A DNA stretch of 64,000 nt from Eubacterium sp. (GTDB lineage Bacteria > Bacillota > Clostridia > Oscillospirales > Acutalibacteraceae), in contig JAFSRX010000066.1 of assembly GCA_017445905.1 (NCBI GenBank), positions 1 through 64,000 of the forward strand, read 5' to 3'. Of the stretch, positions 1-64,000 are shown one piece after another. Both the position numbers and the translations under genes were made by a program. Below the pieces are notes generated by a model. That model was not told the DNA's origin. It searched no databases and was given only the letters and a program-made list of their open reading frames with translations. The first letter of the stretch is position 1, and every line of letters starts with the position of its first letter.

Positions 1-96
1 AAACCGTTACCTATTATACTTGGAGGTTTATCTCTCGCCAAGACTTTCGGCTTGCATTAAGCTCGCCGTGCTTATTTTTACTAAAGCTTTTTCATT

Positions 97-354
97 CCCC
101 CGGTAGAACCGGGGGTTTATTTCTGTGCTTAAGACCAATAAGTATGCCAACAGGGGCACCTCCCTGTTGGCATTTGCTTTTTCATAGCGGAGTGCGAAGC
201 GCCTGCGGACTGTTACAACATGGGGTTTCCAAAGGGGACTTGACCGAAGGGAACTCCCCTTTGGTTGCTTTCTTGGCTCCACCGTTCTTTTGCAAACCGA
301 AAGAATGGTGGAAAAACATATTAATCGCATAGAGAACAGACCCCCTGTGCGATT
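97..354. repeat. Cluster of five inverted repeats (non-coding left end)
   Basis: The first 380 bases hold no credible gene. They contain consecutive hairpin-forming inverted repeats. At 97-115, CCCCCGGT pairs with ACCGGGGG and is followed by T-rich sequence. At 144-173 there is a perfect 12-bp stem with a 6-nt loop. At 229-264, CCAAAGGGGA pairs with TCCCCTTTGG. At 279-311 the arms are 12 bp with one mismatch. At 323-354, AATCGCA pairs with TGCGATT. Open frames across this stretch encode Pro/Ser-rich or Cys-rich sequence with no recognisable family, so I treat them as chance. It may be the tail of a mobile element or a structured RNA beginning left of the window. Confidence 0.6.
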
Positions 355-448
355 TTAGTAATTGGCGACAATCAGAGCATTTGTTTTTGCGTACTGTTCT
401 TTTCTATACGGTTGTAAATCACTATATACCACATTGGGATATATGTAT

Positions 449-467
449 TATACCATTTTGGTATAAT
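449..467 (+). promoter_or_regulatory. Extended -10 promoter inside a palindrome (autoregulatory operator candidate)
   Basis: TATAAT at 462-467 is preceded by TG one base upstream (459-460), which makes an extended -10 element. The same bases lie in the perfect palindrome TATACC-ATTTT-GGTATA (449-465). A second, weaker dyad of ATATACC/GGGATATAT type lies just upstream (424-444). A small XRE protein starts 19 bp downstream, so the dyad is a natural candidate for its own binding site. The promoter reading is direct; autoregulation is inferred. Confidence 0.6.
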
Positions 468-485
468 ACTGTCAAGGGTGATAAT

Positions 486-683
486 ATGAGATTAAAGGAA
501 TTACGCAAAGAAAAAGGAATTTCACAATTAAAACTCGCAATGGACTTATCAGTTAACCAAAACACAATCAGCAGATATGAAAACGGAGAACGAGAAGCGG
601 ATTACGAAATGTTGATAAAACTTGCGGATTATTTTGAAGTGTCCATTGATTATTTACTTGAAAGAACAGACAAAAGAAAATAA
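486..683 (+). CDS. XRE-family helix-turn-helix transcriptional regulator
   Basis: A 65-aa protein that is essentially one Cro/C1-type HTH domain, in the order RLKELRKEKGISQ, then the recognition-helix region NQNTISRYENGER, then YFEVSIDYLLE. This is the SinR/phage-repressor fold (HTH_3). There is no other domain, so it is a minimal DNA-binding protein that probably dimerises. The start at 486 is chosen because AAGGG lies 8 bases upstream and the first domain residue follows at once; the longer in-frame extension to 381 is rejected because it would place the promoter and operator inside the gene. A palindrome overlaps its extended -10 box, suggesting autorepression. The target genes are unknown, and no phage gene is adjacent. 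Confidence 0.85.
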   Translation: MRLKELRKEKGISQLKLAMDLSVNQNTISRYENGEREADYEMLIKLADYFEVSIDYLLERTDKRK

Positions 684-692
684 TAATTGTTC

Positions 693-741
693 GAGCGCAG
701 CGAAAAACCAAAATTTGTAATTTGTAATTCGTAATTATTAA
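693..741 (+). repeat. Dispersed head/tail intergenic element, copy 1
   Basis: Head GAGCGCAGCG (693-702), a short AT spacer, then a tandem tail of roughly 9-11-nt units built on AATTTGTAATTTGTAATT. It runs into the hairpin at 741-775. Other heads in the window are at 4101, 5060 (minus), 31911, 38393, 40578, 47871 and 60804. Confidence 0.6.
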
Positions 742-775
742 AAACGCATCAGGCGAAAATCGTCTGATGCGTTTT
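741..775. terminator. Bidirectional intrinsic terminator
   Basis: A perfect 12-bp stem: AAAACGCATCAG (741-752) pairs with CTGATGCGTTTT (764-775), and the A/T arms provide a U-tract in both directions. It lies between two convergent genes (stops at 683 on + and 781 on -). Confidence 0.8.
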
Positions 776-780
776 ATTTG

Positions 781-1236
781 TTATTCTCCGAATGCTTCTT
801 CAAGTATCTCTGCTGCGGATTTAACTATTTCAGCGCAGGGGCGTTTTTTGTAGTAAGCCTGAGTTCTCTCTGACGGAACTGCTGTTTCCTCGCTCTCCTG
901 CTTTTGAGTAAGTCCTAAAAGCTCCCTGCAAATAATCGAGCTGTTTTCCTCTTTAAAGCGCTTTGCAAGTCTTTGAACACTTTCATAGTTTTCCGCCTTG
1001 GCAAGGCGGTCTGAAACATCTGCTGTTCCCGTTTCAAGACTGTTTACAAGAAGCATTCCGCTGAACGCTCCGCAAACCTCGCGCATTCTGCCCATTCCAC
1101 CTCCGAACGATGCAGCAAGCTTTGCCGCCATTTCTTCATCAATCGAATACTTATCGCAAAATGCCAGAAAAACTGCCTGAGCGCAGTTATATCCGCTTTT
1201 AAAGTTATCGTATGCTCTTTCTGCTCTTTCTCCCAT
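781..1236 (-). CDS. C_GCAxxG_C_C family (redox-associated) protein
   Basis: A 151-aa soluble protein with the conserved cysteines of the C_GCAxxG_C_C family (TIGR01909): NCAQAV near residue 17, VCGAFSG near 55, ICRELLG near 102 and RPCAEIV near 132, plus the glycine-rich GGGMGRM. The family is common in anaerobes and is thought to bind metal or take part in redox chemistry; no reaction is established. It is monocistronic with its own strong promoter (1265-1293) and AAGGAG before the ATG. It diverges from the hexuronate operon but shows no functional link to it. Confidence 0.85.
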   Translation of the reverse strand: MGERAERAYDNFKSGYNCAQAVFLAFCDKYSIDEEMAAKLAASFGGGMGRMREVCGAFSGMLLVNSLETGTADVSDRLAKAENYESVQRLAKRFKEENSSIICRELLGLTQKQESEETAVPSERTQAYYKKRPCAEIVKSAAEILEEAFGE

Positions 1237-1264
1237 AATTAACTCCTTTATTTATTGTAATAAA

Positions 1265-1293
1265 ATTCTACATTCAATAAGTTTTATTGTCAA
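1265..1293 (-). promoter_or_regulatory. Sigma-A promoter of the C_GCAxxG_C_C gene
   Basis: On the minus strand, TTGACA (1288-1293), 17 bp, TAGAAT (1265-1270), about 30 bp before the start codon. A near-perfect vegetative promoter. Confidence 0.8.
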
Positions 1294-1346
1294 CACATAA
1301 TATTAATAGTTTTTTCAATCTTTTATACTAAATTTATAATTTATCA

Positions 1347-1375
1347 TTGAAATAAAAAAACTATAAGTATATAAT
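1347..1375 (+). promoter_or_regulatory. Sigma-A promoter of the uxaC-kdgK-uxuB operon
   Basis: TTGAAA (1347-1352), 17 bp, TATAAT (1370-1375), followed by a 42-base leader to the uxaC ATG. I see no obvious operator dyad of the kind found at the uxuA promoter. Confidence 0.75.
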
Positions 1376-1417
1376 ATTAGCGAAAAAATTTAAACGCCCT
1401 TAAAATGAGGTGGTAAA

Positions 1418-2818
1418 ATGAATAATTTTATAGATAAGGACTTTCTGCTTGATACAAAGTGCGCTAAAATGCTTTTTCACGAATATGCTGAAAATATGCC
1501 GATTTGCGACTATCACTGTCATTTAAGTCCCAAAGAGATTTACGAAAACAAACAGCCCAAGGATATAACTCAGCTCTGGCTTTCGGGGGACCATTATAAA
1601 TGGAGAGCAATGCGCTCTTGCGGAGTTGATGAAGAATACTGCACGGGAAACGCCTCGTCGAAAGATAAATTCCTTAAATTTGCATACACCCTTCAGTATT
1701 GCATAGGCAATCCGCTATATCACTGGGCTCATATTGAGCTTAAAAAGTATTTTGATATAGATACTCCCCTGAGTTCAAAAACTGCTGAAAGCATTTATGA
1801 AAAGGCTAATGAGGCTATAAAAAACGGCGATTTCAGACCGCAGACGCTCATTATGAAATCAAATGTTAAGGTTGTTTGCACAACTGATGACCCGATTGAC
1901 TCGCTTGAATACCACAAACTTTTAAAAGATGTTGAAGGTTTTGACTGCAAGGTTCTCCCCTCCTTCAGACCCGATAAGGCACTGAATATTAATCTTGATG
2001 GATTTGCTCAGTATATTGAGTCACTCTCAAAAGCAGCAGATATGAAAATCAAATCTGTAAATGATGTTATCACCGCACTCTGCAAGAGAGCTGATTACTT
2101 CAATGAGGTTGGATGTAAGGTATCGGACCAGGCGTTTGATTACGTTCCATATAAGGAGTGTTCTGAAGAAAAGCTTGATAAGATATTTAAAAAAGGTTTA
2201 AAGGGCGAAGAGCTCGATAAAAATGATATAGACAGATACAGAACTGCCATTATGCTTGCGCTCGGCAAAAAATATAACGAACTCGGCTGGGCAATGGAAA
2301 TTCATATCGGCGCACTCAGAAACAACAATACTCTTATGTTTAACAAGCTTGGCGCTGATACAGGCTTCGACAGTGTTGATGACCACGAAATAGCAAAGCC
2401 CCTATCCCGTTTTCTTGATGCGCTCTGCAAAGAAAACAACCTGCCCAAAACAATTTTATTCAATCTTAATGATAAAGATAACACACCTCTTGCAACAATG
2501 CTCGGAAACTTCCAGAGCAGCGAGGCTCAAAGCAAAATCCAGTTCGGTCCTGCGTGGTGGTTCCTTGATACTATGGACGGAATGACCGCTCAGCTCAAAA
2601 CTCTCGGCAATCTCGGAGTTCTCGGAAAATTCGTTGGAATGGAAACCGATTCCCGCTCCTTCACCTCATACGGACGCCACGATTATTTCAGAAGAATTCT
2701 CTGTCGCCTTATAGGAAGATGGGTAGAAGACGGCTGGTATGCAAACGATGAAGAAATACTCAAAGAAATAATTTGCGGTATAAGTTATGATAACGCAATG
2801 AAATACTTCAATTTTTAA
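1418..2818 (+). CDS. uxaC: Uronate (glucuronate) isomerase
   Basis: A 466-aa enzyme that interconverts D-glucuronate and D-fructuronate, and D-galacturonate and D-tagaturonate; it is the first cytoplasmic step of hexuronate breakdown. Full length for the family. The metal-binding DYHCH motif of the amidohydrolase-type barrel (H33, H35) follows the typical start. Later landmarks are the EIHIGALRNNN block, GPAWWF and the C-terminal TDSRSFTSYGRHDYFRR. It starts with GAGGTGG six bases before the ATG and heads an operon with kdgK (17-bp gap) and uxuB, placing the isomerase with the kinase and reductase of the same pathway. Confidence 0.96.
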   Translation: MNNFIDKDFLLDTKCAKMLFHEYAENMPICDYHCHLSPKEIYENKQPKDITQLWLSGDHYKWRAMRSCGVDEEYCTGNASSKDKFLKFAYTLQYCIGNPLYHWAHIELKKYFDIDTPLSSKTAESIYEKANEAIKNGDFRPQTLIMKSNVKVVCTTDDPIDSLEYHKLLKDVEGFDCKVLPSFRPDKALNINLDGFAQYIESLSKAADMKIKSVNDVITALCKRADYFNEVGCKVSDQAFDYVPYKECSEEKLDKIFKKGLKGEELDKNDIDRYRTAIMLALGKKYNELGWAMEIHIGALRNNNTLMFNKLGADTGFDSVDDHEIAKPLSRFLDALCKENNLPKTILFNLNDKDNTPLATMLGNFQSSEAQSKIQFGPAWWFLDTMDGMTAQLKTLGNLGVLGKFVGMETDSRSFTSYGRHDYFRRILCRLIGRWVEDGWYANDEEILKEIICGISYDNAMKYFNF

Positions 2819-2834
2819 TAACGGAGGCAAAATT

Positions 2835-3932
2835 ATGAATCTTAATTTAAGACCTAAAGAAGAATGCACCTTTGATGAGATTTCCCTCGGCGAAATCATG
2901 CTCAGACTTGACCCCGGTGAGGGTAGAATAAAAACCGCACGTTCCTTCAGAGCATGGGAAGGCGGAGGAGAATACAACGTTGCAAGAGGACTTCGCCGTT
3001 GTTTCGGACTTAAAACCTCAGTTGTTACTGCTTTTGCAGAAAACGAAATCGGTTATCTTCTTGAGGATTTAATCCTTCAGGGTGGAGTTGATACATCGCT
3101 CATCAAATGGGTTAAATATGACGGAATAGGAAGAACAGTTCGAAACGGACTTAACTTCACAGAACGCGGCTTTGGTATCAGAGGCGCTGTCGGCGCTTCG
3201 GACAGAGGCAACACTGCCGCTTCCCAGATTAAGCCCGAGGATATCGACTGGGACTATATTTTCGGAACACTCGGAGTTCGATGGCTCCATACAGGCGGAA
3301 TTTATGCCGCTCTTTCCGAAACCGCTGCCGAAACTACCATTGCTGCAGTTAAAAAGGCTAAGGAATACGGAACAATCGTTTCTTACGACCTCAACTACCG
3401 TCCCTCACTCTGGAAGGATATCGGCGGTCAGGCGAAAGCTCAGGAGGTCAACAGAGAAATTGCAAAATATGTTGACGTTATGATTGGTAACGAAGAGGAC
3501 TTCACTGCTTCTCTCGGCTTTGAGGTTGAGGGAAATGACGCCGACCTCAAAGAGCTCAATATGGACGGTTACTATAAAATGATTGAAACCGTTACAAAGG
3601 CTTATCCGAATTTCAAGGTTATCGCAACAACTCTCAGAACAGTTAAAACAGCAACTGTTAACGATTGGAAAGCAATCTGCTGGGCAGACGGAAAGATTTA
3701 TAATTCAATCGAATTCCCCGCTCTTGAAATTCTTGACAGAGTTGGCGGAGGCGACAGCTTCGCAAGCGGACTTATCTATGGCCTTATGACCTATGAGGAT
3801 GCTCAGAAGGCAGTTAACTACGGCGTTGTTCACGGCGCACTCGCAATGACAACACCGGGCGATACCTCGATGGCAAGTCTTAAAGAGGTTGAGGCTAAGG
3901 TTAACGGCGCATCAGCAAGAGTTCAGCGCTAA
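2835..3932 (+). CDS. kdgK: 2-dehydro-3-deoxygluconate kinase (PfkB family)
   Basis: A 365-aa ribokinase/PfkB-family sugar kinase. It should phosphorylate 2-keto-3-deoxygluconate to KDPG, the substrate of the aldolase encoded at 5113-5769. Visible motifs are the N-terminal substrate region GGGEYNVARGLRR and the C-terminal PfkB signature RVGGGDSFASGL with the catalytic Asp. It is somewhat longer than E. coli KdgK, as in other clostridial members. The assignment rests on family and on context (uxaC upstream, uxuB downstream). Other PfkB specificities cannot be excluded from sequence alone, but every other step of the pathway is present. Confidence 0.9.
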   Translation: MNLNLRPKEECTFDEISLGEIMLRLDPGEGRIKTARSFRAWEGGGEYNVARGLRRCFGLKTSVVTAFAENEIGYLLEDLILQGGVDTSLIKWVKYDGIGRTVRNGLNFTERGFGIRGAVGASDRGNTAASQIKPEDIDWDYIFGTLGVRWLHTGGIYAALSETAAETTIAAVKKAKEYGTIVSYDLNYRPSLWKDIGGQAKAQEVNREIAKYVDVMIGNEEDFTASLGFEVEGNDADLKELNMDGYYKMIETVTKAYPNFKVIATTLRTVKTATVNDWKAICWADGKIYNSIEFPALEILDRVGGGDSFASGLIYGLMTYEDAQKAVNYGVVHGALAMTTPGDTSMASLKEVEAKVNGASARVQR

Positions 3933-3935
3933 CGC

Positions 3936-4150
3936 AATTGAGAATTCTTATTCTCAACTGAAGTAAAGAGGGAGCGTCTATTCGTACGCCATGGGGACGC
4001 ACCTCCGAACGCAATTCAAGGAAGAACGATGCTTGCAGAGGAACGTCCCCGTGTGCTGTAGATGGAACGTTCCTAAATTCGTTCGCCGAAGTATAAATCG
4101 GAGCGAAGCGACCCGACAACTCGGAACTCGGGTCTCGGAGCTCGCAACTT
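3936..4150 (+). repeat. Intergenic repeat block with head/tail element copy
   Basis: The 234-bp kdgK-uxuB gap is not coding. It contains a dyad around 3968-4006, an 8-bp inverted repeat (AGGAACGT at 4039-4046, ACGTTCCT at 4067-4074), then the head GAGCGAAGCG (4101-4110) followed by a tail of about 10-nt units built on AACTCGG. A closely related block lies between dnaJ and dnaK (47833-47921), where AATCGGAGCG..GCGACCCG recurs. Confidence 0.6.
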
Positions 4151-4166
4151 GATAAGGAGATATAAT

Positions 4167-5015
4167 ATGATTCATGAGAATTTAAAAGGAAGAGTTGCCG
4201 TTGTAACAGGCGGAGGCGGAGTTCTCTGCGGAGCTTTTGCAAAAACACTTGCAAAGCAGGGCTGCAAGGTTGCAGTTCTTGATTTAAACGAAGAGGCAGC
4301 TCAGAAATGTGCTGATGAAATAGTTAAGGATGGCGGATGCGCTATTGCGGTTGGCTGCAATGTTCTTGAACTTGAATCCATGCAGAAGGCAAGAGATATA
4401 ATAAACAAAAAGCTCGGCACCTGCGACATTCTTTTAAACGGCGCAGGCGGAAACAATCCCAAGGGAACAACAACAAAGGATACGCTCGAAAAAATAGACC
4501 TTGTTCAGAAGGATGAAAATATCAAAACATTCTTTGACCTTGACCCCAACGGAATCAGCTTTGTTTTCAATCTCAACTTCCTCGGAACACTTATTCCGAC
4601 CCAGGTTTTCGCAAGGGATATGGTTGAAAAGGAAAACACCTGTATTGTTATGGTAACGTCTATGAATGCCTTCAGACCGCTTACCCGAATTCCCGCATAT
4701 TCAGCAGCAAAAGCGGCTGTTAAGAACTTCACAGAGTGGATGGCTGTTCACTTTGCCCCGATGGGAATAAGAGTTAATGCCATCGCTCCCGGATTCTTCT
4801 CAACAAAGCAGAACGCCGCTCTTCTCTGGAATGAGGACGGCTCTCCAACAGAGAGAACAGGCAAAATCCTTGCCGCAACTCCTATGGACCGCTTCGGCAA
4901 GCCCGAAGAGCTCGACGGCGCACTCCTGTTTCTTTGCGATGAGGCATATTCAGGCTTTATTACAGGAGTTAATATTCCCGTTGACGGCGGTTTCAACGCA
5001 TATTCAGGAGTTTAA
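4167..5015 (+). CDS. uxuB: SDR-type D-mannonate oxidoreductase (fructuronate reductase)
   Basis: A 282-aa short-chain dehydrogenase. The NAD(P) glycine motif VTGGGGVLCGAFA is near residue 13, NGAGGNN near 91, and the catalytic YSAAKAAV with an upstream Ser is near 179. In Gram-positive hexuronate operons an SDR protein of this type (the Bacillus YjmF/UxuB type) reduces D-fructuronate to D-mannonate, linking UxaC to UxuA. I choose ATG 4167 because AAGGAG (4154-4159) lies 7 bases upstream; an in-frame start 18 bases earlier has no such site. The specificity is inferred from context; a generic SDR is the fallback. Confidence 0.88.
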   Translation: MIHENLKGRVAVVTGGGGVLCGAFAKTLAKQGCKVAVLDLNEEAAQKCADEIVKDGGCAIAVGCNVLELESMQKARDIINKKLGTCDILLNGAGGNNPKGTTTKDTLEKIDLVQKDENIKTFFDLDPNGISFVFNLNFLGTLIPTQVFARDMVEKENTCIVMVTSMNAFRPLTRIPAYSAAKAAVKNFTEWMAVHFAPMGIRVNAIAPGFFSTKQNAALLWNEDGSPTERTGKILAATPMDRFGKPEELDGALLFLCDEAYSGFITGVNIPVDGGFNAYSGV

Positions 5016-5020
5016 TTAAA

Positions 5021-5069
5021 CTACGAATTACGAGTGACGAATTTCGAATTTCGGTTATTCGCTGCACTC
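5021..5069 (-). repeat. Dispersed head/tail intergenic element, minus orientation
   Basis: On the minus strand, head GAGTGCAGCG (5060-5069), spacer AATAACCG, then a tail of AATTCG-based units reaching to within 6 bases of the uxuB stop codon. Confidence 0.55.
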
Positions 5070-5078
5070 AGACAATTA

Positions 5079-5108
5079 AAAAGACGAGGCGTTTTAGCCT
5101 CGTCTTTT
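5079..5108. terminator. Bidirectional terminator between the two hexuronate operons
   Basis: Stem AAAAGACGAGGC (5079-5090) / GCCTCGTCTTTT (5097-5108) with a 6-nt loop. It separates uxuB (stop at 5015, +) from eda (stop at 5113, -) and can terminate both transcripts. Confidence 0.85.
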
Positions 5109-5112
5109 AGTT

Positions 5113-5769
5113 TTATTTTTTCATTTCAGCTCTTGCTTCTTTAATGCGCTCAACAAAAAACTTTCCTGTTTCGGTTATCTTTTCGTATTCGCCTGTTTTA
5201 GCGCCTGCTGTGAGTGAGGAGCCTGCGCCGACTGCGATTGCGCCCGCCTTAATCCATTCCTTAACGTTATCAACATCAACGCCGCCTGATGGCATCATAA
5301 CTGCATGAGGAATCGGACCGTGGATATCCTTTATAAATCTCGGACCTGCAAGGTCACCGGGGAATACCTTAAGAACATCTGCGCCGCATTCCATAGCCTG
5401 AACTGCCTCAGTCGGAGTATAGATACCCGGCATTGAGGGAACTCCGTAGCGGTTGCAGCATTTAACTGTTTCGGGGTCAAAATACGGAGCAACAACATAT
5501 TCAGCGCCTGCAAGAATAGCAATTCTTGCAGTTGCAGCATCCATAACTGTTCCTGCGCCGATAATGATTTCTCCGCTGTTATATTTAGCTCTCATAGCCT
5601 CAATGAGCTTGTCTGCATGAGGAACTGTGAAAGTGAGCTCGATTGCGGCAACTCCGCCTGCAATACAAGCATCTGTTATTTTTTCAGCCTGTTCAATGGA
5701 TGTTGCGCGAACAACGGCAACAATTCCAACTTCCTGAATTTTTGCAAGTGTTTCAATTTTATTAGACAT
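5113..5769 (-). CDS. eda: KDPG / 4-hydroxy-2-oxoglutarate aldolase
   Basis: A 218-aa class I (Schiff-base) aldolase that cleaves 2-keto-3-deoxy-6-phosphogluconate to pyruvate and glyceraldehyde-3-phosphate, the last step of the pathway encoded here. Features: IVAVVRA near residue 16, the general base in IELTFTVP near 43, GAGTVMD, and the Lys nucleophile region DVLKVFPGDLAGPRFIKDI near 130. Full length for Eda. It is the second gene of the uxuA-eda minus-strand operon, separated from uxuA by 120 bp of repeat sequence, and is preceded by AAAGGAGATAAACT before the ATG. Confidence 0.94.
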   Translation of the reverse strand: MSNKIETLAKIQEVGIVAVVRATSIEQAEKITDACIAGGVAAIELTFTVPHADKLIEAMRAKYNSGEIIIGAGTVMDAATARIAILAGAEYVVAPYFDPETVKCCNRYGVPSMPGIYTPTEAVQAMECGADVLKVFPGDLAGPRFIKDIHGPIPHAVMMPSGGVDVDNVKEWIKAGAIAVGAGSSLTAGAKTGEYEKITETGKFFVERIKEARAEMKK

Positions 5770-5790
5770 AGTTTATCTCCTTTAATTGGG

Positions 5791-5895
5791 TGCGGGAGAT
5801 TCCCCTGCTAGGGGAAATGTCACCGAAGGTGACAAAAGGGTCTGGCGACCGCTCCAAGGTTCCCGCCCGAAATTTTCCATTTTCAGTTTTCAATT
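5791..5895. repeat. Repeat-filled uxuA-eda spacer
   Basis: Two adjacent perfect hairpins, TTCCCCT/AGGGGAA (5800-5816) and TGTCACC/GGTGACA (5818-5834), are followed by a GGTTCCCGCCCG segment and a tandem tail of TTTTC-based units (5870-5895). The tail contains the uxuA stop codon (TGA, 5890-5892). The spacer may attenuate or process the uxuA-eda transcript. Confidence 0.55.
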
Positions 5896-6954
5896 ATTAG
5901 ACTTTTCAACTGCTTCCCAAAGCCCGTTGAGATAACAAACTCCGAGCGCTCTGTCATAAAGTCCGTAGCCGGGTCTTGCAACCTCGCCCCAGATCATTCT
6001 TCCGTGGTCAGGACGAACATATCCGTCAAAGCCTGCCTCCTGAAGCGCCTTGACTATTTCATACATATCAAGCGAGCCGGCTGCACTTTCGTGGGCAGTT
6101 TCGTTAAACCACTGCTCATTATGCTGAACATTTCTCAGGTGAGCAAAATATATTCTTCCCTTTGCCGCCTTGATTATTTCAACCATATCGTTATCGGGGC
6201 TTGCTCCGAGAGAGCCTGTGCAAAGAGTTAAGCCGTTATATTTGCTCGGCACCATAGTTAAAAGTCTTTCAATGGCATCTTTTCCTGTTATAATTCTCGG
6301 AAGACCAAAGATGCTCCACGGCGGGTCGTCGGGATGGATTGCCATTTTAACATCGCATTCCTCACAGACGGGCATAATTGCCTCAAGAAAATATTTGAGA
6401 TTTTCCCATAAATCCTCTGCTGTAACTCCCTTGTATTTTTCAAAGAGCTCTTTGATTTCGCCCATTCTTTCGGTTTCCCAGCCGGGCATTGCATAGCCGT
6501 TTGAATTATCGTCCATCTCTCTGAACATATCCTCGGGTGATTTTCCTTCAACCTGCTTACCGTCATAGCACAAACAGGTTGAGCCATCGCCGAGGGGCAT
6601 ATATAAATCAGTTCTCGTCCAGTCGAAAACAGGCATAAAGTTATAGCATATAACCTTAACGCCGACCTTTGCAAGATTTCTGATAGAGGTTTTATAGTTT
6701 TCAATATACTTATCCCTTGTAGGAAGTCCGATTTTGATATCCTCGTGAACATTAACGCTTTCAATGCATTCCATCGTCAGCCCTGCTGCAGTGATTTCAT
6801 CATACATTGCCTGAACTCTGTCCATAGTCCACGCCTCACCCGCAGGCAAATCGTGGAGAGCGGGAACAACGCCTGTTACGCCGGGTATCTGCTTAATCTG
6901 TTCAAGAGAAACTGTATCTTTCTCTTTACCAAACCAGCGAAAAGTCATTTGCAT
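5890..6954 (-). CDS. uxuA: Mannonate dehydratase
   Basis: A 354-aa UxuA-family dehydratase that converts D-mannonate to 2-keto-3-deoxygluconate in the cytoplasm. Family signatures are MTFRWFG at the N-terminus, VCYNFMPVFDWTRTDL-type sequence near residue 104, MAIHPDDPPW near 205, the Cys-Gly-rich LTLCTGSLGASPDND and the C-terminal VRPDHGRMIWGE metal/substrate region. Full length. A promoter with an overlapping dyad lies directly upstream (6976-7015), so this is the likely regulated entry to the minus-strand half of the pathway. The start is supported by GAGGAGG. Confidence 0.96.
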   Translation of the reverse strand: MQMTFRWFGKEKDTVSLEQIKQIPGVTGVVPALHDLPAGEAWTMDRVQAMYDEITAAGLTMECIESVNVHEDIKIGLPTRDKYIENYKTSIRNLAKVGVKVICYNFMPVFDWTRTDLYMPLGDGSTCLCYDGKQVEGKSPEDMFREMDDNSNGYAMPGWETERMGEIKELFEKYKGVTAEDLWENLKYFLEAIMPVCEECDVKMAIHPDDPPWSIFGLPRIITGKDAIERLLTMVPSKYNGLTLCTGSLGASPDNDMVEIIKAAKGRIYFAHLRNVQHNEQWFNETAHESAAGSLDMYEIVKALQEAGFDGYVRPDHGRMIWGEVARPGYGLYDRALGVCYLNGLWEAVEKSNN

Positions 6955-6975
6955 AGTTTAAGCCTCCTCAATTTT

Positions 6976-7015
6976 TTCTGTATAGTATTCTATCACAGAA
7001 TTCCCCATCAATCAA
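6976..7015 (-). promoter_or_regulatory. uxuA promoter with overlapping operator-like dyad
   Basis: Minus strand: TTGATT (7010-7015), 17 bp, TAGAAT (6987-6992) with an extended TG. A 25-bp imperfect dyad (6976-7000), with arms TTCTGT..ATAG and CTATACAGAA, is centred on the -10 box, which is a position typical of a repressor site. A GntR- or LacI-type hexuronate repressor is a reasonable guess; none is encoded in the window. Confidence 0.65.
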
Positions 7016-7022
7016 CAATAAC

Positions 7023-8198
7023 TTATTTATTCTTTATTTTTATTTTAACCTCTTTACCGATATTTTCAAGACAGAGTAATTCTCCCTTAACAACCGCCTC
7101 ATCAGCGCCAAGAGAAACATCAATTTTTTTCTTTATTATCTCGCAATCTGAAAAATCCTCACTGAGCTTTTTTTCGATTTCAGCTTTAACGAGGGAATTA
7201 AGCTCGCTGTCGGAAAGCGTTTTTGTTTTAAGCTCATACCTTCTTTCTTTAATAGTTTCTATTCCAATAGGAAGCTCGTTTGAATTTAGAATTAAATAAT
7301 CGCTCTGATAGGTTAATTCGCTGTTTTGTTTTTGATACGGCGAAAGATAAAGAGGAATTTCAAGACCGAAAAAACTCAGCTTTTTAAATGTTCTCTCCTC
7401 TTTATAAGCCTTATAGCTCTGTTTTCTTGAAACAATCATATTCAGCTTTTCTTTAACCTCGGCGATATATTCTCCGCTTGCGTGAGCAAACTGATTGCCC
7501 TTTTTCGTTTCGCTGTCGTAAATCCCAGAAATGAGTAAATCGCCCTCGGTTACGCTGTCGCCGACCTTTGCAACCTGCCAGCCGTTTGTTACCGAAGCCT
7601 TAACTATCAAGCCATCTTTTTTCGCTTTAAGATTTGCGGGCTTTTTTGAGGTTATTTTCGGCTTTTTAACCGTTTCATTTATCTCAACTCTTGCCGTTGT
7701 GTTAAGCTCGTTTATATGCACCCAGGCGCAGTCATCAAAGGATGCCATCATAAGATTTTCGATTTTATCCTTATCAACGCTTTTCCAATTTGCTCCCCTT
7801 TTAAGATTGTTTTCATCAAGAAAAGCGCTTATCTCGGCGGTGCTTATCCTGTCGTTTCCGATAATTTCAACATTCCAGATAAAGCCCGAAAGAAAGCTGA
7901 CAATACAAACAAAAATCAGAGCGCCGACAAAAAGCCCCCACCTGTTTCTTATCTTCATCAGCAGAAAAATCAATCCCCGCTTTTTTAAAACCCTGATTTT
8001 TCCGCCGTTTTCCCTTGCGGGAATATGCAAAAGCCGGTAATCCCTTGCAAGACATTCGCCATAGAGAGTTCCTTTCTTGTTTTTAAGGTTATGAACATTG
8101 ATTTTGTTTTGATAACAAGTGTTAACAAAGCCGTCTATGAAGCCGCCGCTGAAGGAAAATTTAACATATCCTAAAAGCCATCTGAAAAACCTAACCAT
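7023..8198 (-). CDS. yqfD: Sporulation protein YqfD
   Basis: A 391-aa membrane-anchored protein of the YqfD family, conserved in endospore formers and made in the mother cell; its molecular role is unresolved. The N-terminus VRFFRWLLGYVKF, a soluble segment, one membrane helix near residues 79-99 (WGLFVGALIFVCIVSFLSG), then a large extracytoplasmic part beginning WNVEIIGNDRIS match the family. ATG 8198 is preferred because it overlaps the yqfC stop by 8 bases (translational coupling) and the conserved N-terminus begins there; an in-frame extension to 8261 lies inside yqfC. It suggests that the organism sporulates. Confidence 0.9.
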   Translation of the reverse strand: MVRFFRWLLGYVKFSFSGGFIDGFVNTCYQNKINVHNLKNKKGTLYGECLARDYRLLHIPARENGGKIRVLKKRGLIFLLMKIRNRWGLFVGALIFVCIVSFLSGFIWNVEIIGNDRISTAEISAFLDENNLKRGANWKSVDKDKIENLMMASFDDCAWVHINELNTTARVEINETVKKPKITSKKPANLKAKKDGLIVKASVTNGWQVAKVGDSVTEGDLLISGIYDSETKKGNQFAHASGEYIAEVKEKLNMIVSRKQSYKAYKEERTFKKLSFFGLEIPLYLSPYQKQNSELTYQSDYLILNSNELPIGIETIKERRYELKTKTLSDSELNSLVKAEIEKKLSEDFSDCEIIKKKIDVSLGADEAVVKGELLCLENIGKEVKIKIKNK

Positions 8199-8433
8199 TA
8201 CTTTCAAACTCCAGCGAAATAATACATCCCTCAATAACAGCGCCCTCGCTTGAGAAGGCATTAATAAAAAGGTTATCCCCGAAAAATGTTACATAGTATT
8301 TTCCGAGGTTAACCTTTATTTTATCCGAGTTATACGAGATAATTCCTTTAAGTCCGTCGATAACGCATTTTGAATTTCCGCTCAGTTCAAGGTGGGAATC
8401 ATAGGTGTATTTAATAATATTATCATTATCCAT
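8191..8433 (-). CDS. yqfC: YabP/YqfC-family sporulation protein
   Basis: An 80-aa protein with the compact beta-rich YabP/YqfC fold: HLELSGNSKCVIDG, GIISYNSDKIKVNLGKYYVTFFGDNL and IEGCIISLEF. It sits directly upstream of, and overlaps, yqfD, the arrangement known from Bacillus and Clostridium. The ATG at 8433 is chosen because GGTGA lies 8 bases upstream; TTG/GTG codons up to 8448 are also in frame but poorly placed. Expression during sporulation is expected from the family, but no sigma-E promoter is clear here. Confidence 0.87.
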   Translation of the reverse strand: MDNDNIIKYTYDSHLELSGNSKCVIDGLKGIISYNSDKIKVNLGKYYVTFFGDNLFINAFSSEGAVIEGCIISLEFESNG

Positions 8434-8469
8434 AACGCTTATCACCAATAAATTATATGTGGCAAAACG

Positions 8470-8970
8470 CTATTTAATATCTATCTTGATAAGCCTTTCA
8501 ATAATAATTTTTGAAATAATGCCGACAATTATTCCCGCAGCAGCGCCGCTGATGAGCAAAACGGGAAGATAATAAACTATTCTCGGAGTTTGCATAACTA
8601 TTGCAGCAACGATTATCTGACCGATATTGTGAACCGAAGCCCCGAGAACAGAAACACCGAGGATTGAAATTTTTTTGCTCTTCATTGCAAAAAGCATAAC
8701 TAAAAATGAAAGAATACCGCCTGTGAAGCTGTATAAAAGCGAAAATGCTCCTGAAAAAAGAAGTCCTGAAATAAGTATTCTAATCATTGAAATTGCAAAT
8801 GCCTCTTTTTTATCAAGAAGATAGAGCGCAGCAACAACAACTAAATTCGCTAGTCCGATTTTAACCCCGGGAACTCCGATATTAATCGGAATGAGCGTTT
8901 CTAAAAACGAAAGTGTGAACGCAAGGGCAATGCAAAGCGCAAAAACGGCAATTTTCTTTGATTTCTTCAT
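8470..8970 (-). CDS. Gx transporter family membrane protein (EetB-like)
   Basis: A 166-aa polytopic protein of Pfam Hpre_diP_synt_I, often labelled Gx transporter or heptaprenyl diphosphate synthase component I. It has about five hydrophobic helices, and the N-terminal LETLIPINIGVPGVKIGLANLV is the family signature. It resembles ECF S-components in size and topology. Its start overlaps the stop of the upstream NusG-II gene (ATGA), so the two are translated as a pair. This pair corresponds, as far as I recall, to EetB/EetA of the Listeria flavin-based extracellular electron transfer locus; the substrate is unknown. Confidence 0.82.
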   Translation of the reverse strand: MKKSKKIAVFALCIALAFTLSFLETLIPINIGVPGVKIGLANLVVVAALYLLDKKEAFAISMIRILISGLLFSGAFSLLYSFTGGILSFLVMLFAMKSKKISILGVSVLGASVHNIGQIIVAAIVMQTPRIVYYLPVLLISGAAAGIIVGIISKIIIERLIKIDIK

Positions 8971-9344
8971 CGCGCAACACCATCTACTTCTTCATTTTCT
9001 CCCTCAATGCTGACAACAACCCTGTTCGGCAGACAAATTATGCTCTCGCCGCTTTTACTTATTTCTCTATGTTTAACACAGATTTTATCGGGGCAGTCGG
9101 CAGCGGTAACGCTCACCTTTTTATCCTTTATTTCAACAACATTGGTAACCTTTCCGTCTTTTTTAACAGTGTAAGTTCTGTTTTCATTGAGTGAAAAAGC
9201 GGCAACGGTTTCTGAATCGACTTCAATTTTAACCGTATATCCCTGAGGGGAAAGAAAATAAACGGCGCAGAAAATCAAAGCCGCAATGCAAAACACACAG
9301 ATAATTAAAACAATATCCCCTTTTTTCAGCTTTAAATTCTTCAT
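8967..9344 (-). CDS. NusG domain II-containing membrane-anchored protein (EetA-like)
   Basis: A 125-aa protein: a short basic N-terminus, one membrane helix (about residues 10-31), then an extracytoplasmic NusG domain II-like beta domain ending CPDKICVKHREISKSGESIICLPNRVVV, with two conserved cysteines in the CPDKxC motif. It is not the transcription factor NusG. ATG 9344 lies only 6 bases after the -10 box of a near-perfect promoter, and no Shine-Dalgarno site precedes it, so the mRNA is predicted to be leaderless. The ATGA overlap with the downstream Gx-transporter gene indicates joint function. Confidence 0.82.
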   Translation of the reverse strand: MKNLKLKKGDIVLIICVFCIAALIFCAVYFLSPQGYTVKIEVDSETVAAFSLNENRTYTVKKDGKVTNVVEIKDKKVSVTAADCPDKICVKHREISKSGESIICLPNRVVVSIEGENEEVDGVAR

Positions 9345-9350
9345 AATATG

Positions 9351-9412
9351 AGTATATCCGAACAGCCTCAAACTGTCAATTAATTGACATAAAAAAAGGC
9401 GTATGTTAATAT
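9351..9412. promoter_or_regulatory. Divergent promoters with back-to-back -35 boxes in one palindrome
   Basis: The perfect 16-bp palindrome TGTCAATTAATTGACA (9374-9389) supplies a consensus TTGACA to each strand. Plus: -35 at 9384-9389, 17 bp, TAATAT at 9407-9412 with an extended TG (mntP). Minus: -35 at 9374-9379, 17 bp, TATACT at 9351-9356 (NusG-II gene). Two polymerases could not easily occupy both promoters at once, so the pair is likely to compete. Confidence 0.8.
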
Positions 9413-9432
9413 GAGTTGGTGAGGAATATATT

Positions 9433-10014
9433 ATGAAAATAAACATTATGTTTTTTATAAATTCAATATTGCTCGGAGCGGGACTGGCAATGGACGCCTT
9501 TTCCGTTTCGGTTGCGAATGCAATAAGCAATCCGAAAATGAGCAAAAGCAAAATGATAACTGTTGCAGGGGTTTTCGGCGGCTTTCAGTTTTTAATGCCT
9601 CTTATCGGATGGCTATGCGTTAACACCGTTGTTAACTATTTCAAGGCGTTTGAAAAATTCGTTCCGTATATTGCGCTTGTTCTTCTTGTTTATATCGGGG
9701 GAAAAATGATTTTCGACAGCCTGAAAAACGAAAGTGATGAAAACGAAGCAACCCTCGGCGCAGGAACACTTTTTGTTCAGGGCGTTGCAACCTCGATTGA
9801 TGCGCTTTCAGTAGGCTTCACAATTCAGAAATACAGCTTTGTTTCTGCGCTTATTTCCTGCATAATTATTTTTGCAGTAACCTTTATTATCTGTATTTCA
9901 GGGCTGATAATCGGAAAGAATTTCGGAAACAGATATTCAAAAAGAGCGCAGATTATCGGCGGAATTATTCTCATTGGTATAGGCATTGAAATCTTTGTTA
10001 AGGGGTTAATTTGA
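9433..10014 (+). CDS. mntP: Manganese efflux pump MntP
   Basis: A 193-aa inner-membrane protein with six predicted helices, built from two related halves. The signature acidic motifs LAMDAFSVSVANA (near residue 19) and ATSIDALSVGF (near 120) are those of MntP/YebN, which exports Mn(II). It starts after GGTGAGG. The leader is too short for a yybP-ykoY manganese riboswitch, so control by Mn, if any, must be different. It is followed after one base by the PAP2-SGNH gene, which is probably cotranscribed. Confidence 0.92.
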   Translation: MKINIMFFINSILLGAGLAMDAFSVSVANAISNPKMSKSKMITVAGVFGGFQFLMPLIGWLCVNTVVNYFKAFEKFVPYIALVLLVYIGGKMIFDSLKNESDENEATLGAGTLFVQGVATSIDALSVGFTIQKYSFVSALISCIIIFAVTFIICISGLIIGKNFGNRYSKRAQIIGGIILIGIGIEIFVKGLI

Positions 10015-10015
10015 T

Positions 10016-11689
10016 ATGGATAAAAAGTTGAAAAAACAAATCGGTTTTTGCGTTGGTTTTTACTTTATTGTTTTTGGAGTCTTAATGATTTTCGGAACGT
10101 TTTATGACCTTGAAATTGATAAGGCGCTTTTTAACTACGGAAATAAATTCGCAACCTTTATGGAATACTACGGAATGGCTCCGATGTATATTCTTCCCGT
10201 TATTGCCTGGTCAATGCTTATTGCATCCTACCACCCGATAGATGAGGCGTTTGATATTGCAAGCTCAGTTTTTCCGTTTTTCAAATACCTTAAAAGCAAC
10301 AAAATAACCCATTTTATTTGCTTTGTTCTTCTACATATTATGTACGCCGCTTTCTGTTACGGCGCATTTATGGGCAGCAACGATTTTCTCAATATTTTTA
10401 TGGGTTGGACTAACGGCTATAATCTTCAGGATTTGCTTGTTAACGCAGGCTGGGCAAAAACATGGGCAGTTCTTTTTTGGACGCTGCTCAGAATTGCATT
10501 TATTCTGATTTTTGTTTTCTTTTTCAGAAAGGTTGATGATAAATATAAAAAAGCCCTTGAATTTATGGCAGTTGCAGGGCTTGCGCTTTATTACGGCGGA
10601 GATATTATCAACGTTATAAAAGACCATTTCCACAGAATTCGTTTCAGAGAAATGATTGCATACTCCCACGGACTTGTTAACTCAGACGGCTGGACATCAA
10701 GGGGCAGCGAGTTTATTCCAAGGGAGTGGATACAAACAACCGATTTTTCTGCTTTTGACAGATGGTATAAGGTTGGAAATGATATGGGAGTATATAGCGA
10801 GGCTCATTCCTTTCCTTCGGGGCATACTGCTGCAGCGGCATATACAATGCTTTTAGCCCCGCTGTTTTCAAAATGCAAGGCGCTGAATAAATACTTCGTT
10901 CCTGCGTTTTTCGTTGGCTTTGCATATACTCTGACAATGGGAATTACAAGGCTTATCAGAGGAGCGCACTATATGACGGATATTTCCGCAGGGGCAATGA
11001 TAATCTTCGCGCTTATGCTGATAATTGTTGGAATAATGGATGTTTTTGACAGAAGAAGTGAAATGAATAAAACCGTTATTAAAGACAACATGACAATTCT
11101 TTTTCAGGGCGACAGCATAACCGACTGCGACAGAAAAAGAGACGAGTTTTATAACCTCGGCGACGGATATCCGAAATACACTGCCGAACTTATAAAAGAA
11201 AAATATCCGAAATATAATCTGACCTTCGTCAACAAGGGCGTTAGCGGAGACAGAAGCATTAATCTTGTTCAAAGATGGAAAGAGGATTGCATTGATTTAA
11301 AACCCGATTTTGTTTCAATACTCATCGGAATAAACGATACCTGGCGCAAATATGATTCAAACGACGAAACAACCGCCGAGGAATATGAAAACAATTTCAG
11401 ATATATTCTGAATGAAACAAAAGAAAAGCTCGGAGCAAAAATAATGATTCTTTCGCCGTTTCTTATTGAGGCATATCCCGAACAAAAGCAGTGGCGTGAG
11501 GATTTAAATCCGAAAATTGAAATTGCAAAAAATCTTGCAAAGAAATTTGAATGCATTTATGTTCCGCTTGATGAAATAATGAATAAAGCCGCTGAAAAAA
11601 CAGATAGAAAACTCCTCTCAGAAGATGGAGTTCATCCCGCCGAAGAAGGAAAAAAGATTATCGCAAAAGCCTATTCAGAATACTTATAA
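10016..11689 (+). CDS. PAP2 phosphatase - SGNH/GDSL hydrolase fusion protein
   Basis: A 557-aa protein. Residues 1 to about 340 form a polytopic membrane domain with PAP2 (acid phosphatase/lipid phosphatase) motifs: a KxxxxxxRF version of motif 1, FPSGHTAAAA near 268 and TRLIRGAHYMTD near 308. From about residue 355 a complete SGNH hydrolase follows: FQGDSITD (catalytic Ser), NKGVSGD, ILIGIND and DGVHP (Asp/His). The frame is open throughout. The junction contains GAAATGAAT, so a separate hydrolase could also start internally near 11065. Expected activities are lipid or undecaprenyl-phosphate dephosphorylation and ester hydrolysis at the membrane. I know of no standard example of this pairing. 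Confidence 0.8.
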   Translation: MDKKLKKQIGFCVGFYFIVFGVLMIFGTFYDLEIDKALFNYGNKFATFMEYYGMAPMYILPVIAWSMLIASYHPIDEAFDIASSVFPFFKYLKSNKITHFICFVLLHIMYAAFCYGAFMGSNDFLNIFMGWTNGYNLQDLLVNAGWAKTWAVLFWTLLRIAFILIFVFFFRKVDDKYKKALEFMAVAGLALYYGGDIINVIKDHFHRIRFREMIAYSHGLVNSDGWTSRGSEFIPREWIQTTDFSAFDRWYKVGNDMGVYSEAHSFPSGHTAAAAYTMLLAPLFSKCKALNKYFVPAFFVGFAYTLTMGITRLIRGAHYMTDISAGAMIIFALMLIIVGIMDVFDRRSEMNKTVIKDNMTILFQGDSITDCDRKRDEFYNLGDGYPKYTAELIKEKYPKYNLTFVNKGVSGDRSINLVQRWKEDCIDLKPDFVSILIGINDTWRKYDSNDETTAEEYENNFRYILNETKEKLGAKIMILSPFLIEAYPEQKQWREDLNPKIEIAKNLAKKFECIYVPLDEIMNKAAEKTDRKLLSEDGVHPAEEGKKIIAKAYSEYL

Positions 11690-11730
11690 ATAAAAAATGG
11701 GGCGCACCTGAAGCAGTGCGTCCCTTATAT

Positions 11731-11853
11731 TTATTCTCTGTTTTTCTTCGCTTCATACATCTTCATATCTGCTTTTGCTATGAGATTACGAAGAGTATCC
11801 GTATCGCTGAGAAATGCGTGAACATATCCTATTAAAAATCCTGCTGTAGGTAC
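11731..11853 (-). pseudogene. Remnant of a GGDEF (diguanylate cyclase) domain C-terminus
   Basis: Reading the minus strand from 11853 to a TAA stop at 11731-11733 gives about 40 codons ending TLRNLIAKADMKMYEAKKNRE. The ADxxMYxAKKxxR ending is the hallmark C-terminus of GGDEF domains. There is no start codon or upstream domain; immediately upstream lies the GGAACCGTCCCC repeat (from 11846). I read it as a gene truncated by deletion or insertion. Confidence 0.7.
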
Positions 11854-11911
11854 AAGGAACCGTCCCCTATACCTACTAAATTCTTCATTCTTAAATCTTA
11901 ATTCTCAATTT
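11846..11911. repeat. GTAGGTA/TACCTAC inverted repeat with AT-rich tandem tail
   Basis: GTAGGTA (11846-11852) pairs with TACCTAC (11870-11876) around AAGGAACCGTCCCC, then a tail of TTCTTAATTC-like units runs to 11911. The GGGGACGGTTCC core resembles REP-type palindromes mobilised by RAYT transposases; that link is inference. Confidence 0.5.
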
Positions 11912-11912
11912 T

Positions 11913-11952
11913 AAAAAAATAAGGAGCTTTTTTAGCAGCTCCTTATTTTTTT
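11913..11952. terminator. Bidirectional intrinsic terminator
   Basis: Stem AAAAAAATAAGGAGCT (11913-11928) / its complement (11937-11952) with an 8-nt loop. It lies between the PAP2-SGNH gene (+) and serA (-). Confidence 0.85.
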
Positions 11953-11958
11953 ATTATT

Positions 11959-13119
11959 TTATTTAATAACTCTTACTCTGATAACGCCGTCTATTGCTTT
12001 GATATCGGTTTCAACTGTTGATGAAACATCGGTATCGCAATCAATAATTGCATAAGCGATATCGCCTCTGTTTTTATCTTCGAAGGAAGCGATATTAACG
12101 CCGTCCTTTGAAACGGTATCTGTTATTGTTGAAATCATATTCGGCTGATTCTTATGAATAACAGTTATTCTGCAGGTTCCCGACTTTGCAAGAGAAACAT
12201 TCGGCATATTAACAGAGTTTTTAATATTTCCGTTTTCAAGAAAATCAATAAGTTCCATAGCGCCCATTGCTGCGCAGTTTTCTTCACTTTCGGGAGTTGA
12301 TGCGCCGAGGTGAGGAATTGCGATAACGCCGTCAACGCCGATAACCTTTGCATCAGGAAAATCTGTTACATAAGCGCTCATCTTTCCTTCTTCAAGAGCC
12401 TCGATAACATCATCGCTGTTTGCCAGAGCGCCTCTTGCGAAGTTCATAATGCGAACGCTGTTTTTCATTGTTGAAATTGTATCTTTATTAATAAGATTTT
12501 TTGTTTCATCTGTAAGCGGAACATGAAGAGTTAAATAATCTGCAACGGGGAAAATCTCTTCAAGATTATTGTTGAGAGTTATTCCCTTTTTAAGCTCAGC
12601 GTCTGCAGGAAGGAAAGGATCATAGCCGATAACATTCATTCCGAGGTCAACTGCTGCCTCGGCAACAAGTCTTCCGATAGCGCCGAGACCGATAACTCCG
12701 AGGGTTTTGCCCTTGATTTCAGGACCGGCAAAAGCGCTCTTTCCCTTTTCGACTGTTTTGCCGACATTGTCGCCCTCATCCTTAATGGTTTTACACCAGT
12801 CGATAGCCTTTGTAACCTTTCTTGATGAAAGAAGAAGACCAAGGATAACAAGCTCCTTAACAGCGTTTGCGTTAGCACCGGGAGTGTTGAAAACAACAAT
12901 TCCCTTTTCAGCGCAGTCAGCAACAGGAATATTATTTGTTCCTGCGCCCGCTCTTGCAATTGCAAGAAGTGAAGAAGGCATTTCCATATCATGCATTGAT
13001 GCACTTCTTACCATAATTGCATCGGGATTTTCAATATCATCTGAATAAGCGTATTTTGATAAATCAAATTTTGAAAGACCAACATTTGAAATCTTATTAA
13101 GAGTTTTGATGTTAAACAT
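11959..13119 (-). CDS. serA: D-3-phosphoglycerate dehydrogenase
   Basis: A 386-aa enzyme catalysing the first step of serine biosynthesis, oxidation of 3-phosphoglycerate to 3-phosphohydroxypyruvate with NAD. Seen in order: VRSASMHDM substrate loop, AGAGTNNI, the Rossmann motif GVIGLGAIGRLVAEAA near residue 140, NFARGAL (catalytic Arg), EGKMSAYVTDFP (Glu), PHLGAST (His) and a C-terminal ACT domain (from about residue 315). It is the short form without the intervening domain of the longest SerA types. Its ATG overlaps the serC stop by one base (TAATG). Confidence 0.95.
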   Translation of the reverse strand: MFNIKTLNKISNVGLSKFDLSKYAYSDDIENPDAIMVRSASMHDMEMPSSLLAIARAGAGTNNIPVADCAEKGIVVFNTPGANANAVKELVILGLLLSSRKVTKAIDWCKTIKDEGDNVGKTVEKGKSAFAGPEIKGKTLGVIGLGAIGRLVAEAAVDLGMNVIGYDPFLPADAELKKGITLNNNLEEIFPVADYLTLHVPLTDETKNLINKDTISTMKNSVRIMNFARGALANSDDVIEALEEGKMSAYVTDFPDAKVIGVDGVIAIPHLGASTPESEENCAAMGAMELIDFLENGNIKNSVNMPNVSLAKSGTCRITVIHKNQPNMISTITDTVSKDGVNIASFEDKNRGDIAYAIIDCDTDVSSTVETDIKAIDGVIRVRVIK

Positions 13120-14204
13120 TATGCGTTCTCCTCTTCAAATTTCTTCATAAACTCAACGAGCTTTTCAACGCCTTCAATCGGCATTGCGTTATAAATTGAA
13201 GCTCTCATACCGCCAACACTTCTGTGACCCTTAAGGTTAACGAAGCCTGCCTCAGTTGCCTCTTTGATGAATTTTGCATTGAGCTCATCGCTGTCTGTTA
13301 CAAAAGGAACATTCATAAGGCTTCTGTCCTCAGGAACAACTGTTCCTTTAAACATCTTTGATGAATCGAGGAAATCATAAAGAATCTTTGCCTTCTTCTC
13401 ATTGTGCGCCTTCATTGCCTCAAGAGAACCAAACTCCTCTTTAATCCAGTCAAGAACGAGCTTACAGATATAAATTGTCCAGCAAGGAGGAGTATTATAA
13501 AGTGAGTCAGCGTCTGCCTGAACCTTGTAGTTCATCATAACCGGAGTTATATCTCTTGCATTTCCGAGAAGGTCCTCACGGATGATTGCAACAACAAGAC
13601 CTGCGGGAGCAACATTCTTCTGTGCGCCGAAATAAACAACGCCGAACTTGCTTATATCAAGAGGCTCTGAAAGAGCGCATGAGGAAACGTCTGCAATAAG
13701 AACTTTGTCGCCAACAGGGGGAAGCTCTTTATAAACCGTTCCGTAAATAGTATTGTTCATACAGATATAAACATAGTCTGCATCTTCTCTAAAATCCTCA
13801 GCCTTTGTTTTAGGAATATAGCTGAAGGTTTTGTCAGCTGATGAAGCAACAGCCTTGACGTCGCCGTATTTCTGAGCTTCCTGATATGCCTTTTTAGCCC
13901 ACTGACCTGTGATTATATAATCAGCCTTGCCGCTGCCATTCATAAAGTTGAGCGGAATTGCTGAGAACTGAGCAGATGCGCCGCCCTGAAGGAATAATAC
14001 TTTATAGTTATCCGGAATCTGATAGAGCTCTCTCATAAGAGCCTCTGCCTCTTTGATGATATCATCAAAAACTTTTGAGCGATGGCTCATTTCCATAACG
14101 CTCTGGCCGCTTCCCTTATAATCCATTATCTCTGCGCCAGCCTTCTGGAGCACTGACTCGGGGAGTGTTGAAGGTCCTGCACTGAAGTTATAAACTCTTG
14201 CCAT
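13119..14204 (-). CDS. serC: Phosphoserine aminotransferase
   Basis: A 361-aa class V PLP-dependent aminotransferase that makes phosphoserine from phosphohydroxypyruvate. Family features are VYNFSAGPSTLPESVL at the N-terminus, FLQGGASAQF near residue 71, DVSSCALSEPLDISKFGVVYFGAQKN with the PLP lysine (near 196) and the C-terminal GHRSVGGMRASIYNAMP. First gene of the serC-serA operon, with a strong promoter 50 bases upstream and AAGAGGTAAG before the ATG. No phosphoserine phosphatase gene is nearby. Confidence 0.96.
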   Translation of the reverse strand: MARVYNFSAGPSTLPESVLQKAGAEIMDYKGSGQSVMEMSHRSKVFDDIIKEAEALMRELYQIPDNYKVLFLQGGASAQFSAIPLNFMNGSGKADYIITGQWAKKAYQEAQKYGDVKAVASSADKTFSYIPKTKAEDFREDADYVYICMNNTIYGTVYKELPPVGDKVLIADVSSCALSEPLDISKFGVVYFGAQKNVAPAGLVVAIIREDLLGNARDITPVMMNYKVQADADSLYNTPPCWTIYICKLVLDWIKEEFGSLEAMKAHNEKKAKILYDFLDSSKMFKGTVVPEDRSLMNVPFVTDSDELNAKFIKEATEAGFVNLKGHRSVGGMRASIYNAMPIEGVEKLVEFMKKFEEENA

Positions 14205-14255
14205 AATTCTTACCTCTTTTTCTAAAAAATGTTATGCTTTTAATGCACTAATAAC

Positions 14256-14283
14256 ATTATATAGATATTCATCTTTTTGTCAA
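14256..14283 (-). promoter_or_regulatory. serC-serA promoter
   Basis: Minus strand: TTGACA (14278-14283), 16 bp, TATAAT (14256-14261). Consensus boxes; the 50-base leader has no room for a T-box or riboswitch. Confidence 0.8.
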
Positions 14284-14367
14284 TGTGAGTGAAAAATCTT
14301 TGGTGAATATAACAATAGATTGATAAATATTTAACAATATCGTTTAAAACACTTTTCAATATTAATA

Positions 14368-14399
14368 GAAAAAGAGCATCAAACCGAAGTTCAATGCTC
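14368..14399 (-). terminator. Intrinsic terminator with UUCG loop
   Basis: On the minus strand GAGCATTGAAC-TTCG-GTTTGATGCTC forms an 11-bp stem (two wobble pairs), followed by a T-run. It ends the transcript of the three-gene cassette 14411-16697. Confidence 0.85.
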
Positions 14400-14410
14400 A
14401 AAAATACTTA

Positions 14411-15235
14411 TTAATCCTCGTCAGGAAGCTTTTTATCAACAAGCTTCATAACCGATATTGTTCCCGCTGAAAGAACTGCCGACAGGAAAGCAAGGATAAG
14501 AAAATCCTTTGTTGTTGTTGAAATCATCGACTGCTTATGAATCTCAGGCAGGATATTTATGCCTCCTCCGAGCTTGAATATAACCGCCAGAAGCGAGCCG
14601 AGTGCCGTTGCAACTGTTCCCGTAAGAATTCCGCCGATTGCAACAAGATAACCTTCCTTCTTTTTCTTATACATAATCATTATTGAGGGAAAGCATACAA
14701 ACGCAATAACAAATGAAATTATTGTTGCTCTTGGATATTTTCTTGAAAAGTCGTTAATTTTTGTTTCTATTCCTCCCGTATTATGAAGACCGACGGTATC
14801 GCTGTAAATTCTTGCGGCTTTTTCAGCTGATCTTTTAACATCTTCCTCATTATAAGTAATTTCGTTACCGTCAAGATATTCTACGCTCAGTTCATAGAAA
14901 TAACTGATTTTATTTTCGCTGTAGAGAGTTTCGTTTTCCTCGCTGAAAACGCTGAGAGCCGCCTGGCGCAATGCCTCATCCGTTGGATAATCCTGTTCAA
15001 CTCTTTCAAAAACCCTTGCAGGAATATTTGTTTCGCTTGCAAGCGCCTCATATTTCATATTCAGTTGATTATTGCATTCCTGAACTAAATCCTGATTAGC
15101 AAAACTATTGATAAAATAGTTTTTATCCGCCGCCGTAAAAGTCATAATAACAGAAATCAAAAAAACTATTGTGCTGATTGCCATAACAGTTTCAAGAATA
15201 ACGGCAATAATTCTTCTTGATAAGCCTAAATCCAT
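14411..15235 (-). CDS. Uncharacterised multipass membrane protein
   Basis: A 274-aa protein of a family I do not recognise. There is one hydrophobic helix near residues 10-33, a mainly hydrophilic, acidic extracytoplasmic region (about 34-170), then three helices near 172-192, 200-222 and 245-266 with basic loops KKKKEG and VDKK. The short tail is acidic (LPDED). Its ATG overlaps the stop of the preceding gene (TAATG), with GAGGAGG in that gene as ribosome site, so the two are translationally coupled. No transporter or enzyme motif is visible. Probably part of a three-gene unit with 15235-15828 and 15861-16697. Confidence 0.75.
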   Translation of the reverse strand: MDLGLSRRIIAVILETVMAISTIVFLISVIMTFTAADKNYFINSFANQDLVQECNNQLNMKYEALASETNIPARVFERVEQDYPTDEALRQAALSVFSEENETLYSENKISYFYELSVEYLDGNEITYNEEDVKRSAEKAARIYSDTVGLHNTGGIETKINDFSRKYPRATIISFVIAFVCFPSIMIMYKKKKEGYLVAIGGILTGTVATALGSLLAVIFKLGGGINILPEIHKQSMISTTTKDFLILAFLSAVLSAGTISVMKLVDKKLPDED

Positions 15236-15828
15236 TATTTTACCTCCTCATATACCATAGCAATATATTCTGAAGTAAAGCCTACAGAAACAGAATTTCT
15301 GTAGTAAATAATAACCGCACTTTTGCATTCAGGAGCATATTTCAGAACTTCGAACTCATTTTTGAAGCTCTTTTCCTCCCTGAAGACATAGTTCTTATCT
15401 CCGAAAACACTTCCTATTGAAAGATTTTTTTCTTTTGCGATTTCTTTTGCGTTTGTGTTTCCGGAATAAATATAAGTGAATCCCGTTTTTCCGAAAGGAA
15501 CGCTCTGCTTGAGATATGAAACAGAAGACTGAATTTTTGAATAATCCATATCATATCTTATTGCATATCCGCTGCCCGCTCTTATAACGCCTATGCACTG
15601 ATTCTTTTCAAAGGACGACGGGTCGGCATTTTCATCTTCTTTATACTCAATTTTTTCAGCCTCTTTGCCGTCGCCGTCGTGCAGGTCGTGGTATGCGTAC
15701 TGAACGTTATTATTCATCGGGATAAACTTATCAATATTCAGTTTAAAATAAACACACAGAATAACGGCAAAAACAAGCGCCGCAAGAAGGGGCATCATTA
15801 TTGCCTTTTTAAAAAATTCCTTGTTCAT
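15235..15828 (-). CDS. Uncharacterised single-pass membrane protein
   Basis: A 197-aa protein with a basic N-terminus and one uncleaved signal-anchor (about residues 9-28). The rest is predicted to be outside the cell: an acidic segment around residues 45-75, then a mixed domain with FGKTGFTYIYSGN and SAVIIYYRNSVSVGFTSEYIAMVYEE. No lipobox and no known domain recognised. The start is supported by GAGGAAA. It lies 32 bp downstream of 15861-16697 and is coupled to the multipass protein downstream, suggesting a complex of the two. Confidence 0.72.
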   Translation of the reverse strand: MNKEFFKKAIMMPLLAALVFAVILCVYFKLNIDKFIPMNNNVQYAYHDLHDGDGKEAEKIEYKEDENADPSSFEKNQCIGVIRAGSGYAIRYDMDYSKIQSSVSYLKQSVPFGKTGFTYIYSGNTNAKEIAKEKNLSIGSVFGDKNYVFREEKSFKNEFEVLKYAPECKSAVIIYYRNSVSVGFTSEYIAMVYEEVK

Positions 15829-15860
15829 GTTTTCCTCTTTATATCAGAAAGTTATCATTA

Positions 15861-16697
15861 TTACTGCTGATTAAGTGCATTTGCAAGAGAAAAGCTCTTG
15901 TTTTTCTTCGGTTTATATGCAGGGGGATTGGCAAGCTTTTTAGTGAGCGAGCCATTTTTAGCTGTTATTTTATTAATCTCGTGAACAGGACCTGCCATAT
16001 ACTCAGTCATATACTTATCAGCAACAGCCATCATCTCTTTATCGTTTTTCATTTCACCGAGAATGGTTACTCCGATAATATCCTGAACCTCATTAGTTCC
16101 GACTTCGAAAATCTCACCGAGCATTTTGAAAAGTCTTTTCTGCTCAGCGGCTGTTCCGTTTTTGATGATATCAAGAACTTTTGCATTGCCGTGTTCCATA
16201 AAGAAGGTTTCGGGAAGGAATTCGCCGTACTGAGCAATATTCATTTTTATCTCGTCTTTATATTCGGGATAAAGCGCGCCGAAACGGTTTGCAAGCGAGT
16301 CAACATCATAGCTGATTGCGCCGTTCTTAGCCTTTGTTCTTGAAACGGCTTTAGGCATTTTAATCTTATCGAGATTGGTTTTCTTATTTGTATTGAAAAG
16401 GTGGTCTATCTCGTCCCTTGCCTCATTGGCAGCAGAACGAACATCTCTGTCATCAATACTATCAATTTCAAAAAGACTTCTTGAGGTTGTATTGAATTCG
16501 GTCTTTTCGCCCGCATCCTCATAAGCGCATTCAAATGAAAGAATACTTGTTTCATTGTCAAACGCCATTCTATATACGCCCTTATCTCCCGAAAAGGTTA
16601 TTGCGCTATCTGTTTCACTTGATTTTTTGAAACCAAGTTCATTATTTATATCGTTAAGATTCTTTTCAATTATCTTAAAAGCTTCGTTTATCTGCAT
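15861..16697 (-). CDS. Uncharacterised soluble protein
   Basis: A 278-aa cytoplasmic-looking protein without a signal or membrane segment. The N-terminal part (about 1-90) looks like a small alpha/beta domain (FKIIEKNLNDINNELGF, then IDDRDVRSAANEARDEI); the middle is helical, and the C-terminal 40 residues are Lys/Pro-rich (PPAYKPKKNKSFS) and may be disordered. I do not recognise the family. It is the first gene of the three-gene cassette behind promoter 16731-16759. Confidence 0.72.
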   Translation of the reverse strand: MQINEAFKIIEKNLNDINNELGFKKSSETDSAITFSGDKGVYRMAFDNETSILSFECAYEDAGEKTEFNTTSRSLFEIDSIDDRDVRSAANEARDEIDHLFNTNKKTNLDKIKMPKAVSRTKAKNGAISYDVDSLANRFGALYPEYKDEIKMNIAQYGEFLPETFFMEHGNAKVLDIIKNGTAAEQKRLFKMLGEIFEVGTNEVQDIIGVTILGEMKNDKEMMAVADKYMTEYMAGPVHEINKITAKNGSLTKKLANPPAYKPKKNKSFSLANALNQQ

Positions 16698-16730
16698 ATT
16701 ACTATTCCTTTCAAATGGATATACAAAGGT

Positions 16731-16759
16731 ATTATAGCACCAATGCCGACTTTTGTCAC
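16731..16759 (-). promoter_or_regulatory. Promoter of the three-gene unknown cassette
   Basis: Minus strand: GTGACA (16754-16759), 17 bp, TATAAT (16731-16736). Divergent from the murI promoter 22 bp away. Confidence 0.72.
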
Positions 16760-16781
16760 TATTTATTTTTAAAAGTTAGTG

Positions 16782-16810
16782 TTGATATTAATTTAATTAT
16801 ATGATAAAAT
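16782..16810 (+). promoter_or_regulatory. murI operon promoter
   Basis: TTGATA (16782-16787), 17 bp, TAAAAT (16805-16810) with an extended TG; murI starts 32 bases downstream after GAGGGTG. Confidence 0.78.
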
Positions 16811-16842
16811 ATTAGGAATTAAAATAACGAGGGTGAACACAA

Positions 16843-17658
16843 ATGGATAAAAGACCTGTTGGTGTTTTTGATTCAGGGCTCGGCGGACTCTCTACCGTCA
16901 GGGCAATGAAAAAGATTCTTCCCAATGAAGATATTGTATATTTCGGCGACACAGGAAGAGTTCCTTACGGAAGCCGTTCAAACGAAACAATTGAAACATA
17001 TGCAGCTCAGGATATCAGATTTTTAAGAACCTTTTCCTGTAAAATGATAGTTGCCGCCTGTGGAACTGTTTCAACCGTTGCTTCCGGTATCATTGAAAAA
17101 ATCGATGAATTTGCAACAGGAATAACAAAGCCTTCAGCAAAAGCAGCAGCCCTCGCAACAAAAAACAACATCATCGGCGTTATGGGAACGAGCGCAACCG
17201 TCAATTCAAACGCGTTTAACGAAGAAATTCTTAAAACGAACCCAAATGCAAAGGTTGTATCCGTTGCATGTCCAATGCTTGTTTCACTCGTTGAAAACAA
17301 CTGGATAGATATTGACGACGAGGTTGCTAATGCAACTGTTAAAAGATATATTGCTCCTCTTCTTGAAGCAGGAGCGGATACAATAATTCTCGGCTGCACT
17401 CATTTTCCGATTCTCTCTCCGATTATTCAGAAAATTGCAGGAAGCTCAGTAACCTTAATTGATACGGGATATGAAGAAGCTCTTTTTGTTAAAGAAGTTC
17501 TTGAAAAAAACAATCTTGAAAATGAAAAAGAGCATATCGGAACTCAGAAGTTCTTTGTTTCAGATAAAACTCAGAATTTCTGTGATGTTGCGAATGTTCT
17601 TCTTGGCGAGGATATTGAGGATAAATGCGAATTTATTGATATATTCAAAGTTATATAG
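16843..17658 (+). CDS. murI: Glutamate racemase
   Basis: A 271-aa cofactor-independent racemase supplying D-glutamate for peptidoglycan. N-terminal GVFDSGLGGLS (D10, S11), FGDTGRVPYGSR, the first catalytic cysteine in VAACGTVST (C73) and the second in LGCTHFP near residue 184 are all present. The first motif reads ACGTVS rather than the usual ACNTAS; the Cys is kept. First gene of a probable murI-DUF1934-argS-radical SAM transcript. Confidence 0.94.
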   Translation: MDKRPVGVFDSGLGGLSTVRAMKKILPNEDIVYFGDTGRVPYGSRSNETIETYAAQDIRFLRTFSCKMIVAACGTVSTVASGIIEKIDEFATGITKPSAKAAALATKNNIIGVMGTSATVNSNAFNEEILKTNPNAKVVSVACPMLVSLVENNWIDIDDEVANATVKRYIAPLLEAGADTIILGCTHFPILSPIIQKIAGSSVTLIDTGYEEALFVKEVLEKNNLENEKEHIGTQKFFVSDKTQNFCDVANVLLGEDIEDKCEFIDIFKVI

Positions 17659-17666
17659 GGAAAAAT

Positions 17667-18092
17667 ATGGATAAAAAAGCATTGATTAAAGTTGTCGGAA
17701 CACAGCGTTTCGGCAAGGACAGTGATAAAATTGAATTAACAACCGTCGGAACATTTGAGGAAACAGACGATAATTACATTCTCAAATATACCGAGGAACA
17801 GGAACCGCCCCTGACTTCTGTTAAAACAAGTCTGAGCGTATCAAAGGATAAAAAAACCGTTCAGCTTCTCAGAGAGGGAAGAAGCGGCTCACTTCTGATA
17901 ATTGAACGTTCAAAACGAAATCTTTGCAACTATGCAACTGAGTTTGGCGATATTCTTATGGGCATTTACGGAAAGAATATTGAACACAGCTGCGATGATA
18001 AGGGCGGCAGTTTCAGTTTTGATTATGATATTGATGTTAACGGTGCAATCTCATCAATGAACGAGGTTGAAGTTACATTTAAATTAAATTGA
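17667..18092 (+). CDS. DUF1934 (YwiB-like) beta-barrel protein
   Basis: A 141-aa protein of the DUF1934 family, predicted to be a lipocalin-like beta-barrel. Visible are the N-terminal strand LIKVVGTQRF, YILKYTEEQEP near residue 38, VQLLREGRSGSLLIIERS and the C-terminal DYDIDVNGAISSMNEVEVTFKL. The family regularly sits directly upstream of argS in Firmicutes, as here (16-bp gap). No biochemical role is established. It is 8 bp after murI and evidently cotranscribed. Confidence 0.88.
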   Translation: MDKKALIKVVGTQRFGKDSDKIELTTVGTFEETDDNYILKYTEEQEPPLTSVKTSLSVSKDKKTVQLLREGRSGSLLIIERSKRNLCNYATEFGDILMGIYGKNIEHSCDDKGGSFSFDYDIDVNGAISSMNEVEVTFKLN

Positions 18093-18108
18093 CTTTTAGG
18101 AGAACAAT

Positions 18109-19797
18109 ATGTCTCAGTTAGTTGAAAAAACTCAGAATTTTATTAAAGAAGCAGTTATTACGGCTATTAACGCTGCAATTAAAAAAGGTGAGCTCCCCGA
18201 GGGCGGGCTCCCCGATTTCATAATTGAAAAGCCCTCCGATAAAAAGAACGGCGACTTTTCAACCAATGTTGCTATGGCAGGCGCAAGAGTTTTCAAAAAA
18301 GCTCCACAGCTTATAGCAAAAAGCATAGTTGATAATCTTGAGCTTGAAAACACGCTTATTGAAAAAGCAGAAATCGCAGGTCCGGGATTCATCAATTTCT
18401 ATCTTTCTCAGAAATACTATTCAAAAATCATCTGCGATGTTCTTGAAAAGGGAGATAACTACGGAAAATCAGACTTCGGCAAGGGCAAAAAGGTTCTCGT
18501 TGAATTTGTTTCCGCCAACCCGACAGGACCTATGCACATCGGTAATGCAAGAGGCGGCGCAATCGGCGACTGTCTTGCCTCTGTTCTTGAATATGCAGGC
18601 TTTGATACAAAAAGAGAATTCTATATCAATGATGCGGGCAATCAGATTGAGAAATTCGCAACCTCGCTTGAGGTGAGATATCTTCAGGCTTGCGGTAAGG
18701 ACGTTGAAATGCCCGAGGATGCGTACCACGGAGCAGATATAACTGAACACGCAAATAACTTCTTTAATGAGGTTGGCAATAAATATGCCGAAGCTGAGAG
18801 CAGCGAGAGGAGAAAAGCGCTTGTTGACTTCGCACTTCCTAAGAACATTGAGGGTCTTGAAAGAGACTTAAAGAAATACAGAATAACATATGATAAATGG
18901 TTCAGAGAATCAACTCTTCACGCAGACGGCTCGGTTGACAGAGTTATAAATGCGCTCAAGGAAAAGGGCGTTACCTATGAACTCGACGGCGCACTTTGGT
19001 TTAAAGCGAGCGAATACGGAAATGATAAAGATATTGTTCTTGTTCGTGCAAACGGACTTCCGACATATATCGTTCCCGATATCGCATATCATTATAATAA
19101 GCTCATAACAAGGGGCTTTGATACAGCTATCGACGTTCTCGGTGCAGACCACCACGGCTATATTGCAAGAATGAAAGCGGCTTTAACAGCGCTCGGAATT
19201 GACGCTTCAAGACTGGATATAGTTATTATGCAGATGGTTCGTCTTGTCAGCAACGGCGAAACAATCAAGCTTTCAAAGAGAAGCGGCAAGGCTATAACGC
19301 TGGGCACTCTTCTTGAAGAGGTTCCGATTGACGCAGCAAGATTTTTCTTCAATCTCAGGGAGCCCAACTCACACTTTGATTTTGATTTGGATCTTGCAGC
19401 TAAGCAGTCAAGCGATAACCCCGTATATTATGTTCAGTATGCTCACGCAAGAATCTGTTCAATAATCAGAAAAGCCGAGAACGCGGGCGTTGTTCTCAAA
19501 ACGCCTGATAATATAAACTTCGACCTTCTTTCAAGTGATGAAGAAAGAGAGCTTATTTCCCATCTTTCAAGGCTTACAGGCGAAATCGTTTCTGCAGCAA
19601 AGCAGTATGACCCCGCAAAAATAACTCATTATGTTATAGACCTTGCAACTCTTTTCCATAAGTTCTATAATGCAAAAAGAGTTGTTCTTGACGATGAGGA
19701 ACTTATGCAGGCAAGACTCTGTCTTTGCACAGCAGTTAAAGATACTATAAAAAATATCCTCACAATGCTTAAAATTGACGCACCTCAGTCAATGTAG
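18109..19797 (+). CDS. argS: Arginyl-tRNA synthetase
   Basis: A 562-aa class I synthetase that charges tRNA-Arg. N-terminal ArgRS-specific domain (1 to about 115), the HIGH-type motif MHIGNARGG near residue 142, LGADHHGYIARMKAAL in the catalytic domain, the KMSKS-equivalent KLSKRSGKAITL near 386, then the alpha-helical DALR anticodon-binding domain to the C-terminus. Full length. Cotranscribed with the DUF1934 gene and followed after 11 bp by a radical SAM gene. Confidence 0.97.
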   Translation: MSQLVEKTQNFIKEAVITAINAAIKKGELPEGGLPDFIIEKPSDKKNGDFSTNVAMAGARVFKKAPQLIAKSIVDNLELENTLIEKAEIAGPGFINFYLSQKYYSKIICDVLEKGDNYGKSDFGKGKKVLVEFVSANPTGPMHIGNARGGAIGDCLASVLEYAGFDTKREFYINDAGNQIEKFATSLEVRYLQACGKDVEMPEDAYHGADITEHANNFFNEVGNKYAEAESSERRKALVDFALPKNIEGLERDLKKYRITYDKWFRESTLHADGSVDRVINALKEKGVTYELDGALWFKASEYGNDKDIVLVRANGLPTYIVPDIAYHYNKLITRGFDTAIDVLGADHHGYIARMKAALTALGIDASRLDIVIMQMVRLVSNGETIKLSKRSGKAITLGTLLEEVPIDAARFFFNLREPNSHFDFDLDLAAKQSSDNPVYYVQYAHARICSIIRKAENAGVVLKTPDNINFDLLSSDEERELISHLSRLTGEIVSAAKQYDPAKITHYVIDLATLFHKFYNAKRVVLDDEELMQARLCLCTAVKDTIKNILTMLKIDAPQSM

Positions 19798-19808
19798 AAA
19801 GGAAAAGA

Positions 19809-21221
19809 ATGGCTAAAATAAGCAGTAAAACCCTTCACAAAATAGGGAATTCAATTTTTAAATATGCTTATAAAAATCCGGAAAGAAATTTTCTCAGGAT
19901 TGTTAAAGTCGGCAAAATGGTTGCAGGAAAAATGTATCCTAAATCAACCTTTGAAAAGCCTATTGAAATAATCACTGATAAGAATAATATCTGGCATAAT
20001 TATCTTTTTGACGGACTTGAACATCTTGACAGGGATGCCTTTGTCAATCTTGCGCTGACTTTTGCTATTGACGCAGGATATGTTGGAACATCAACTCTTC
20101 GTTCAAACAGAGAAAAGCTCGGCTGCAACATTCCCTGGGTTATTCTTCTCGACCCGACAAGCGCCTGCAATCTTAAATGCAAGGGCTGCTGGGCAGCAGA
20201 ATACGGCCACAAATCAAACCTTGCTCTCGATGATATGAGAAGACTTATCAGGGAAGCAAAAGAGCTCGGAACACATTTCTTTATGTTTACAGGCGGAGAG
20301 CCTTTAGTCAGAAAAGACGATGTTTTAACCCTTGTTCGTGAAAACCGCGACTGCATTTTTCTTGCATTCACAAACGGAACACTTATTGATGATAAATTCT
20401 GTGAGGATATGAAAAAAGCCGGCAACCTTGCGCTTGCTCTTTCGGTTGAGGGCAGCGAGGAAACAACCGACGCAAGGCGTGGCGAAGGCGTTTATCAGAA
20501 GGTTATAAACGCTATGCAACTCCTCAAAAAGCATAAATGCATTTTCGGAACCTCTGTTTGCTACACAAGTCAGAATTATGAAGCTGTTACAAGCGATGAA
20601 TTCTATGATATGGAAATTGAAAACGGGGCAATTTTCTCCTGGTATTTCCACTATATGCCAATCGGAGCAGGAGCGGATACAAGTCTGCTTTTAACTCCTC
20701 AGCAGAGAGAGCATGTTTATAGAACAATCAGAGAAAAGAGAAACAGCAAAACAGGTAAACCAATATTTACAGTTGATTTCCAGCACGACGGTGAATTTGT
20801 CGGCGGATGTATCGCAGGCGGAAGAAACTATTTCCACGTTAACAGCGAAGGCGATGTTGAGCCCTGCGTTTTCATCCACTACAGCGATTGCAATATTAAA
20901 GAAAAAAGCGTTCTTGAATGCTTAAGAAGTCCTCTGTTTAAAGAGTTTTATAAGGGTCAGCCTTTCAATGATAATATGCTTCGTCCCTGCCCAATGCTTG
21001 AAAATCCCGATAAGCTCAGGAATATCGTTAAAGCAAGCGGAGCAAGATCAACAAATCTTGTTAAGGAAGAAAGCGCCGATGAGCTATGCTCCAAAACAGA
21101 TTTATATGCAAAAAACTGGGCACCAAAGGCAAAGGAAATATGGGAAGAGCAGGAACGCTTCCACCCCTTTACTCAATACTGGCGCGATACAGAAGAAGGA
21201 AAAAAAGAACTTGGCTTATAA
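19809..21221 (+). CDS. Radical SAM protein with C-terminal cysteine cluster
   Basis: A 470-aa radical SAM enzyme. The [4Fe-4S]/SAM motif CNLKCKGC is near residue 118, followed by FTGGEPLV, SVEGSEETTDARRG and a C-terminal SPASM-like region with spaced cysteines (CIAGG, PCVFIHYSDC, RPCPML, LCSKTD) likely to carry an auxiliary cluster. The first 110 residues are a helical, basic N-terminal domain. Such proteins are widespread in Clostridia; the substrate is unknown. It is last in the murI-argS transcript, and its 3' end overlaps the terminator. Confidence 0.85.
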   Translation: MAKISSKTLHKIGNSIFKYAYKNPERNFLRIVKVGKMVAGKMYPKSTFEKPIEIITDKNNIWHNYLFDGLEHLDRDAFVNLALTFAIDAGYVGTSTLRSNREKLGCNIPWVILLDPTSACNLKCKGCWAAEYGHKSNLALDDMRRLIREAKELGTHFFMFTGGEPLVRKDDVLTLVRENRDCIFLAFTNGTLIDDKFCEDMKKAGNLALALSVEGSEETTDARRGEGVYQKVINAMQLLKKHKCIFGTSVCYTSQNYEAVTSDEFYDMEIENGAIFSWYFHYMPIGAGADTSLLLTPQQREHVYRTIREKRNSKTGKPIFTVDFQHDGEFVGGCIAGGRNYFHVNSEGDVEPCVFIHYSDCNIKEKSVLECLRSPLFKEFYKGQPFNDNMLRPCPMLENPDKLRNIVKASGARSTNLVKEESADELCSKTDLYAKNWAPKAKEIWEEQERFHPFTQYWRDTEEGKKELGL

Positions 21222-21241
21222 TTCAAGCCAAGTTCTTTTTT
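21201..21241 (+). terminator. Intrinsic terminator overlapping the end of the radical SAM gene
   Basis: A 17-bp stem: AAAAAAGAACTTGGCTT (21201-21217) pairs with 21225-21241, ending in TTTTTT. The stop codon (21219-21221) is in the loop, so the last codons form one arm. Confidence 0.88.
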
Positions 21242-21247
21242 CCTTCA

Positions 21248-21342
21248 GTTATATTCGCCGTCGGCGAGTTATATTGCTGTGCAGTGATATTGCTGTCCGC
21301 TTGCGAACAATATAACTAAAGCGTGGCGATTCGCCACGCTTT
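21248..21342. repeat. GTTATATT tandem/inverted repeat plus GCGTGGCGA hairpin
   Basis: GTTATATT at 21248 and 21268, a GTGATATT variant at 21284 and the inverse AATATAAC at 21309-21316 form a small repeat array, followed by the palindrome GCGTGGCGA-T-TCGCCACGC (21321-21339) with flanking A and T runs. The same hairpin recurs at 25361-25381. Confidence 0.6.
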
Positions 21343-21362
21343 TAATACTAATAAGCCTTCTC

Positions 21363-21440
21363 GGAGAGAACATTGATTTCGCCCATATGCACCAAGAGTA
21401 TAAATAATTGGCACGTATGGGCGAAATCAAAATTCTCTCC
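21363..21440. repeat. Long inverted repeat with 33-bp arms
   Basis: Arms 21363-21395 and 21408-21440 match along their length (GGAGAGAA, 3 bases, TGATTTCGCCCATA, then a mixed end, CCAA), with a 12-base AT-rich loop. Both arms carry the same outer and central blocks, so a transcript would form a rod-like hairpin. It could be a MITE remnant or the 3' part of an RNA; no gene is encoded in it. Confidence 0.7.
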
Positions 21441-21451
21441 GGATAGTAATC

Positions 21452-21475
21452 AAAAAGGAGGGTATAAAACCCTCC
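21452..21475 (-). terminator. Terminator of the secreted lectin-like protein gene
   Basis: On the minus strand GGAGGGT-TTTAT-ACCCTCC is followed by TTTTTG; it is 15 bp after the stop of the 1020-aa gene. Confidence 0.8.
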
Positions 21476-21489
21476 CTAAGAAAGTACAA

Positions 21490-24400
21490 CTATTTCTTTG
21501 TTGTAACCGATTTCGATTTACTCCAAGAGGAATAATACTTTGTTCCGCTAACACTTTTATATGTTCTTATTCTTACATAATACTTTTTCTTTGCTTTGAG
21601 TTTTGAAATCGTTTTGCTTGTTGTGCTGTTCTTTGAAACGGTAACGGTTTTCTTATTCTTCGTAAACTTGCTGTCGGTTGCATACTGAATTTCATAACCC
21701 GTTGTCTGCGTTGCCTGCTTGTTCCACTTAACCGTGAAGCCCTTTGATTTTGCAGTAATGCCTGATAGGCTTGTTGTCTTCGGGTTGATCATAAAGTTCA
21801 AGTTCTTTGTTCCCTTGTAGTTGCCCTTAAACGTTATTTTAACCGTGTAGGTTCCAACATTCTTTCTGCCGTTTGCATATGAGACCGTGTAGTTTTCAGG
21901 AGAAATTGTCTTACCCTTTGAATCCTTAACTGTTACGGTAGGCTTCTTTACTTTACCGTTGTAAACATATTCAACTTTTGAAAGTTTTATCGTCTCAGGA
22001 CGGTAAATAACTGTTTCGTTCTTAATATCACCGCAATCGCACTTCGCAACAATATAACCATTTTGGGATACTGTTGCTTTAGTCAAAATATTTTTATAAT
22101 CATGGATATGTTCATGATTCACTTCAAAAAAATTATAATAAAGGGCGGTATTCTCGTTTATTGTTATTGGAAATTGTTGAACTTCATTTTTCATCTCTGC
22201 GTCAAAATACACAGAATCAATTACAATGTCTTTGCCGCTTACATTATGAATAAAACTTTCAATTATTTCATCGCTCAATTTATAATACTTGTATCCTGCG
22301 TCAATAATGCTTTCTTTAAATCCGGCAATCATACCATCAAACATGCATATTTCATATAAATGAACTAGTTCGCCTGTATTTAGTCCCCATTGCTTCTGTG
22401 CGTTAGTTTTTATTGTTATTAAATTATTTAAAGGATATTTATATGAGTTTATCCAGTCAACCGCATTTTCGTAGCTGCCTCCACCCAAGTTCATAAAATT
22501 CTTTACTTGATTAAATAAACCTTGATTGTAATAAATATCTGCAAAATTCAAACACTCTCTAATCTCATGTTCGAAAATTCTTATAAACATTTCATAACAA
22601 GAAGCCACTTCACTTGCTGTTCCATAATAATATGAATACTGTAGCGCCTCTTTACAAGCGTTTTCAATTTTCACATAAATATAAAGCCTATATTGTTGAT
22701 TGCTATTTACTGTTGTTGCAAAAAAAGTATCACACAAATAAGAAGTTAATTCTACAATTAGTTTTATTTCTGCAAGTGGGAAAACTTTATTAAAGCCTTT
22801 AACAATTACATCTTTAACTATCTTTTCAGCAACTTTCTCAACAAGTGTTAAGCCATATTCAGTCATCTTTTCTGCAACAATTTTGTCAATATACTGTTGC
22901 GGTGTCATTGATAATGATTCTATAACGTCATCGATAGCTTTTTTGAAATTACCATCGTAAGCATATTTTTGGATAGCATTCAACGCTGATTCAAGTTCTT
23001 TTCCTTGTTCATGAATTAATATATATTGGCTTAACAAATTTATGCATTCTAAAGCGTCATCGCATCCATCCGACATAGAATTAATCAACTCGTATGTTAA
23101 TTCATACGAACTCATTTCTGTGCCCATTAAGTCTTCTATATAATCGTAGAAAAGTCCAAAATTACTACTATTGCTAATATCACTTGTCAACTCAAAACCT
23201 TTACCGATAAAATAGTTAATAATACTGTTTTGAAGATTATCAAACTGTTTTTCCATATACGAGTCAAAATCAGGCAAGGTATATGTATTAGCAATTAAAT
23301 CAAACAGAACCGCATCGTAGTATTCTTGAATACTTTGGTCGGTTGTTTTTCCGTTAAACAAATGGGAAGAGCTCTGAACAAATGCATTTGCAAGTTTGTT
23401 AACGTCCCAAGCATCACTCATTAACGGTCCTGCCGGACCCTCTTTTGACATAATGTAATCATAATAGTGTGAAACATTCAACCGAATATACTCATTCAAG
23501 GATAAACTATCGTTATCACTTCCTTTTTCACTAAGCATTAAATTATATAACGCAAAAGAGGTTCCACCTGCTGCTTTAATATTATCTTTAATCTCAACTT
23601 TAAGTTCGTCAATATTTTCAACATTAATTGAAAAATCATTATTGTAATTATCAGGAGTCATTCTGAACGAATAGATAAGTCTGTCACCAGCATAAAAATA
23701 AGCAGAAACGTCAAAACTCTTTGTATTATAACTATTAATTAAGCCGCTACTTCCTGTAAGTGTATGATATTTCCCTTCAAGTTTAAATGTTCTATATGCC
23801 CAGCTTATATTGTCGCCAAAATTCCAACGAGCAATCCAAACCTCAAATCCATTTTCGAATACTTCGCCGTTAACTCCAATGTTTCCATTTCTTGTGACTT
23901 GATCTCTGAACCCTTTGGGTGCATAACCTTTAAATTCGCTACCATCTAATTTATATAATCTGGCATCACCCTGATTGTCTTCGTAATGACCTTCGTCAAC
24001 ACATTCAAGGTCGGCAAGACAAACTCTGGATGAATTGTTATTGTTTTGTTCGCTATCCCACTCGCAAATAAAGCCATGATTATCAAGTGAATATATATCA
24101 TCATCGCCTATAGACTCTCCGTCATTCCATAACCCTGAACTTTTTATCAATTCTGCATAATCCTCAGGATATTCCGAATAATCACCATCATCATTTGGCT
24201 CGCCGTAATCCCAATTTGAATAATTAAAAGTTTCACCAGTTATCCAAGTCCAGACTCCTTCATTGTCTTCGTCCGTTGCTCCAATCCAATAAGTTTCCTT
24301 TTTGCCATTTTCATTAATAAATGTATATAAAAAATCTTGTTCTGCCTTACTTGTTATTGATACAAGGTGACCTTCAATGTTATTGCAATATGCCTTTGCT

Positions 24401-24552
24401 TCAAACCAATTTAGACCATCATCAAAAATCTGATATGTGTGACCATTAAAACTCTTTTTTGAACTATCATTCGCATTCGCAGAAAACTCAAGCCCTGCGG
24501 TTATGCTCAAAAGCATACATATTGATAAAACAACACTTATAACTTTTTTCAT
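21490..24552 (-). CDS. Large secreted protein: C-type lectin domain, NPCBM-like domain, fibronectin-like C-terminus
   Basis: A 1020-aa exported protein. Signal peptide (about 1-27, KKVISVVLSICMLLSITAG). Residues 33-170 are C-type lectin-like: AYCNNIEGHLVSI, YWIGATDEDNEGVWTWI, NWDYGEPND, LWNDGE and FICEW. Residues about 178-330 resemble an NPCBM sugar-binding domain (YRTFKLEGKYHTLTG.., LIYSFRMT). About 345-850 is a helix-rich region with no family I know. The C-terminus has an Ig-like repeat (YTVSYANGRKNVGTYTVKITFKGNY-type) and an Fn3-like module ending KKYYVRIRTYKSV. The same C-terminal module style is in the protein at 58275-60137. Probably a surface carbohydrate-binding protein; catalysis is not evident. 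Confidence 0.82.
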   Translation of the reverse strand: MKKVISVVLSICMLLSITAGLEFSANANDSSKKSFNGHTYQIFDDGLNWFEAKAYCNNIEGHLVSITSKAEQDFLYTFINENGKKETYWIGATDEDNEGVWTWITGETFNYSNWDYGEPNDDGDYSEYPEDYAELIKSSGLWNDGESIGDDDIYSLDNHGFICEWDSEQNNNNSSRVCLADLECVDEGHYEDNQGDARLYKLDGSEFKGYAPKGFRDQVTRNGNIGVNGEVFENGFEVWIARWNFGDNISWAYRTFKLEGKYHTLTGSSGLINSYNTKSFDVSAYFYAGDRLIYSFRMTPDNYNNDFSINVENIDELKVEIKDNIKAAGGTSFALYNLMLSEKGSDNDSLSLNEYIRLNVSHYYDYIMSKEGPAGPLMSDAWDVNKLANAFVQSSSHLFNGKTTDQSIQEYYDAVLFDLIANTYTLPDFDSYMEKQFDNLQNSIINYFIGKGFELTSDISNSSNFGLFYDYIEDLMGTEMSSYELTYELINSMSDGCDDALECINLLSQYILIHEQGKELESALNAIQKYAYDGNFKKAIDDVIESLSMTPQQYIDKIVAEKMTEYGLTLVEKVAEKIVKDVIVKGFNKVFPLAEIKLIVELTSYLCDTFFATTVNSNQQYRLYIYVKIENACKEALQYSYYYGTASEVASCYEMFIRIFEHEIRECLNFADIYYNQGLFNQVKNFMNLGGGSYENAVDWINSYKYPLNNLITIKTNAQKQWGLNTGELVHLYEICMFDGMIAGFKESIIDAGYKYYKLSDEIIESFIHNVSGKDIVIDSVYFDAEMKNEVQQFPITINENTALYYNFFEVNHEHIHDYKNILTKATVSQNGYIVAKCDCGDIKNETVIYRPETIKLSKVEYVYNGKVKKPTVTVKDSKGKTISPENYTVSYANGRKNVGTYTVKITFKGNYKGTKNLNFMINPKTTSLSGITAKSKGFTVKWNKQATQTTGYEIQYATDSKFTKNKKTVTVSKNSTTSKTISKLKAKKKYYVRIRTYKSVSGTKYYSSWSKSKSVTTKK

Positions 24553-24591
24553 AAAATTACTCCTTGTTTTGAAAAAAATGATTTCATTAAA

Positions 24592-24620
24592 ATATTATCA
24601 TTTATCGATCAATCAGTCAA
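24592..24620 (-). promoter_or_regulatory. Promoter of the secreted lectin-like protein
   Basis: Minus strand: TTGACT (24615-24620), 17 bp, TAATAT (24592-24597) with an extended TG. The -35 overlaps the stop region of the upstream gene. Confidence 0.78.
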
Positions 24621-25096
24621 CAAAAATTATACAAATGCAGAAATTCTCGCGCCATGTCAGCAATATTGAAAACCTGTTTTTCTTTCTCCTTAGCCCTTTC
24701 AATAATCTGCTTTGAAATATCATCATCAAATTTTGAATAGGTAATTAATATATCGCTGTTTTCAATTGCCCAATCATATAGAGTTTTATATAAAACTGAG
24801 TTATCAATTTCCTCTTTAAACGGACAATAAACTCTGAAAGCGTTTTTTAACTGTTTATAACGGTATTCAAAATCATTTTTATAAATATCCCTGAGCTCGA
24901 TTATTTCAATATCATCAAATCTCAGAAAGCTGATTATTTCGCAGAATTTAATATCAAAATATGTTCGCCTGCAATGATAGATTTTGTCAATTTTATTTTC
25001 TTCAATAATACTTTTAACAATCTCAATAAACCTTGTTATATCATAATGATTGAAATAATCTTCATCAATAAACCCACATAAAAACGCAGTGCTCAT
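24617..25096 (-). CDS. Small unknown protein, possible Rossmann/SLOG-like fold
   Basis: A 159-aa protein starting MSTAFLCGFIDEDYF. Alternating hydrophobic strands and helices (FIEIVKSIIEENKIDKIYHC, FDDIEIIELRDIY, SDILITYSKFDDD, CNADM-type end) and the pattern of an early FxGxxxE-like turn and a late ILITY strand are reminiscent of SLOG/DUF1273 (YpsA-like) nucleotide-binding proteins, but the similarity is weak and my confidence is low. ATG 25096 is preferred, with AGGGGA 7 bases upstream; a longer frame to 25180 runs into the terminator hairpin upstream. The gene lies immediately behind a promoter, a structured leader and an intrinsic terminator (25112-25275), so expression may depend on read-through. 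Confidence 0.72.
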   Translation of the reverse strand: MSTAFLCGFIDEDYFNHYDITRFIEIVKSIIEENKIDKIYHCRRTYFDIKFCEIISFLRFDDIEIIELRDIYKNDFEYRYKQLKNAFRVYCPFKEEIDNSVLYKTLYDWAIENSDILITYSKFDDDISKQIIERAKEKEKQVFNIADMAREFLHLYNFC

Positions 25097-25111
25097 ATTA
25101 TCCCCTAAAAT

Positions 25112-25275
25112 AAAAAAGTGCGCAGCCGAAGCCACGCACAAAAAACGCATAGCTCTAACTGTCGCCAAACAAAATTTCACAATTCCACAAGAGAACGCAA
25201 AATAAGAGCTCGCATTTTTATCAAAAAAAATGCGTTTATTTAATGGAATTAATCATATGAAATTTTGTTTGGCGC
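25112..25275 (-). ncRNA. Candidate structured RNA / attenuating leader
   Basis: Not coding. The predicted transcript starts about 25273-25276, right at the base of a 17-bp helix: CGCCAAACAAAATTTCA (25274-25258) pairs with its complement at 25163-25179. Inside, AATTCCA pairs with TGGAATT across a 7-nt bulge, and CGCATTTTT pairs with AAAAATGCG around a 6-nt loop. A 3' segment (GACAGTTAGAGC..) leads to a 9-bp UUCG-capped hairpin (25118-25139) and a U-run (25117-25112): an intrinsic terminator 16 bases before the downstream ATG. It may be a free ncRNA of about 160 nt or a transcription-attenuating leader. Confidence 0.6.
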
Positions 25276-25279
25276 TTAT

Positions 25280-25308
25280 ATTCTACCATAATTAAAAAAT
25301 AATATCAA
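25280..25308 (-). promoter_or_regulatory. Promoter of the structured RNA
   Basis: Minus strand: TTGATA (25303-25308), 17 bp, TAGAAT (25280-25285) with an extended TG. The start point falls at the 5' arm of the long RNA helix. Confidence 0.75.
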
Positions 25309-25357
25309 CTTAATATTTTGAAGGCTGCCCCGAAAGAATAATAAGAAATCTAAACGC

Positions 25358-25412
25358 AAAAAGCGTGGCGAATCGCCACGCTTTTTCACTGACCACTTGC
25401 CACTTGCCACTA
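25358..25412. repeat. GCGTGGCGA hairpin with CACTTGC tandem tail ending in the LCP stop codon
   Basis: Palindrome GCGTGGCGA-A-TCGCCACGC flanked by A5/T5 (25358-25386), which can act as a terminator in both directions. It is followed by three CCACTTGCCACTTGCCACT-type units. The last unit supplies the TAG stop of the LCP gene (25410-25412). A second copy of the hairpin is at 21321-21339. Confidence 0.65.
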
Positions 25413-26642
25413 TTTTGCTTCTTTTTCTGCTTCTTCAGCAAGAATTTCTTGGGCTGTTTTTTCATAGATATATTCTATGAGCATTTCTTTGTTTTTCTTA
25501 GTATCAACACTGATAACCGAAGCGCCGTTAATATTCGCATATTGCCATGTTCCGTCGAAAGGAACTCTTGCATCAGTTCTCTCTTTTGTCAGACATGGAA
25601 CAGCAGCTAAAACAAGTCTTTTAAGCTCACCTTTTGATAAATCTGTTTCAAGATAGGGGGCGCTGCCATTTGCAAGTTTATACAGTTTAATCGGATTTGT
25701 TTTAACCTCGTTAAGAATTGCATTGATAACCGTTCTCTGGCGCTTTGCTCTCATAAAATCGGTATCAATCTTTCTTATTCTTGAATACGCAAGCGCCTGT
25801 TTACCAGTTAAAACATGTTTGCCTGCTTTCAGCTTAACGTGGCCGTATCTGACCTTGTGGTTTGTTACCTCTTTTGCTTCTTTTTCGGTAACTTCAATTT
25901 CAACGCCGCCGATACTGTCAACCATTGCTTTAAACATTTCAAAATCGGTTACAACATATCCGTCTATATCCACTCCGAAATTATATTCAATCGCGTCAAC
26001 AACTCCGCTGTAGCCGTTTTCCTGAGCCGAGGTATTAATTCTCTGATTATATCCCTTTGAGGGAATATAAACCCAGCTGTCCCTTAAAAATGAAATCATT
26101 TTAATGCATTTATGCTTTGTGTCAACGGATACGAGCATCATTGAATCGGGATGGCTTGTTTTTGTATCCTGATTTTTTCTTGCGTCAACACCGAGCAGAA
26201 GAATATTTTTAACTCCCCTGTCGCTTTTAAGCTCTGAGGATTGAACATACTGATTTTCAACCTTATCATCATAATTGATTTTTCTTAAAATGCCGTTGAC
26301 CATTGCCGAGCCGATTAGCGCAATAATCAGGAGCAATGCAAGAATTATAATCGGAACGCTCTTTGAAGTGGAAACCTTTTTCTTCTTTTTTGGATTTTTC
26401 TTAGGTCTGTTTTCCCTTCTGATTTCAGCTTCTCTTTCGTTTTTATCTCTGCGTTCTCTATCGAAATCCCTTAAAACATCAGCTGAAAATTCTTCACTAA
26501 GCTGTCTGCCGCTTCTCTCGGGCGGAGCAAGCTCATCAGTTCCGTCGGAATAATAGTTTTCATCAATGGGAACACTTCTGTCCCTTGAATCATTATCTAT
26601 TCTTCTTTCGGGATTAAATCCCTCAATATCAAATCTTGGCAA
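25410..26642 (-). CDS. LCP-family (LytR-CpsA-Psr) cell-wall glycopolymer transferase
   Basis: About 410 aa. A long Arg/Glu-rich cytoplasmic N-terminus (about 1-95, ending KKNPKKKKKV), one membrane helix (about 98-120), then the extracytoplasmic LCP catalytic domain: NILLLGVDAR, HPDSMMLVSVD, ISFLRDSWVYIP, GGVEIEV, LTGKQALAYSRIRKIDTDFMRAKRQR and the C-terminal cap. LCP enzymes attach teichoic acid-like polymers from undecaprenyl-PP carriers to peptidoglycan. The start is uncertain: TTG 26642 has AAGGTGA just upstream, whereas ATG 26666 lacks a ribosome site. The gene begins 38 bp after rnpB. Confidence 0.9.
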   Translation of the reverse strand: MPRFDIEGFNPERRIDNDSRDRSVPIDENYYSDGTDELAPPERSGRQLSEEFSADVLRDFDRERRDKNEREAEIRRENRPKKNPKKKKKVSTSKSVPIIILALLLIIALIGSAMVNGILRKINYDDKVENQYVQSSELKSDRGVKNILLLGVDARKNQDTKTSHPDSMMLVSVDTKHKCIKMISFLRDSWVYIPSKGYNQRINTSAQENGYSGVVDAIEYNFGVDIDGYVVTDFEMFKAMVDSIGGVEIEVTEKEAKEVTNHKVRYGHVKLKAGKHVLTGKQALAYSRIRKIDTDFMRAKRQRTVINAILNEVKTNPIKLYKLANGSAPYLETDLSKGELKRLVLAAVPCLTKERTDARVPFDGTWQYANINGASVISVDTKKNKEMLIEYIYEKTAQEILAEEAEKEAK

Positions 26643-26680
26643 AAAATCACCTTCATTATAAATCATTAATATCAAAAATA

Positions 26681-27012
26681 CGAGTTGCCCGTAAGCCGAG
26701 TTCTGTCGTGGACGATTATCTATCTCGACGCATTGTTGCCAATACGCTCAAGCCGCCCTTCGAAGTTATGTGTCGAGCAAACAACCCTTCAGTCGGCGTT
26801 GCAGCGGATGGGGTTTACATGGCAGCAGGTGTCTCCATCTGCTCGGTGGGCTCTTACCCCGCCTTTCCATCCTTACCTGCAAATGCAGGCGGTTTATTTC
26901 TGTTGCACTTTCCCTAAGGTCACCCTCGGCGGCCGTTAGCCGTCATCCTGCTCTGCGCTGCTCGGACTTTCCTCACAGATATGCTATCTGCGCAACCGTC
27001 TGGACAACTCGC
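26681..27012 (-). ncRNA. rnpB: RNase P RNA (M1 RNA)
   Basis: Minus strand, about 332 nt. The 5' end GCGAGTTGTCC pairs with the 3' end GGGCAACTCG (helix P1). The universally conserved GAGGAAAGTCCG (P4/J3-4 5' strand, near 26976) and the 3' counterpart ACAGAACTCGGCTTAC (near 26700) are present, along with GGTAAGAGCCCACCG. It is the catalytic RNA that processes pre-tRNA 5' ends. The predicted transcription start from 27020-27048 coincides with the first P1 base. The LCP gene follows closely and could be read through. Confidence 0.95.
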
Positions 27013-27019
27013 AGATATA

Positions 27020-27048
27020 ATAATAAGATATTTTTTTACTAAAATCAA
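27020..27048 (-). promoter_or_regulatory. rnpB promoter
   Basis: Minus strand: TTGATT (27043-27048), 17 bp, TATTAT (27020-27025). Initiation 7-8 bases downstream is at the mature 5' end of RNase P RNA. Confidence 0.78.
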
Positions 27049-27065
27049 CAATTATTAAAAATTTG

Positions 27066-27094
27066 TTGCAAACAAAAATTTTATGTAGTAAAAT
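27066..27094 (+). promoter_or_regulatory. Promoter of the aldolase-kinase pair
   Basis: TTGCAA (27066-27071), 17 bp, TAAAAT (27089-27094), 37 bases before the aldolase start. Divergent from rnpB. Confidence 0.7.
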
Positions 27095-27131
27095 TGAAAT
27101 GTTAAAGATTGTTAAATGAAAGGAAAAAACT

Positions 27132-27974
27132 ATGCTTGTTAATATGAAAGACCTGCTTGCTGATGCTGAAAAAGGCAATTACGCAGTCGGCTCATTTTCT
27201 GTTGCAAATATGGAAATGGTGCTCGGTGTATTAAAAGCAGCAGAGGAGCTCAGCGCTCCGGTTATTCTTCAGATTGCAGAAGTAAGATTAAAGCAATCAC
27301 CTCTTGAAGTTATCGGTCCGCTTATGGTTGCAGCGGCAAAAAATGCTTCAACTCCTGTTGCAGTTCATTTTGACCATGGTAAAACAATGGAAAAAATTTC
27401 GCAGGCGCTTGAAATCGGATTTACCTCTGTTATGTTTGACGGCTCTCATCTTCCACTTGATGAAAACATCGCTCAGACAAACGAGGTTATAAAAAAGGCA
27501 AAGGAATACGGCGCTGCTGTTGAGGCTGAAATCGGTTGCGTTGGCGGAAGCGAGGACGGAAGCGAGGATATTGCAATTAACTGCACAAAACCCGAAGACG
27601 CTGTTCGCTTTGAAAATGAAACAGGTGTTGACGCACTTGCAATAGCAATCGGAAACGCCCACGGAAATTATAAATCAACTCCTAAGCTTCGTTTTGATAT
27701 TCTTGAAGAGGTTGAGAGATTAACAAAAACTCCCCTCGTTCTTCACGGCGGAACAGGAATAACCCCGGACGATTTTGTTAAATGTTCAAAAACAGGCATT
27801 AAGAAAATAAATATTGCAACTGCAACCTTTGATATGGTTGAAAAAACAGTTCACTCCTGTTATAATGAGAACAGCATTGGCGGTTACTACGACCTGCAGG
27901 CTGCCGAGGTTGAAGGCGCGTATCAGAATGCAAAGCGCCACATATTAATCTTTGGCACAGACAATAAAGCATAA
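27132..27974 (+). CDS. iolJ: Class II ketose-bisphosphate aldolase (IolJ-like)
   Basis: A 280-aa zinc-dependent aldolase. Zinc ligands and active-site motifs: VHFDHGK near residue 82, VEAEIG near 133, the AIGNAHGNYK His near 178 and LHGGTGI near 208. The family includes fructose-bisphosphate, tagatose-bisphosphate and 5-deoxyketogluconate-6-phosphate aldolases. The specificity is suggested only by the adjacent iolC-like kinase, which makes the IolJ substrate in myo-inositol breakdown; the rest of an iol operon is not in the window, so a generic FbaA/GatY function stays open. The start has AAAGGA upstream. Confidence 0.8.
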   Translation: MLVNMKDLLADAEKGNYAVGSFSVANMEMVLGVLKAAEELSAPVILQIAEVRLKQSPLEVIGPLMVAAAKNASTPVAVHFDHGKTMEKISQALEIGFTSVMFDGSHLPLDENIAQTNEVIKKAKEYGAAVEAEIGCVGGSEDGSEDIAINCTKPEDAVRFENETGVDALAIAIGNAHGNYKSTPKLRFDILEEVERLTKTPLVLHGGTGITPDDFVKCSKTGIKKINIATATFDMVEKTVHSCYNENSIGGYYDLQAAEVEGAYQNAKRHILIFGTDNKA

Positions 27975-28001
27975 TAAAGCAGAGCAAAGGAGATTAAAGC
28001 T

Positions 28002-29021
28002 ATGCAGAATTATATAACATTTGATATGAGCAGGCCGATTGATTTCATTCCTATCGGAAGAATTGCAATCGACTTCAATCCGACAGATATGTATATGCCT
28101 CTTTCAGAGTCATCAAATTTCAACAAATATGTCGGTGGCTCACCGGCAAATATTGCAGTCGGTCTTGCAAGACTCGGTTGTAAGGTTGGATTCCAGGGAT
28201 GTGTTTCCGATGACCAGTTTGGTGATTTCGTTGTTAACTACTTTGATAAAGAAGGAATTGATACTTCAAAAATCACAAGAGCTAAAAACGGCGAATGCCT
28301 TGGGCTCACCTTTACTGAAATTCTTTCAAAGGAAAAATCCTCAATCCTTATGTATAGAGATAAGGTTGCCGATTTTTGTATGGCGCCTGAGGATATAGAC
28401 GAGGCTTACATAGCATCTGCAAAAGCAATCGTTATCAGCGGAACAGCTCTCGCACAGAGTCCATCAAGAGAAGCTTGCCTTAAAGCAATGATTCTTGCAA
28501 AGAAGAATGATACAAAAATCATTTTTGATATCGACTACAGAGAATATACCTGGAAGAGCAAGGACGAAATCGCTGTATATTACAGCCTTGTTGCTCAGAA
28601 CGCAGATATCATTATGGGCTCAAGAGAAGAGTTTGACTTAACAGAGGGTATCATCGGAGCAAGAGAAAGCGACCCCGAATCAGCTAAATACTGGCAATCC
28701 TTCGGCGCATCAATCTGCGTTATCAAACACGGTAAGGAAGGCTCAACCGCTTATACAAACGACGGTAAGTTCTACACAATCAAGCCCTTCCCCGCAGTTA
28801 AGCTCAAGGGCTTCGGCGGAGGCGATGGCTACGGCTCATCCTTCCTTTATTCACTTCTTCAGGGCAAGGATATTATTGACTGCCTTGAATTTGGCTCAGC
28901 TTCGGCTTCAATTCTTATTTCGGCTCATTCCTGCTCGGATGCAATGCCTTCAGCAAAACAGGTTGAAGAATTCATCAAAAAGAGTAAGGAAGAATACGGC
29001 GAAATGGTTGCTCGTGCATAG
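28002..29021 (+). CDS. iolC: 5-dehydro-2-deoxygluconokinase-like PfkB kinase
   Basis: A 339-aa PfkB-family kinase with the IolC-like N-terminus FIPIGRIAIDFNPTD and substrate motif YVGGSPANIAVGLARLG, and the C-terminal GGGDGYGSSFLYSLL with the catalytic Asp. IolC phosphorylates 5-keto-2-deoxygluconate, giving the substrate of the aldolase encoded 27 bp upstream. The stop codon TAG lies inside a GTGCATAG repeat (see 29012-29100). Alternative: a kinase for another keto-deoxy sugar. Confidence 0.83.
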   Translation: MQNYITFDMSRPIDFIPIGRIAIDFNPTDMYMPLSESSNFNKYVGGSPANIAVGLARLGCKVGFQGCVSDDQFGDFVVNYFDKEGIDTSKITRAKNGECLGLTFTEILSKEKSSILMYRDKVADFCMAPEDIDEAYIASAKAIVISGTALAQSPSREACLKAMILAKKNDTKIIFDIDYREYTWKSKDEIAVYYSLVAQNADIIMGSREEFDLTEGIIGARESDPESAKYWQSFGASICVIKHGKEGSTAYTNDGKFYTIKPFPAVKLKGFGGGDGYGSSFLYSLLQGKDIIDCLEFGSASASILISAHSCSDAMPSAKQVEEFIKKSKEEYGEMVARA

Positions 29022-29100
29022 CACTCTGTACTATGCACAATTAAAAATTAATAATGAAGAATGAAAAATTCAGGGCGGGCGCTGCCCACACCCTTATTTC
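29012..29100. repeat. Intergenic repeat supplying the iolC stop
   Basis: GTGCATAG (29014-29021) is inverted as CTATGCAC (29031-29038), followed by AATTAAAAATTAATAATGAAGAATG-like units and a GGGCGGGCGCTGCCC segment. Read on the minus strand this is GC head, tandem tail, gene 3' end, the same polarity as the other elements. Confidence 0.5.
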
Positions 29101-29136
29101 ATTTTATATTCAATTTATTTTACGGAGGAAAATATT

Positions 29137-30069
29137 ATGAATCCTATTCTTCTTGCTGCAGCAACGCTCGGCGACAAAATTGACGTAGCATTCAAGGCTT
29201 TCGACCTTTGGGTTTTCCATTTCTTCGGAAGTATGCAATGCGGATTTTTAACAGCAGTAGCAAAGATTTTTACAACCTTCGGCGACGAAGCATTCGTTAT
29301 TCCGACGGCTATTCTCGGAATCGTTCTTTGCTTCTTCAAGAAAACAAGAAAATACGGCTTTGCGCTGGTTTTTGCAATAGCAATCGGAACAATTGTTACC
29401 AATGTTGCTGTTAAACCGATGGCGCTCAGAATCAGACCGTATAACACCCTTCAGGGCAATGCAGAATACTGGGGATGGTACAAAGGCGCCGGAATGCTTT
29501 CTGAAAGCGATTATTCCTTCCCATCAGGTCACACAACCGCTGCTTTTGAAATCGGAATTTCAATGTTCCTTTGCTTCCTCAGCGACAACAAAAAGAAAAT
29601 CGCATGGATTTTCCCCTGCATTGCAATCTGCACGATGGGCTCACGCGTTTACTTAATGGTTCACTATGCAACCGATGTTCTTTGCGGACTCGTTGTTGGA
29701 ACTCTCGCAGGTATTATTGCCTTCTTCCTTTCAAAGCTCGTTTGCAAGGCTTTTGAAAAGAGTAAATTAGATGATAAAATCGACTGCAACAAGCTCTTTA
29801 AGAAATTTGACAAAGAGGATAAGCATCCATATAAATGGAACAAAGCAATTATCTGCGTTGCAGTTCTTGCAATCTTCTGCAGCGCCTATATTCCTTCGCT
29901 TTCAGAGGGCGGTGAAGACGCTGTCCGTTGCGCATATAATGAGGAATACGACTGTCAGAACGAAGCTAAGGTGGACGACGAAAAATATCCTGCCTTTGAC
30001 GGAGACAACGACGGTGATTTGGATGAATACTGCAAGATTCACTGGAAACAACTCCACGGCGAAGAATAA
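29137..30069 (+). CDS. PAP2-family membrane phosphatase with acidic C-terminal tail
   Basis: A 310-aa polytopic protein with all three PAP2 motifs: KPMALRIRP near residue 92, SFPSGHTTAA near 128 and GSRVYLMVHYATD near 166. It probably dephosphorylates a lipid pyrophosphate such as undecaprenyl-PP at the outer face. After the last helix (about 240-258) there is an extracytoplasmic tail rich in Asp/Glu with two Cys and the EF-hand-like loop DGDNDGDLDEY, suggesting calcium binding; that tail is unusual. Preceded by GGAGG. Confidence 0.85.
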   Translation: MNPILLAAATLGDKIDVAFKAFDLWVFHFFGSMQCGFLTAVAKIFTTFGDEAFVIPTAILGIVLCFFKKTRKYGFALVFAIAIGTIVTNVAVKPMALRIRPYNTLQGNAEYWGWYKGAGMLSESDYSFPSGHTTAAFEIGISMFLCFLSDNKKKIAWIFPCIAICTMGSRVYLMVHYATDVLCGLVVGTLAGIIAFFLSKLVCKAFEKSKLDDKIDCNKLFKKFDKEDKHPYKWNKAIICVAVLAIFCSAYIPSLSEGGEDAVRCAYNEEYDCQNEAKVDDEKYPAFDGDNDGDLDEYCKIHWKQLHGEE

Positions 30070-30083
30070 AAAATGAATAATTT

Positions 30084-30117
30084 AAACCGGATTCACGAAA
30101 ATGTGAATCCGGTTTTT
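30084..30117. terminator. Bidirectional terminator
   Basis: Stem AAACCGGATTCAC (30084-30096) / GTGAATCCGGTTT (30103-30115), then TTT. It lies between convergent genes and abuts the stop codon of the minus-strand radical SAM gene. Confidence 0.87.
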
Positions 30118-31190
30118 TAATCCTTACAGCAGCTCAGATTTTTCAATCTGCAGCCGCCGTTGCATAATTTATAATATTCACAGTTGCTGCAATGCTGACT
30201 ATGCCGTGCATTTCTGAAGGCAACTATTTTTTCATTATAAAGCCAATCCTCCTGAGTCATCGTTTCAGCGTTGAATAATTCTTCTTCCCAGAAGGAACAG
30301 GGCTTGACCTTGCCTTCAACCGTTATTGCAATATAAGCGTTCGCCCCCTGACATCCGTTTGTGTCAAAGTAATAAAGCAGCTTTTCGGATATCTGATTAT
30401 ATCCTGCAAACTCCTGCAACGCTGAACAGTCAGCCATAACCTTGAGTCTGTACTTTCCTCCAAAGTGCATTATATCTTCAAAAACCTTTTGGTAGCTATC
30501 GTCGATTGATAACTCCGTTATTGTTTTGTTTTTCTCGGTAAATTTATATCTTAAACACAGAACTTTATGAAAGCCGAGCGCCTTTGCCCATTTGAAAATG
30601 CTCTCAATATTTGGGATAGTATCTGTTGAAAGAAGTAAATTCAAGCCGATTTGTTTAACGCCAGCCTTTTTCAGCAGTCTTGCAGCATTTTCAAGATGCT
30701 CCTTATCCCTCATTGCGTGAAGGCTTAGATGAACATTGCCGAAAACCTTCATCCTCTTTGCCATATCGGCAGTCATATTAACTCCGTTTGTGGTTATATT
30801 CGGCAAAATATTTTTGCTTCTTGCATATTCTGCGATTTCAAAAAGCTTGGGATGAAGGGTTGGTTCGCCTCCTCCGAAGGAAACCGAAAAAACCTTCATT
30901 TTTGAAAGATTATCAATTATCCTTTTTGCTTTTTCAAAATCGATATCGCATTTTTCATCTGAGGCAATTGTATTATAGCAGCCTTTGCAAAACAGATTGC
31001 ACCTTGTTGTCAGAGCAAAATGCGTGTCCATAGGAAAACTGAAAATATTTTCGGGCAAAATGATATTATCATCATTTTTTATTTTCATCAGCTTTGCTGT
31101 GCTTTTGTTTAAATAGGCAACATAGCCCGGCTTTTCGCTGAACAAAAGAGCTCCGAAGCTTTCAGGTCTGATACTTTTGATTCTTTTCAT
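30117..31190 (-). CDS. Radical SAM/SPASM protein with PqqD-like N-terminal segment
   Basis: About 357 aa. Residues 1-45 (RPESFGALLFSEKPGYVAYLNKS) resemble the PqqD/RRE domain fused to some peptide-modifying radical SAM enzymes. Then TTRCNLFCKGC (CxxxCxxC) near residue 65, SFGGGEPT, NITTNG, and a C-terminal SPASM-like cluster: KPCSFW, HCSNCEYYKLCNGGC, LSCC. The architecture fits a maturase of a ribosomal peptide or protein, but no precursor gene is visible nearby. ATG 31190 is chosen over a TTG at 31214, which would overlap the upstream gene further. Partner: the membrane protein just upstream. Confidence 0.78.
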   Translation of the reverse strand: MKRIKSIRPESFGALLFSEKPGYVAYLNKSTAKLMKIKNDDNIILPENIFSFPMDTHFALTTRCNLFCKGCYNTIASDEKCDIDFEKAKRIIDNLSKMKVFSVSFGGGEPTLHPKLFEIAEYARSKNILPNITTNGVNMTADMAKRMKVFGNVHLSLHAMRDKEHLENAARLLKKAGVKQIGLNLLLSTDTIPNIESIFKWAKALGFHKVLCLRYKFTEKNKTITELSIDDSYQKVFEDIMHFGGKYRLKVMADCSALQEFAGYNQISEKLLYYFDTNGCQGANAYIAITVEGKVKPCSFWEEELFNAETMTQEDWLYNEKIVAFRNARHSQHCSNCEYYKLCNGGCRLKNLSCCKD

Positions 31191-31194
31191 AGCT

Positions 31195-31740
31195 TTAATA
31201 AACAACTGAATCAATTACTGCGCTAAATACTAATGAAATTGGAAAAGCCATAAATGAATAAAGCGCCGTAAATGCTATTGACCTGAGTATAAACGAAGAA
31301 CCTTTAACCTCTTTCTCATTTATATCATCAAGAGCGGCTTTTTCTCTTTCCTCAGCTGTGTTTACTGCTGTTATAATCGCAAGATAAATAATTATAAACG
31401 GACTTGCTGCACAAAAAACATATGCTATAAACGACACAATTGACCTGTCTTCATAAATAAATTCCAAACCAAACATATAAACAAATGTTAGGACTATTGT
31501 TAAAACAACAGATATCGGAATAAAAACGAAGTTTAAACCTTTCTTTACTGTTTTAGTTTTTATCCAGCCTTCGCTTTTGGTTATCTTTGATGTTATCAGA
31601 GTAAGCGGTATATTTATAAAAATATTAAGCAGCTGTGTTCCGATCAATATATATATGTATTGAAAAACAAGATACCCTGACCCGCCTGAAAAATTAGCCA
31701 TATTAAACGGTCTGATTTTAAATGGTAAAAACTTTTTCAT
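31195..31740 (-). CDS. Uncharacterised four-helix membrane protein
   Basis: A 181-aa protein with hydrophobic segments near residues 23-47, 68-92, 100-122 and 152-175, a basic N-terminus, and a charged cytoplasmic loop (AEEREKAALDDINEKEVKG). No family recognised. It is preceded by GAAAGGATG, driven by the promoter at 31798-31825, and directly precedes the radical SAM gene (4-bp gap), so the two are cotranscribed; a transporter or anchor for the radical SAM product is one possibility. Confidence 0.75.
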   Translation of the reverse strand: MKKFLPFKIRPFNMANFSGGSGYLVFQYIYILIGTQLLNIFINIPLTLITSKITKSEGWIKTKTVKKGLNFVFIPISVVLTIVLTFVYMFGLEFIYEDRSIVSFIAYVFCAASPFIIIYLAIITAVNTAEEREKAALDDINEKEVKGSSFILRSIAFTALYSFMAFPISLVFSAVIDSVVY

Positions 31741-31797
31741 TTTGTCATCCTTTCATAAACGAAAACCTCTCAAACTCTAAGGATATGCTTTTTAACC

Positions 31798-31825
31798 ATT
31801 ATAATTGAAACATATAATAAAACAA
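31798..31825 (-). promoter_or_regulatory. Promoter of the membrane protein-radical SAM pair
   Basis: Minus strand: TTGTTT (31820-31825), 16 bp, TATAAT (31798-31803). Confidence 0.6.
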
Positions 31826-31909
31826 TATAAAGGCATTATTATTTATAGATTCTTTATCTTCTATCCCAACTAACCACTAATATCTAACAACAAAAAAACT
31901 ATTATAATC

Positions 31910-31947
31910 TGAGCGCTGCAGCCCTCAAATTTTGCACTATGCACTGA
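31910..31947 (+). repeat. Head/tail intergenic element supplying the apbE stop
   Basis: Head GAGCGCTGCA (31911-31920), spacer, then a GCACTATGCACTG tail that contains the complement of the apbE TAG stop (31937-31939). Confidence 0.6.
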
Positions 31948-32965
31948 CAATGTATTCTCTAAAATTTGAAGAATAGACTGTGTTATATTCATTATCAACC
32001 CAGACGGCTTCGGCGCCGTCTGTTTTTTCTATTAAGGCTTTTCCTTCTTCAATGCTCATATTGAAAAGCGTTGTTGAAAGTGCGTCTGCTAGAGCGGAAT
32101 CCTGACAAATAACCGAAACAGAGTGCATATAATCGCTCGGATAAAGAGTTTCGGTATTTATTATATGGCAATATCTTTTGCCGTCTTTCTCAAAATAACG
32201 CTGATAATCGCCGCTTGTTACAACGCTGATATCGTGAACGCTGATAATTGCAACGCCTTTTTTATCATTTTCATTCGGGCTTTCAATTTCAACATTCCAT
32301 TTTGTTTGAGAGTCGTTATTCTTAAAACCGAAGGTACAAACATTTCCACCGAGAGAAAGCATTGCAGAAGTCCAAAGATTATCCTTTGCCCACTCGCAGA
32401 TTTCCCTTGCAACCCAGCCCTTTGCTATTGCGCCGACATCAAGTTTAAGATGCTTATCTTTGAAAAATACCGTTTTCTTTTCTTTGTTAATAACAAGAGA
32501 ATTAATATCCGTATGCGTTGCCGCCTCCCTGAGTTCGTTCTCATCGGGGAGTTTTTTTGTTTTCTGAGCGGTATGCCAGAGAGAAAGAACGGAGCCGAAA
32601 CAAATATTTGTTTTTCCGTCACTTATTTTATAAATCTCTTTTCCGTATTCAAGAAGCTCAATAATTCTTTCATCAACCTCAACGGGAGCTTTAAACGCCT
32701 TAGAATTAAGGGTTTTAAGATTGTTTATGCCGTCATATTCATCATAGATATCAAACAACTCATGATACTGCTTTAATCTTTCGTAAAACACCTTATAATG
32801 CTCGTTAAACGCCTTTTCGTCAGTATCATAAGCAGTTATCGTTGAAACCGTGTCGAAAAGCTCCGAAAAGCTCTTTGAAAAGTGCTGATTATTAAGCGGT
32901 ACGCTGCAGGAGCAGCATACCGCTGAGATTGCCAATATTAAAACTATTGATATCAGTTTTTTCAT
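31937..32965 (-). CDS. apbE: FAD:protein FMN transferase (lipoprotein)
   Basis: A 342-aa ApbE-family enzyme that transfers FMN from FAD onto Thr of target proteins via a phosphoester bond, outside the membrane. N-terminal lipoprotein signal MKKLISIVLILAISAVCCSC. Family motifs: STITAYD near residue 42, KLDVGAIAKGWVA near 172, SLGGNVCTFG near 200 and the C-terminal SALADALSTTLFNMS with the metal-binding region. It follows the rnf operon (267-bp gap). RnfG and RnfD in that operon carry the target motifs, so they are the likely substrates. Confidence 0.93.
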   Translation of the reverse strand: MKKLISIVLILAISAVCCSCSVPLNNQHFSKSFSELFDTVSTITAYDTDEKAFNEHYKVFYERLKQYHELFDIYDEYDGINNLKTLNSKAFKAPVEVDERIIELLEYGKEIYKISDGKTNICFGSVLSLWHTAQKTKKLPDENELREAATHTDINSLVINKEKKTVFFKDKHLKLDVGAIAKGWVAREICEWAKDNLWTSAMLSLGGNVCTFGFKNNDSQTKWNVEIESPNENDKKGVAIISVHDISVVTSGDYQRYFEKDGKRYCHIINTETLYPSDYMHSVSVICQDSALADALSTTLFNMSIEEGKALIEKTDGAEAVWVDNEYNTVYSSNFREYIVSA

Positions 32966-33006
32966 TGATTATAACCTTTAAGCAGAGTGAGACAAATTCT
33001 AACACG

Positions 33007-33112
33007 GTTTAAAATGGCTGATTCGCCTTATCTCTGCGTTAAATATACTCGGAATACGAAAGTATTCCTGCGTTATTTGCCTTGACCTAAGCCAAATCAG
33101 CTCATTTTAAAC
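33007..33112. repeat. Long inverted repeat enclosing a GAAA-capped hairpin
   Basis: Outer arms GTTTAAAATGGCTGATT.. (33007-33027) and GCCAAATCAGCTCATTTTAAAC-type (33091-33112) are complementary except for one bulge and one mismatch. Nested inside is GGAATAC-GAAA-GTATTCC (33051-33068). It sits in the rnfB-apbE gap, where it could stabilise or terminate the rnf mRNA, or be a MITE-like element. Confidence 0.65.
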
Positions 33113-33144
33113 TGCAAAGCACCTAAAATGTTTGAAGTTAAGAT

Positions 33145-33211
33145 GAAATTTGGATTTTGAAGTCGCGGCTTTACTCGAGTAAAGCAAGAGTGAAAAATTC
33201 AAAATTTCGCT
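33145..33211. repeat. Second nested inverted repeat in the rnfB-apbE gap
   Basis: GCTTTAC-TCGA-GTAAAGC (33168-33185) is a perfect palindrome, flanked by GAAATTT..TTTGAA and TTCAAAATTTC. It lies within 25 bases of the rnfB stop and may protect or terminate the rnf transcript. Confidence 0.6.
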
Positions 33212-33232
33212 TAAATACTGCATTTTATGCGT

Positions 33233-34042
33233 TTAGAATTTTTCTCGCTCTGCTTTAATAATTTTTACAGGACATTTTTCAACACAAAGTCCGCAGTGAG
33301 TACATTTTGAATAGTCAATTTTCGGAATATTGTTATTGAAAACGATTGCATCGCTCGGACAGTTCTTTGCACAGAGACCGCATCCGATACATCCTGCTGC
33401 ACAGGCATTTTTAACTTCCTTGCCCCTTGAAAGCGAAGAGCACTGAACTCTTTGCTGAGAGGACGCAGGAATGATTTCAATTAAGTGATGAGGACAGATT
33501 TTTACGCACTTTCCGCAAGCAACGCACATATCCTCATCAACAACAGCCTTTTTGTTGATAATTCTTATTGCCTTCTGGTCGCAGACTCTTGCACAGGAGC
33601 CGAGCCCGATACAGCCGAACTTGCAGGCATAGGGGCTTGTTCCGGGAAGCATAGCAGCATAAACGCAACTGTCTATTCCAAAATAATTATAGTCCTCATT
33701 CTTCTTTTCAATCGTTCCGTCGCATTTAACATAGGCAACCATTCTCTCAAGCTCGCCGAGCTCCTGACCCATAATTGCAGCGATTTTCTGAGCAACGGGA
33801 GCACCGCCGACAGGGCAGGCAGAAACCGCAGCCTCACCCGAAGCAATAGCCTTTGCACAGGCATCGCAGCCTGCAAATCCGCATCCGCCGCAGTTACTTC
33901 CGGGTAGCTCTTCCCTGATTGCTTCTTCTCTTTCATCAACCTCAACCTTGAAGGCTTTTTCGGCAATCGAAAGGATAATGCCGATAATGAGTGCAACCAC
34001 TGAAAGAACAACAATGGCAGTGATAATTTCAGTTGTATTCAT
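33233..34042 (-). CDS. rnfB: Rnf complex electron-transport subunit B
   Basis: A 269-aa iron-sulfur subunit that passes electrons from reduced ferredoxin into the Rnf complex. One N-terminal membrane helix (about 7-27), then the CGGCGFAGCDACAKAI cluster motif (near 51-65), an RnfB-type segment, then four 4Fe-4S-type cysteine groups: CIGLGSCARVC, CVACGKCVKICP, CIGCGLCAKNCP and CTHCGLCVEKCP. Last gene of rnfCDGEAB; 12 bp after rnfA, with a GGAGGTGCC ribosome site. Confidence 0.96.
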   Translation of the reverse strand: MNTTEIITAIVVLSVVALIIGIILSIAEKAFKVEVDEREEAIREELPGSNCGGCGFAGCDACAKAIASGEAAVSACPVGGAPVAQKIAAIMGQELGELERMVAYVKCDGTIEKKNEDYNYFGIDSCVYAAMLPGTSPYACKFGCIGLGSCARVCDQKAIRIINKKAVVDEDMCVACGKCVKICPHHLIEIIPASSQQRVQCSSLSRGKEVKNACAAGCIGCGLCAKNCPSDAIVFNNNIPKIDYSKCTHCGLCVEKCPVKIIKAEREKF

Positions 34043-34054
34043 ATTGGCACCTCC

Positions 34055-34636
34055 TTATTTCGGCAGAACGCCGAAGCCGTAAAAAGCAATCGACATAAGG
34101 CAGGCTGTAAGCAAAACAGCGGGAGTGCCTCTGAACGCTTCGGGGAAATCGTTTGTTTCTGTTTTTTCTCTGATTCCTGCCATAATAACTATTGCAACGC
34201 AGAAACCGACTGCTGTTCCGAAGCCCGAAACAACGCTTGTTACGAAGTCATATTCCTTCTGAACGTTTGTGAGCGCAACGCCTAGAACAGCACAGTTTGT
34301 TGTTATAAGCGGAAGATAAACTCCGAGAGCTCTGTAAAGCGGAGGAACGAATTTCTTTAAAAACAGTTCAACAAGCTGAACTAAAAACGCAATAACCATA
34401 ATGAAAACGATTGTTTTCAGATAGGTTAAATTGAATTTTTCAAGAATATTTGTATAAAGAAGTGAAGCAACAGCCGAAGCGATTGTTATAACAAAGATAA
34501 CTGCTCCACCCATACCTGCTGCAGTTTTAACATTTCTTGAAACGCCGAGGAACGGGCATATTCCGAGGAACTGCGATAAAACAACATTGTTAACCAAAGC
34601 GGTTGAAATCAAAACAAGAAATAAAGTATTAGCCAT
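34055..34636 (-). CDS. rnfA: Rnf complex membrane subunit A
   Basis: A 193-aa six-helix membrane protein, homologous to RnfE/NqrE and part of the ion-translocating core. Signature VLISTALVNNVVLSQFLGICPFLGVS with the buried Cys that helps bind an Fe-S centre, and PLITTNCAVLGVAL. ATG 34636 overlaps the rnfE stop by 8 bases, with AAGGAGG in rnfE as ribosome site; the upstream TTG is not needed. Confidence 0.96.
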   Translation of the reverse strand: MANTLFLVLISTALVNNVVLSQFLGICPFLGVSRNVKTAAGMGGAVIFVITIASAVASLLYTNILEKFNLTYLKTIVFIMVIAFLVQLVELFLKKFVPPLYRALGVYLPLITTNCAVLGVALTNVQKEYDFVTSVVSGFGTAVGFCVAIVIMAGIREKTETNDFPEAFRGTPAVLLTACLMSIAFYGFGVLPK

Positions 34637-35303
34637 CGTTTTCAACCTCCTTCATCGGACATGTTGAGCAGTCTCCGCCGCAGCCGCCGTTACCCTTTAC
34701 GTGGCGGTTTGCACCCTTGAGTTTGAGTTTATTCTGAAGCGCACATAGAAGTGCAAGAATAAGGAATGCACCCGGAGCCATAACGAATATTGAAATCGGC
34801 TCATATGATTTCGGCATAATCTGCAGGCCGAAAATAGTTCCGTTTCCGAGAAGCTCACGAATAACACCGATTGCCGTTAAACCGATTGTAAAACCGAGTC
34901 CGATTCCAACACCGTCGAAAATCGAAAGAATGGCGTTATTCTTATTTGCATATGATTCCGCTCTGCCGAGAATAATGCAGTTAACAACAATCAGAGGAAT
35001 ATAGATTCCGAGACTGTCGTAAAGCGGTTTAACATATGCGTGCATAACCATTTCAATTATTGTTACGAACGAAGCAATAATTGTTATATAAACGGGAACA
35101 CGAACACCTTCGGGAATGATTTTTCTCAGAAGAGAAATCATAAAGTTCGATAAAACGAGAACAACCAATGTTGCGAATCCCATTCCGATACCGTTTTTTG
35201 CGCTTGTTGTTACTGCAAGGGTGGGACACATTCCGAGCATAAGCACAAAGGTCGGATTTTCTTTAACAATACCGTTATAAAGTCTTTCAATAATACCCTT
35301 CAT
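34629..35303 (-). CDS. rnfE: Rnf complex membrane subunit E
   Basis: A 224-aa six-helix protein paralogous to RnfA. N-terminal NPTFVLMLGMCPTLAVTTSAKNG, LIVVNCIILGRAE and GVGIGLGFT are family hallmarks. The C-terminus has a Cys-rich extension (GGCGGDCSTCPMKE) that is common in clostridial RnfE and may bind metal. ATG 35303 follows AGGGGAG in the end of rnfG; an in-frame extension inside rnfG is rejected. Confidence 0.95.
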   Translation of the reverse strand: MKGIIERLYNGIVKENPTFVLMLGMCPTLAVTTSAKNGIGMGFATLVVLVLSNFMISLLRKIIPEGVRVPVYITIIASFVTIIEMVMHAYVKPLYDSLGIYIPLIVVNCIILGRAESYANKNNAILSIFDGVGIGLGFTIGLTAIGVIRELLGNGTIFGLQIMPKSYEPISIFVMAPGAFLILALLCALQNKLKLKGANRHVKGNGGCGGDCSTCPMKEVENDG

Positions 35304-35308
35304 ATATC

Positions 35309-35905
35309 TCACTCCCCTTTCAGCTGAGAATTCCACATATCAATTGCGGCGTTAACGGCATTCGTTGTTGCTGTTGTTGTTATTGTTGCGCCGCTGATTG
35401 CGTCTATCTCATTATTATCACGGTTTGCGCCTGTTTTTGAAAACTCGATATGACTAAGCGCCGAAAGATCTGAGAACTGAGAGGCATACTCATCTTCCAT
35501 TGACTTTGCGCCAAGACCCGGAGTTTCGCTTGCTGCAATAACCTTAAAGGCTGTTACTTTGCCCTCATTTGTTATTCCAACAGCTATCTGAACATCTCCG
35601 CCGTAGCCGTTTTTAGAAGTTACATCAAAAACATAGCCAAGCTTTTGTTTATCCGAGGAATTTGCCTGTAAAACAGTGTTGATAACTATTGTTTCATCCT
35701 CGGGTTTAAAGTCGAATTTCTGTTCTTCAAATGCAGAAGCATCCGAAAATACACTTTGATAAACCTCGTTTCTTGCCTGAGCTTCGGCATCTGCGATTTT
35801 ACCCATTGTCACCTGATTAAGCACTGCAAGAAGAGCAACTGAAATGAGTGCAACAACAAAGAGGACCGAAATGTTTTTAAAAGCGTTTGATTTACTTTTT
35901 GCCAT
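35309..35905 (-). CDS. rnfG: Rnf complex FMN-binding subunit G
   Basis: A 198-aa protein with one N-terminal membrane helix (about 10-30) and an extracytoplasmic FMN-binding domain. ETPGLGAK and the ApbE target motif DAISGAT near residue 170 are present; the Thr should carry covalent FMN. It moves electrons between RnfD and the Fe-S subunits. Its ATG overlaps the rnfD end by 14 bases, with GGAGGA as the coupled ribosome site. Confidence 0.95.
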   Translation of the reverse strand: MAKSKSNAFKNISVLFVVALISVALLAVLNQVTMGKIADAEAQARNEVYQSVFSDASAFEEQKFDFKPEDETIVINTVLQANSSDKQKLGYVFDVTSKNGYGGDVQIAVGITNEGKVTAFKVIAASETPGLGAKSMEDEYASQFSDLSALSHIEFSKTGANRDNNEIDAISGATITTTATTNAVNAAIDMWNSQLKGE

Positions 35906-36875
35906 TGTCTTCGTCCTCCTTCTTTAATTTTTTAAACCATGTTTCTCTTTCGCATCCGAACGGACGGGAAACGGTTTTGTTTTCAATCAGCGGAACAAGA
36001 AGGTTTCCGATAATTATTGCATATGAAACGCCTTCCGCAGTTGAACCGAGAGTTCTGAAAAGTGCTGTTAAAAGACCAATTACAAGTCCGAAAACAATCT
36101 GACCTTTAACGGTTACGGGACTTGTTACATAGTCGGTTGCCATAAAGAACGCACCAACAAGAAGTCCGCCCGAAAGAAGTTCACCGAGAAGATAATATCC
36201 GAAATCGGCATTAGCAGGTGTTCCTTGAACAAGCTTTATAAATGCAATAATTGCAATAGTTGAAATAATATATGTAAGAGGAATACGAAGCGAAATAACT
36301 CTTCTTATAACGAGATACGCAGCGCCGATAAGAATTGCAAGGGCAGAAACCTCACCTATACATCCACTATGGAATCCGAAAAACAAATCCTTTAAATCAA
36401 CTGTTCCGCCGTCTTTTAACACTGCAAGAGGGGTTGCAGTTGAAACGCTGTCAACAGCAAAATTCGTCATTCTTGCCGTAAACGAAATCATAAGGAAACA
36501 ACGACCTGCAAGAGCGGGATTCATAAAGTTCTGACCCAAACCGCCAAAGAGCATTTTAACAACGATAATTGCGAATGCGCTTCCTAAAATCGGCATCCAC
36601 CAAGCCGCTGTAGGCGGAAGGTTAACTGCAATTATAAGTCCTGTAACAAGTGCGCTCCAGTCGAAAACAGTTATCGGTTTTTTCATAAGGAACTCATAGA
36701 GCGCTTCAAAGCCAACACAGGAAGCAGCGGATACAAGAATCAAAACAAGTGCATTAACTCCGAACTGATATACGCCGAAAGCAAGAGTAGGAACAAGTGC
36801 TATTGCAACATCGCGCATTATTGATTTTGTTGAGCTTTTATCCCTGACGTGAGGGGAAACCGAAACATTATACAT
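35892..36875 (-). CDS. rnfD: Rnf complex membrane flavoprotein subunit D
   Basis: A 327-aa polytopic protein (NqrB/RnfD family). Begins YNVSVSPHVRDKSSTKSIMRDV; GGLGQNFMNPALAGRCFLM near residue 113 and the flavinylation motif DSVSTATPLAVL near 143 mark the family. The Thr of STAT is the expected ApbE-attached FMN site. The C-terminal part TAEGVSYAIIIGNLLVPLIE is typical. Starts 3 bp after rnfC. Confidence 0.95.
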   Translation of the reverse strand: MYNVSVSPHVRDKSSTKSIMRDVAIALVPTLAFGVYQFGVNALVLILVSAASCVGFEALYEFLMKKPITVFDWSALVTGLIIAVNLPPTAAWWMPILGSAFAIIVVKMLFGGLGQNFMNPALAGRCFLMISFTARMTNFAVDSVSTATPLAVLKDGGTVDLKDLFFGFHSGCIGEVSALAILIGAAYLVIRRVISLRIPLTYIISTIAIIAFIKLVQGTPANADFGYYLLGELLSGGLLVGAFFMATDYVTSPVTVKGQIVFGLVIGLLTALFRTLGSTAEGVSYAIIIGNLLVPLIENKTVSRPFGCERETWFKKLKKEDEDNGKK

Positions 36876-36878
36876 TGA

Positions 36879-38216
36879 TTATTTTCCCCCTTCCTGCTGC
36901 TTAGCACGTAACTCGCGAACTTTAACTTTTCCGAGTTTAAACATCTGAGTAAGCGGAATTTTCGCAGGACAGCCATAGGAACAGCAGCCGCATTCAATAC
37001 ATTCCATTCCGCCTATTCTTTCAAATTTTTCAATATCATCATCCTTGATTGCCTTGCCCATAAGCTGAGGAACAAGCATCTGGGGACATGCCTTTGCACA
37101 TCTTCCGCAGTGAATACAGGGCGTTTCAACAATGTTTGCAACATCATCGTGTATGTAAGCAAGAATTGATGAAGAGGTTTTGGTAACGGGAACATCGAGA
37201 GAAGCCATTGCAAAGCCCATCATCGGTCCTCCCGAAATGAATTTTGAAACATCCTCTTTTGCTCCGCCGCACTGTTCAAGAAGATAGCTGTGGCTGATAC
37301 CCAGCGGAACATCAACATTACAGGGAGAATTAACGCCCTCGCCCGTTATTGTCATAACCCTGTGGATAAGCGGAACATTGTTATAAACCGCTTCGCTGAT
37401 TGCAACACAGGTTGCAGTGTTCAGAACAACACAGGAAGCGTCTGCAGGAAGCATACGGGAATTTATCTTTCTTCCCGTTACAGCATAGATAAGCTGTCTT
37501 TCACCGCCCTGGGGATACTTTGTTTTAAGCGGGCAAACATCAATTTTTTCTTCATCCTTAACCATTATCTGAAGAAGTTTTACGGCGTCGGGCTTATTAT
37601 CTTCAATTCCGATAATCGCCTTTGCTGCAGGAAGAGCAATAAGGGCAGCTTTAATTCCCTTGATAACGTCCTGCGCTCTTTCAATAATAAGGCGATAGTC
37701 AGATGTTAAATAGGGCTCGCATTCAGCAGCGTTGATGATAAGAGTATCAACATCATCGGCGTTTTTCGGTGAAATTTTAACTCCCGTCGGGAAGCCTGCA
37801 CCACCCATACCGACAATGCCTGCATTTTTAACAATATCGATAATATCTTCTTTTGTTAAGCCGTCAAGCGTTCTATCTACACTATAGCCTTCAACAGCTT
37901 CATCCTCAAAATCATTCTGTATGATTATTGAATCAACCGAAGCGCCGTTTGTTAAGCTGCGTTTTTCAATCTTTTTAACAGTTCCGGAAACAGAGCTGTA
38001 TATAGGGGAGGAAATAAATCCGCCCGCCTCGGCAATAAGCTGACCCTTGAGCACCCTGTCGCCAACGGCAACAACGCTTTTTGCAGGAGCGCCTATATGC
38101 TGAGATAGGGGAAACACCATAATCTCTTCGGCAGGAATAGTTTTAATCGGGCAATCCGCCGCATAATCTTTTCCTCCGAAGGGATGAACGCCCCTTCTGA
38201 AAGTTCTTTGCTTCAT
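36879..38216 (-). CDS. rnfC: Rnf complex NADH-binding subunit C
   Basis: A 445-aa peripheral subunit that oxidises or reduces NAD(H) with FMN and hands electrons to Fe-S centres. N-terminal HPFGGKDYAAD, a lipoyl-like hammerhead (VGDRVLKGQLIAEA), the Rossmann/FMN region GMGGAGFPTGVK near residue 136, NAAECEPYLTSDYRL, SLBB-type segment, and two C-terminal 4Fe-4S motifs CIHCGRCAKACPQML and CIECGCCSYGCPAKIP. First gene of the operon, preceded by a 17-bp-spaced promoter and a Rex-like dyad. Confidence 0.96.
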   Translation of the reverse strand: MKQRTFRRGVHPFGGKDYAADCPIKTIPAEEIMVFPLSQHIGAPAKSVVAVGDRVLKGQLIAEAGGFISSPIYSSVSGTVKKIEKRSLTNGASVDSIIIQNDFEDEAVEGYSVDRTLDGLTKEDIIDIVKNAGIVGMGGAGFPTGVKISPKNADDVDTLIINAAECEPYLTSDYRLIIERAQDVIKGIKAALIALPAAKAIIGIEDNKPDAVKLLQIMVKDEEKIDVCPLKTKYPQGGERQLIYAVTGRKINSRMLPADASCVVLNTATCVAISEAVYNNVPLIHRVMTITGEGVNSPCNVDVPLGISHSYLLEQCGGAKEDVSKFISGGPMMGFAMASLDVPVTKTSSSILAYIHDDVANIVETPCIHCGRCAKACPQMLVPQLMGKAIKDDDIEKFERIGGMECIECGCCSYGCPAKIPLTQMFKLGKVKVRELRAKQQEGGK

Positions 38217-38253
38217 AACCTCTTTCCTTCCAAATTATATTAATGCAATTTAT

Positions 38254-38282
38254 ATTTTAACTTATATATATAAAAAAATCAA
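38254..38282 (-). promoter_or_regulatory. rnf operon promoter
   Basis: Minus strand: TTGATT (38277-38282), 17 bp, TAAAAT (38254-38259), 38 bases before rnfC. Confidence 0.75.
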
Positions 38283-38285
38283 TTA

Positions 38286-38303
38286 TTGATAATAATTTAT
38301 CAA
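38286..38303 (-). promoter_or_regulatory. Rex-like operator upstream of rnf
   Basis: Perfect dyad TTGATAA-TAAT-TTATCAA (38286-38303), three bases upstream of the -35. The clostridial Rex consensus is TTGTTAA-N4-TTAACAA; this site differs by one symmetrical base per arm. Rex senses NADH/NAD+, which would suit an NADH-ferredoxin module. The match is direct; regulation is inferred. Confidence 0.55.
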
Positions 38304-38392
38304 AATTTACTAAAAATTACGTCCCAAGCTGCACGACTCACGAAACTATAATAGCCGTGCGCAACGCCCGACAACGCGCAACTTTATTTTTT

Positions 38393-38431
38393 GAGCGAAG
38401 CGAGTAACCTCAATTCGTAATTCGTAATTAA
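38393..38431 (+). repeat. Head/tail intergenic element
   Basis: Head GAGCGAAGCG (38393-38402) and tail AATTCGTAATTCGTAATT, running into the terminator hairpin of the beta-helix gene. Upstream, GCGCAAC occurs twice (38359 region and 38375-38382). Confidence 0.6.
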
Positions 38432-38467
38432 AACAGCGGGTATCCCCGAAAGGATGCCCGCTGTTTT
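38431..38467 (-). terminator. Terminator of the beta-helix membrane protein gene
   Basis: AAACAGCGGGTATCC pairs with GGATGCCCGCTGTTT (38431-38466, one internal mismatch) around a CCGAAA loop, 27 bp after the stop codon. Confidence 0.78.
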
Positions 38468-38493
38468 TATATTGGAGGTATCGTGAAAACTTT

Positions 38494-40491
38494 TTAGTTA
38501 ATTGCTTTGCCGTTAACATAGAGCTTATATCCGTTAAAATTGATATTGCTGTTTGTGGTATCGGCATTTTCAAGCGAGGTAACATAGCTATCGCCCGTTA
38601 AGGTTATTGTTGAATCCTTATCAAGACTCAGGCTTATTTCCTTTGCTGAGTTATCACCGTTGATTGTTCCCTCATAGCTTGATTTTGTTAAGCTGATTTT
38701 AGCAGTTGAAATATTATCAACCTCGATATTGCCTTTAAGTGTTTGATTTGTTGCATTTAAAGTAACATTTCCGCCGTTTGAGCCTTCGTTACCCCACTCG
38801 CTTGTTCCCTTTGCATTGAGAAGAACGCCGCTGCCGAAGGAGAGCTTTGTGTTAGTAAGATTAATTTCAGCGTCGGTATTTGTTACAAAGAACATCGGAG
38901 CTGATTTATAGTAATCGCTGTTAGACATAACTGAGAGTGATGAATCTTTGGCTGTAAAGGTTCCTTTTCCCTCGGAAGCGTCGCCGCTCATTGACTGATA
39001 AATCATAACGCCTGCAACATCAACATCGCCCCTGTTGCCTGCTCCGCTTGCTTTAAGAGTTGAATTTGTTATAGTAGCTGAGTTCTTGCCCTCGATAACA
39101 ACATTCTGTGAGCCGTTTGCTGTTCCCACCGTATTATCTATGCTGATATCGCCCGTTGAATAGATTATCGGCGAGCCTGCGCCATTGGTTTCGAGTGTTG
39201 AATTATTTGCAATAACTGTTCCCTCGCCTCTGTCGGTTGCAAGGGTTGCACAAGAACCGCCCTGAGTTGTTATAGTAACATTGTCCGCTTCAATATATCC
39301 GCCATAAGTTGCATCAAGTCCTCTTGAAGACCTTTCAGCGCTTGTTGTTATTGTTGAATCGGAAATATAGATTTTTGAATTTTCACCCGTTGAGAAAACC
39401 GCATTACTTCCGCTTGCATTCGTTGAAATCTTTGCGTTTTTAATAGTTGCGCTTGAGTTTTCCTGAACAAGAATTCCTGCGTTAACTCCGCTGAATTCAG
39501 AACTTTCAGTGCTTGAACTGTCACCTGATTTTTTGTCAACTGTTGCACCGCTTATTGTTGCATTCGCGCCGTTGGTAACGAGTATCGGGCTTTCGTCGCT
39601 TGTTGTTGAAGTATATGTTCCGTTGAGAGTCTCATCCTCACCATCTACAGTTGTTGCACCGCTTGCCGAAACATCTGAGGAAGAATTCTGTCCTCCCGGC
39701 ATCTGCTGACTCTGAGATGTTGAATTATCCGCTGAGAGCTTCTGTGCAATCGCAGTATGACCAACAGTCAGTGCCGAGGTTGCAATTATTAACGAAAGCA
39801 GATAAATCAAGACTTTATCAGAGCTTCTGAAGGTTTCTTTAAAGCTCTTCTTGTTAAAATGCGACATAATGAGATATAACAGAAGAAGAGATATCAGAAG
39901 GCTTTCGCAGGCGAATAATACATAGTATTTTGTGCTGAGTTTATTTGATGAACTGCTCTGCTGTGCATTTGTCATTTCCGGCGGCTGATTTGATGAACTG
40001 CTACCGTTCTCACCGCTTGGCATTTCAGGCGGCTGATTTGATGAATCACTGCTGTTATCGCCACTCGGCATTTCGGGTGGTTGATTTGATGAATCGCTAC
40101 CGCTGTCACCGCTCGGCATTTCGGGTGGCTGATTCGATGAATCGCTGCTGTTATCGCCGCTCGGCATTTCAGATGGCTGATTTGATGAATCGCTGCCGGT
40201 CTCGCCGCTTGGCATTTCAGGTGGCTGATTTGATGAATTATCTCCGCCTGTGCTTGTTGTCTGAGCAGACTGGCTGTTTGAATCAGTGCTTTGACTTTCC
40301 GAAGAACTATCTGCTCCCTGCATGTCGCCGGACGGCATTTGCATCTGCACCTGGGTTGTTGAAGTTTGGGTATCATTTTTTGCATAGTCCATTGTGAAAT
40401 ATGAGCCAACGCCTATTGCAACAATCATCAGCACCATAATCACGTTTTTGAATGCTCTGCCTGTTTTTTTGGTTTTATAGGTATTTTTCAT
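38494..40491 (-). CDS. Ser-rich repeat membrane protein with beta-helix ectodomain
   Basis: A 665-aa protein. A membrane helix near residues 15-33 is followed by a Ser/Gln/Pro-rich stalk with 16-aa repeats SSNQPPEMPSGDxxxD (about 83-180). Two more helices are near 192-212 and 226-250. The rest (about 265-665) is a predicted right-handed parallel beta-helix with recurring short turns (SATIKNAKIST, SKIYISDSTITTS, YIEADNVTITT, ATITNSTLKASG, SSYEGTING). It looks like a surface adhesin or polysaccharide-binding protein displayed from a three-helix anchor; similar proteins are often annotated carbohydrate-binding in Clostridia. No catalytic motif seen. Start supported by AAAGGAG. Confidence 0.8.
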   Translation of the reverse strand: MKNTYKTKKTGRAFKNVIMVLMIVAIGVGSYFTMDYAKNDTQTSTTQVQMQMPSGDMQGADSSSESQSTDSNSQSAQTTSTGGDNSSNQPPEMPSGETGSDSSNQPSEMPSGDNSSDSSNQPPEMPSGDSGSDSSNQPPEMPSGDNSSDSSNQPPEMPSGENGSSSSNQPPEMTNAQQSSSSNKLSTKYYVLFACESLLISLLLLYLIMSHFNKKSFKETFRSSDKVLIYLLSLIIATSALTVGHTAIAQKLSADNSTSQSQQMPGGQNSSSDVSASGATTVDGEDETLNGTYTSTTSDESPILVTNGANATISGATVDKKSGDSSSTESSEFSGVNAGILVQENSSATIKNAKISTNASGSNAVFSTGENSKIYISDSTITTSAERSSRGLDATYGGYIEADNVTITTQGGSCATLATDRGEGTVIANNSTLETNGAGSPIIYSTGDISIDNTVGTANGSQNVVIEGKNSATITNSTLKASGAGNRGDVDVAGVMIYQSMSGDASEGKGTFTAKDSSLSVMSNSDYYKSAPMFFVTNTDAEINLTNTKLSFGSGVLLNAKGTSEWGNEGSNGGNVTLNATNQTLKGNIEVDNISTAKISLTKSSYEGTINGDNSAKEISLSLDKDSTITLTGDSYVTSLENADTTNSNINFNGYKLYVNGKAIN
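39972..40245. repeat. 48-bp coding minisatellite
   Basis: Five to six tandem copies of a 48-bp unit inside the beta-helix protein gene, each encoding 16 residues with the invariant core NQPPEMPSG. Units differ at silent and Gly/Asn/Ser positions, so copy number may vary between strains by slippage or recombination. Confidence 0.85.
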
Positions 40492-40577
40492 AATGTTTAC
40501 TCCTTTCGGCTATCGCCTTTGTTGAGCACATAATAAATCGCATACCTTAAACGAAGATTAAAGATAAAAAATTTTCT

Positions 40578-40606
40578 GAGCGAAGCGATAATCCGAAATT
40601 CTCAAA
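40578..40606 (+). repeat. Head/tail intergenic element (short tail)
   Basis: Head GAGCGAAGCG (40578-40587), spacer ATAATCCG, then AAATTCTCAAATA, running into the next terminator. Confidence 0.5.
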
Positions 40607-40609
40607 TAA

Positions 40610-40636
40610 AAAAAGCGTCAGCCTGTGACACTTTTT
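40610..40636 (-). terminator. Terminator of the kinase-like gene
   Basis: AAAAAGCGTCA (40610-40620) pairs with TGACACTTTTT (40626-40636) with one wobble. On the minus strand it is followed by a T-run and overlaps the stop codon of 40635-41459. Confidence 0.72.
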
Positions 40637-41459
40637 ATATCGGATAATAAGAATAAGAAAATCCGTTTTCTTTTTCCCATTCATAAAGATCGTCAAGAGT
40701 TATTGAAACGCTTTCCTTGTTTCCTTGAACAAGATTAACATCAATAAACTTCTCTCCCTCTTTAGTTGCTTTTCTGAGCTTTTCATTCCAGTTAAGAGCA
40801 AACATAGCATCGTTAAGGCAGATAATATCAAAATTATCATTTTCCTTTGAATAAGCTGCATTTGCAGGATAAATATTTTTAGGTGAAGCAAGAATTTTAT
40901 TTTTATAATTTCCCTTTTTAAACTCGCAGTATTCATTATAAAGAATATCGCAAACCTCTTTTATTGAAAGAGAGGTTGTGTCAAGAACAAGATTATAATT
41001 CGAATAATCGTTCATAACAACATTATAAACCTTCAGATATCTTTCAGCCTCAAGCCTTCTTCTTTCAACGAGCTGATTTGTTGCGTCCTGCTGAGAGGAG
41101 TATTTTTCTTCCTTTGTTACTCTGTTATGAAAAACTCTTCTTCCTGCTTCGGAGGGGCTTACGAGCAGATGGATTTTAAATGAATCGGGAACAAAATGCC
41201 ACGCAAGTCTTGAATCAAATATAACATCCTCGCCCTCATGCTCTTTTGCAAATTCAACCGTTGCGTTATCAATAATATAATCAAGCGAGTAATCCTTGCC
41301 CGATTCTTTATTCATTTCAAGAGTTGAAATTCCCTGCTGCTGCGCTCTTTCACGCTGAATTCTTCCCGTGCTGAAAACATCAAAACCGTGTTCATTCTTA
41401 AAAAACTTACAAATTTCACTTTTTCCGCTGCCAAGCTGGCCATTGATTGTTATATACAT
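40635..41459 (-). CDS. Cytidylate kinase-like P-loop protein with extra C-terminal domain
   Basis: A 274-aa protein. The N-terminal half is a nucleotide kinase fold: Walker A NGQLGSGKSEIC near residue 8, STGRIQRERA, DVIFDSRLAWHF (DSR as in CMP kinases) and an Arg-rich lid RRVFHNRVTKEE / ERRRLEAERY. The C-terminal part (about 195-274) is a separate small domain (DIICLNDAMFALNWNEKLR.., KFIDVNLVQGNKES) I do not recognise. The true substrate is unknown. It has its own consensus promoter overlapping the end of the upstream gene, and GGAGGTG before the ATG. Confidence 0.78.
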   Translation of the reverse strand: MYITINGQLGSGKSEICKFFKNEHGFDVFSTGRIQRERAQQQGISTLEMNKESGKDYSLDYIIDNATVEFAKEHEGEDVIFDSRLAWHFVPDSFKIHLLVSPSEAGRRVFHNRVTKEEKYSSQQDATNQLVERRRLEAERYLKVYNVVMNDYSNYNLVLDTTSLSIKEVCDILYNEYCEFKKGNYKNKILASPKNIYPANAAYSKENDNFDIICLNDAMFALNWNEKLRKATKEGEKFIDVNLVQGNKESVSITLDDLYEWEKENGFSYSYYPI

Positions 41460-41487
41460 TCAGCACCTCCGAAAAATTATTATTAAT

Positions 41488-41516
41488 AATATAGCTTTTG
41501 CGGGTGTTTTTGTCAA
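41488..41516 (-). promoter_or_regulatory. Consensus promoter overlapping the upstream stop codon
   Basis: Minus strand: TTGACA (41511-41516), 17 bp, TATATT (41488-41493). The TGA stop of the TauE gene is within the -35 box. Confidence 0.8.
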
Positions 41517-42301
41517 GCAAATATTGAGCGATAAATATTAACAAAACACATAGCAATAACAATAACCTGAACTGCAGTATAAACTCCGTTCACTGCTTTG
41601 TCGCTGAGCTTTCTGTTTATTATTCTTCCGCAGAGTGCTCCGATAACTCCTGCAATAACAACAAATATAAGAATTTTCATATTAAAAGCCTGTGCGCCGT
41701 GATTAAATACTATTGATATCAGCTTCATAAACTGACAAAACAAAACGGAACTCAGCGAACAGATAACGGCAGTTTTAATCTCAAAACCGAAAACAAAAAT
41801 CAAAACTGCAACATTAATCGGACCTCCGCCGATTCCGAGAAATGCCGAAATTATTCCGAGCATCAAGCCAACAGGAATTCCAACAAGATTATTGTTACGT
41901 TCAAGGCTTTTTCGATTTTTGCTATTCATATAAATGATAACCGCAATAACTAAAATTAATAAAACAGCATTCTGAACAGCCTTAACACTATTATCATTTA
42001 ATGATTTAACGAGAAAATTGAAAATAAAATCGCCGATTAATCCGCCGACAAGTGAGCCCGAAGCAACACAAAAAATTGTTTTGCTTTTTTCTTTTTCCTG
42101 TTTGAATTTTTTTGTGCTCATTCCAACCGATACTGCGCTCATTGCAAAAACGGTTGACGAGGTTAAAACGCTAATCTGAAATGCCGAGTAATCGCCGAGC
42201 ATATCAAAAATCGGTTTCATAATAACTCCGCCGCCCATTCCCGATATCGAGCCGATAAGAGTTGAAAAAAGCGAAACTATTATATAGATAACATCTTTCA
42301 T
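41513..42301 (-). CDS. TauE/SafE-family anion permease
   Basis: A 262-aa polytopic protein of the sulfite exporter TauE/SafE family, about eight hydrophobic segments in two similar halves. The duplicated glycine motifs GSISGMGGGVIMKP (near residue 15) and GIISAFLGIGGGPINV (near 147) are diagnostic. Members move sulfite, sulfoacetate or other small anions; the substrate is unknown. ATG 42301 is preferred because AGGTGA lies 5 bases upstream; an in-frame earlier codon is in the promoter region. Confidence 0.87.
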   Translation of the reverse strand: MKDVIYIIVSLFSTLIGSISGMGGGVIMKPIFDMLGDYSAFQISVLTSSTVFAMSAVSVGMSTKKFKQEKEKSKTIFCVASGSLVGGLIGDFIFNFLVKSLNDNSVKAVQNAVLLILVIAVIIYMNSKNRKSLERNNNLVGIPVGLMLGIISAFLGIGGGPINVAVLIFVFGFEIKTAVICSLSSVLFCQFMKLISIVFNHGAQAFNMKILIFVVIAGVIGALCGRIINRKLSDKAVNGVYTAVQVIVIAMCFVNIYRSIFA

Positions 42302-42317
42302 TTCATCACCTGAATAT

Positions 42318-42346
42318 ATCATAACACAGTATAAATATTAATACAA
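42318..42346 (-). promoter_or_regulatory. TauE-family gene promoter
   Basis: Minus strand: TTGTAT (42341-42346), 17 bp, TATGAT (42318-42323). Confidence 0.65.
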
Positions 42347-42358
42347 CTTTATTATAAG

Positions 42359-42387
42359 TTGATTTTTTTATCCGCTTATATTATAAT
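42359..42387 (+). promoter_or_regulatory. murF promoter
   Basis: TTGATT (42359-42364), 17 bp, TATAAT (42382-42387), 32 bases before murF; divergent from the TauE promoter. Confidence 0.78.
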
Positions 42388-42419
42388 TTTTACATACCTA
42401 TAAACAGAGGAGCGAAAAA

Positions 42420-43793
42420 ATGAAAGAATTAAAGCTTACTGATATTATAAAAAGCATTGGCGCTCAGTGTGATTACAGCGGAGATATCGAAATAAACGGG
42501 GTGAGCACCGATACAAGAACTATTGAAAAGGGCAATTTGTTTATTGCTATTATCGGCGATAATTTCGACGGTCACGACTATATTAAGACCGCCGAGGAAA
42601 AGGGTGCTGCGGCAGTTATATGCTCAAAAGAGGTTGAAGCAAATATTCCTGTTTTAATGGTTGATGACACTCTTATGGCATTCGGTCGCCTTGCCGAGTA
42701 CTACAGAAAGCTTCTCAACATTAAGGTTGTTGCTGTAACGGGAAGCAACGGAAAAACCTCAACAAGAGATATGATAAAAACTGTTTTATCAACAAAATAT
42801 AAGGTTTACTCACCTGTTGGAAATTTCAATAATTTCATTGGCGTTCCGAGAAGCATTTTAAAAATTAATTCTTCCCACGAAATTGCAGTTATTGAAATCG
42901 GTATGAACCACCTCGGCGAAATCAGTTATCTTACAAATATTGCAAAGCCCGATGTTGCGCTAATAACCAATGTCGGAAAGGCGCATATAGGTAACCTTGG
43001 CTCGCAGGAAAATATTTTAAAAGCGAAGCTCGAAATTCTTGACGGCTTAAATAAAGACGGACTTCTTATTCTTAACGGAGATGACCCGCTTCTCTCCTTA
43101 GCTGATACAGGCGCATTCAAAAAGCAGTTTACAGGAATTGAAAACAAAAATGCAGATATTCAGGCTTTTGATATAAATTCGATTGACGGCAAAACTGAAT
43201 TTTCGGTTAAATGCGGTGATGAAACGGCGAGCGGATTCATTCCCGTTCTCGGGAAATACAATGTTTTAAATGCGCTTGAAGCAATGCTTTGCGGACTTCA
43301 TTTCGGTGTTGACCTTAAAACAGCATTTAGCGCACTCGAAAACTTTAAAGCTGCTAAAATGAGATGTGAAAAAGAGGAAATCGGCGGCGTAACCTTCATT
43401 AAGGATTACTATAACGCAAGCCCTGATTCTGCAAGAGTTGCACTTGAATCGCTTTCCTCATATGCAAGAGGCGGAAAAACTATTGCCCTTCTCGGAGAAA
43501 TGCTTGAGCTTGGCGAATTTTCGGCAAAAGAACACGAAAATCTCGGAAAAATGTGCGTTAAAAACGAAATTGATTTTGCATATTTCATAGGTGATGATTT
43601 TAAAGCGTTCAAAAAAGGGATGAAAAAAAATTCAAAGAGCTTCCAAGCTGAAGATAAGGAAAAAATGATTGAGGATATTAAAGCATTTTCAGATACTCTA
43701 AAAGCAGGTGACGCAGTTCTTGTCAAGGGCTCAAGAGGAATGAAAATGGAAGAGGTTTTTGAGGCAGTAAAAGAGCATTTAACAAAGGAATAA
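42420..43793 (+). CDS. murF: UDP-N-acetylmuramoyl-tripeptide--D-alanyl-D-alanine ligase
   Basis: A 457-aa Mur ligase adding D-Ala-D-Ala to the peptidoglycan precursor. Domain 1 contains the substrate motif VSTDTRTIEKGNLFIAI. The central ATPase has VTGSNGKTSTRDM (P-loop, near residue 108), GNFNNFIGVP and IEIGMNHLGEI. Domain 3 has KDYYNASPDSARVAL and VLVKGSRGMKMEEV. Full length. It shares a transcript with the gene starting one base after its stop. Confidence 0.95.
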   Translation: MKELKLTDIIKSIGAQCDYSGDIEINGVSTDTRTIEKGNLFIAIIGDNFDGHDYIKTAEEKGAAAVICSKEVEANIPVLMVDDTLMAFGRLAEYYRKLLNIKVVAVTGSNGKTSTRDMIKTVLSTKYKVYSPVGNFNNFIGVPRSILKINSSHEIAVIEIGMNHLGEISYLTNIAKPDVALITNVGKAHIGNLGSQENILKAKLEILDGLNKDGLLILNGDDPLLSLADTGAFKKQFTGIENKNADIQAFDINSIDGKTEFSVKCGDETASGFIPVLGKYNVLNALEAMLCGLHFGVDLKTAFSALENFKAAKMRCEKEEIGGVTFIKDYYNASPDSARVALESLSSYARGGKTIALLGEMLELGEFSAKEHENLGKMCVKNEIDFAYFIGDDFKAFKKGMKKNSKSFQAEDKEKMIEDIKAFSDTLKAGDAVLVKGSRGMKMEEVFEAVKEHLTKE

Positions 43794-43794
43794 T

Positions 43795-45366
43795 ATGGAA
43801 AAGAAAAGGCAAATTATTAACATTGTCAATTTCATAAGGGGCTTTGACTCCGAGCCACAGCCGGAGCTTGAAACCTACAAAACAGTTAAAAATCAGATTG
43901 AACTGATTGATAAATATAATTTCAAGGCAACATTTCTCATTCAGTATGACGCACTGCAAATGAAGCATTTCAGGGAGCTTATGCTTTCTCTTGATAAAAA
44001 CCGATATGAAATCGGAGTCTGGTTTGAAGTTATAAAGCCACTTGCCGAGGATGCCGGCGTTAAATGGAACTGCGACAGAGAATGGAGCGGCGCCTGTAAC
44101 TGCGGCTATGCAATGGCATATCCGAACAATATCCGTGAGAAGATGATTGACCTTGTTTTCGAGCAGTTCAAGGGTATTTTCGGATATTATCCTAAAGTTT
44201 TCGGCGCATGGTTTTATGATACCTATACGATAAGATATATAGCCGATAAATACGGTCTTGACGCGCTTTGCAACTGCAAGGAGCAGTTTGGAACGGATGG
44301 CTACACCCTTTGGGGCGGATACTACGGTCAGGCATATTATCCGAGCAGGAAAAATGTTTTTCTTCCTGCACAGAAAAAGGATAATCAAATTGATATTCCG
44401 CTGTTTAAAATGCTCGGCTCGGACCAGGTATATCAGTATGACTGCGCTTATAATGAGGATTTAAGCCCTAAAAAATCCCAGTGCGTTATAACCCTTGAGC
44501 CTGTTTATCACGATATCGGCGGCGAGCTTAACGAATGGGTTGACTGGTATCTTAAAGAGAATTTCAACGGCGAATGCCTTTCTTTCGGGTATGCTCAGGC
44601 AGGTCAGGAAAACTCTTTTGGCTGGCAGAAAATGAAGGACGGACTGAGATATCAGTTTGCTCTCTTTGATGAACTGCAAAAACAGGGCAAAATTGAAATT
44701 GAACAGCTCGGCGAAAGCGGAAGATGGTTTAAAGAAAAATATAATTCAACCCCTGCAAGCGCTATAACAGCCCACAGTGCATACGACGATGAAAATAAAA
44801 ACACCGCCTGGTACTGCTGCAAAAACTACAGAATTAATCTTTACAGCGAAGACGGAAAAATCAGAATAAGGGATTTGCATATATTCGATGACAGCATTGA
44901 AGACCCGTTTGAACATGAAGTTTGCAAGAAAACCTTTGCGGTTTATGAAACTCTTCCTGTTGTTGACGGTTATCTTTTCAGCGGAAACTCTGTTCGCTCA
45001 GGCGCATTTTTCAGTTTTAAAGACGGAAAAGATTTTTCTTGCAAAGAGATGAAATTCATTGAAAATGATGAAAAATGCTGCGATGTTATATTCAAGAATG
45101 ACAACGATTTTGTTAAATTCTTCCTGTCGGAAAATGAAGTTAAAATAACGTCAAATAAGGATTTTGAAATTGAGAATGTTATAGGAAGAGAGAGCAAATT
45201 TGTTCCGACTCTGATTAATAACGATAATAAGAAAATCACTTTTAAATATCTTGAAAAGGAATATGGGATTGAGCTTTTGAACGGTGAATTTTTAAATAAT
45301 AAAAAAATCATCTCTGAAAGCAGTAAAATCACTCTGAGTTTTTTCCATAAAAATGATATTGTCTGA
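43795..45366 (+). CDS. Deacetylase-fold (NodB/glycosidase-like) protein of unknown function
   Basis: A 523-aa protein without a signal peptide. Residues 1-310 look like a (beta/alpha) barrel of the polysaccharide deacetylase/GH38-57 superfamily: IVNFIRGFD (an Asp near residue 18 where NodB proteins have one), FKATFLIQYDAL, the search for EIGVWFEV, and FGAWFYDTYTIRYIADKYG. The rest is beta-rich and may bind carbohydrate. The usual TxDDG motif is not intact, so deacetylase activity is doubtful. Coupled to murF (AAGGAATAAT, then ATG), which hints at cell envelope work. Confidence 0.7.
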   Translation: MEKKRQIINIVNFIRGFDSEPQPELETYKTVKNQIELIDKYNFKATFLIQYDALQMKHFRELMLSLDKNRYEIGVWFEVIKPLAEDAGVKWNCDREWSGACNCGYAMAYPNNIREKMIDLVFEQFKGIFGYYPKVFGAWFYDTYTIRYIADKYGLDALCNCKEQFGTDGYTLWGGYYGQAYYPSRKNVFLPAQKKDNQIDIPLFKMLGSDQVYQYDCAYNEDLSPKKSQCVITLEPVYHDIGGELNEWVDWYLKENFNGECLSFGYAQAGQENSFGWQKMKDGLRYQFALFDELQKQGKIEIEQLGESGRWFKEKYNSTPASAITAHSAYDDENKNTAWYCCKNYRINLYSEDGKIRIRDLHIFDDSIEDPFEHEVCKKTFAVYETLPVVDGYLFSGNSVRSGAFFSFKDGKDFSCKEMKFIENDEKCCDVIFKNDNDFVKFFLSENEVKITSNKDFEIENVIGRESKFVPTLINNDNKKITFKYLEKEYGIELLNGEFLNNKKIISESSKITLSFFHKNDIV

Positions 45367-45387
45367 TTAAAAGTTTTTTGATATAAT
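45359..45387 (+). promoter_or_regulatory. Promoter of the alpha/beta hydrolase gene
   Basis: TTGTCT (45359-45364), 17 bp, TATAAT (45382-45387) with an extended TG; the -35 overlaps the end of the preceding gene. Confidence 0.75.
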
Positions 45388-45411
45388 TTTAAAAAAGAAC
45401 GGAGGTTCGTT

Positions 45412-46557
45412 ATGCCAAAGGTTCAGGAAAAAAAGAAAATGAATATAGGATTAAAAATTCTTATAATTCTTTTAAGCATTATTCTTGTTATTGCCCTCGC
45501 TGCAATAATATTTATCAATGTTGTAACAAAGCCTGTTTCGGATAAAGACCCGAATAAATATGCCGTTGGCGGAATGGTTGTTTCAGATACAGTTGAATAT
45601 AAGGATGACAGCGGCAAGGGGTTAAGGCATAATCCCGTTATACGCATTATGCAGATGGTCTGGCGTTTCTGCGCTGACGGAGATGCTGCAAAACACGCTT
45701 CCCAGACTCCGCCGAAAAACATTGTTAAATTCGAGGACATTCCCTACATAGATGACGGAAATATCTATCATCAGCTTGATGTTTATTATCCACAGGGAAC
45801 AAGCAAGAAAGCAAGGCTCCCCGTTATCATTGATATTCACGGCGGTGGCTGGATGTACGGCGATAAGGATTTAAACGAATACTATTGCCTTGCGCTTGCC
45901 AAAAAGGGATATGTTGTTTTCAATATGAGTTATCGCCTTGTTCCCGACGTTACTGTCAACGAGCAGCTTCAGGATGTTGCAAAGGCGCTGAATTTCATCA
46001 GCAAGAATATGAAAAACTATCCTTGCGACAGAGAAAATATTATGCTAACAGGTGACTCAGCAGGCGGACAGCTCGCTGTTTATTCAGCAGTTCTTCTTCA
46101 GAATGAAGAGCTAAGAAGCACCTTTGATGTTGTTGACGGAAATCTTGATTTAACCGCCCTCGTTTTAACCTCCCCTGTTTCATATATGAAGGACGGCGGA
46201 GCGTTCAGCGTTTATACAAAAATCCTATGGGGCAAGGATTATGAACAGAAAGAAACCTTTAACTTTATGGATTTAAACGAGATAATCGACTATGCCGAGC
46301 AGCTGCCCCCGACATATCTGATAACGAGCAGCGGAGATTCACTCGCACACGACCAGACTGTTAAAGCATATAATCTCATCGCTGAAAAAGGAGCAAAATG
46401 CGAAATTTCGGACTATGGCAATGAATTCGGAGAGCCCCTCCCCCATGTTTTCAGCGTTTTGTTCCCGTTTGATGAAGCAGGACAGGATGTTATTGAAAAA
46501 GAATGCGACTTCTTCCAGAGAGCGATGCTTCTCAAGGTTGAGGAAGTTGAAGAATAA
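45412..46557 (+). CDS. Membrane-anchored alpha/beta hydrolase (esterase-like)
   Basis: A 381-aa hydrolase of the HSL/BD-FAE carboxylesterase type. One N-terminal membrane helix (about 11-33), then the oxyanion motif DIHGGGWMYGD near residue 143, the nucleophile elbow TGDSAGGQ near 216, an Asp in ITSSGDSL near 309 and a His in PLPHVFS near 343. It is therefore catalytically complete and predicted to act outside the membrane, for example on acetylated or feruloylated glycans or lipids. Own promoter and GGAGG; terminator follows at 46583. Confidence 0.86.
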   Translation: MPKVQEKKKMNIGLKILIILLSIILVIALAAIIFINVVTKPVSDKDPNKYAVGGMVVSDTVEYKDDSGKGLRHNPVIRIMQMVWRFCADGDAAKHASQTPPKNIVKFEDIPYIDDGNIYHQLDVYYPQGTSKKARLPVIIDIHGGGWMYGDKDLNEYYCLALAKKGYVVFNMSYRLVPDVTVNEQLQDVAKALNFISKNMKNYPCDRENIMLTGDSAGGQLAVYSAVLLQNEELRSTFDVVDGNLDLTALVLTSPVSYMKDGGAFSVYTKILWGKDYEQKETFNFMDLNEIIDYAEQLPPTYLITSSGDSLAHDQTVKAYNLIAEKGAKCEISDYGNEFGEPLPHVFSVLFPFDEAGQDVIEKECDFFQRAMLLKVEEVEE

Positions 46558-46582
46558 CAGAAAGCTCTTAGCTAAAAGATAA

Positions 46583-46620
46583 AAAAATTGGATTGTCTTA
46601 TTTCGGACAATCCAATTTTT
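46583..46620. terminator. Bidirectional terminator
   Basis: A 15-bp stem AAAAATTGGATTGTC (46583-46597) / 46606-46620 with an 8-nt loop, between the hydrolase gene (+) and dnaJ (-). Confidence 0.88.
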
Positions 46621-46623
46621 GTT

Positions 46624-47781
46624 TTATTTGAATTTATCGAAAAAACCTTTTTTACCCGAGTTTTTCGGTGGAACATAGGCTTTATCGAATTGCATAAGAA
46701 TATCTTTTTGTTCCTTAGTAAGCTCCTTGGGAATATCAACGATAATCTTAACAAACATATCGCCCTTGCCGACTCCGTTAAGTCGCTGGATACCCTTTCC
46801 TTTGAGCTTGAATACATCACCCGGCTGAGTTCCCGCAGGGATGAAGTATTTAATATCGTTATCAAGAGTCGGAACTCTTACCTCTGCGCCGAGAGCAGCT
46901 TCAACAATACTGATATGCTTGTTATACAGTATATCGAAATCCTCTCTTTCAAAATCCTTGTGAGGCTTAACATTGATAACAACTCTTAAATCGCCGCTCG
47001 GTCCGCCGTTTATTCCGCTGTCACCGTAGCCGCGGACATTAACAACCTGACGATTATCAATTCCTGCAGGGATATTGATATCAACCTTCGTCTTTTTACG
47101 GACCTTCCCTTTTCCGCCGCATTTTGAACAGGGAGTTTCAATAATCTTTCCCTTACCGCCGCAACGTGAACAGGGTCTCTGGGTGCTCATAACACCGAAA
47201 GCCGTTCTCTGCTGAACATTAACAACGCCTCTGCCCTGACATTCAGGACATTTTGTTGCAGATGTTCCCTCGGCTGCGCCCGTTCCGTGACACTGCGAGC
47301 AATCCTCAACTCTTGAAATCTCAATAGTCTTCTTGCAGCCCTTAGCAGCCTCTTCAAAGGTTATTGTTACAGCGGACTGAATATCCCTTCCTCTCTGGGG
47401 AGCGTTTGGATTTCTTGAGCCGCCGAAACCGCCGAAGCCTCCGCCTCCTCCGAAGAAGGAGGAGAAGATATCTCCGAGGTCGATATCGCCGTCGAATCCG
47501 CCGAAACCGCCGCCAAATCCGCCTGCGCCCTGACCCGCGCCGTAGTTCGGGTCAACGCCGGCAAAACCGAATTGGTCGTATCTCGCCTTTTTCTCGGGGT
47601 CGGAAAGAACCTCATATGCCTCGTTGCATTCCTTAAATTTTGCTTCTGCCTCTGCATTATCGGGATTGAGGTCGGGATGATATTTTTTTGCGGTTTTTCT
47701 ATATGCTTTTTTTATTTCATCATCCGAAGCTCCCTTGCTTACGCCGAGAACTTCATAGTAATCGCGTTTGTTTTCAGGCAT
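46624..47781 (-). CDS. dnaJ: Chaperone DnaJ (Hsp40)
   Basis: A 385-aa type I J protein, cochaperone of DnaK. J domain 1-70 with YHPDL (HPD), Gly/Phe-rich linker (about 78-125), four zinc-finger motifs ([32 protein letters not shown]), C-terminal substrate domains and dimerisation end. Last gene of hrcA-grpE-dnaK-dnaJ; the 131-bp gap to dnaK is filled with repeat sequence. Confidence 0.97.
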
Positions 47782-47832
47782 TTTTGCCTCCAGTAAAATT
47801 TTGTTATGTATTACGCCGTTGGTGAAGAAAAG

Positions 47833-47930
47833 AGGGAACGCTCCACATTCGATCGTCGATTATATAATCGGAGCGGAGCGACCCGAAATTCTCAATTCTC
47901 AATTTTCAATTCTTAATTCTCATCTACCTC
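47833..47930 (+). repeat. Head/tail element between dnaJ and dnaK, supplying the dnaK stop
   Basis: GGAACGCTCC.. dyad and ATTATATAAT palindrome, then the head GAGCGGAGCG (47871-47880), ACCCG, and a long tail of AATTCTC units (about 47885-47921). The dnaK stop TAA (47913-47915) is made by one of these units. Confidence 0.7.
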
Positions 47931-49739
47931 AGTATAATCAGTATATCCGTCATCCGGCTGCTGAGCGCCCTGAGTCGGGTCTGCCTGAGGTCCGCCCTGA
48001 GCTGCCTGAGCTGCTTCATAGAGCTTCTGAGAAACCTCGTAGAATTTGTTTGTTAAGTCTTCCTGAGTTGACTTTATAGCTTCGTTATCCTCGCCTTTAA
48101 GAGCTTCTTTAAGAGCGGCAACCTTTGTTTCAAGAGCTGCTTTATCATCTGCTGAGAACTTATCGCCGTCCTCTGAAAGCATTTTTTCGGTCTGGTAAAC
48201 CATCTGGTCTGCGTTGTTTCTGAGGTCAACAGCTTCTCTCTTTTTCTTATCCTCTTCTGCAAACTGCTCAGCTTCACGAACAGCCTTATCAATATCATCC
48301 TTGCTCATATTTGAAGAAGCGGTGATAGAGATTTCCTGTGCCTTGCCTGTTCCGAGGTCCTTAGCAGAAACATGAACAATACCGTTTGCATCGATATCAA
48401 AGGTAACTTCAATCTGCGGAACGCCTCTTCTTGCAGGAAGGATTCCGTCAAGGTGGAACATTCCGAGAGTTTTATTATCCTTTGCAAACTGTCTTTCACC
48501 CTGGAGAACGTGAACTTCAACAGAGGTCTGGTTATCAGCAGCAGTTGAGAAAATCTGTGATTTTTTAGTAGGAATAGTTGTATTTCTCTCGATGATAACG
48601 GTGTTTACGCCGCCCATTGTTTCGATACCGAGAGAAAGCGGAGTAACGTCGAGAAGGAGAAGACCTTTAACATCTCCGCCGAGAACACCGCCCTGAAGAG
48701 CAGCGCCCATAGCAACGCATTCATCGGGGTTAATTCCCTTGAAAGGCTCTTTGTTTGAGAACTTCTTGATAGCTTCCTGAACTGCAGGAATACGGGTTGA
48801 GCCGCCTACAAGAAGAATTTTGTCTATTTCATTCATTGAAAGACCTGAGTCGCTCATTGCCTGACGAACCGGACCCATTGTTGCTTCAACAAGGTCAGCT
48901 GTCATTTCATTGAACTTAGCTCTTGTTAATGTTGTTTCAAGGTGCTTAGGTCCTGTTGCATCAGCAGTGATGAAAGGAAGAGAAATCTGAGCAGTTGTCA
49001 TACCTGAAAGGTCAATCTTTGCCTTTTCAGCTGCTTCCTTAATTCTCTGCATAGCCATCTTATCGCCTGAAAGGTCAATTCCGTTCTGAGCTTTGAAATC
49101 AGCAACAAGCCAATCCATAATCTTCTTATCGAAATCGTCGCCGCCAAGACGGTTGTTACCTGCTGTTGCAAGAACTTCCTGAACGCCGTCGCCCATTTCG
49201 ATAATTGAAACGTCGAAGGTTCCGCCGCCGAGGTCATAAACCATAACCTTCTGGTCTTCCTCTTTGTCGATACCGAATGCAAGCGCTGCTGCGGTTGGCT
49301 CGTTGATAATTCTCTTAACATCAAGTCCTGCAATCTTACCTGCATCCTTAGTTGCCTGACGCTGTGAGTCGGTGAAATATGCAGGAACAGTGATAACCGC
49401 CTCTGTTACTTTTTCGCCGAGATAAGCCTCTGCATCGCTCTTTAATTTCTGAAGAATAATTGAGCTGATTTCCTGAGGAGTGAATGCCTTGCCGTCTATA
49501 TTAACCTTATAGTCGGAGCCCATATGTCTTTTAATTGAAGAAATGGTTTTATCGGGATTTGTAATTGCCTGGCGCTTTGCCACAGCTCCCACCATTCTTT
49601 CTCCGTCCTTTGTAAATGCAACAACTGACGGTGTTGTTCTTGCGCCCTCTGCGTTTGCTATAACTGTTGGCTCGCCGCCTTCGATTACTGCAACGCAGCT
49701 GTTTGTTGTACCTAAGTCAATACCAATAATCTTTCCCAT
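47913..49739 (-). CDS. dnaK: Molecular chaperone DnaK (Hsp70)
   Basis: A 608-aa Hsp70. ATPase domain with [14 protein letters not shown] at the N-terminus, [13 protein letters not shown] near residue 168, [13 protein letters not shown] near 309; substrate domain with [12 protein letters not shown], then the helical lid and a short Gln/Gly-rich C-terminal linker ending EVDEN. The tail is shorter than the E. coli one and the stop falls in repeat sequence. Preceded by AAGGAG. Confidence 0.98.
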
Positions 49740-49801
49740 AATATTTTTCTCCTTTATATTAGTTTGTTGATTTGTTTATATAATTAAATGACTTTCGCCA
49801 T

Positions 49802-50323
49802 TTAGTTTGCGGTTTTAACCATTGCGGGTCTTATTACTCTGTCGCCCACTCTGTAGCCCTTCTGGAAAACATCTGTTATAACATTTTCTCCGAGGCTTTC
49901 ATCCTCAACGTGCATAACGGCGTTATGGTAATTCGGGTCGAATGTATCGCCGCTTTCACCGTATTGCTCAACTCCGAGCTTTTCAAGAGAAGCCATAAGT
50001 CCGTCGAGTGTCATCTGAACGCCCTTTTTAAGCGCTTCATAATCTGAATTTTCCTGAGCGAGCGCTCTTTCGAGATTATCAATAGAAGGAAGAATTTCGC
50101 CAACAACATTTCCCTTTGCATTGGAATAGGTCTGCTCCTTCTCCTTTGCGCTGCGGGCTCTGAAATTAGCATATTCAGCAGCAGTTCTGAGCAGCTGATC
50201 CTTTGTATCTTTAAGCTGAGCTTCCAGAGAGGGGGTTTCATCCTCTTTTTCTGTTTCGCTTTCAGCTTCTTTAACTTCCTCTTCCAAAACCTCTTCGTTT
50301 ACTTCTTTTTCTTTTTTACTCAT
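49802..50323 (-). CDS. grpE: Nucleotide exchange factor GrpE
   Basis: A 173-aa GrpE. Acidic N-terminal extension (about 1-30), long coiled-coil (QLLRTAAEYANFRARSAKEKEQTYSNA), four-helix bundle with LPSIDNLERAL, and C-terminal beta-wing (DPNYHNAVMHVED..., VFQKGYRVGDRVIRPAMVKTAN-type). It releases ADP from DnaK. ATG overlaps the hrcA stop (ATGA). Confidence 0.96.
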   Translation of the reverse strand: MSKKEKEVNEEVLEEEVKEAESETEKEDETPSLEAQLKDTKDQLLRTAAEYANFRARSAKEKEQTYSNAKGNVVGEILPSIDNLERALAQENSDYEALKKGVQMTLDGLMASLEKLGVEQYGESGDTFDPNYHNAVMHVEDESLGENVITDVFQKGYRVGDRVIRPAMVKTAN

Positions 50324-51360
50324 AATCTGTCCTCCCCTGATTTCGGTGAAAGATACGCCGAAACGGTTTTCATTATATAATCAACCTGTGGCAGAACATC
50401 TCTGTAATCAATTCTCAGTGAACCGATAATTCCGAGGGTTGCCGTCTGATTATTATTGTAGTTGAATTTCTGAACAGCCATTACCGTATTTCTCAGCTCG
50501 TATATCGGGTTTTCGTCTCCGATAAGAAGCGCCGATTCGGTTTTTGACTTTGCAAATTCGGTTAAAAGATATTCAAGCTTTTCTTTCTGAGCGAGAAATA
50601 CCAGAAGATTATATACGCTGTTTCCGAGTTCGCTCTGGGATAGGAGCTTTGTTTCGCCGTATATTGAAAGCGTTCCGTTTGCAGCCTCTGAGCAAAGAGA
50701 GCAAAGACTGCTAAGAATTGGAAGCATATCAAAAACTCTTGCGCCGAGAAGCGGAACTGTACTCTGAATAAACGATAAATCAACCTCGCTAAGCGCTGTT
50801 CCTATGAATCTCTCTTTCGTTATCTTATAAAACAACTCTTTAAACTCATCATCAATCAGGCAGTTTACCGAGCATACCGACGATTTAATCTTTCCGCCGA
50901 GGGAGAGCATAACAAGCATTGCTTTATTATTCCCTGCCGGAATAAGCTCTATTCCCTGAATACAGTCATATTTATCCTTAACGCTTGAAAAGAATGAAGC
51001 GCAACCCGTTACTTCGGATAAAAGCTCGGCAGCGCTTTGAAGCAATCTTTCGGGGTCTGAAATATTAATGCTGAGAACCTCATCAATCTTTTGCATTTCA
51101 TATGCTGAAAGCGCCTCAGACTTAATCATATTATCAACATAATAGCGATATGCCTTTTTTGTCGGAACTCTTCCGCCGCTTGTATGCCTTTGTTCAAGGA
51201 AGCCCATTGATGTAAGAAATGCCATTTCATTTCTTATTGTTGCAGAGCTGATTGTATAGGGGAGCATTGAACAAAGAGTTTTTGAGCCAAGCGGTTCGCC
51301 TGTTTTGATATAGTAATCTATTATCAATCCCAAAATGGCTTCGCGTCTTTCGCCAATCAT
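50320..51360 (-). CDS. hrcA: Heat-inducible transcription repressor HrcA
   Basis: A 346-aa CIRCE-binding repressor. N-terminal winged helix (REAILGLIIDYYIKTGEPLGS.., SSATIRNEMAFL, GFLEQRHTSGGRVPTKKAYRYYVD), a GAF-like middle, and the C-terminal regulatory domain ending with the SLRIDYRDVLPQVDYIMKTV region. It heads the operon it represses; a perfect CIRCE lies 25 bp upstream of its ATG. Confidence 0.96.
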   Translation of the reverse strand: MIGERREAILGLIIDYYIKTGEPLGSKTLCSMLPYTISSATIRNEMAFLTSMGFLEQRHTSGGRVPTKKAYRYYVDNMIKSEALSAYEMQKIDEVLSINISDPERLLQSAAELLSEVTGCASFFSSVKDKYDCIQGIELIPAGNNKAMLVMLSLGGKIKSSVCSVNCLIDDEFKELFYKITKERFIGTALSEVDLSFIQSTVPLLGARVFDMLPILSSLCSLCSEAANGTLSIYGETKLLSQSELGNSVYNLLVFLAQKEKLEYLLTEFAKSKTESALLIGDENPIYELRNTVMAVQKFNYNNNQTATLGIIGSLRIDYRDVLPQVDYIMKTVSAYLSPKSGEDRL

Positions 51361-51384
51361 TGTTGCTCCTCCTTCTGCTCAATG

Positions 51385-51411
51385 TTAGCACTCTTGCTGT
51401 CGGAGTGCTAA
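51385..51411 (-). promoter_or_regulatory. CIRCE operator
   Basis: Perfect inverted repeat TTAGCACTC-N9-GAGTGCTAA (51385-51393, 51403-51411), the HrcA-binding consensus, located between the promoter and hrcA. Confidence 0.97.
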
Positions 51412-51420
51412 TCTATATGT

Positions 51421-51449
51421 ATATTATATCCAAACCCATAATTTGTCAA
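51421..51449 (-). promoter_or_regulatory. hrcA operon promoter
   Basis: Minus strand: TTGACA (51444-51449), 17 bp, TAATAT (51421-51426); a TATAAT two bases earlier gives an alternative 15-bp spacing. Confidence 0.8.
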
Positions 51450-51482
51450 CACTTTTTTGAAAATTTTTTCAAACAATTTAAA

Positions 51483-51510
51483 ATCGCACAAGGATTCTCC
51501 CTTGTGCGAT
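51483..51510. terminator. Terminator after the GH27 gene
   Basis: ATCGCACAAGG (51483-51493) pairs with CCTTGTGCGAT (51500-51510), flanked by A- and T-rich runs; 18 bp after the GH27 stop. Confidence 0.75.
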
Positions 51511-51528
51511 AATTTTTAATAATAATAT

Positions 51529-53247
51529 TCAGTTTGCGGAAATACGATAGACCTTAACGCCATGCTTTTCAACATTCGCTTTTATAGTGTGTCCGTAATT
51601 CCTTTCATCGCTCCATAAATCATGAATTTCATAATCATGAGCCTTTGTGAAATTGAGATATTTTTCTTCCTCAAGAGTTTCAAGCTCAAACTCAATCGGT
51701 TTTCTTTTGCCCGCTTTGTTGAAGAAGCATATTGCAACATCTCCGTTTGCAAGCGGACGGGCAATAATATCCAAAGCGCCCTTTCTTTTAATGCGCTTTG
51801 CCGATTTAACAAGCGGGTCCTGGTCAATAAGTATTAAGCTCTTATTTGTAAGTATCTTCATAATTGCTCCACTCTTTTTGCTACCGTCAAAAAGCTTTCT
51901 CAGGTCATTTCCGAGAACAAGCGGCGCCGCCATCATACACCAGAGCGTGAAATGGGACTTGTTTTCTTCAAGAGATAACTTTCCGTTTCCAACCTCCAGC
52001 ATATCGGGATCGTTAACATGCCCCGGTGACGAATATTTATATAGTTTTATATTTCTATTATATATACTTTTAATTCTGCTCCAATGCGGCGTTATATCCA
52101 TTGTTGTTCGCCACATATTGCCCGCTTTTCTTCCCCACATCCAGGGCTTATTGAAGCCCCATTCACAAATTGAATAGGTTATCGGCTTCTCGGCAGTTCC
52201 GCTATGAGCAGCCCATTCAGCCGAGGCTTTTTTAAGCGCGTCGCCCATTTTCTTATACTGAATATATGCTGAATCCGCTCTTGTTGCAACAGGATTACAA
52301 AGAACAATATTATTATCTCCGCCGTTAAGTCTTACAGAAAGCTGAACTCTTGCATCGTGGGTAAACGCCTTTCCCTTTGGGAAGAATACCTCATAAACTT
52401 TTCCATTAACTATTATCTGCATATACTGCTTTGAATGGAGATAGCTTTTATAATAATGAATAGTGAATATGTATTCTCCGCCGGTTGGAACATCAAGATT
52501 ATATGTAGCGCTACCTGCTCCGTGATTGAGAAAACCAATACCCTGGTGACTCGGTAAATCAGAGCATTTAACAGTCTTTGCCCTGCCGCTGTGTTTTGCG
52601 TGTTCGGGTCTCAGGCGGATTTCGGCGCTTTCGCCCCTTTTGCTGATATCAATATATTCGATAATCGGCGTAGAGCCGTTTATTACTTCATTATGGCAAT
52701 AATCATATTTAAGATATTCAACACCCCAGGAGGCAAATGTTTTTGCATCAAGCTCCTCGTTACCGAGAGATGCCGGCATATCCTCACAGGTCAGAGTTCC
52801 GTTTGAGGAATATATTCCCATTTTCAGTCCGAGAGAATTTATTCTTCTGCAAAGAGCCTCCATACCTGAGGGGAAGGATTCAAGCTCTCCCTGTAGCATT
52901 CCGTTTTCATCCCTGAAAGTGCTCTGCCAGCAGTCATCTATATTAACGAAATTATACCCTGCTTCTCTGAGCGGGCTTTCGCAAATTGCTTTTGCGGTTT
53001 CATATATTGAATCTTCACTGATATGATTGCGAAGCGTGTTCCAGCTCGACCAACCCATAATGGGCAGCGGCGAAACATAGTTATCGTAGTTTTCAACATC
53101 CTTAATATCAATCGTCAGCTTTGAAAAAGAAAGCTTTTTGAGCGCGCAAATCGGACACTTTCCCTCGGCTGCAAAAGATAAAAACCAGGTAACAAATGCA
53201 ACCAGAGCTACTGCAATAATCGCCAGAACAATTATTAAAAACGTCAT
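51529..53247 (-). CDS. Membrane-anchored GH27 alpha-galactosidase-like enzyme with inserted carbohydrate-binding domain
   Basis: A 572-aa glycoside hydrolase of family 27. An N-terminal membrane helix (about 2-24), then the barrel: MGWSSWNTL, FVNIDDCWQ, KMGIYSSNGTLTC, YLKYDYC (nucleophile Asp near residue 182). Residues about 195-330 interrupt the barrel with a beta-sandwich like CBM6/35 (GAGSATYNLDVPTGGEYIFTI-type, INGKVYEV.., RLNGGDNNIVL). The barrel resumes with SICEWGF, WRTTMDI (acid/base Asp) and NDPDMLEVG. Catalytic residues look intact; alpha-galactosidase is the commonest family activity. Its start overlaps the nucleotidyltransferase stop by 4 bases. Confidence 0.86.
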   Translation of the reverse strand: MTFLIIVLAIIAVALVAFVTWFLSFAAEGKCPICALKKLSFSKLTIDIKDVENYDNYVSPLPIMGWSSWNTLRNHISEDSIYETAKAICESPLREAGYNFVNIDDCWQSTFRDENGMLQGELESFPSGMEALCRRINSLGLKMGIYSSNGTLTCEDMPASLGNEELDAKTFASWGVEYLKYDYCHNEVINGSTPIIEYIDISKRGESAEIRLRPEHAKHSGRAKTVKCSDLPSHQGIGFLNHGAGSATYNLDVPTGGEYIFTIHYYKSYLHSKQYMQIIVNGKVYEVFFPKGKAFTHDARVQLSVRLNGGDNNIVLCNPVATRADSAYIQYKKMGDALKKASAEWAAHSGTAEKPITYSICEWGFNKPWMWGRKAGNMWRTTMDITPHWSRIKSIYNRNIKLYKYSSPGHVNDPDMLEVGNGKLSLEENKSHFTLWCMMAAPLVLGNDLRKLFDGSKKSGAIMKILTNKSLILIDQDPLVKSAKRIKRKGALDIIARPLANGDVAICFFNKAGKRKPIEFELETLEEEKYLNFTKAHDYEIHDLWSDERNYGHTIKANVEKHGVKVYRISAN

Positions 53248-54419
53248 AATAATCCTATCTCCTCAAAATAGTCGAGTTCTTTTTTAGCAAAATCCTTTGT
53301 TTGTTCACTGCCGATTGTTTTCGTTGCCTTTTTTACGAAGTTACGGCGGTTTTTGAAATTATAATAAAATCTGTATATCCAGGCTGCGCCAATAAGATAC
53401 GGCCTACCCTCAATAAAGCTGATATACGGAATATTTTTCAGCTTTTCGTAAGGCGGAAATGCAAGACGAAGTTTCGTCATAAACCTTGAGGTTTCTTTTC
53501 CCTCTTCAAGTTCCTTTCTTTCAACAACAGCCGCTTTGTTTCGGTTAAGATTTCCGAAAGCGCCAAAGGATACAAGAAATTCCTCGGTTGTTTTTATATT
53601 ATCGGTATAGGCTTCTCCCTCGTCAAACCACTTTTTGCAAACGCTTAAAATAACCTTTGAAAAATCCTCAAGTCCGATTTCTTTCATTTTTTCAGATACG
53701 GCATTCATATCAACATTTTCTTCTCTTAAAAACGCCGCTAAATCAAGAATGAGCTTTACCCCTGCGCCGTAGAACCAGAAATGATGGGCAATATGAGTTA
53801 AAAGATATGCAAAATGATAGCTGTTATCGAGCTTTCCCCTATATCCGTCAAAGCTTGCATGTTCCATTGCATCGAGGAAACAGCCCTCGGCATTACTGCT
53901 TCCGACCTTTCCGCTGATTATCTTTGTATGAACCTCAACGGTTACGCCGTTTTTCTTATAATCATAAACGGGACCGTTTGAATTAACAAGCTCATATCCG
54001 TTTTCAACGAGAATTTCTTTCGCCCTGTCCCTGCTTTCAGGATAAATAAGAATATCAATATCGCCCATAACACGAGCTTCAGAAACAGGATAATAATCCC
54101 TTATCTGAGCGCCTTTAAAAAAGATATGTTTTATTTCATTTTTTTCAAAGAGGGATGACAACTCTTCAATAACAGAGCCCTGAAATGAATATCTGAAAAT
54201 AGCGTTATAAAAATCGTCTTCAAACTTCTTATACGCCTCGTTGTTAACAATACTCTTGTTCGGCGCATTTTTTATAACACTGAAAACAACTGCGCTTAAA
54301 TTATGAGCATTTGAAAGTTCGAAGAGCATTGAATAATCAATGCTCTCATCAAGGTCTGTTTTTTCGCTATTTAAAAAATCTCTGCAAAGTTTTACTAAAT
54401 ACTTTTTTTCATTATTCAT
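53244..54419 (-). CDS. Nucleotidyltransferase-fold protein (NTP_transf_5 type)
   Basis: A 391-aa protein resembling the uncharacterised nucleotidyltransferase family (PF14907): FFKGAQIRDYYPVSEARVMGDIDILI near residue 96, with the GDIDIL metal-binding Asp pair, then VTVEVHTKI with a third acidic residue. The C-terminal half is helical. Members are often found in polysaccharide or peptide-modification loci; the nucleotide and acceptor are unknown. It is embedded in an operon with a NUDIX hydrolase, an exporter-like membrane protein and the GH27 enzyme. Confidence 0.8.
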   Translation of the reverse strand: MNNEKKYLVKLCRDFLNSEKTDLDESIDYSMLFELSNAHNLSAVVFSVIKNAPNKSIVNNEAYKKFEDDFYNAIFRYSFQGSVIEELSSLFEKNEIKHIFFKGAQIRDYYPVSEARVMGDIDILIYPESRDRAKEILVENGYELVNSNGPVYDYKKNGVTVEVHTKIISGKVGSSNAEGCFLDAMEHASFDGYRGKLDNSYHFAYLLTHIAHHFWFYGAGVKLILDLAAFLREENVDMNAVSEKMKEIGLEDFSKVILSVCKKWFDEGEAYTDNIKTTEEFLVSFGAFGNLNRNKAAVVERKELEEGKETSRFMTKLRLAFPPYEKLKNIPYISFIEGRPYLIGAAWIYRFYYNFKNRRNFVKKATKTIGSEQTKDFAKKELDYFEEIGLL

Positions 54420-54431
54420 AATATCTATTCG

Positions 54432-54935
54432 TTAAAAAACTGCAACATTAAATCCTAAGCTCAGAATTGTTATTATAAGTCCGGCGATAAAAACGCCGAC
54501 GCAAATAACGCCAAAGCTCTTTTTTCTGTCGAGATGAAGGAGGGAGGCGAGAAGAGCGCCCGTCCATCCACCTGTTCCGGGCAGAGGAATTGCAACAAAT
54601 AAGAGAAGTCCCCACACTCCGTATTTATCAATTTTATCCCGTTTTTTCAAGGTTTTTTCCTCAAGCCAGTAAATCGGCTTATTTATAACGGGGATTTTTT
54701 TAAGCAGTTCAAAAATCTTGTTTATCAGAAGAAGTATAAACGGAATGGGAAGAATATTTCCGAGAAAGCTGATTATAAATCCCGCAAAAGGATTCATTTT
54801 CAAAAGCACTATTGCCGTAAACATTCCGAGTCTGCACTCAAGAATCGGACACAGTGAAATGATGAAAACAACAAGCCAGTCGGGAATACCATGGGCGCTT
54901 AAAAACTCCTGAATAGTTCTGCAAACCTCTTGCAT
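54432..54935 (-). CDS. Small multi-drug export-like membrane protein
   Basis: A 167-aa membrane protein of the Sm_multidrug_ex family (PF06695): four to five helices, with ISLCPILECRLGMFTAIVL near residue 26 and FVAIPLPGTGGWTGALLASLL near 112. The PLPGTGGWTGA motif recalls DedA/SNARE-associated transporters. The name comes from an early annotation; the function is not proven. Confidence 0.85.
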   Translation of the reverse strand: MQEVCRTIQEFLSAHGIPDWLVVFIISLCPILECRLGMFTAIVLLKMNPFAGFIISFLGNILPIPFILLLINKIFELLKKIPVINKPIYWLEEKTLKKRDKIDKYGVWGLLLFVAIPLPGTGGWTGALLASLLHLDRKKSFGVICVGVFIAGLIITILSLGFNVAVF

Positions 54936-54944
54936 AAAAAACTC

Positions 54945-55661
54945 CTAAATATAATTATTTTCATTAAGGAAGTCGTTTGCCGACCTTAGAATATTCTTAT
55001 CATTATCAAATTTAAGAAGGTTCATTGCCTTTTCATAGGTCAGCCAGATATAATCCTCAATTTCTTCGGGCTGAATGGTTGTTGAGGTATCCTTGGTTGT
55101 TCCGACGAAAATAGAAACCATTTTTTCAACCTTATCGCGAATTTTATATCTTGAAACCGATTCAAAGCCTTCAATAATATTGATATGAATTCCCGTCTCT
55201 TCCAATACCTCGCGATAGGCAGTTTCTTCTTTTGTTTCGCCTTCTTCGATATGGCCTTTGGGAAATCCCCAGTGAGCCGAACGCTTGTTCTTGATTAAAA
55301 GATAGCGCACTTCTCCCTTAATATCGCGAAAAACAACCGCACCGCAGCTGCTTTCATAAAGGCAGTCAAGATGGAAGGATGGAAAATCCCTTTGAAGATT
55401 TATATAGTTTTTGATATCGTTGATAATGAAGCGGGTGCTTTTAGGAGCAACAATCCATATATATTTTTTGTTTTTCCTGTCGCTCATTATGGCAATAACT
55501 CGTCCGTCGAAATTTCGAACAGGATGATGGATTCCCATAATAAATGCAGTTTGTTTTTCGTTGCCATAAACAGTTCCGAAATTAAGTGGATAAGTAAAAC
55601 CCGCTCCGTTATCAGAGCCAATAGGTTTAACGACCTTGACTCTAACATATTTTCCGAGCAT
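54945..55661 (-). CDS. NUDIX hydrolase with inorganic pyrophosphatase-like N-terminal domain
   Basis: A 238-aa protein. Residues 1-95 (VRVKVVKPIGS.., YPLNFGTVYGN.., AFIMGIHHPVRNFDGRVIAIM) follow the strand pattern of a small inorganic-pyrophosphatase-like barrel, though most acidic metal ligands of true PPases are missing. From about 100, CGAVVFRD leads into a NUDIX domain with the box GHIEEGETKEETAYREVLEETGI. The C-terminal part fits an Ap4A-hydrolase-like NUDIX protein that cleaves nucleoside polyphosphates. First gene of a four-gene operon ending with GH27. Confidence 0.83.
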   Translation of the reverse strand: MLGKYVRVKVVKPIGSDNGAGFTYPLNFGTVYGNEKQTAFIMGIHHPVRNFDGRVIAIMSDRKNKKYIWIVAPKSTRFIINDIKNYINLQRDFPSFHLDCLYESSCGAVVFRDIKGEVRYLLIKNKRSAHWGFPKGHIEEGETKEETAYREVLEETGIHINIIEGFESVSRYKIRDKVEKMVSIFVGTTKDTSTTIQPEEIEDYIWLTYEKAMNLLKFDNDKNILRSANDFLNENNYI

Positions 55662-55679
55662 TTTTTCACCACCGAGTAT

Positions 55680-55753
55680 AGCAGATATAGCCGTAAATAA
55701 TATCTGCTAAGATAACATAAATATATTATACATAAAAATATATACTTATACAA
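55680..55753 (-). promoter_or_regulatory. Promoter and leader hairpin of the NUDIX-GH27 operon
   Basis: Minus strand: TTGTAT (55748-55753), 17 bp, TATAAT (55725-55730). The leader carries a perfect 9-bp inverted repeat AGCAGATAT/ATATCTGCT (55680-55688, 55700-55708) before the ribosome site. Confidence 0.75.
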
Positions 55754-55803
55754 GAGTTAATTTTTGTTTAGAGGAAAAAGATAGCTTACTCAAACCATTT
55801 ATC

Positions 55804-55834
55804 GGGACAACTGGGGACTGTCCCCAGTTGTCCC
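55804..55834. repeat. Perfect 14-bp inverted repeat, GGGACA type
   Basis: GGGACAACTGGGGA (55804-55817) pairs with TCCCCAGTTGTCCC (55821-55834), 3-base loop. It is GC-rich in an AT-rich gap, similar in style to the GGAACCGTCCCC repeat at 11855 and to GAACGTCCCC at 4041. Confidence 0.75.
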
Positions 55835-55840
55835 AATAAA

Positions 55841-55869
55841 AAACAGACCGAAAGCAATTCGATCTGTTT
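55841..55869 (-). terminator. Terminator of the guaB-GDPD transcript
   Basis: Arms AAACAGACCGAA (55841-55852) and TTCGATCTGTTT (55858-55869), one wobble; on the minus strand it is followed by a T-run. Confidence 0.8.
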
Positions 55870-55888
55870 AGCGTTGATGGTTTAGGCA

Positions 55889-56722
55889 TCATTCTCCCCA
55901 ATTATCAATAATCTCTTTGAGCTTATCGGGATTTCTTGTTGTTATATTATCAGGCTTGATTATCAGCGCGCGCTTCATCTGGCGGGTTGTATCAAGAGTC
56001 CAGATTGAAAGAAGATAGCCGTTTTTATGAAGCAAATCTGAAAGAGTTCTTGATGCATTTGCATAGTTGCAGTTAATTCCGACTGCGCCTGTTTCTTCAA
56101 GCATTTCAATGATTTCCTGCTGATAGTCATCCGAAAAGATTTTTACTCTGCTGGGAACGCAGTTTACATAAAAATCAACATCCGGGCAGTTTTCAACAAC
56201 ACTTTTAACCTGGCCCTCCTCAATTCCCGTTAAGAATACCTGGTCCATAATGCCGTATTCAACAATCATATCGTGGAGAGTTTTAAGAACTCTTGTTTCT
56301 TTGATATCGAGATTGAAGCGAACCTCAGTTTTTTTAATCATTTCAAAAGCAGAAGAAAGCTCAACACCATCGCTGTTTGTTAAAATGATATCATGACCCA
56401 TAACAAGAGTTCCGTCGGGTCTCTGGCGAATATCGATTTCAATAATCTTTGAGCCCTTTTCGATGGCTGTTTTTATTGATTCAAGAGTGTTTTCCTTAGT
56501 ATCGTAAGCGCCCGTATGAGCAGTTATAGTAAATCCGTCCACAAATGTTAATTTCCTTCCGTCATAGGATTTTGTAAAGGCATAGGTTGCAACGCCTGCA
56601 ATCATTGCACAGGATACTAAAAACGCAAAAACCTGATATGAAAAATGCATTGCCCAGGTTTTTGTCATATTCCTTTTTAAAAAGCGTTTGAACTTCTGCC
56701 ATTTAGTTAGCTGTTCAGACAT
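55889..56722 (-). CDS. GDPD-like membrane-anchored phosphodiesterase
   Basis: A 277-aa protein: cytoplasmic basic N-terminus, one membrane helix (about 28-50), then a glycerophosphodiester phosphodiesterase barrel. ITAHTGAYDTKENTLESI near residue 67 replaces the usual HRG..PENT with HTG..KENT, then IIEIDIRQRPDGTLVMGHD (metal-binding Glu/Asp and catalytic His). The Arg of HRG is lost, so the substrate or phosphate binding may differ from classical GlpQ. Starts 17 bp after guaB and shares its transcript. Confidence 0.82.
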   Translation of the reverse strand: MSEQLTKWQKFKRFLKRNMTKTWAMHFSYQVFAFLVSCAMIAGVATYAFTKSYDGRKLTFVDGFTITAHTGAYDTKENTLESIKTAIEKGSKIIEIDIRQRPDGTLVMGHDIILTNSDGVELSSAFEMIKKTEVRFNLDIKETRVLKTLHDMIVEYGIMDQVFLTGIEEGQVKSVVENCPDVDFYVNCVPSRVKIFSDDYQQEIIEMLEETGAVGINCNYANASRTLSDLLHKNGYLLSIWTLDTTRQMKRALIIKPDNITTRNPDKLKEIIDNWGE

Positions 56723-56739
56723 TTTATCACCGCTTAGTT

Positions 56740-58227
<1,488 letters not shown>

Positions 58228-58240
58228 TTAAATTTTTAAT

Positions 58241-58269
58241 ATATTAACACTAATTACCTGATATATCAA
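58241..58269 (-). promoter_or_regulatory. guaB promoter
   Basis: Minus strand: TTGATA (58264-58269), 17 bp, TAATAT (58241-58246) with an extended TG, in the 62-bp gap after the transglutaminase-like gene. Confidence 0.78.
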
Positions 58270-58274
58270 GTAAA

Positions 58275-60137
58275 TTATTTGCATTTAATGCTCTTTTTGG
58301 CGCTCCACAAGGAATAGCAAACGCAGCTTTTTCCCGAAGCGGATTCATAGTTTTTAATCGCTCTTACTCTGATATAGTATTTTTTTTCTTTTTTGAGCTT
58401 TGAGATTTTTTTGCTTACCGCCGATGAGGAAGCGGTTACGGTTTTTGCGTTTTTCATCGACTTATCGGTGCTGTACTGAATCTGATAGCCCGTGCAATAA
58501 ACCTTTTTCCATTTGAAAGTTATGCTTTTTGCCTTGGTTGAAATTGATAAAGCTGTCGGCTTTTTCGGTTTTGTTGCAGTTTTATAAGTTTTGCTGCTCT
58601 CACCGTAAAAATTCCTCTTTGAATAAGACGAATAGCTTTTTATTCTGAAACTGTAAATCGAAGCAGGATTAAGCGAGGAGATAACTGCGCTTGTTACAGA
58701 GGATGAAACGGTTTTAACAGCATTCCACTTTCCGTTTTTGTAAACCTCAATTCTGTAGCCCGAAACGCTTTCGGCAGGTTTAGTCCATTTAACAGTTATT
58801 GAGCTATCCGTTCTGCCCGAATCCGCAAGTGAAAGAGAAGTCATTTTTTTCGGAACAATAACATAGTTCCTGTGACTGAGTATGCTTTTTCCGTCTTCTG
58901 ACATAATATTAACTGTTGCCATTCCGGGATTTTTATTATTCTTATATGAAACAGAATAATTTTTGATTTCGCCGTCGGTTTTAATGCTTACAGACGGCTT
59001 ATTGCTGCTGCCTGAATAAACATATTTATTCTTTGAAAGAGATATAATGCTCTGAGAAAACAAGTCTTTATTTTTTGAATTATATTCATTTGCATCAAGC
59101 TTTTCGCGGTAGTTTTCCCAGAAGTATTCATCATCATAGTAATCATCATCAAGAACATGCTCGCTTCTGTATGAATCATCTGCTCTGAGCGATTTATAAT
59201 CAACGAGAAAATACCTGTATGCATTATCTTTTTCGCCGTCATCAATAAAGCCGTCATCCCAGGTTGTATCAACAAAATAATAATTATCATCGAGCTGAAC
59301 TATGTTCCAGGCGTGGCAGCCCCAATGCGGGTCTGATGAAACAAAGCGGGCGTTATATCCGAGCTCCTTGCAGATTCTGTAGAACGCAACGGCATATCCC
59401 TGACAAACGCATTCTCCTTTAACAAGTGCGCCGTATGCAGTTGCAGCATATTCCCTGCCCGAACTATTGTTGGCAGCATCATAATCATAAGTCGTTTTTG
59501 AGCAGATAAAATCGTGAATTTTTTTTATAATTTCATAGTCACTTAAAGCATTTGTATCAATCGAGTCAACAAAACTGTTTACAACACTGTCAACCTGTTT
59601 TTCTTCGTTTGCAGTGTCATAATATGAAAACCTCAGGTTAAAGGTATAATAGTAGTATCCGTCTTTATAAGTTTCATTTAAGTATCTTGTATTTGAATAA
59701 GGCTCTATACCGAACGAGGCAACAACCCAGCGAATATAATCGCCGTCAATCGGACTTTGGGATATTGCATCATCAGTTGCATTAACATATATTTTTTCGA
59801 TTTTATCAAGAACACTTTCAACAAACACACGGCTGGTTGAAAGATAATATAATTTAAAATCTTCGTCCCTGTTTACAAGCTTGTTTCTGAGAGCCTTATA
59901 TAGTTCAACACCTTCTGTATAATATGTATGGGAACCAAGCACCCTGCTTGTTGAATGCTTTGAAGCATCGAGTGAATCGAGAGTTGAATACGAAATCTCT
60001 TTTCCCGCATAAAAAGGATTCTGACGTTCTTCAATTTTAAAATTACTCTCGGCAAAGGCGTAAGAAGGCAAAGCTGATGATATAACCAGCATCAGCGATA
60101 TTAAAACGGATATTGCCTTTTTTACTCTTTTTTTCAT
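58275..60137 (-). CDS. Secreted transglutaminase-like protease-fold protein with two Fn3-like domains
   Basis: A 620-aa exported protein. Signal peptide (about 1-29, ending SYAFA). Transglutaminase-like core (about 195-330) with a complete triad: Cys in GECVCQGYAVAFYRI, His in GCHAWNIVQL, Asp in YFVDTTWDD. Then a linker with an Ig-like strand set (SVSIKTDGEIKNYSVSYK) and two fibronectin type III-like domains (about 425-515 and 525-620) ending KKYYIRVRAIKNY. Similar to CysPc/transglutaminase surface proteins of Clostridia that may cut or crosslink cell-wall peptides or host proteins. Overlaps the nth stop by one base (TAATG). Confidence 0.87.
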   Translation of the reverse strand: MKKRVKKAISVLISLMLVISSALPSYAFAESNFKIEERQNPFYAGKEISYSTLDSLDASKHSTSRVLGSHTYYTEGVELYKALRNKLVNRDEDFKLYYLSTSRVFVESVLDKIEKIYVNATDDAISQSPIDGDYIRWVVASFGIEPYSNTRYLNETYKDGYYYYTFNLRFSYYDTANEEKQVDSVVNSFVDSIDTNALSDYEIIKKIHDFICSKTTYDYDAANNSSGREYAATAYGALVKGECVCQGYAVAFYRICKELGYNARFVSSDPHWGCHAWNIVQLDDNYYFVDTTWDDGFIDDGEKDNAYRYFLVDYKSLRADDSYRSEHVLDDDYYDDEYFWENYREKLDANEYNSKNKDLFSQSIISLSKNKYVYSGSSNKPSVSIKTDGEIKNYSVSYKNNKNPGMATVNIMSEDGKSILSHRNYVIVPKKMTSLSLADSGRTDSSITVKWTKPAESVSGYRIEVYKNGKWNAVKTVSSSVTSAVISSLNPASIYSFRIKSYSSYSKRNFYGESSKTYKTATKPKKPTALSISTKAKSITFKWKKVYCTGYQIQYSTDKSMKNAKTVTASSSAVSKKISKLKKEKKYYIRVRAIKNYESASGKSCVCYSLWSAKKSIKCK

Positions 60138-60769
60138 TATTTCACTCCAACTTTCTTGCAGTTATCAGCCATCGGACAGATATCGCATTTCGGTTTTCTT
60201 GCAGAACAGATATCGCGTCCAAAGAGAACTATTCTATGACAAAATGCCGAGCCCTCTTCTTTCGGAACAACCTTTTTCAGCGCTGCTTCGATTTTAACAG
60301 GCTCTTTAACATCAACAAGACCTATACGGTTTGATATTCTTATCATATGGGTATCAACAACTATGCTTTCCTTTCCATAGACGTCGCCAACAATCAGATT
60401 AGCCGTTTTTCTTCCTACTCCCGGAAGAGTTATTAAATCTTCAATATTGTCGGGAACTTTTCCGCCGAAATCATCCCTGATTTTCTGAGCCATACCAATA
60501 ATTGACTCAGCCTTGTTCTTATAGAATCCGCAGGATTTGATTATTTCTTCAACATCCTTTAAATCGGCAGAAGCATAATCATCGAGCGTTTTATATTTTT
60601 CAAACAGAGTCGGCGTTACAAGATTTACTCTCGCATCAGTGCACTGAGCCGAAAGCCTTGTTGCAACAAGCAGTTCAAACGGATTCGAAGCAGTCAGCGA
60701 ACAAATTGCCTCGGGATATTCTTTTTTCAGAATTTCTATTGCGTTTAATGTTCTCTCTTTTCTCGTCAT
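60137..60769 (-). CDS. nth: Endonuclease III
   Basis: A 210-aa bifunctional DNA glycosylase/AP lyase for oxidised pyrimidines. Helix-hairpin-helix LPGVGRKTANLI with the catalytic Lys near residue 118, VDTHMIRISNR with the catalytic Asp near 136, and the 4Fe-4S motif C-x6-C-x2-C-x5-C (CSARKPKC, DIC, PMADNC). ATG 60769 is preferred, with AAGGAAG upstream; the in-frame extension to 60829 runs into repeat sequence. Part of the murein hydrolase-queH-rarA-nth run of genes. Confidence 0.95.
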   Translation of the reverse strand: MTRKERTLNAIEILKKEYPEAICSLTASNPFELLVATRLSAQCTDARVNLVTPTLFEKYKTLDDYASADLKDVEEIIKSCGFYKNKAESIIGMAQKIRDDFGGKVPDNIEDLITLPGVGRKTANLIVGDVYGKESIVVDTHMIRISNRIGLVDVKEPVKIEAALKKVVPKEEGSAFCHRIVLFGRDICSARKPKCDICPMADNCKKVGVK

Positions 60770-60803
60770 TATTATTCTTCCTTGTTTGCCGTCAATATAA
60801 TCA

Positions 60804-60845
60804 AAGCGAAGCGACCCGAAACTATGCACTATGCCTCATGCACTA
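60804..60845 (+). repeat. Head/tail element supplying the rarA stop
   Basis: Head AAGCGAAGCG (60804-60813), ACCCG, then ACTATGCACTATGCCTCATGCACTA-type units; the last encodes the complement of the rarA TAG stop (60843-60845). Confidence 0.65.
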
Positions 60846-62105
60846 TTTCTTTATCTTGTCCCAGTATGCCTTAAACGCCTGTTCGTTTTTGTTGTCGCCA
60901 AATTCATAGTATTTTGCATTTTTGATTTTATCGGGAAGATACTGCTGATTAACCCAGTGGTTAGGATAAGGATGGGGATAAACATAGTGTTGCCCTTTTA
61001 CCTCGGCATCTTCTCCGTCAAAATGCTTGTTCTGAAGCGTTCTCGGAATGGGTCCGATATTACCTCTTTTAATATCCGCCAAAGCCATATCAATAGCGTT
61101 TGCACCGCTGTTACTCTTTGGTGAGGTTGCAACAAGAATAACCGCATCGGCAAGCGGAATTCTCGCCTCGGGTAGGCCAACCATCTGAGCAGCATCAACC
61201 GCCGCTTTAACGATTGGAATTATCTGAGGATGAGCAAGTCCAACATCCTCACAGGCGCAGACCATAAGCCTTCTGCAGGCGCTGGGTAAATCCCCCGCTT
61301 CAAGCAATCTTGCAAGATAGTGAAGCGCTGCATCGGGGTCGGAGCCTCGCATACTTTTCTGATACGCTGAAACAATATCATAATGCTCGTCGCCGTCTTT
61401 ATCGTATCTCATAGAGGATTTCTGAGCAAGCTCCTCGGCAGTTTCAACGCTGATTATCTTCTTTCCGTTTTTTGCAGTTGTTGCAAGATAGCAGTTTTCA
61501 ACCGAGTTGAGCGCTTTTCTGACATCACCGCCGCAACCGACAGCAATTTTTCTTAAAACCTCATCGCTATACTCAATTTCAATATCATTTTCTTGAGAAA
61601 GAAAATCAAATCCTCTTTTAACCGCTGGAATTATTTCCTCGCTGTCTATGCTTTTGAATTCAAAAACTGTTGAACGCGAAAGAATAGCCGAATAGACATA
61701 AAAATAAGGATTTTCGGTTGTTGAAGCAATGAGGGTTATTTTTCCGTTTTCTATGTATTCAAGAAGACTTTGCTGCTGGCGCTTGTTAAAATACTGGATT
61801 TCATCAAGATAGAGAAGTATTCCGTTGGGCGCCGTGAAAGTATCTATTTCAGCAACAATATCCCTTATATCGCTCGTTGAAGCATTTGTTCCGTTTAGCT
61901 TTCTTAAAGCTCTTTTGGTTTTGTTTGCAATAATTGAGGCAACAGTTGTTTTTCCTATACCTGAAGGACCGTAAAAAATAAGGTTTGGAATTTCACCGTT
62001 TTCAATCATATTGTAAAGCGCCTTTCCTTCAGAGAGAAGGTGTTTTTGTCCAACAACCTCACTTAGCTCCGTAGGGCGCATTCTGTCTGCAAGGGGAGTA
62101 TTCAA
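60843..62105 (-). CDS. rarA: Replication-associated recombination protein RarA (MgsA)
   Basis: A 420-aa AAA+ ATPase acting at stalled replication forks. [17 protein letters not shown] at the N-terminus, Walker [12 protein letters not shown] near residue 44, Walker [17 protein letters not shown], sensor [10 protein letters not shown], then the C-terminal tetramerisation region ([32 protein letters not shown]-like). Full length. ATG overlaps the queH stop by 4 bases. Confidence 0.95.
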
Positions 62106-62740
62106 TTTTCTTCCTCCTTTGGATCCGTCTTACTCTGCCTGGAATAAATACATCCGCAGAAATTCTGGCGGTATAAATCATATTCGCGGCTGAGTTCAAT
62201 AGAGCGTTTATAGCCCTCTCTCTTTTTAAAATCAGAGGGGAGCCATTTAACGCCGTATTTTTCAGCAATTTCAAATCCGATTTCATTGATTTTCTGAGAG
62301 TTTTTCAGCGGACTGATTGAAAGCGTTGTGCAAAAATAATCAAAACCTTTTTCCTTTGCAATCTCAGCTGTTTTTTCAAGTCTTAAACGGTAGCATTTAA
62401 AACATCTTTCGCCGCCCTCTTTAATATTTTCAAGACCTTTTGCAATCTCATAAAAATCAGAAGGTTTATATTCACCCTTTACCAGTGAGATTTTATTCTT
62501 CGCAGGAAGCGCTTCAATAAGTCTTTTTTGTTCTTCAAATCTCTTTTCAAATTCCTCTTTCGGAGAAATATTCGGATTATAATAGAAAACGGATATCTCA
62601 AAAAATTCACTCAGATATTCAAGCGTATAGCTTGAACAAGGGGCGCAGCAGCTATGAAGCATTAGCCTCGGTACTGTGCCCTTTGTCTGATTATCAAGAA
62701 TGATTTTATCCGTTTCTTTCTGAAAGTTTATTTTGTTCAT
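62102..62740 (-). CDS. queH: Epoxyqueuosine reductase QueH
   Basis: A 212-aa QueH (DUF208) enzyme for the last step of queuosine tRNA modification, replacing the cobalamin enzyme QueG. Conserved cysteines: MLHSCCAPCSSY near residue 27, ERCFKCYRLRL near 110 and NFCGCIYS near 193, which bind the Fe-S cluster and metal. No other queuosine genes in the window. Lies 4 bp after the murein hydrolase gene. Confidence 0.94.
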   Translation of the reverse strand: MNKINFQKETDKIILDNQTKGTVPRLMLHSCCAPCSSYTLEYLSEFFEISVFYYNPNISPKEEFEKRFEEQKRLIEALPAKNKISLVKGEYKPSDFYEIAKGLENIKEGGERCFKCYRLRLEKTAEIAKEKGFDYFCTTLSISPLKNSQKINEIGFEIAEKYGVKWLPSDFKKREGYKRSIELSREYDLYRQNFCGCIYSRQSKTDPKEEEN

Positions 62741-62744
62741 TTTA

Positions 62745-64000
62745 TTATTTTGATAAGTAGTTTTTCGGGTTAACCTTTGCGCCGTTTATTATAACTTCAA
62801 AGTGGCAGTGAGGTCCCGTTGAGTTTCCTGTTGAGCCGGATTTTGCTATCTGCTCGCCTTTCTTAACGCTTTGACCAACGCTGACAAGAATTGATGAATT
62901 ATGAGCATAAAGAGTAACAATCTTTCTTCCGCTGGCATCCGTTCCGTGGTAAACCATAATATAGTAGCCGTATGAATAATTAAGACGCTTAACCTTGATA
63001 ACTATTCCCTTTTGCGCCGCAACAATTTTTGAACCTGTCGGACAGGGGAAGTCTATTCCTGTATGCGCTCTTCCGTTTCTATAGTGTCCGAAAACCTGGG
63101 AAACGCCGTAATGTCCCGGAGCAGGATAGGTTAAATTCAGTACTGCGTTTGATCTGCTATAAAGATTTGAGCCGTCTGACTCAGGCTTTTGAACTTTATT
63201 CGGGTCGTGTTCGGCATCCGCAGCAGTTGTAACCTCATCAGGAGCTTTCAATCCGCTCAAAAGCGCATCAATCTCATTGTTAACGCTTTTAACAAGCTCT
63301 TCATCCTCGTTTCTGAACTCGGTATATAACTGAGTTTTTGCAGTATATTCGGCAAAAAGGCTATCGCTTTGTGCTCTGCTTTCAGCAAGACTGATTTTCT
63401 TTGAAGCAATTTCTTCCTGTTTGCTCTCTACGGACTGTTGCTGCTTCTCGCTTTCCTTTTTCTTTGCGGAAAGCTCTTTTTGAGCTTTTAAAACCTCTGC
63501 TTTTTTTGCGTTAAGACCGTCCTGACGGGTTATTATCTGTTCCATCTTGGCATTAACGCGTTTAAGTAGTTTTGCATCACTTCTTGAAACCGCTCTGATC
63601 ATCTCAATACGGTTTATGAACTGAGCGAGATCCTTGCTTGTAAGAAGCGCCGCTAAGATACTTGTTCCGCCGCTGATATACACAGCCCTGATACGCATAC
63701 AATATGCATTATAGGTTGAATTAAACTCATCATTGAGCTTGTCAAATTCCTTTTTAGCCTCTTCATACTCCTTTTCAAGACCCTTGAGCTCCTTTTCAAG
63801 CGGCTTTATCTGTTTATTAAGTTCTTTTATCTTTTCCTGCGCCGAGGCAATCTGTTTATCTAGAACATTAAGCTCCTCATTGATATATCCGATTTTTTCA
63901 TCGAGCGCATTTATGTATTCTTCCGTGACCTTGGCGTCCTCTTTAAAGCCTGCAAGAAGTTTTTCGCTTTCTTTCAGCTTTTTTTCGAGGTCTTTTCGCT
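62745..64000 (-). CDS. M23-family murein hydrolase (activator) with long coiled coil; 5' end outside the window
   Basis: At least 418 aa; the minus-strand frame is open to the right edge, so the start and any signal peptide lie beyond 64000. The N-terminal part seen is a heptad-rich coiled coil (KDLEKKLKESEKLL.., NEELNVLDKQIASAQEKIKEL), then a PcsB/EnvC-type CC segment around 63540-63710 (RIRAVYISGGTSILAALL), a second coil, and a C-terminal LytM domain: HTGIDFPCPTGS, VTLYAHNSSILVSVGQSVKKGEQIAKSGSTG and TGPHCHFEV (zinc ligands H..D and HxH). It probably cleaves or activates cleavage of septal peptidoglycan. Confidence 0.92.
   Translation of the reverse strand, partial: RKDLEKKLKESEKLLAGFKEDAKVTEEYINALDEKIGYINEELNVLDKQIASAQEKIKELNKQIKPLEKELKGLEKEYEEAKKEFDKLNDEFNSTYNAYCMRIRAVYISGGTSILAALLTSKDLAQFINRIEMIRAVSRSDAKLLKRVNAKMEQIITRQDGLNAKKAEVLKAQKELSAKKKESEKQQQSVESKQEEIASKKISLAESRAQSDSLFAEYTAKTQLYTEFRNEDEELVKSVNNEIDALLSGLKAPDEVTTAADAEHDPNKVQKPESDGSNLYSRSNAVLNLTYPAPGHYGVSQVFGHYRNGRAHTGIDFPCPTGSKIVAAQKGIVIKVKRLNYSYGYYIMVYHGTDASGRKIVTLYAHNSSILVSVGQSVKKGEQIAKSGSTGNSTGPHCHFEVIINGAKVNPKNYLSK

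Follow-up and report, generated by a model that had tools for sequence, protein, structure and literature searches.

What kind of RNA is encoded by a promoter that leads directly into a long helix and then into a terminator, just ahead of a gene of no recognisable family? Such a locus lies on the minus strand of the 64,000-nucleotide stretch of Eubacterium sp. DNA analysed here, which we call the window. We conclude that the element is probably a cis-acting transcription attenuator with a built-in promoter, one copy of a family that extends across Clostridia. Because of its layout, its two competing pairings and its place before genes, our best reading is a new orphan class of riboswitch-like attenuators whose regulon is biased to the envelope; comparison among copies bears out the predicted fold, the two predicted pairings and the position before genes.

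Layout of the window leader

The initial annotation had described a promoter, a 17-bp helix, a UUCG-capped terminator and a gene for a protein of 159 amino acids, and inspection of the minus strand confirms all four (Table 1). A 17-nt spacer separates the boxes TTGATA and TAGAAT, the latter is followed after 6 nt by GCCAAAC from position 25273, and transcription of the window leader would be expected to start at 25273. The predicted fold of the 172-nt RNA has an energy of −58.5 kcal/mol versus a shuffled mean of −35.7 ± 4.2 (z = −5.4), and none of 200 shuffles reaches it.

The product of the downstream gene matches no family in Pfam, NCBIfam (best E = 0.39), PADLOC or PDB sequences, and a mechanical list of open reading frames extends the frame to 187 aa by starting it at a GTG further upstream. 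The gene is rare, occurring in 3 of 60 relatives with its own genome included, and in all three copies the RNA stands 15–16 nt ahead of it. Beyond it by 64 nt lies an ORF of 1020 aa (21490–24552, minus strand) with a signal-peptide-like start; a promoter-like site (TTGACT-17-TAATAT) was seen by eye in the gap, and the 1020-aa ORF may be co-transcribed with the 159-aa gene or be under its own promoter.

Table 1. Features of the leader and its adjacent gene in the window
Feature	Position	Strand	Details and basis
−35 box TTGATA	25303..25308	−	sequence
−10 box TAGAAT, extended −10 (TG just before)	25280..25285	−	sequence
P1 5′ arm	25258..25274	−	pairs with 25179–25163, 17 bp uninterrupted
P2 core 5′ arm AACGCA	25231..25236	−	A1 columns 46–51 with 98–103
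P3 hairpin (U-run, loop, A-run)	25215..25230	−	A1 columns 55–61 with 72–78
Strand B TGCGAGCTC, bulge between P3 and P2, tail partner	25206..25214	−	covariation 80–157 (A1), 125–220 (A2)
P2 core 3′ arm TGCGTT	25194..25199	−	alignment columns and covariation
P1 3′ arm	25163..25179	−	sequence and A1 columns
Tail switching strand GAGCTATGCG, partner B or terminator 5′ half	25146..25155	−	columns and duplex energies
Intrinsic terminator: stem 25139–25131 / 25126–25118, 9 bp, TTCG loop, T6 25117–25112	25112..25139	−	sequence
159-aa ORF, ATG at 25096	24617..25096	−	putative control by leader; no family found

Related copies across Clostridia

A DNA search with the element matched 11 of 20 relatives (E ≤ 1e-3), ten from its own genus including its own genome and one from the same order, and a single genome could have as many as 9 places. 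When an exact pattern taken from the 3′ part of the element was searched, it matched 103 stretches in named genomes and none in viral contigs. Most of the 80 listed among these 103 matches carry the title Oscillospiraceae, Ruminococcaceae, Ruminococcus, Eubacterium, Monoglobus, Clostridium or Clostridia; two are called just 'bacterium', and another two Bacteroides sp. isolate NALB_7823_8. We take the Bacteroides title on one NALB_7823_8 contig to be a mislabel. A regular expression run over all loci yielded 148 unique places, of which one was false by eye (leaving 147) and two more without a promoter anchor were dropped, giving 145 copies.

We aligned 68 of the 145 copies (alignment A1) and built from 68 copies a covariance model, R1. 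This model finds 9 places in the element's own genome (E ≤ 1e-8), with three weaker matches antisense to these, and recovers the RNA in 84 of 245 genomes and 51 of 126 genera of the order (E ≤ 1e-3) and in 85 of 341 genomes and 54 of 203 genera of the class (E ≤ 1e-5, scoring at most 8 places per genome); P1 and the terminator were search criteria in the pattern, regular-expression, order-wide and class-wide scans. In a phylum-wide draw of 348 genomes, only the element's own genome matched. The RNA family appears to be large, dispersed in gut Clostridia and undescribed so far. A weak model match at 14370–14452 of the window was discarded because it overlaps the 3′ end of an ORF and the apparent terminator of that ORF. 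A second alignment (A2) holds 86 class- and order-level copies from 80 hand-picked loci, mostly the best-scoring match of each genome, aligned to a model without the pseudoknot.

BLAST with the window copy alone, a query that would miss diverged copies, found no match in plasmids and one in phages, on an unannotated 'UNVERIFIED' faecal scaffold (MT835845). This copy (MT835845.1; positions 1391–1545 of locus L255) scores 114.5 bits and stands ahead of a lipoprotein-like ORF. The scaffold is titled 'Bacteriophage sp.', a label that we regard as doubtful since the neighbouring ORFs look bacterial by eye.

Promoter and first helix across copies

The promoter is tied closely to the RNA. Boxes with at least 4 of 6 matches and a 17-nt spacing occur in 113 of 145 copies, and the first base of P1 lies 6 nt past the −10 box in 127 of 145. 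Of the 125 order-level copies that have the 6-nt gap, 122 show the extended −10 TG, as do 67 of 85 class-level copies, and in 71 of those 85 TAnnnT stands at exactly the right position; the promoter was a search criterion solely for the order-level set, for which TAnnnT near GCC was required, and the class-level copies were found without it. Since the promoter is mostly locked to P1, the first base of the helix should be the transcription start. P1 itself, counted to its first mismatch, measures 13–19 bp in 99 of 145 copies. A leader-peptide attenuator was ruled out by the lack of a conserved short ORF: 22 of 145 and 8 of 86 leaders contain a short ORF with a ribosome site, and the positions of these ORFs are scattered.

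Covariation and two competing pairings

The initial annotation proposed covariation among homologues as a test of the structure, and covariation is present. When the column pairs of A1 are ranked by APC-corrected G, the best fall mostly in P1, the terminator and P2, and the long-range pair 80–157 and the antiterminator pair 145–186 also rank; several high-ranking pairs in A1 and A2, mostly within the terminator, do not correspond to base pairs, so part of the signal stems from relatedness or misalignment. With the pseudoknot included, 92.0% of cells in A1 are paired, and the covariation score of 0.384 compares with 0.188 in shuffles (0 of 500 as high, a count that is not a probability because the copies are related) and with 0.05–0.12 when the structure is slid along the alignment. 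In A2, 95.3% of cells are paired overall and 92–93% in the two pseudoknot helices. The long-range pair between strand B and the tail is GC in 40, AU in 15, GU in 8 and unpaired in 1 of 64 copies at columns 80–157 of A1, and it covaries again at columns 125–220 of A2, outside the model (GC 54, AU 21, GU 6, unpaired 3; n = 84). Covariation therefore supports P1, P2, the terminator and the predicted B–tail pairing. P3 varies little in A1, and its nearly invariant A-run and U-run would fit a possible second partner, the tail's own U-run.

The switch initially envisaged, between AACGCAT in the leader and ATGCGTT before the terminator, gives way to another: AACGCAT (25236–25230) belongs to helix P2 and the start of P3, and it is the bulge strand that covaries with the tail. 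The tail has a second potential partner in the 5′ half of the terminator. We compared duplex energies of own and swapped partners in alignment A1, which covers 68 of the 145 copies, and in every one of the 86 copies of A2. For the antiterminator, own partners average −17.6 versus −15.7 for swapped partners in A1 and −17.4 versus −14.3 in A2, and the own partner pairs better than the average swap in 55 of 68 A1 and 76 of 86 A2 copies; for B–tail, the energies are −11.6 versus −10.2 and −11.6 versus −10.1, and own beats the mean swap in 53 of 68 and 69 of 86 (in each of the four cases, 0 of 5000 permutations match the mean of the own partners). Reversing the tails abolishes the antiterminator gain (26 of 68, p = 0.47; 47 of 86, p = 0.14) and leaves a small B–tail effect of mixed sign (43 of 68, p = 0.04; 33 of 86, p = 0.04).

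Folded alone, tail and terminator adopt the antiterminator in 43 of 68 A1 and 38 of 86 A2 copies, so the two states would lie near balance. By columns, the antiterminator is paired in 86–87% of A1 cells (pair 145–186: GC 41, AU 10, unpaired 16). It is weak by columns in the class set, with 78.9% of cells paired versus 77.0% in shuffles, and two of five measures fail to exceed the shuffled alignments (238 and 162 of 500). There the outer pairs are often lost (pair 201–266 forms in 18 of 82), and the inner part, 209–213 with 240–247, is 91.9% paired. Both pairings thus appear to coevolve by energy, the antiterminator columns being weak class-wide, and together they would form a mutually exclusive pair of folds that is a candidate for termination control.

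Genes behind the copies

The initial annotation proposed looking for the same RNA ahead of other genes, and most copies have a gene there. After copies with less than 200 nt downstream were dropped (147 to 144, and 86 to 85), 99 of 144 and 45 of 85 copies have a start codon with a ribosome site within 40 nt past the terminator. In controls the share is 5–7% (323 of 4600 positions drawn at random; 8 of 153 other hairpins that resemble terminators). The gap between terminator and gene would leave little room for a second promoter. Secreted-looking proteins account for 97 of 136 downstream products of at least 130 aa versus 116 of the 585 remaining ORFs at these loci, by a crude secretion rule of our own and with mechanically called background ORFs; neither gene start nor secretion was a search criterion. 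A Pfam scan that covered 93 and 78 of the 184 downstream products, each truncated to 330 aa or less, found BspA-type leucine-rich repeats (LRR_5) in 16 of 93 and 12 of 78, CHAP in 5 and 1, SLH in 2 and 2, M23 in 3 of the second set, Cu_amine_oxidN1 in 5 of the second set, PIN7 in 4 of the first, and zinc ribbons. The putative regulon is biased to secreted and surface proteins.

Other copies lack a nearby gene. No gene start lies within 130 nt in 18 of 144 and 22 of 85 copies. In the 23 of 86 copies of A2 counted as gene-less, some of which are the upstream member of a tandem pair, both pairings are preserved to about the same degree as in linked copies: own partners beat swaps in 17 of 23 gene-less versus 46 of 50 linked copies for the antiterminator and in 19 of 23 versus 38 of 50 for B–tail (rank tests for the differences, p = 0.09–0.72), which leaves room for a stand-alone role. 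Were the terminated RNA of about 160 nt itself the product, acting in trans with read-through secondary, such copies would be expected, as would complete promoter–RNA–terminator units and their tandem repetition. We nonetheless consider this unlikely as an account of the family, given that gene starts within 40 nt are 7 to 14 times commoner than in controls and that a free RNA would have no need of a tail coevolving with the terminator. Between the free RNA and the attenuating leader initially offered as alternatives, the leader is thus the better supported, since most copies have a gene and ribosome site just past the terminator and two competing pairings are kept; the free RNA may yet apply to gene-less copies and tandem arrays.

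Tandem copies and exchanged interiors

Tandem copies each have their own promoter and terminator, an oddity that fits poorly with a simple leader; their number is not a rate, because four loci (L181, L191, L225 and L238) were widened after a tandem copy had been seen. At about 970–1950 of locus L044 (genome G008), four promoter–RNA–terminator units follow one another with a period of about 265 nt ahead of a PIN7-domain gene. In the tandem pair at 301–860 of L225 (genome G219), the upstream copy is followed by what looks by eye like a cut-short repeat of the start of the downstream gene; this partial repeat suggests that the whole module was duplicated.

Leader interiors are decoupled from their flanks. 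Among 139 order-level copies (9591 pairs), 30 pairs have interior identity of at least 0.85; in 20 of these both flanks are dissimilar (below 0.75 upstream and below 0.70 downstream) and in 4 both flanks are alike. Conversely, 16 pairs have downstream identity of at least 0.78, and 10 of these have interior identity below 0.75, the median of all pairs being 0.68. In genome G007, the copies at about 890–1130 of L024 and 845–1085 of L026 are near-identical in upstream promoter DNA, tail, terminator and first gene bases and diverge from the −10 box through P1, in which the two ends are conserved. We read such exchange of interiors as probable ectopic gene conversion between copies. Because of this exchange, integron attC sites, whose hairpins end in conserved core-site boxes and which go with an integrase, were considered as a possible parallel. 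A dispersed RNA regulon may grow by the passing of leader interiors from locus to locus.

A dispersed repeat or a mobile element, whether MITE-like or the end of an insertion sequence, could also account for several copies per genome and for interiors exchanged between loci, its terminator having been co-opted ahead of genes. Deep divergence with compensatory change and a consistent place and strand before genes make this origin very unlikely. In a tally confined to downstream products, the 25 commonest Pfam families of each set include no transposase.

Proposed mechanism

In the attenuator that we favour, polymerase would start at the first base of P1, and the nascent RNA would form a long hairpin of P1, an internal loop, P2 and P3, leaving strand B in a bulge. 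The tail emerging past P1 would pair with B, allowing the terminator to fold and keeping the gene off; this B–tail state would form first as the RNA emerges, and it would need a bend, given the long hairpin and the few tail nucleotides before the pairing segment. Were B unavailable, the tail would pair instead with the 5′ half and loop of the terminator, and polymerase would read into the gene. A cell signal, whether ligand, ion or protein, would presumably set the balance. That the element is simply a strong promoter with a constitutively leaky terminator and no regulation, as near-consensus promoters and the want of a known signal might suggest, is likewise very unlikely, for it leaves the coevolving B–tail and tail–terminator pairings unexplained.

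As a riboswitch in the strict sense, with a direct ligand, the leader is a plausible candidate only. More tentatively still, the family may be a new, multicopy orphan riboswitch class across Clostridia through which one intracellular signal sets a regulon of surface and secreted proteins (BspA-type LRR, CHAP, SLH and M23), its unit being the promoter–leader–terminator module, with interiors exchanged and genes joining by acquisition of a module. Occurring in 85 of 341 sampled class genomes, often in several copies, and matching no Rfam family in the loci tested, the RNA would rank with the larger classes of regulatory RNA that await characterisation in gut bacteria. Should it prove to be a riboswitch, the ligand would reveal a signal by which gut Clostridia set their surface proteins. 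The two competing pairings suggest mutations that test the mechanism directly.

Comparison with known systems

The initial annotation recognised no known class, and none emerged here: for the element in the window and in ten copy-bearing loci, no Rfam 15 family reaches threshold, among them preQ1, ZTP, fluoride, c-di-GMP, T-box, 6S and raiA. At gathering thresholds the window matched RNase P only, a bacterial class A RNA at 26677–27011 (minus strand, 274 bits). The ten loci gave sub-threshold overlaps only (E ≤ 5), for example tmRNA on L002 (14.7 bits, gathering 47, E = 0.032) and MIR6224 on L009 (28.8 bits, gathering 171, E = 0.055). A likeness of the tail to tracrRNA, noted by eye, was set aside, as the Rfam tracrRNA match (25.8 bits, E = 2.9) lies at 872–949 of L002, outside the element at 1523–1682. 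In a literature search mostly without subscription papers, supplements and a 2017 survey, which reportedly holds 224 candidates, we recognised no publication describing this RNA.

The preQ1-I, ZTP and fluoride riboswitches are pseudoknot-gated terminators, and the logic is similar: a leader precedes a gene, and a long-range pairing holds a strand that would otherwise form an antiterminator or meet the terminator. Unlike these classes, the present RNA has no Rfam match at threshold, a long P1–P2–P3 hairpin with a bulge strand, a regulon biased to secreted proteins and a promoter mostly locked 6 nt from the helix. LoaP-dependent antitermination likewise uses a leader element ahead of an intrinsic terminator in Firmicutes. 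Among the 341 class genomes, the RNA occurs in 85, LoaP over the cut-off in 56 and both in none (Fisher p = 3e-8), a result that is not independent evidence because both follow taxonomy and that still removes LoaP as a common factor: control by LoaP was rejected, as 0 of 85 RNA-bearing genomes have it over the cut-off.

'Mobile attenuators', as described by Naville and Gautheret 2010 (PMC2965389), resemble the present family in placing related terminators ahead of unrelated genes; they are described as highly conserved and as having spread recently from transposable elements, whereas the copies here are diverged, covary and have a conserved alternative pairing. Another comparison is with the trpB motif, an orphan, terminator-bearing candidate presented in a 50-genome survey (PMC11109978), whose main text is without the words Ruminococcus, Faecalibacterium, Eubacterium and Clostridia. 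Like the trpB motif, the RNA is an orphan that combines a terminator with a putative antiterminator sequence. Comparison of its copies finds what is generally looked for in a riboswitch, a covarying, conserved fold in the 5′ leader of a gene.
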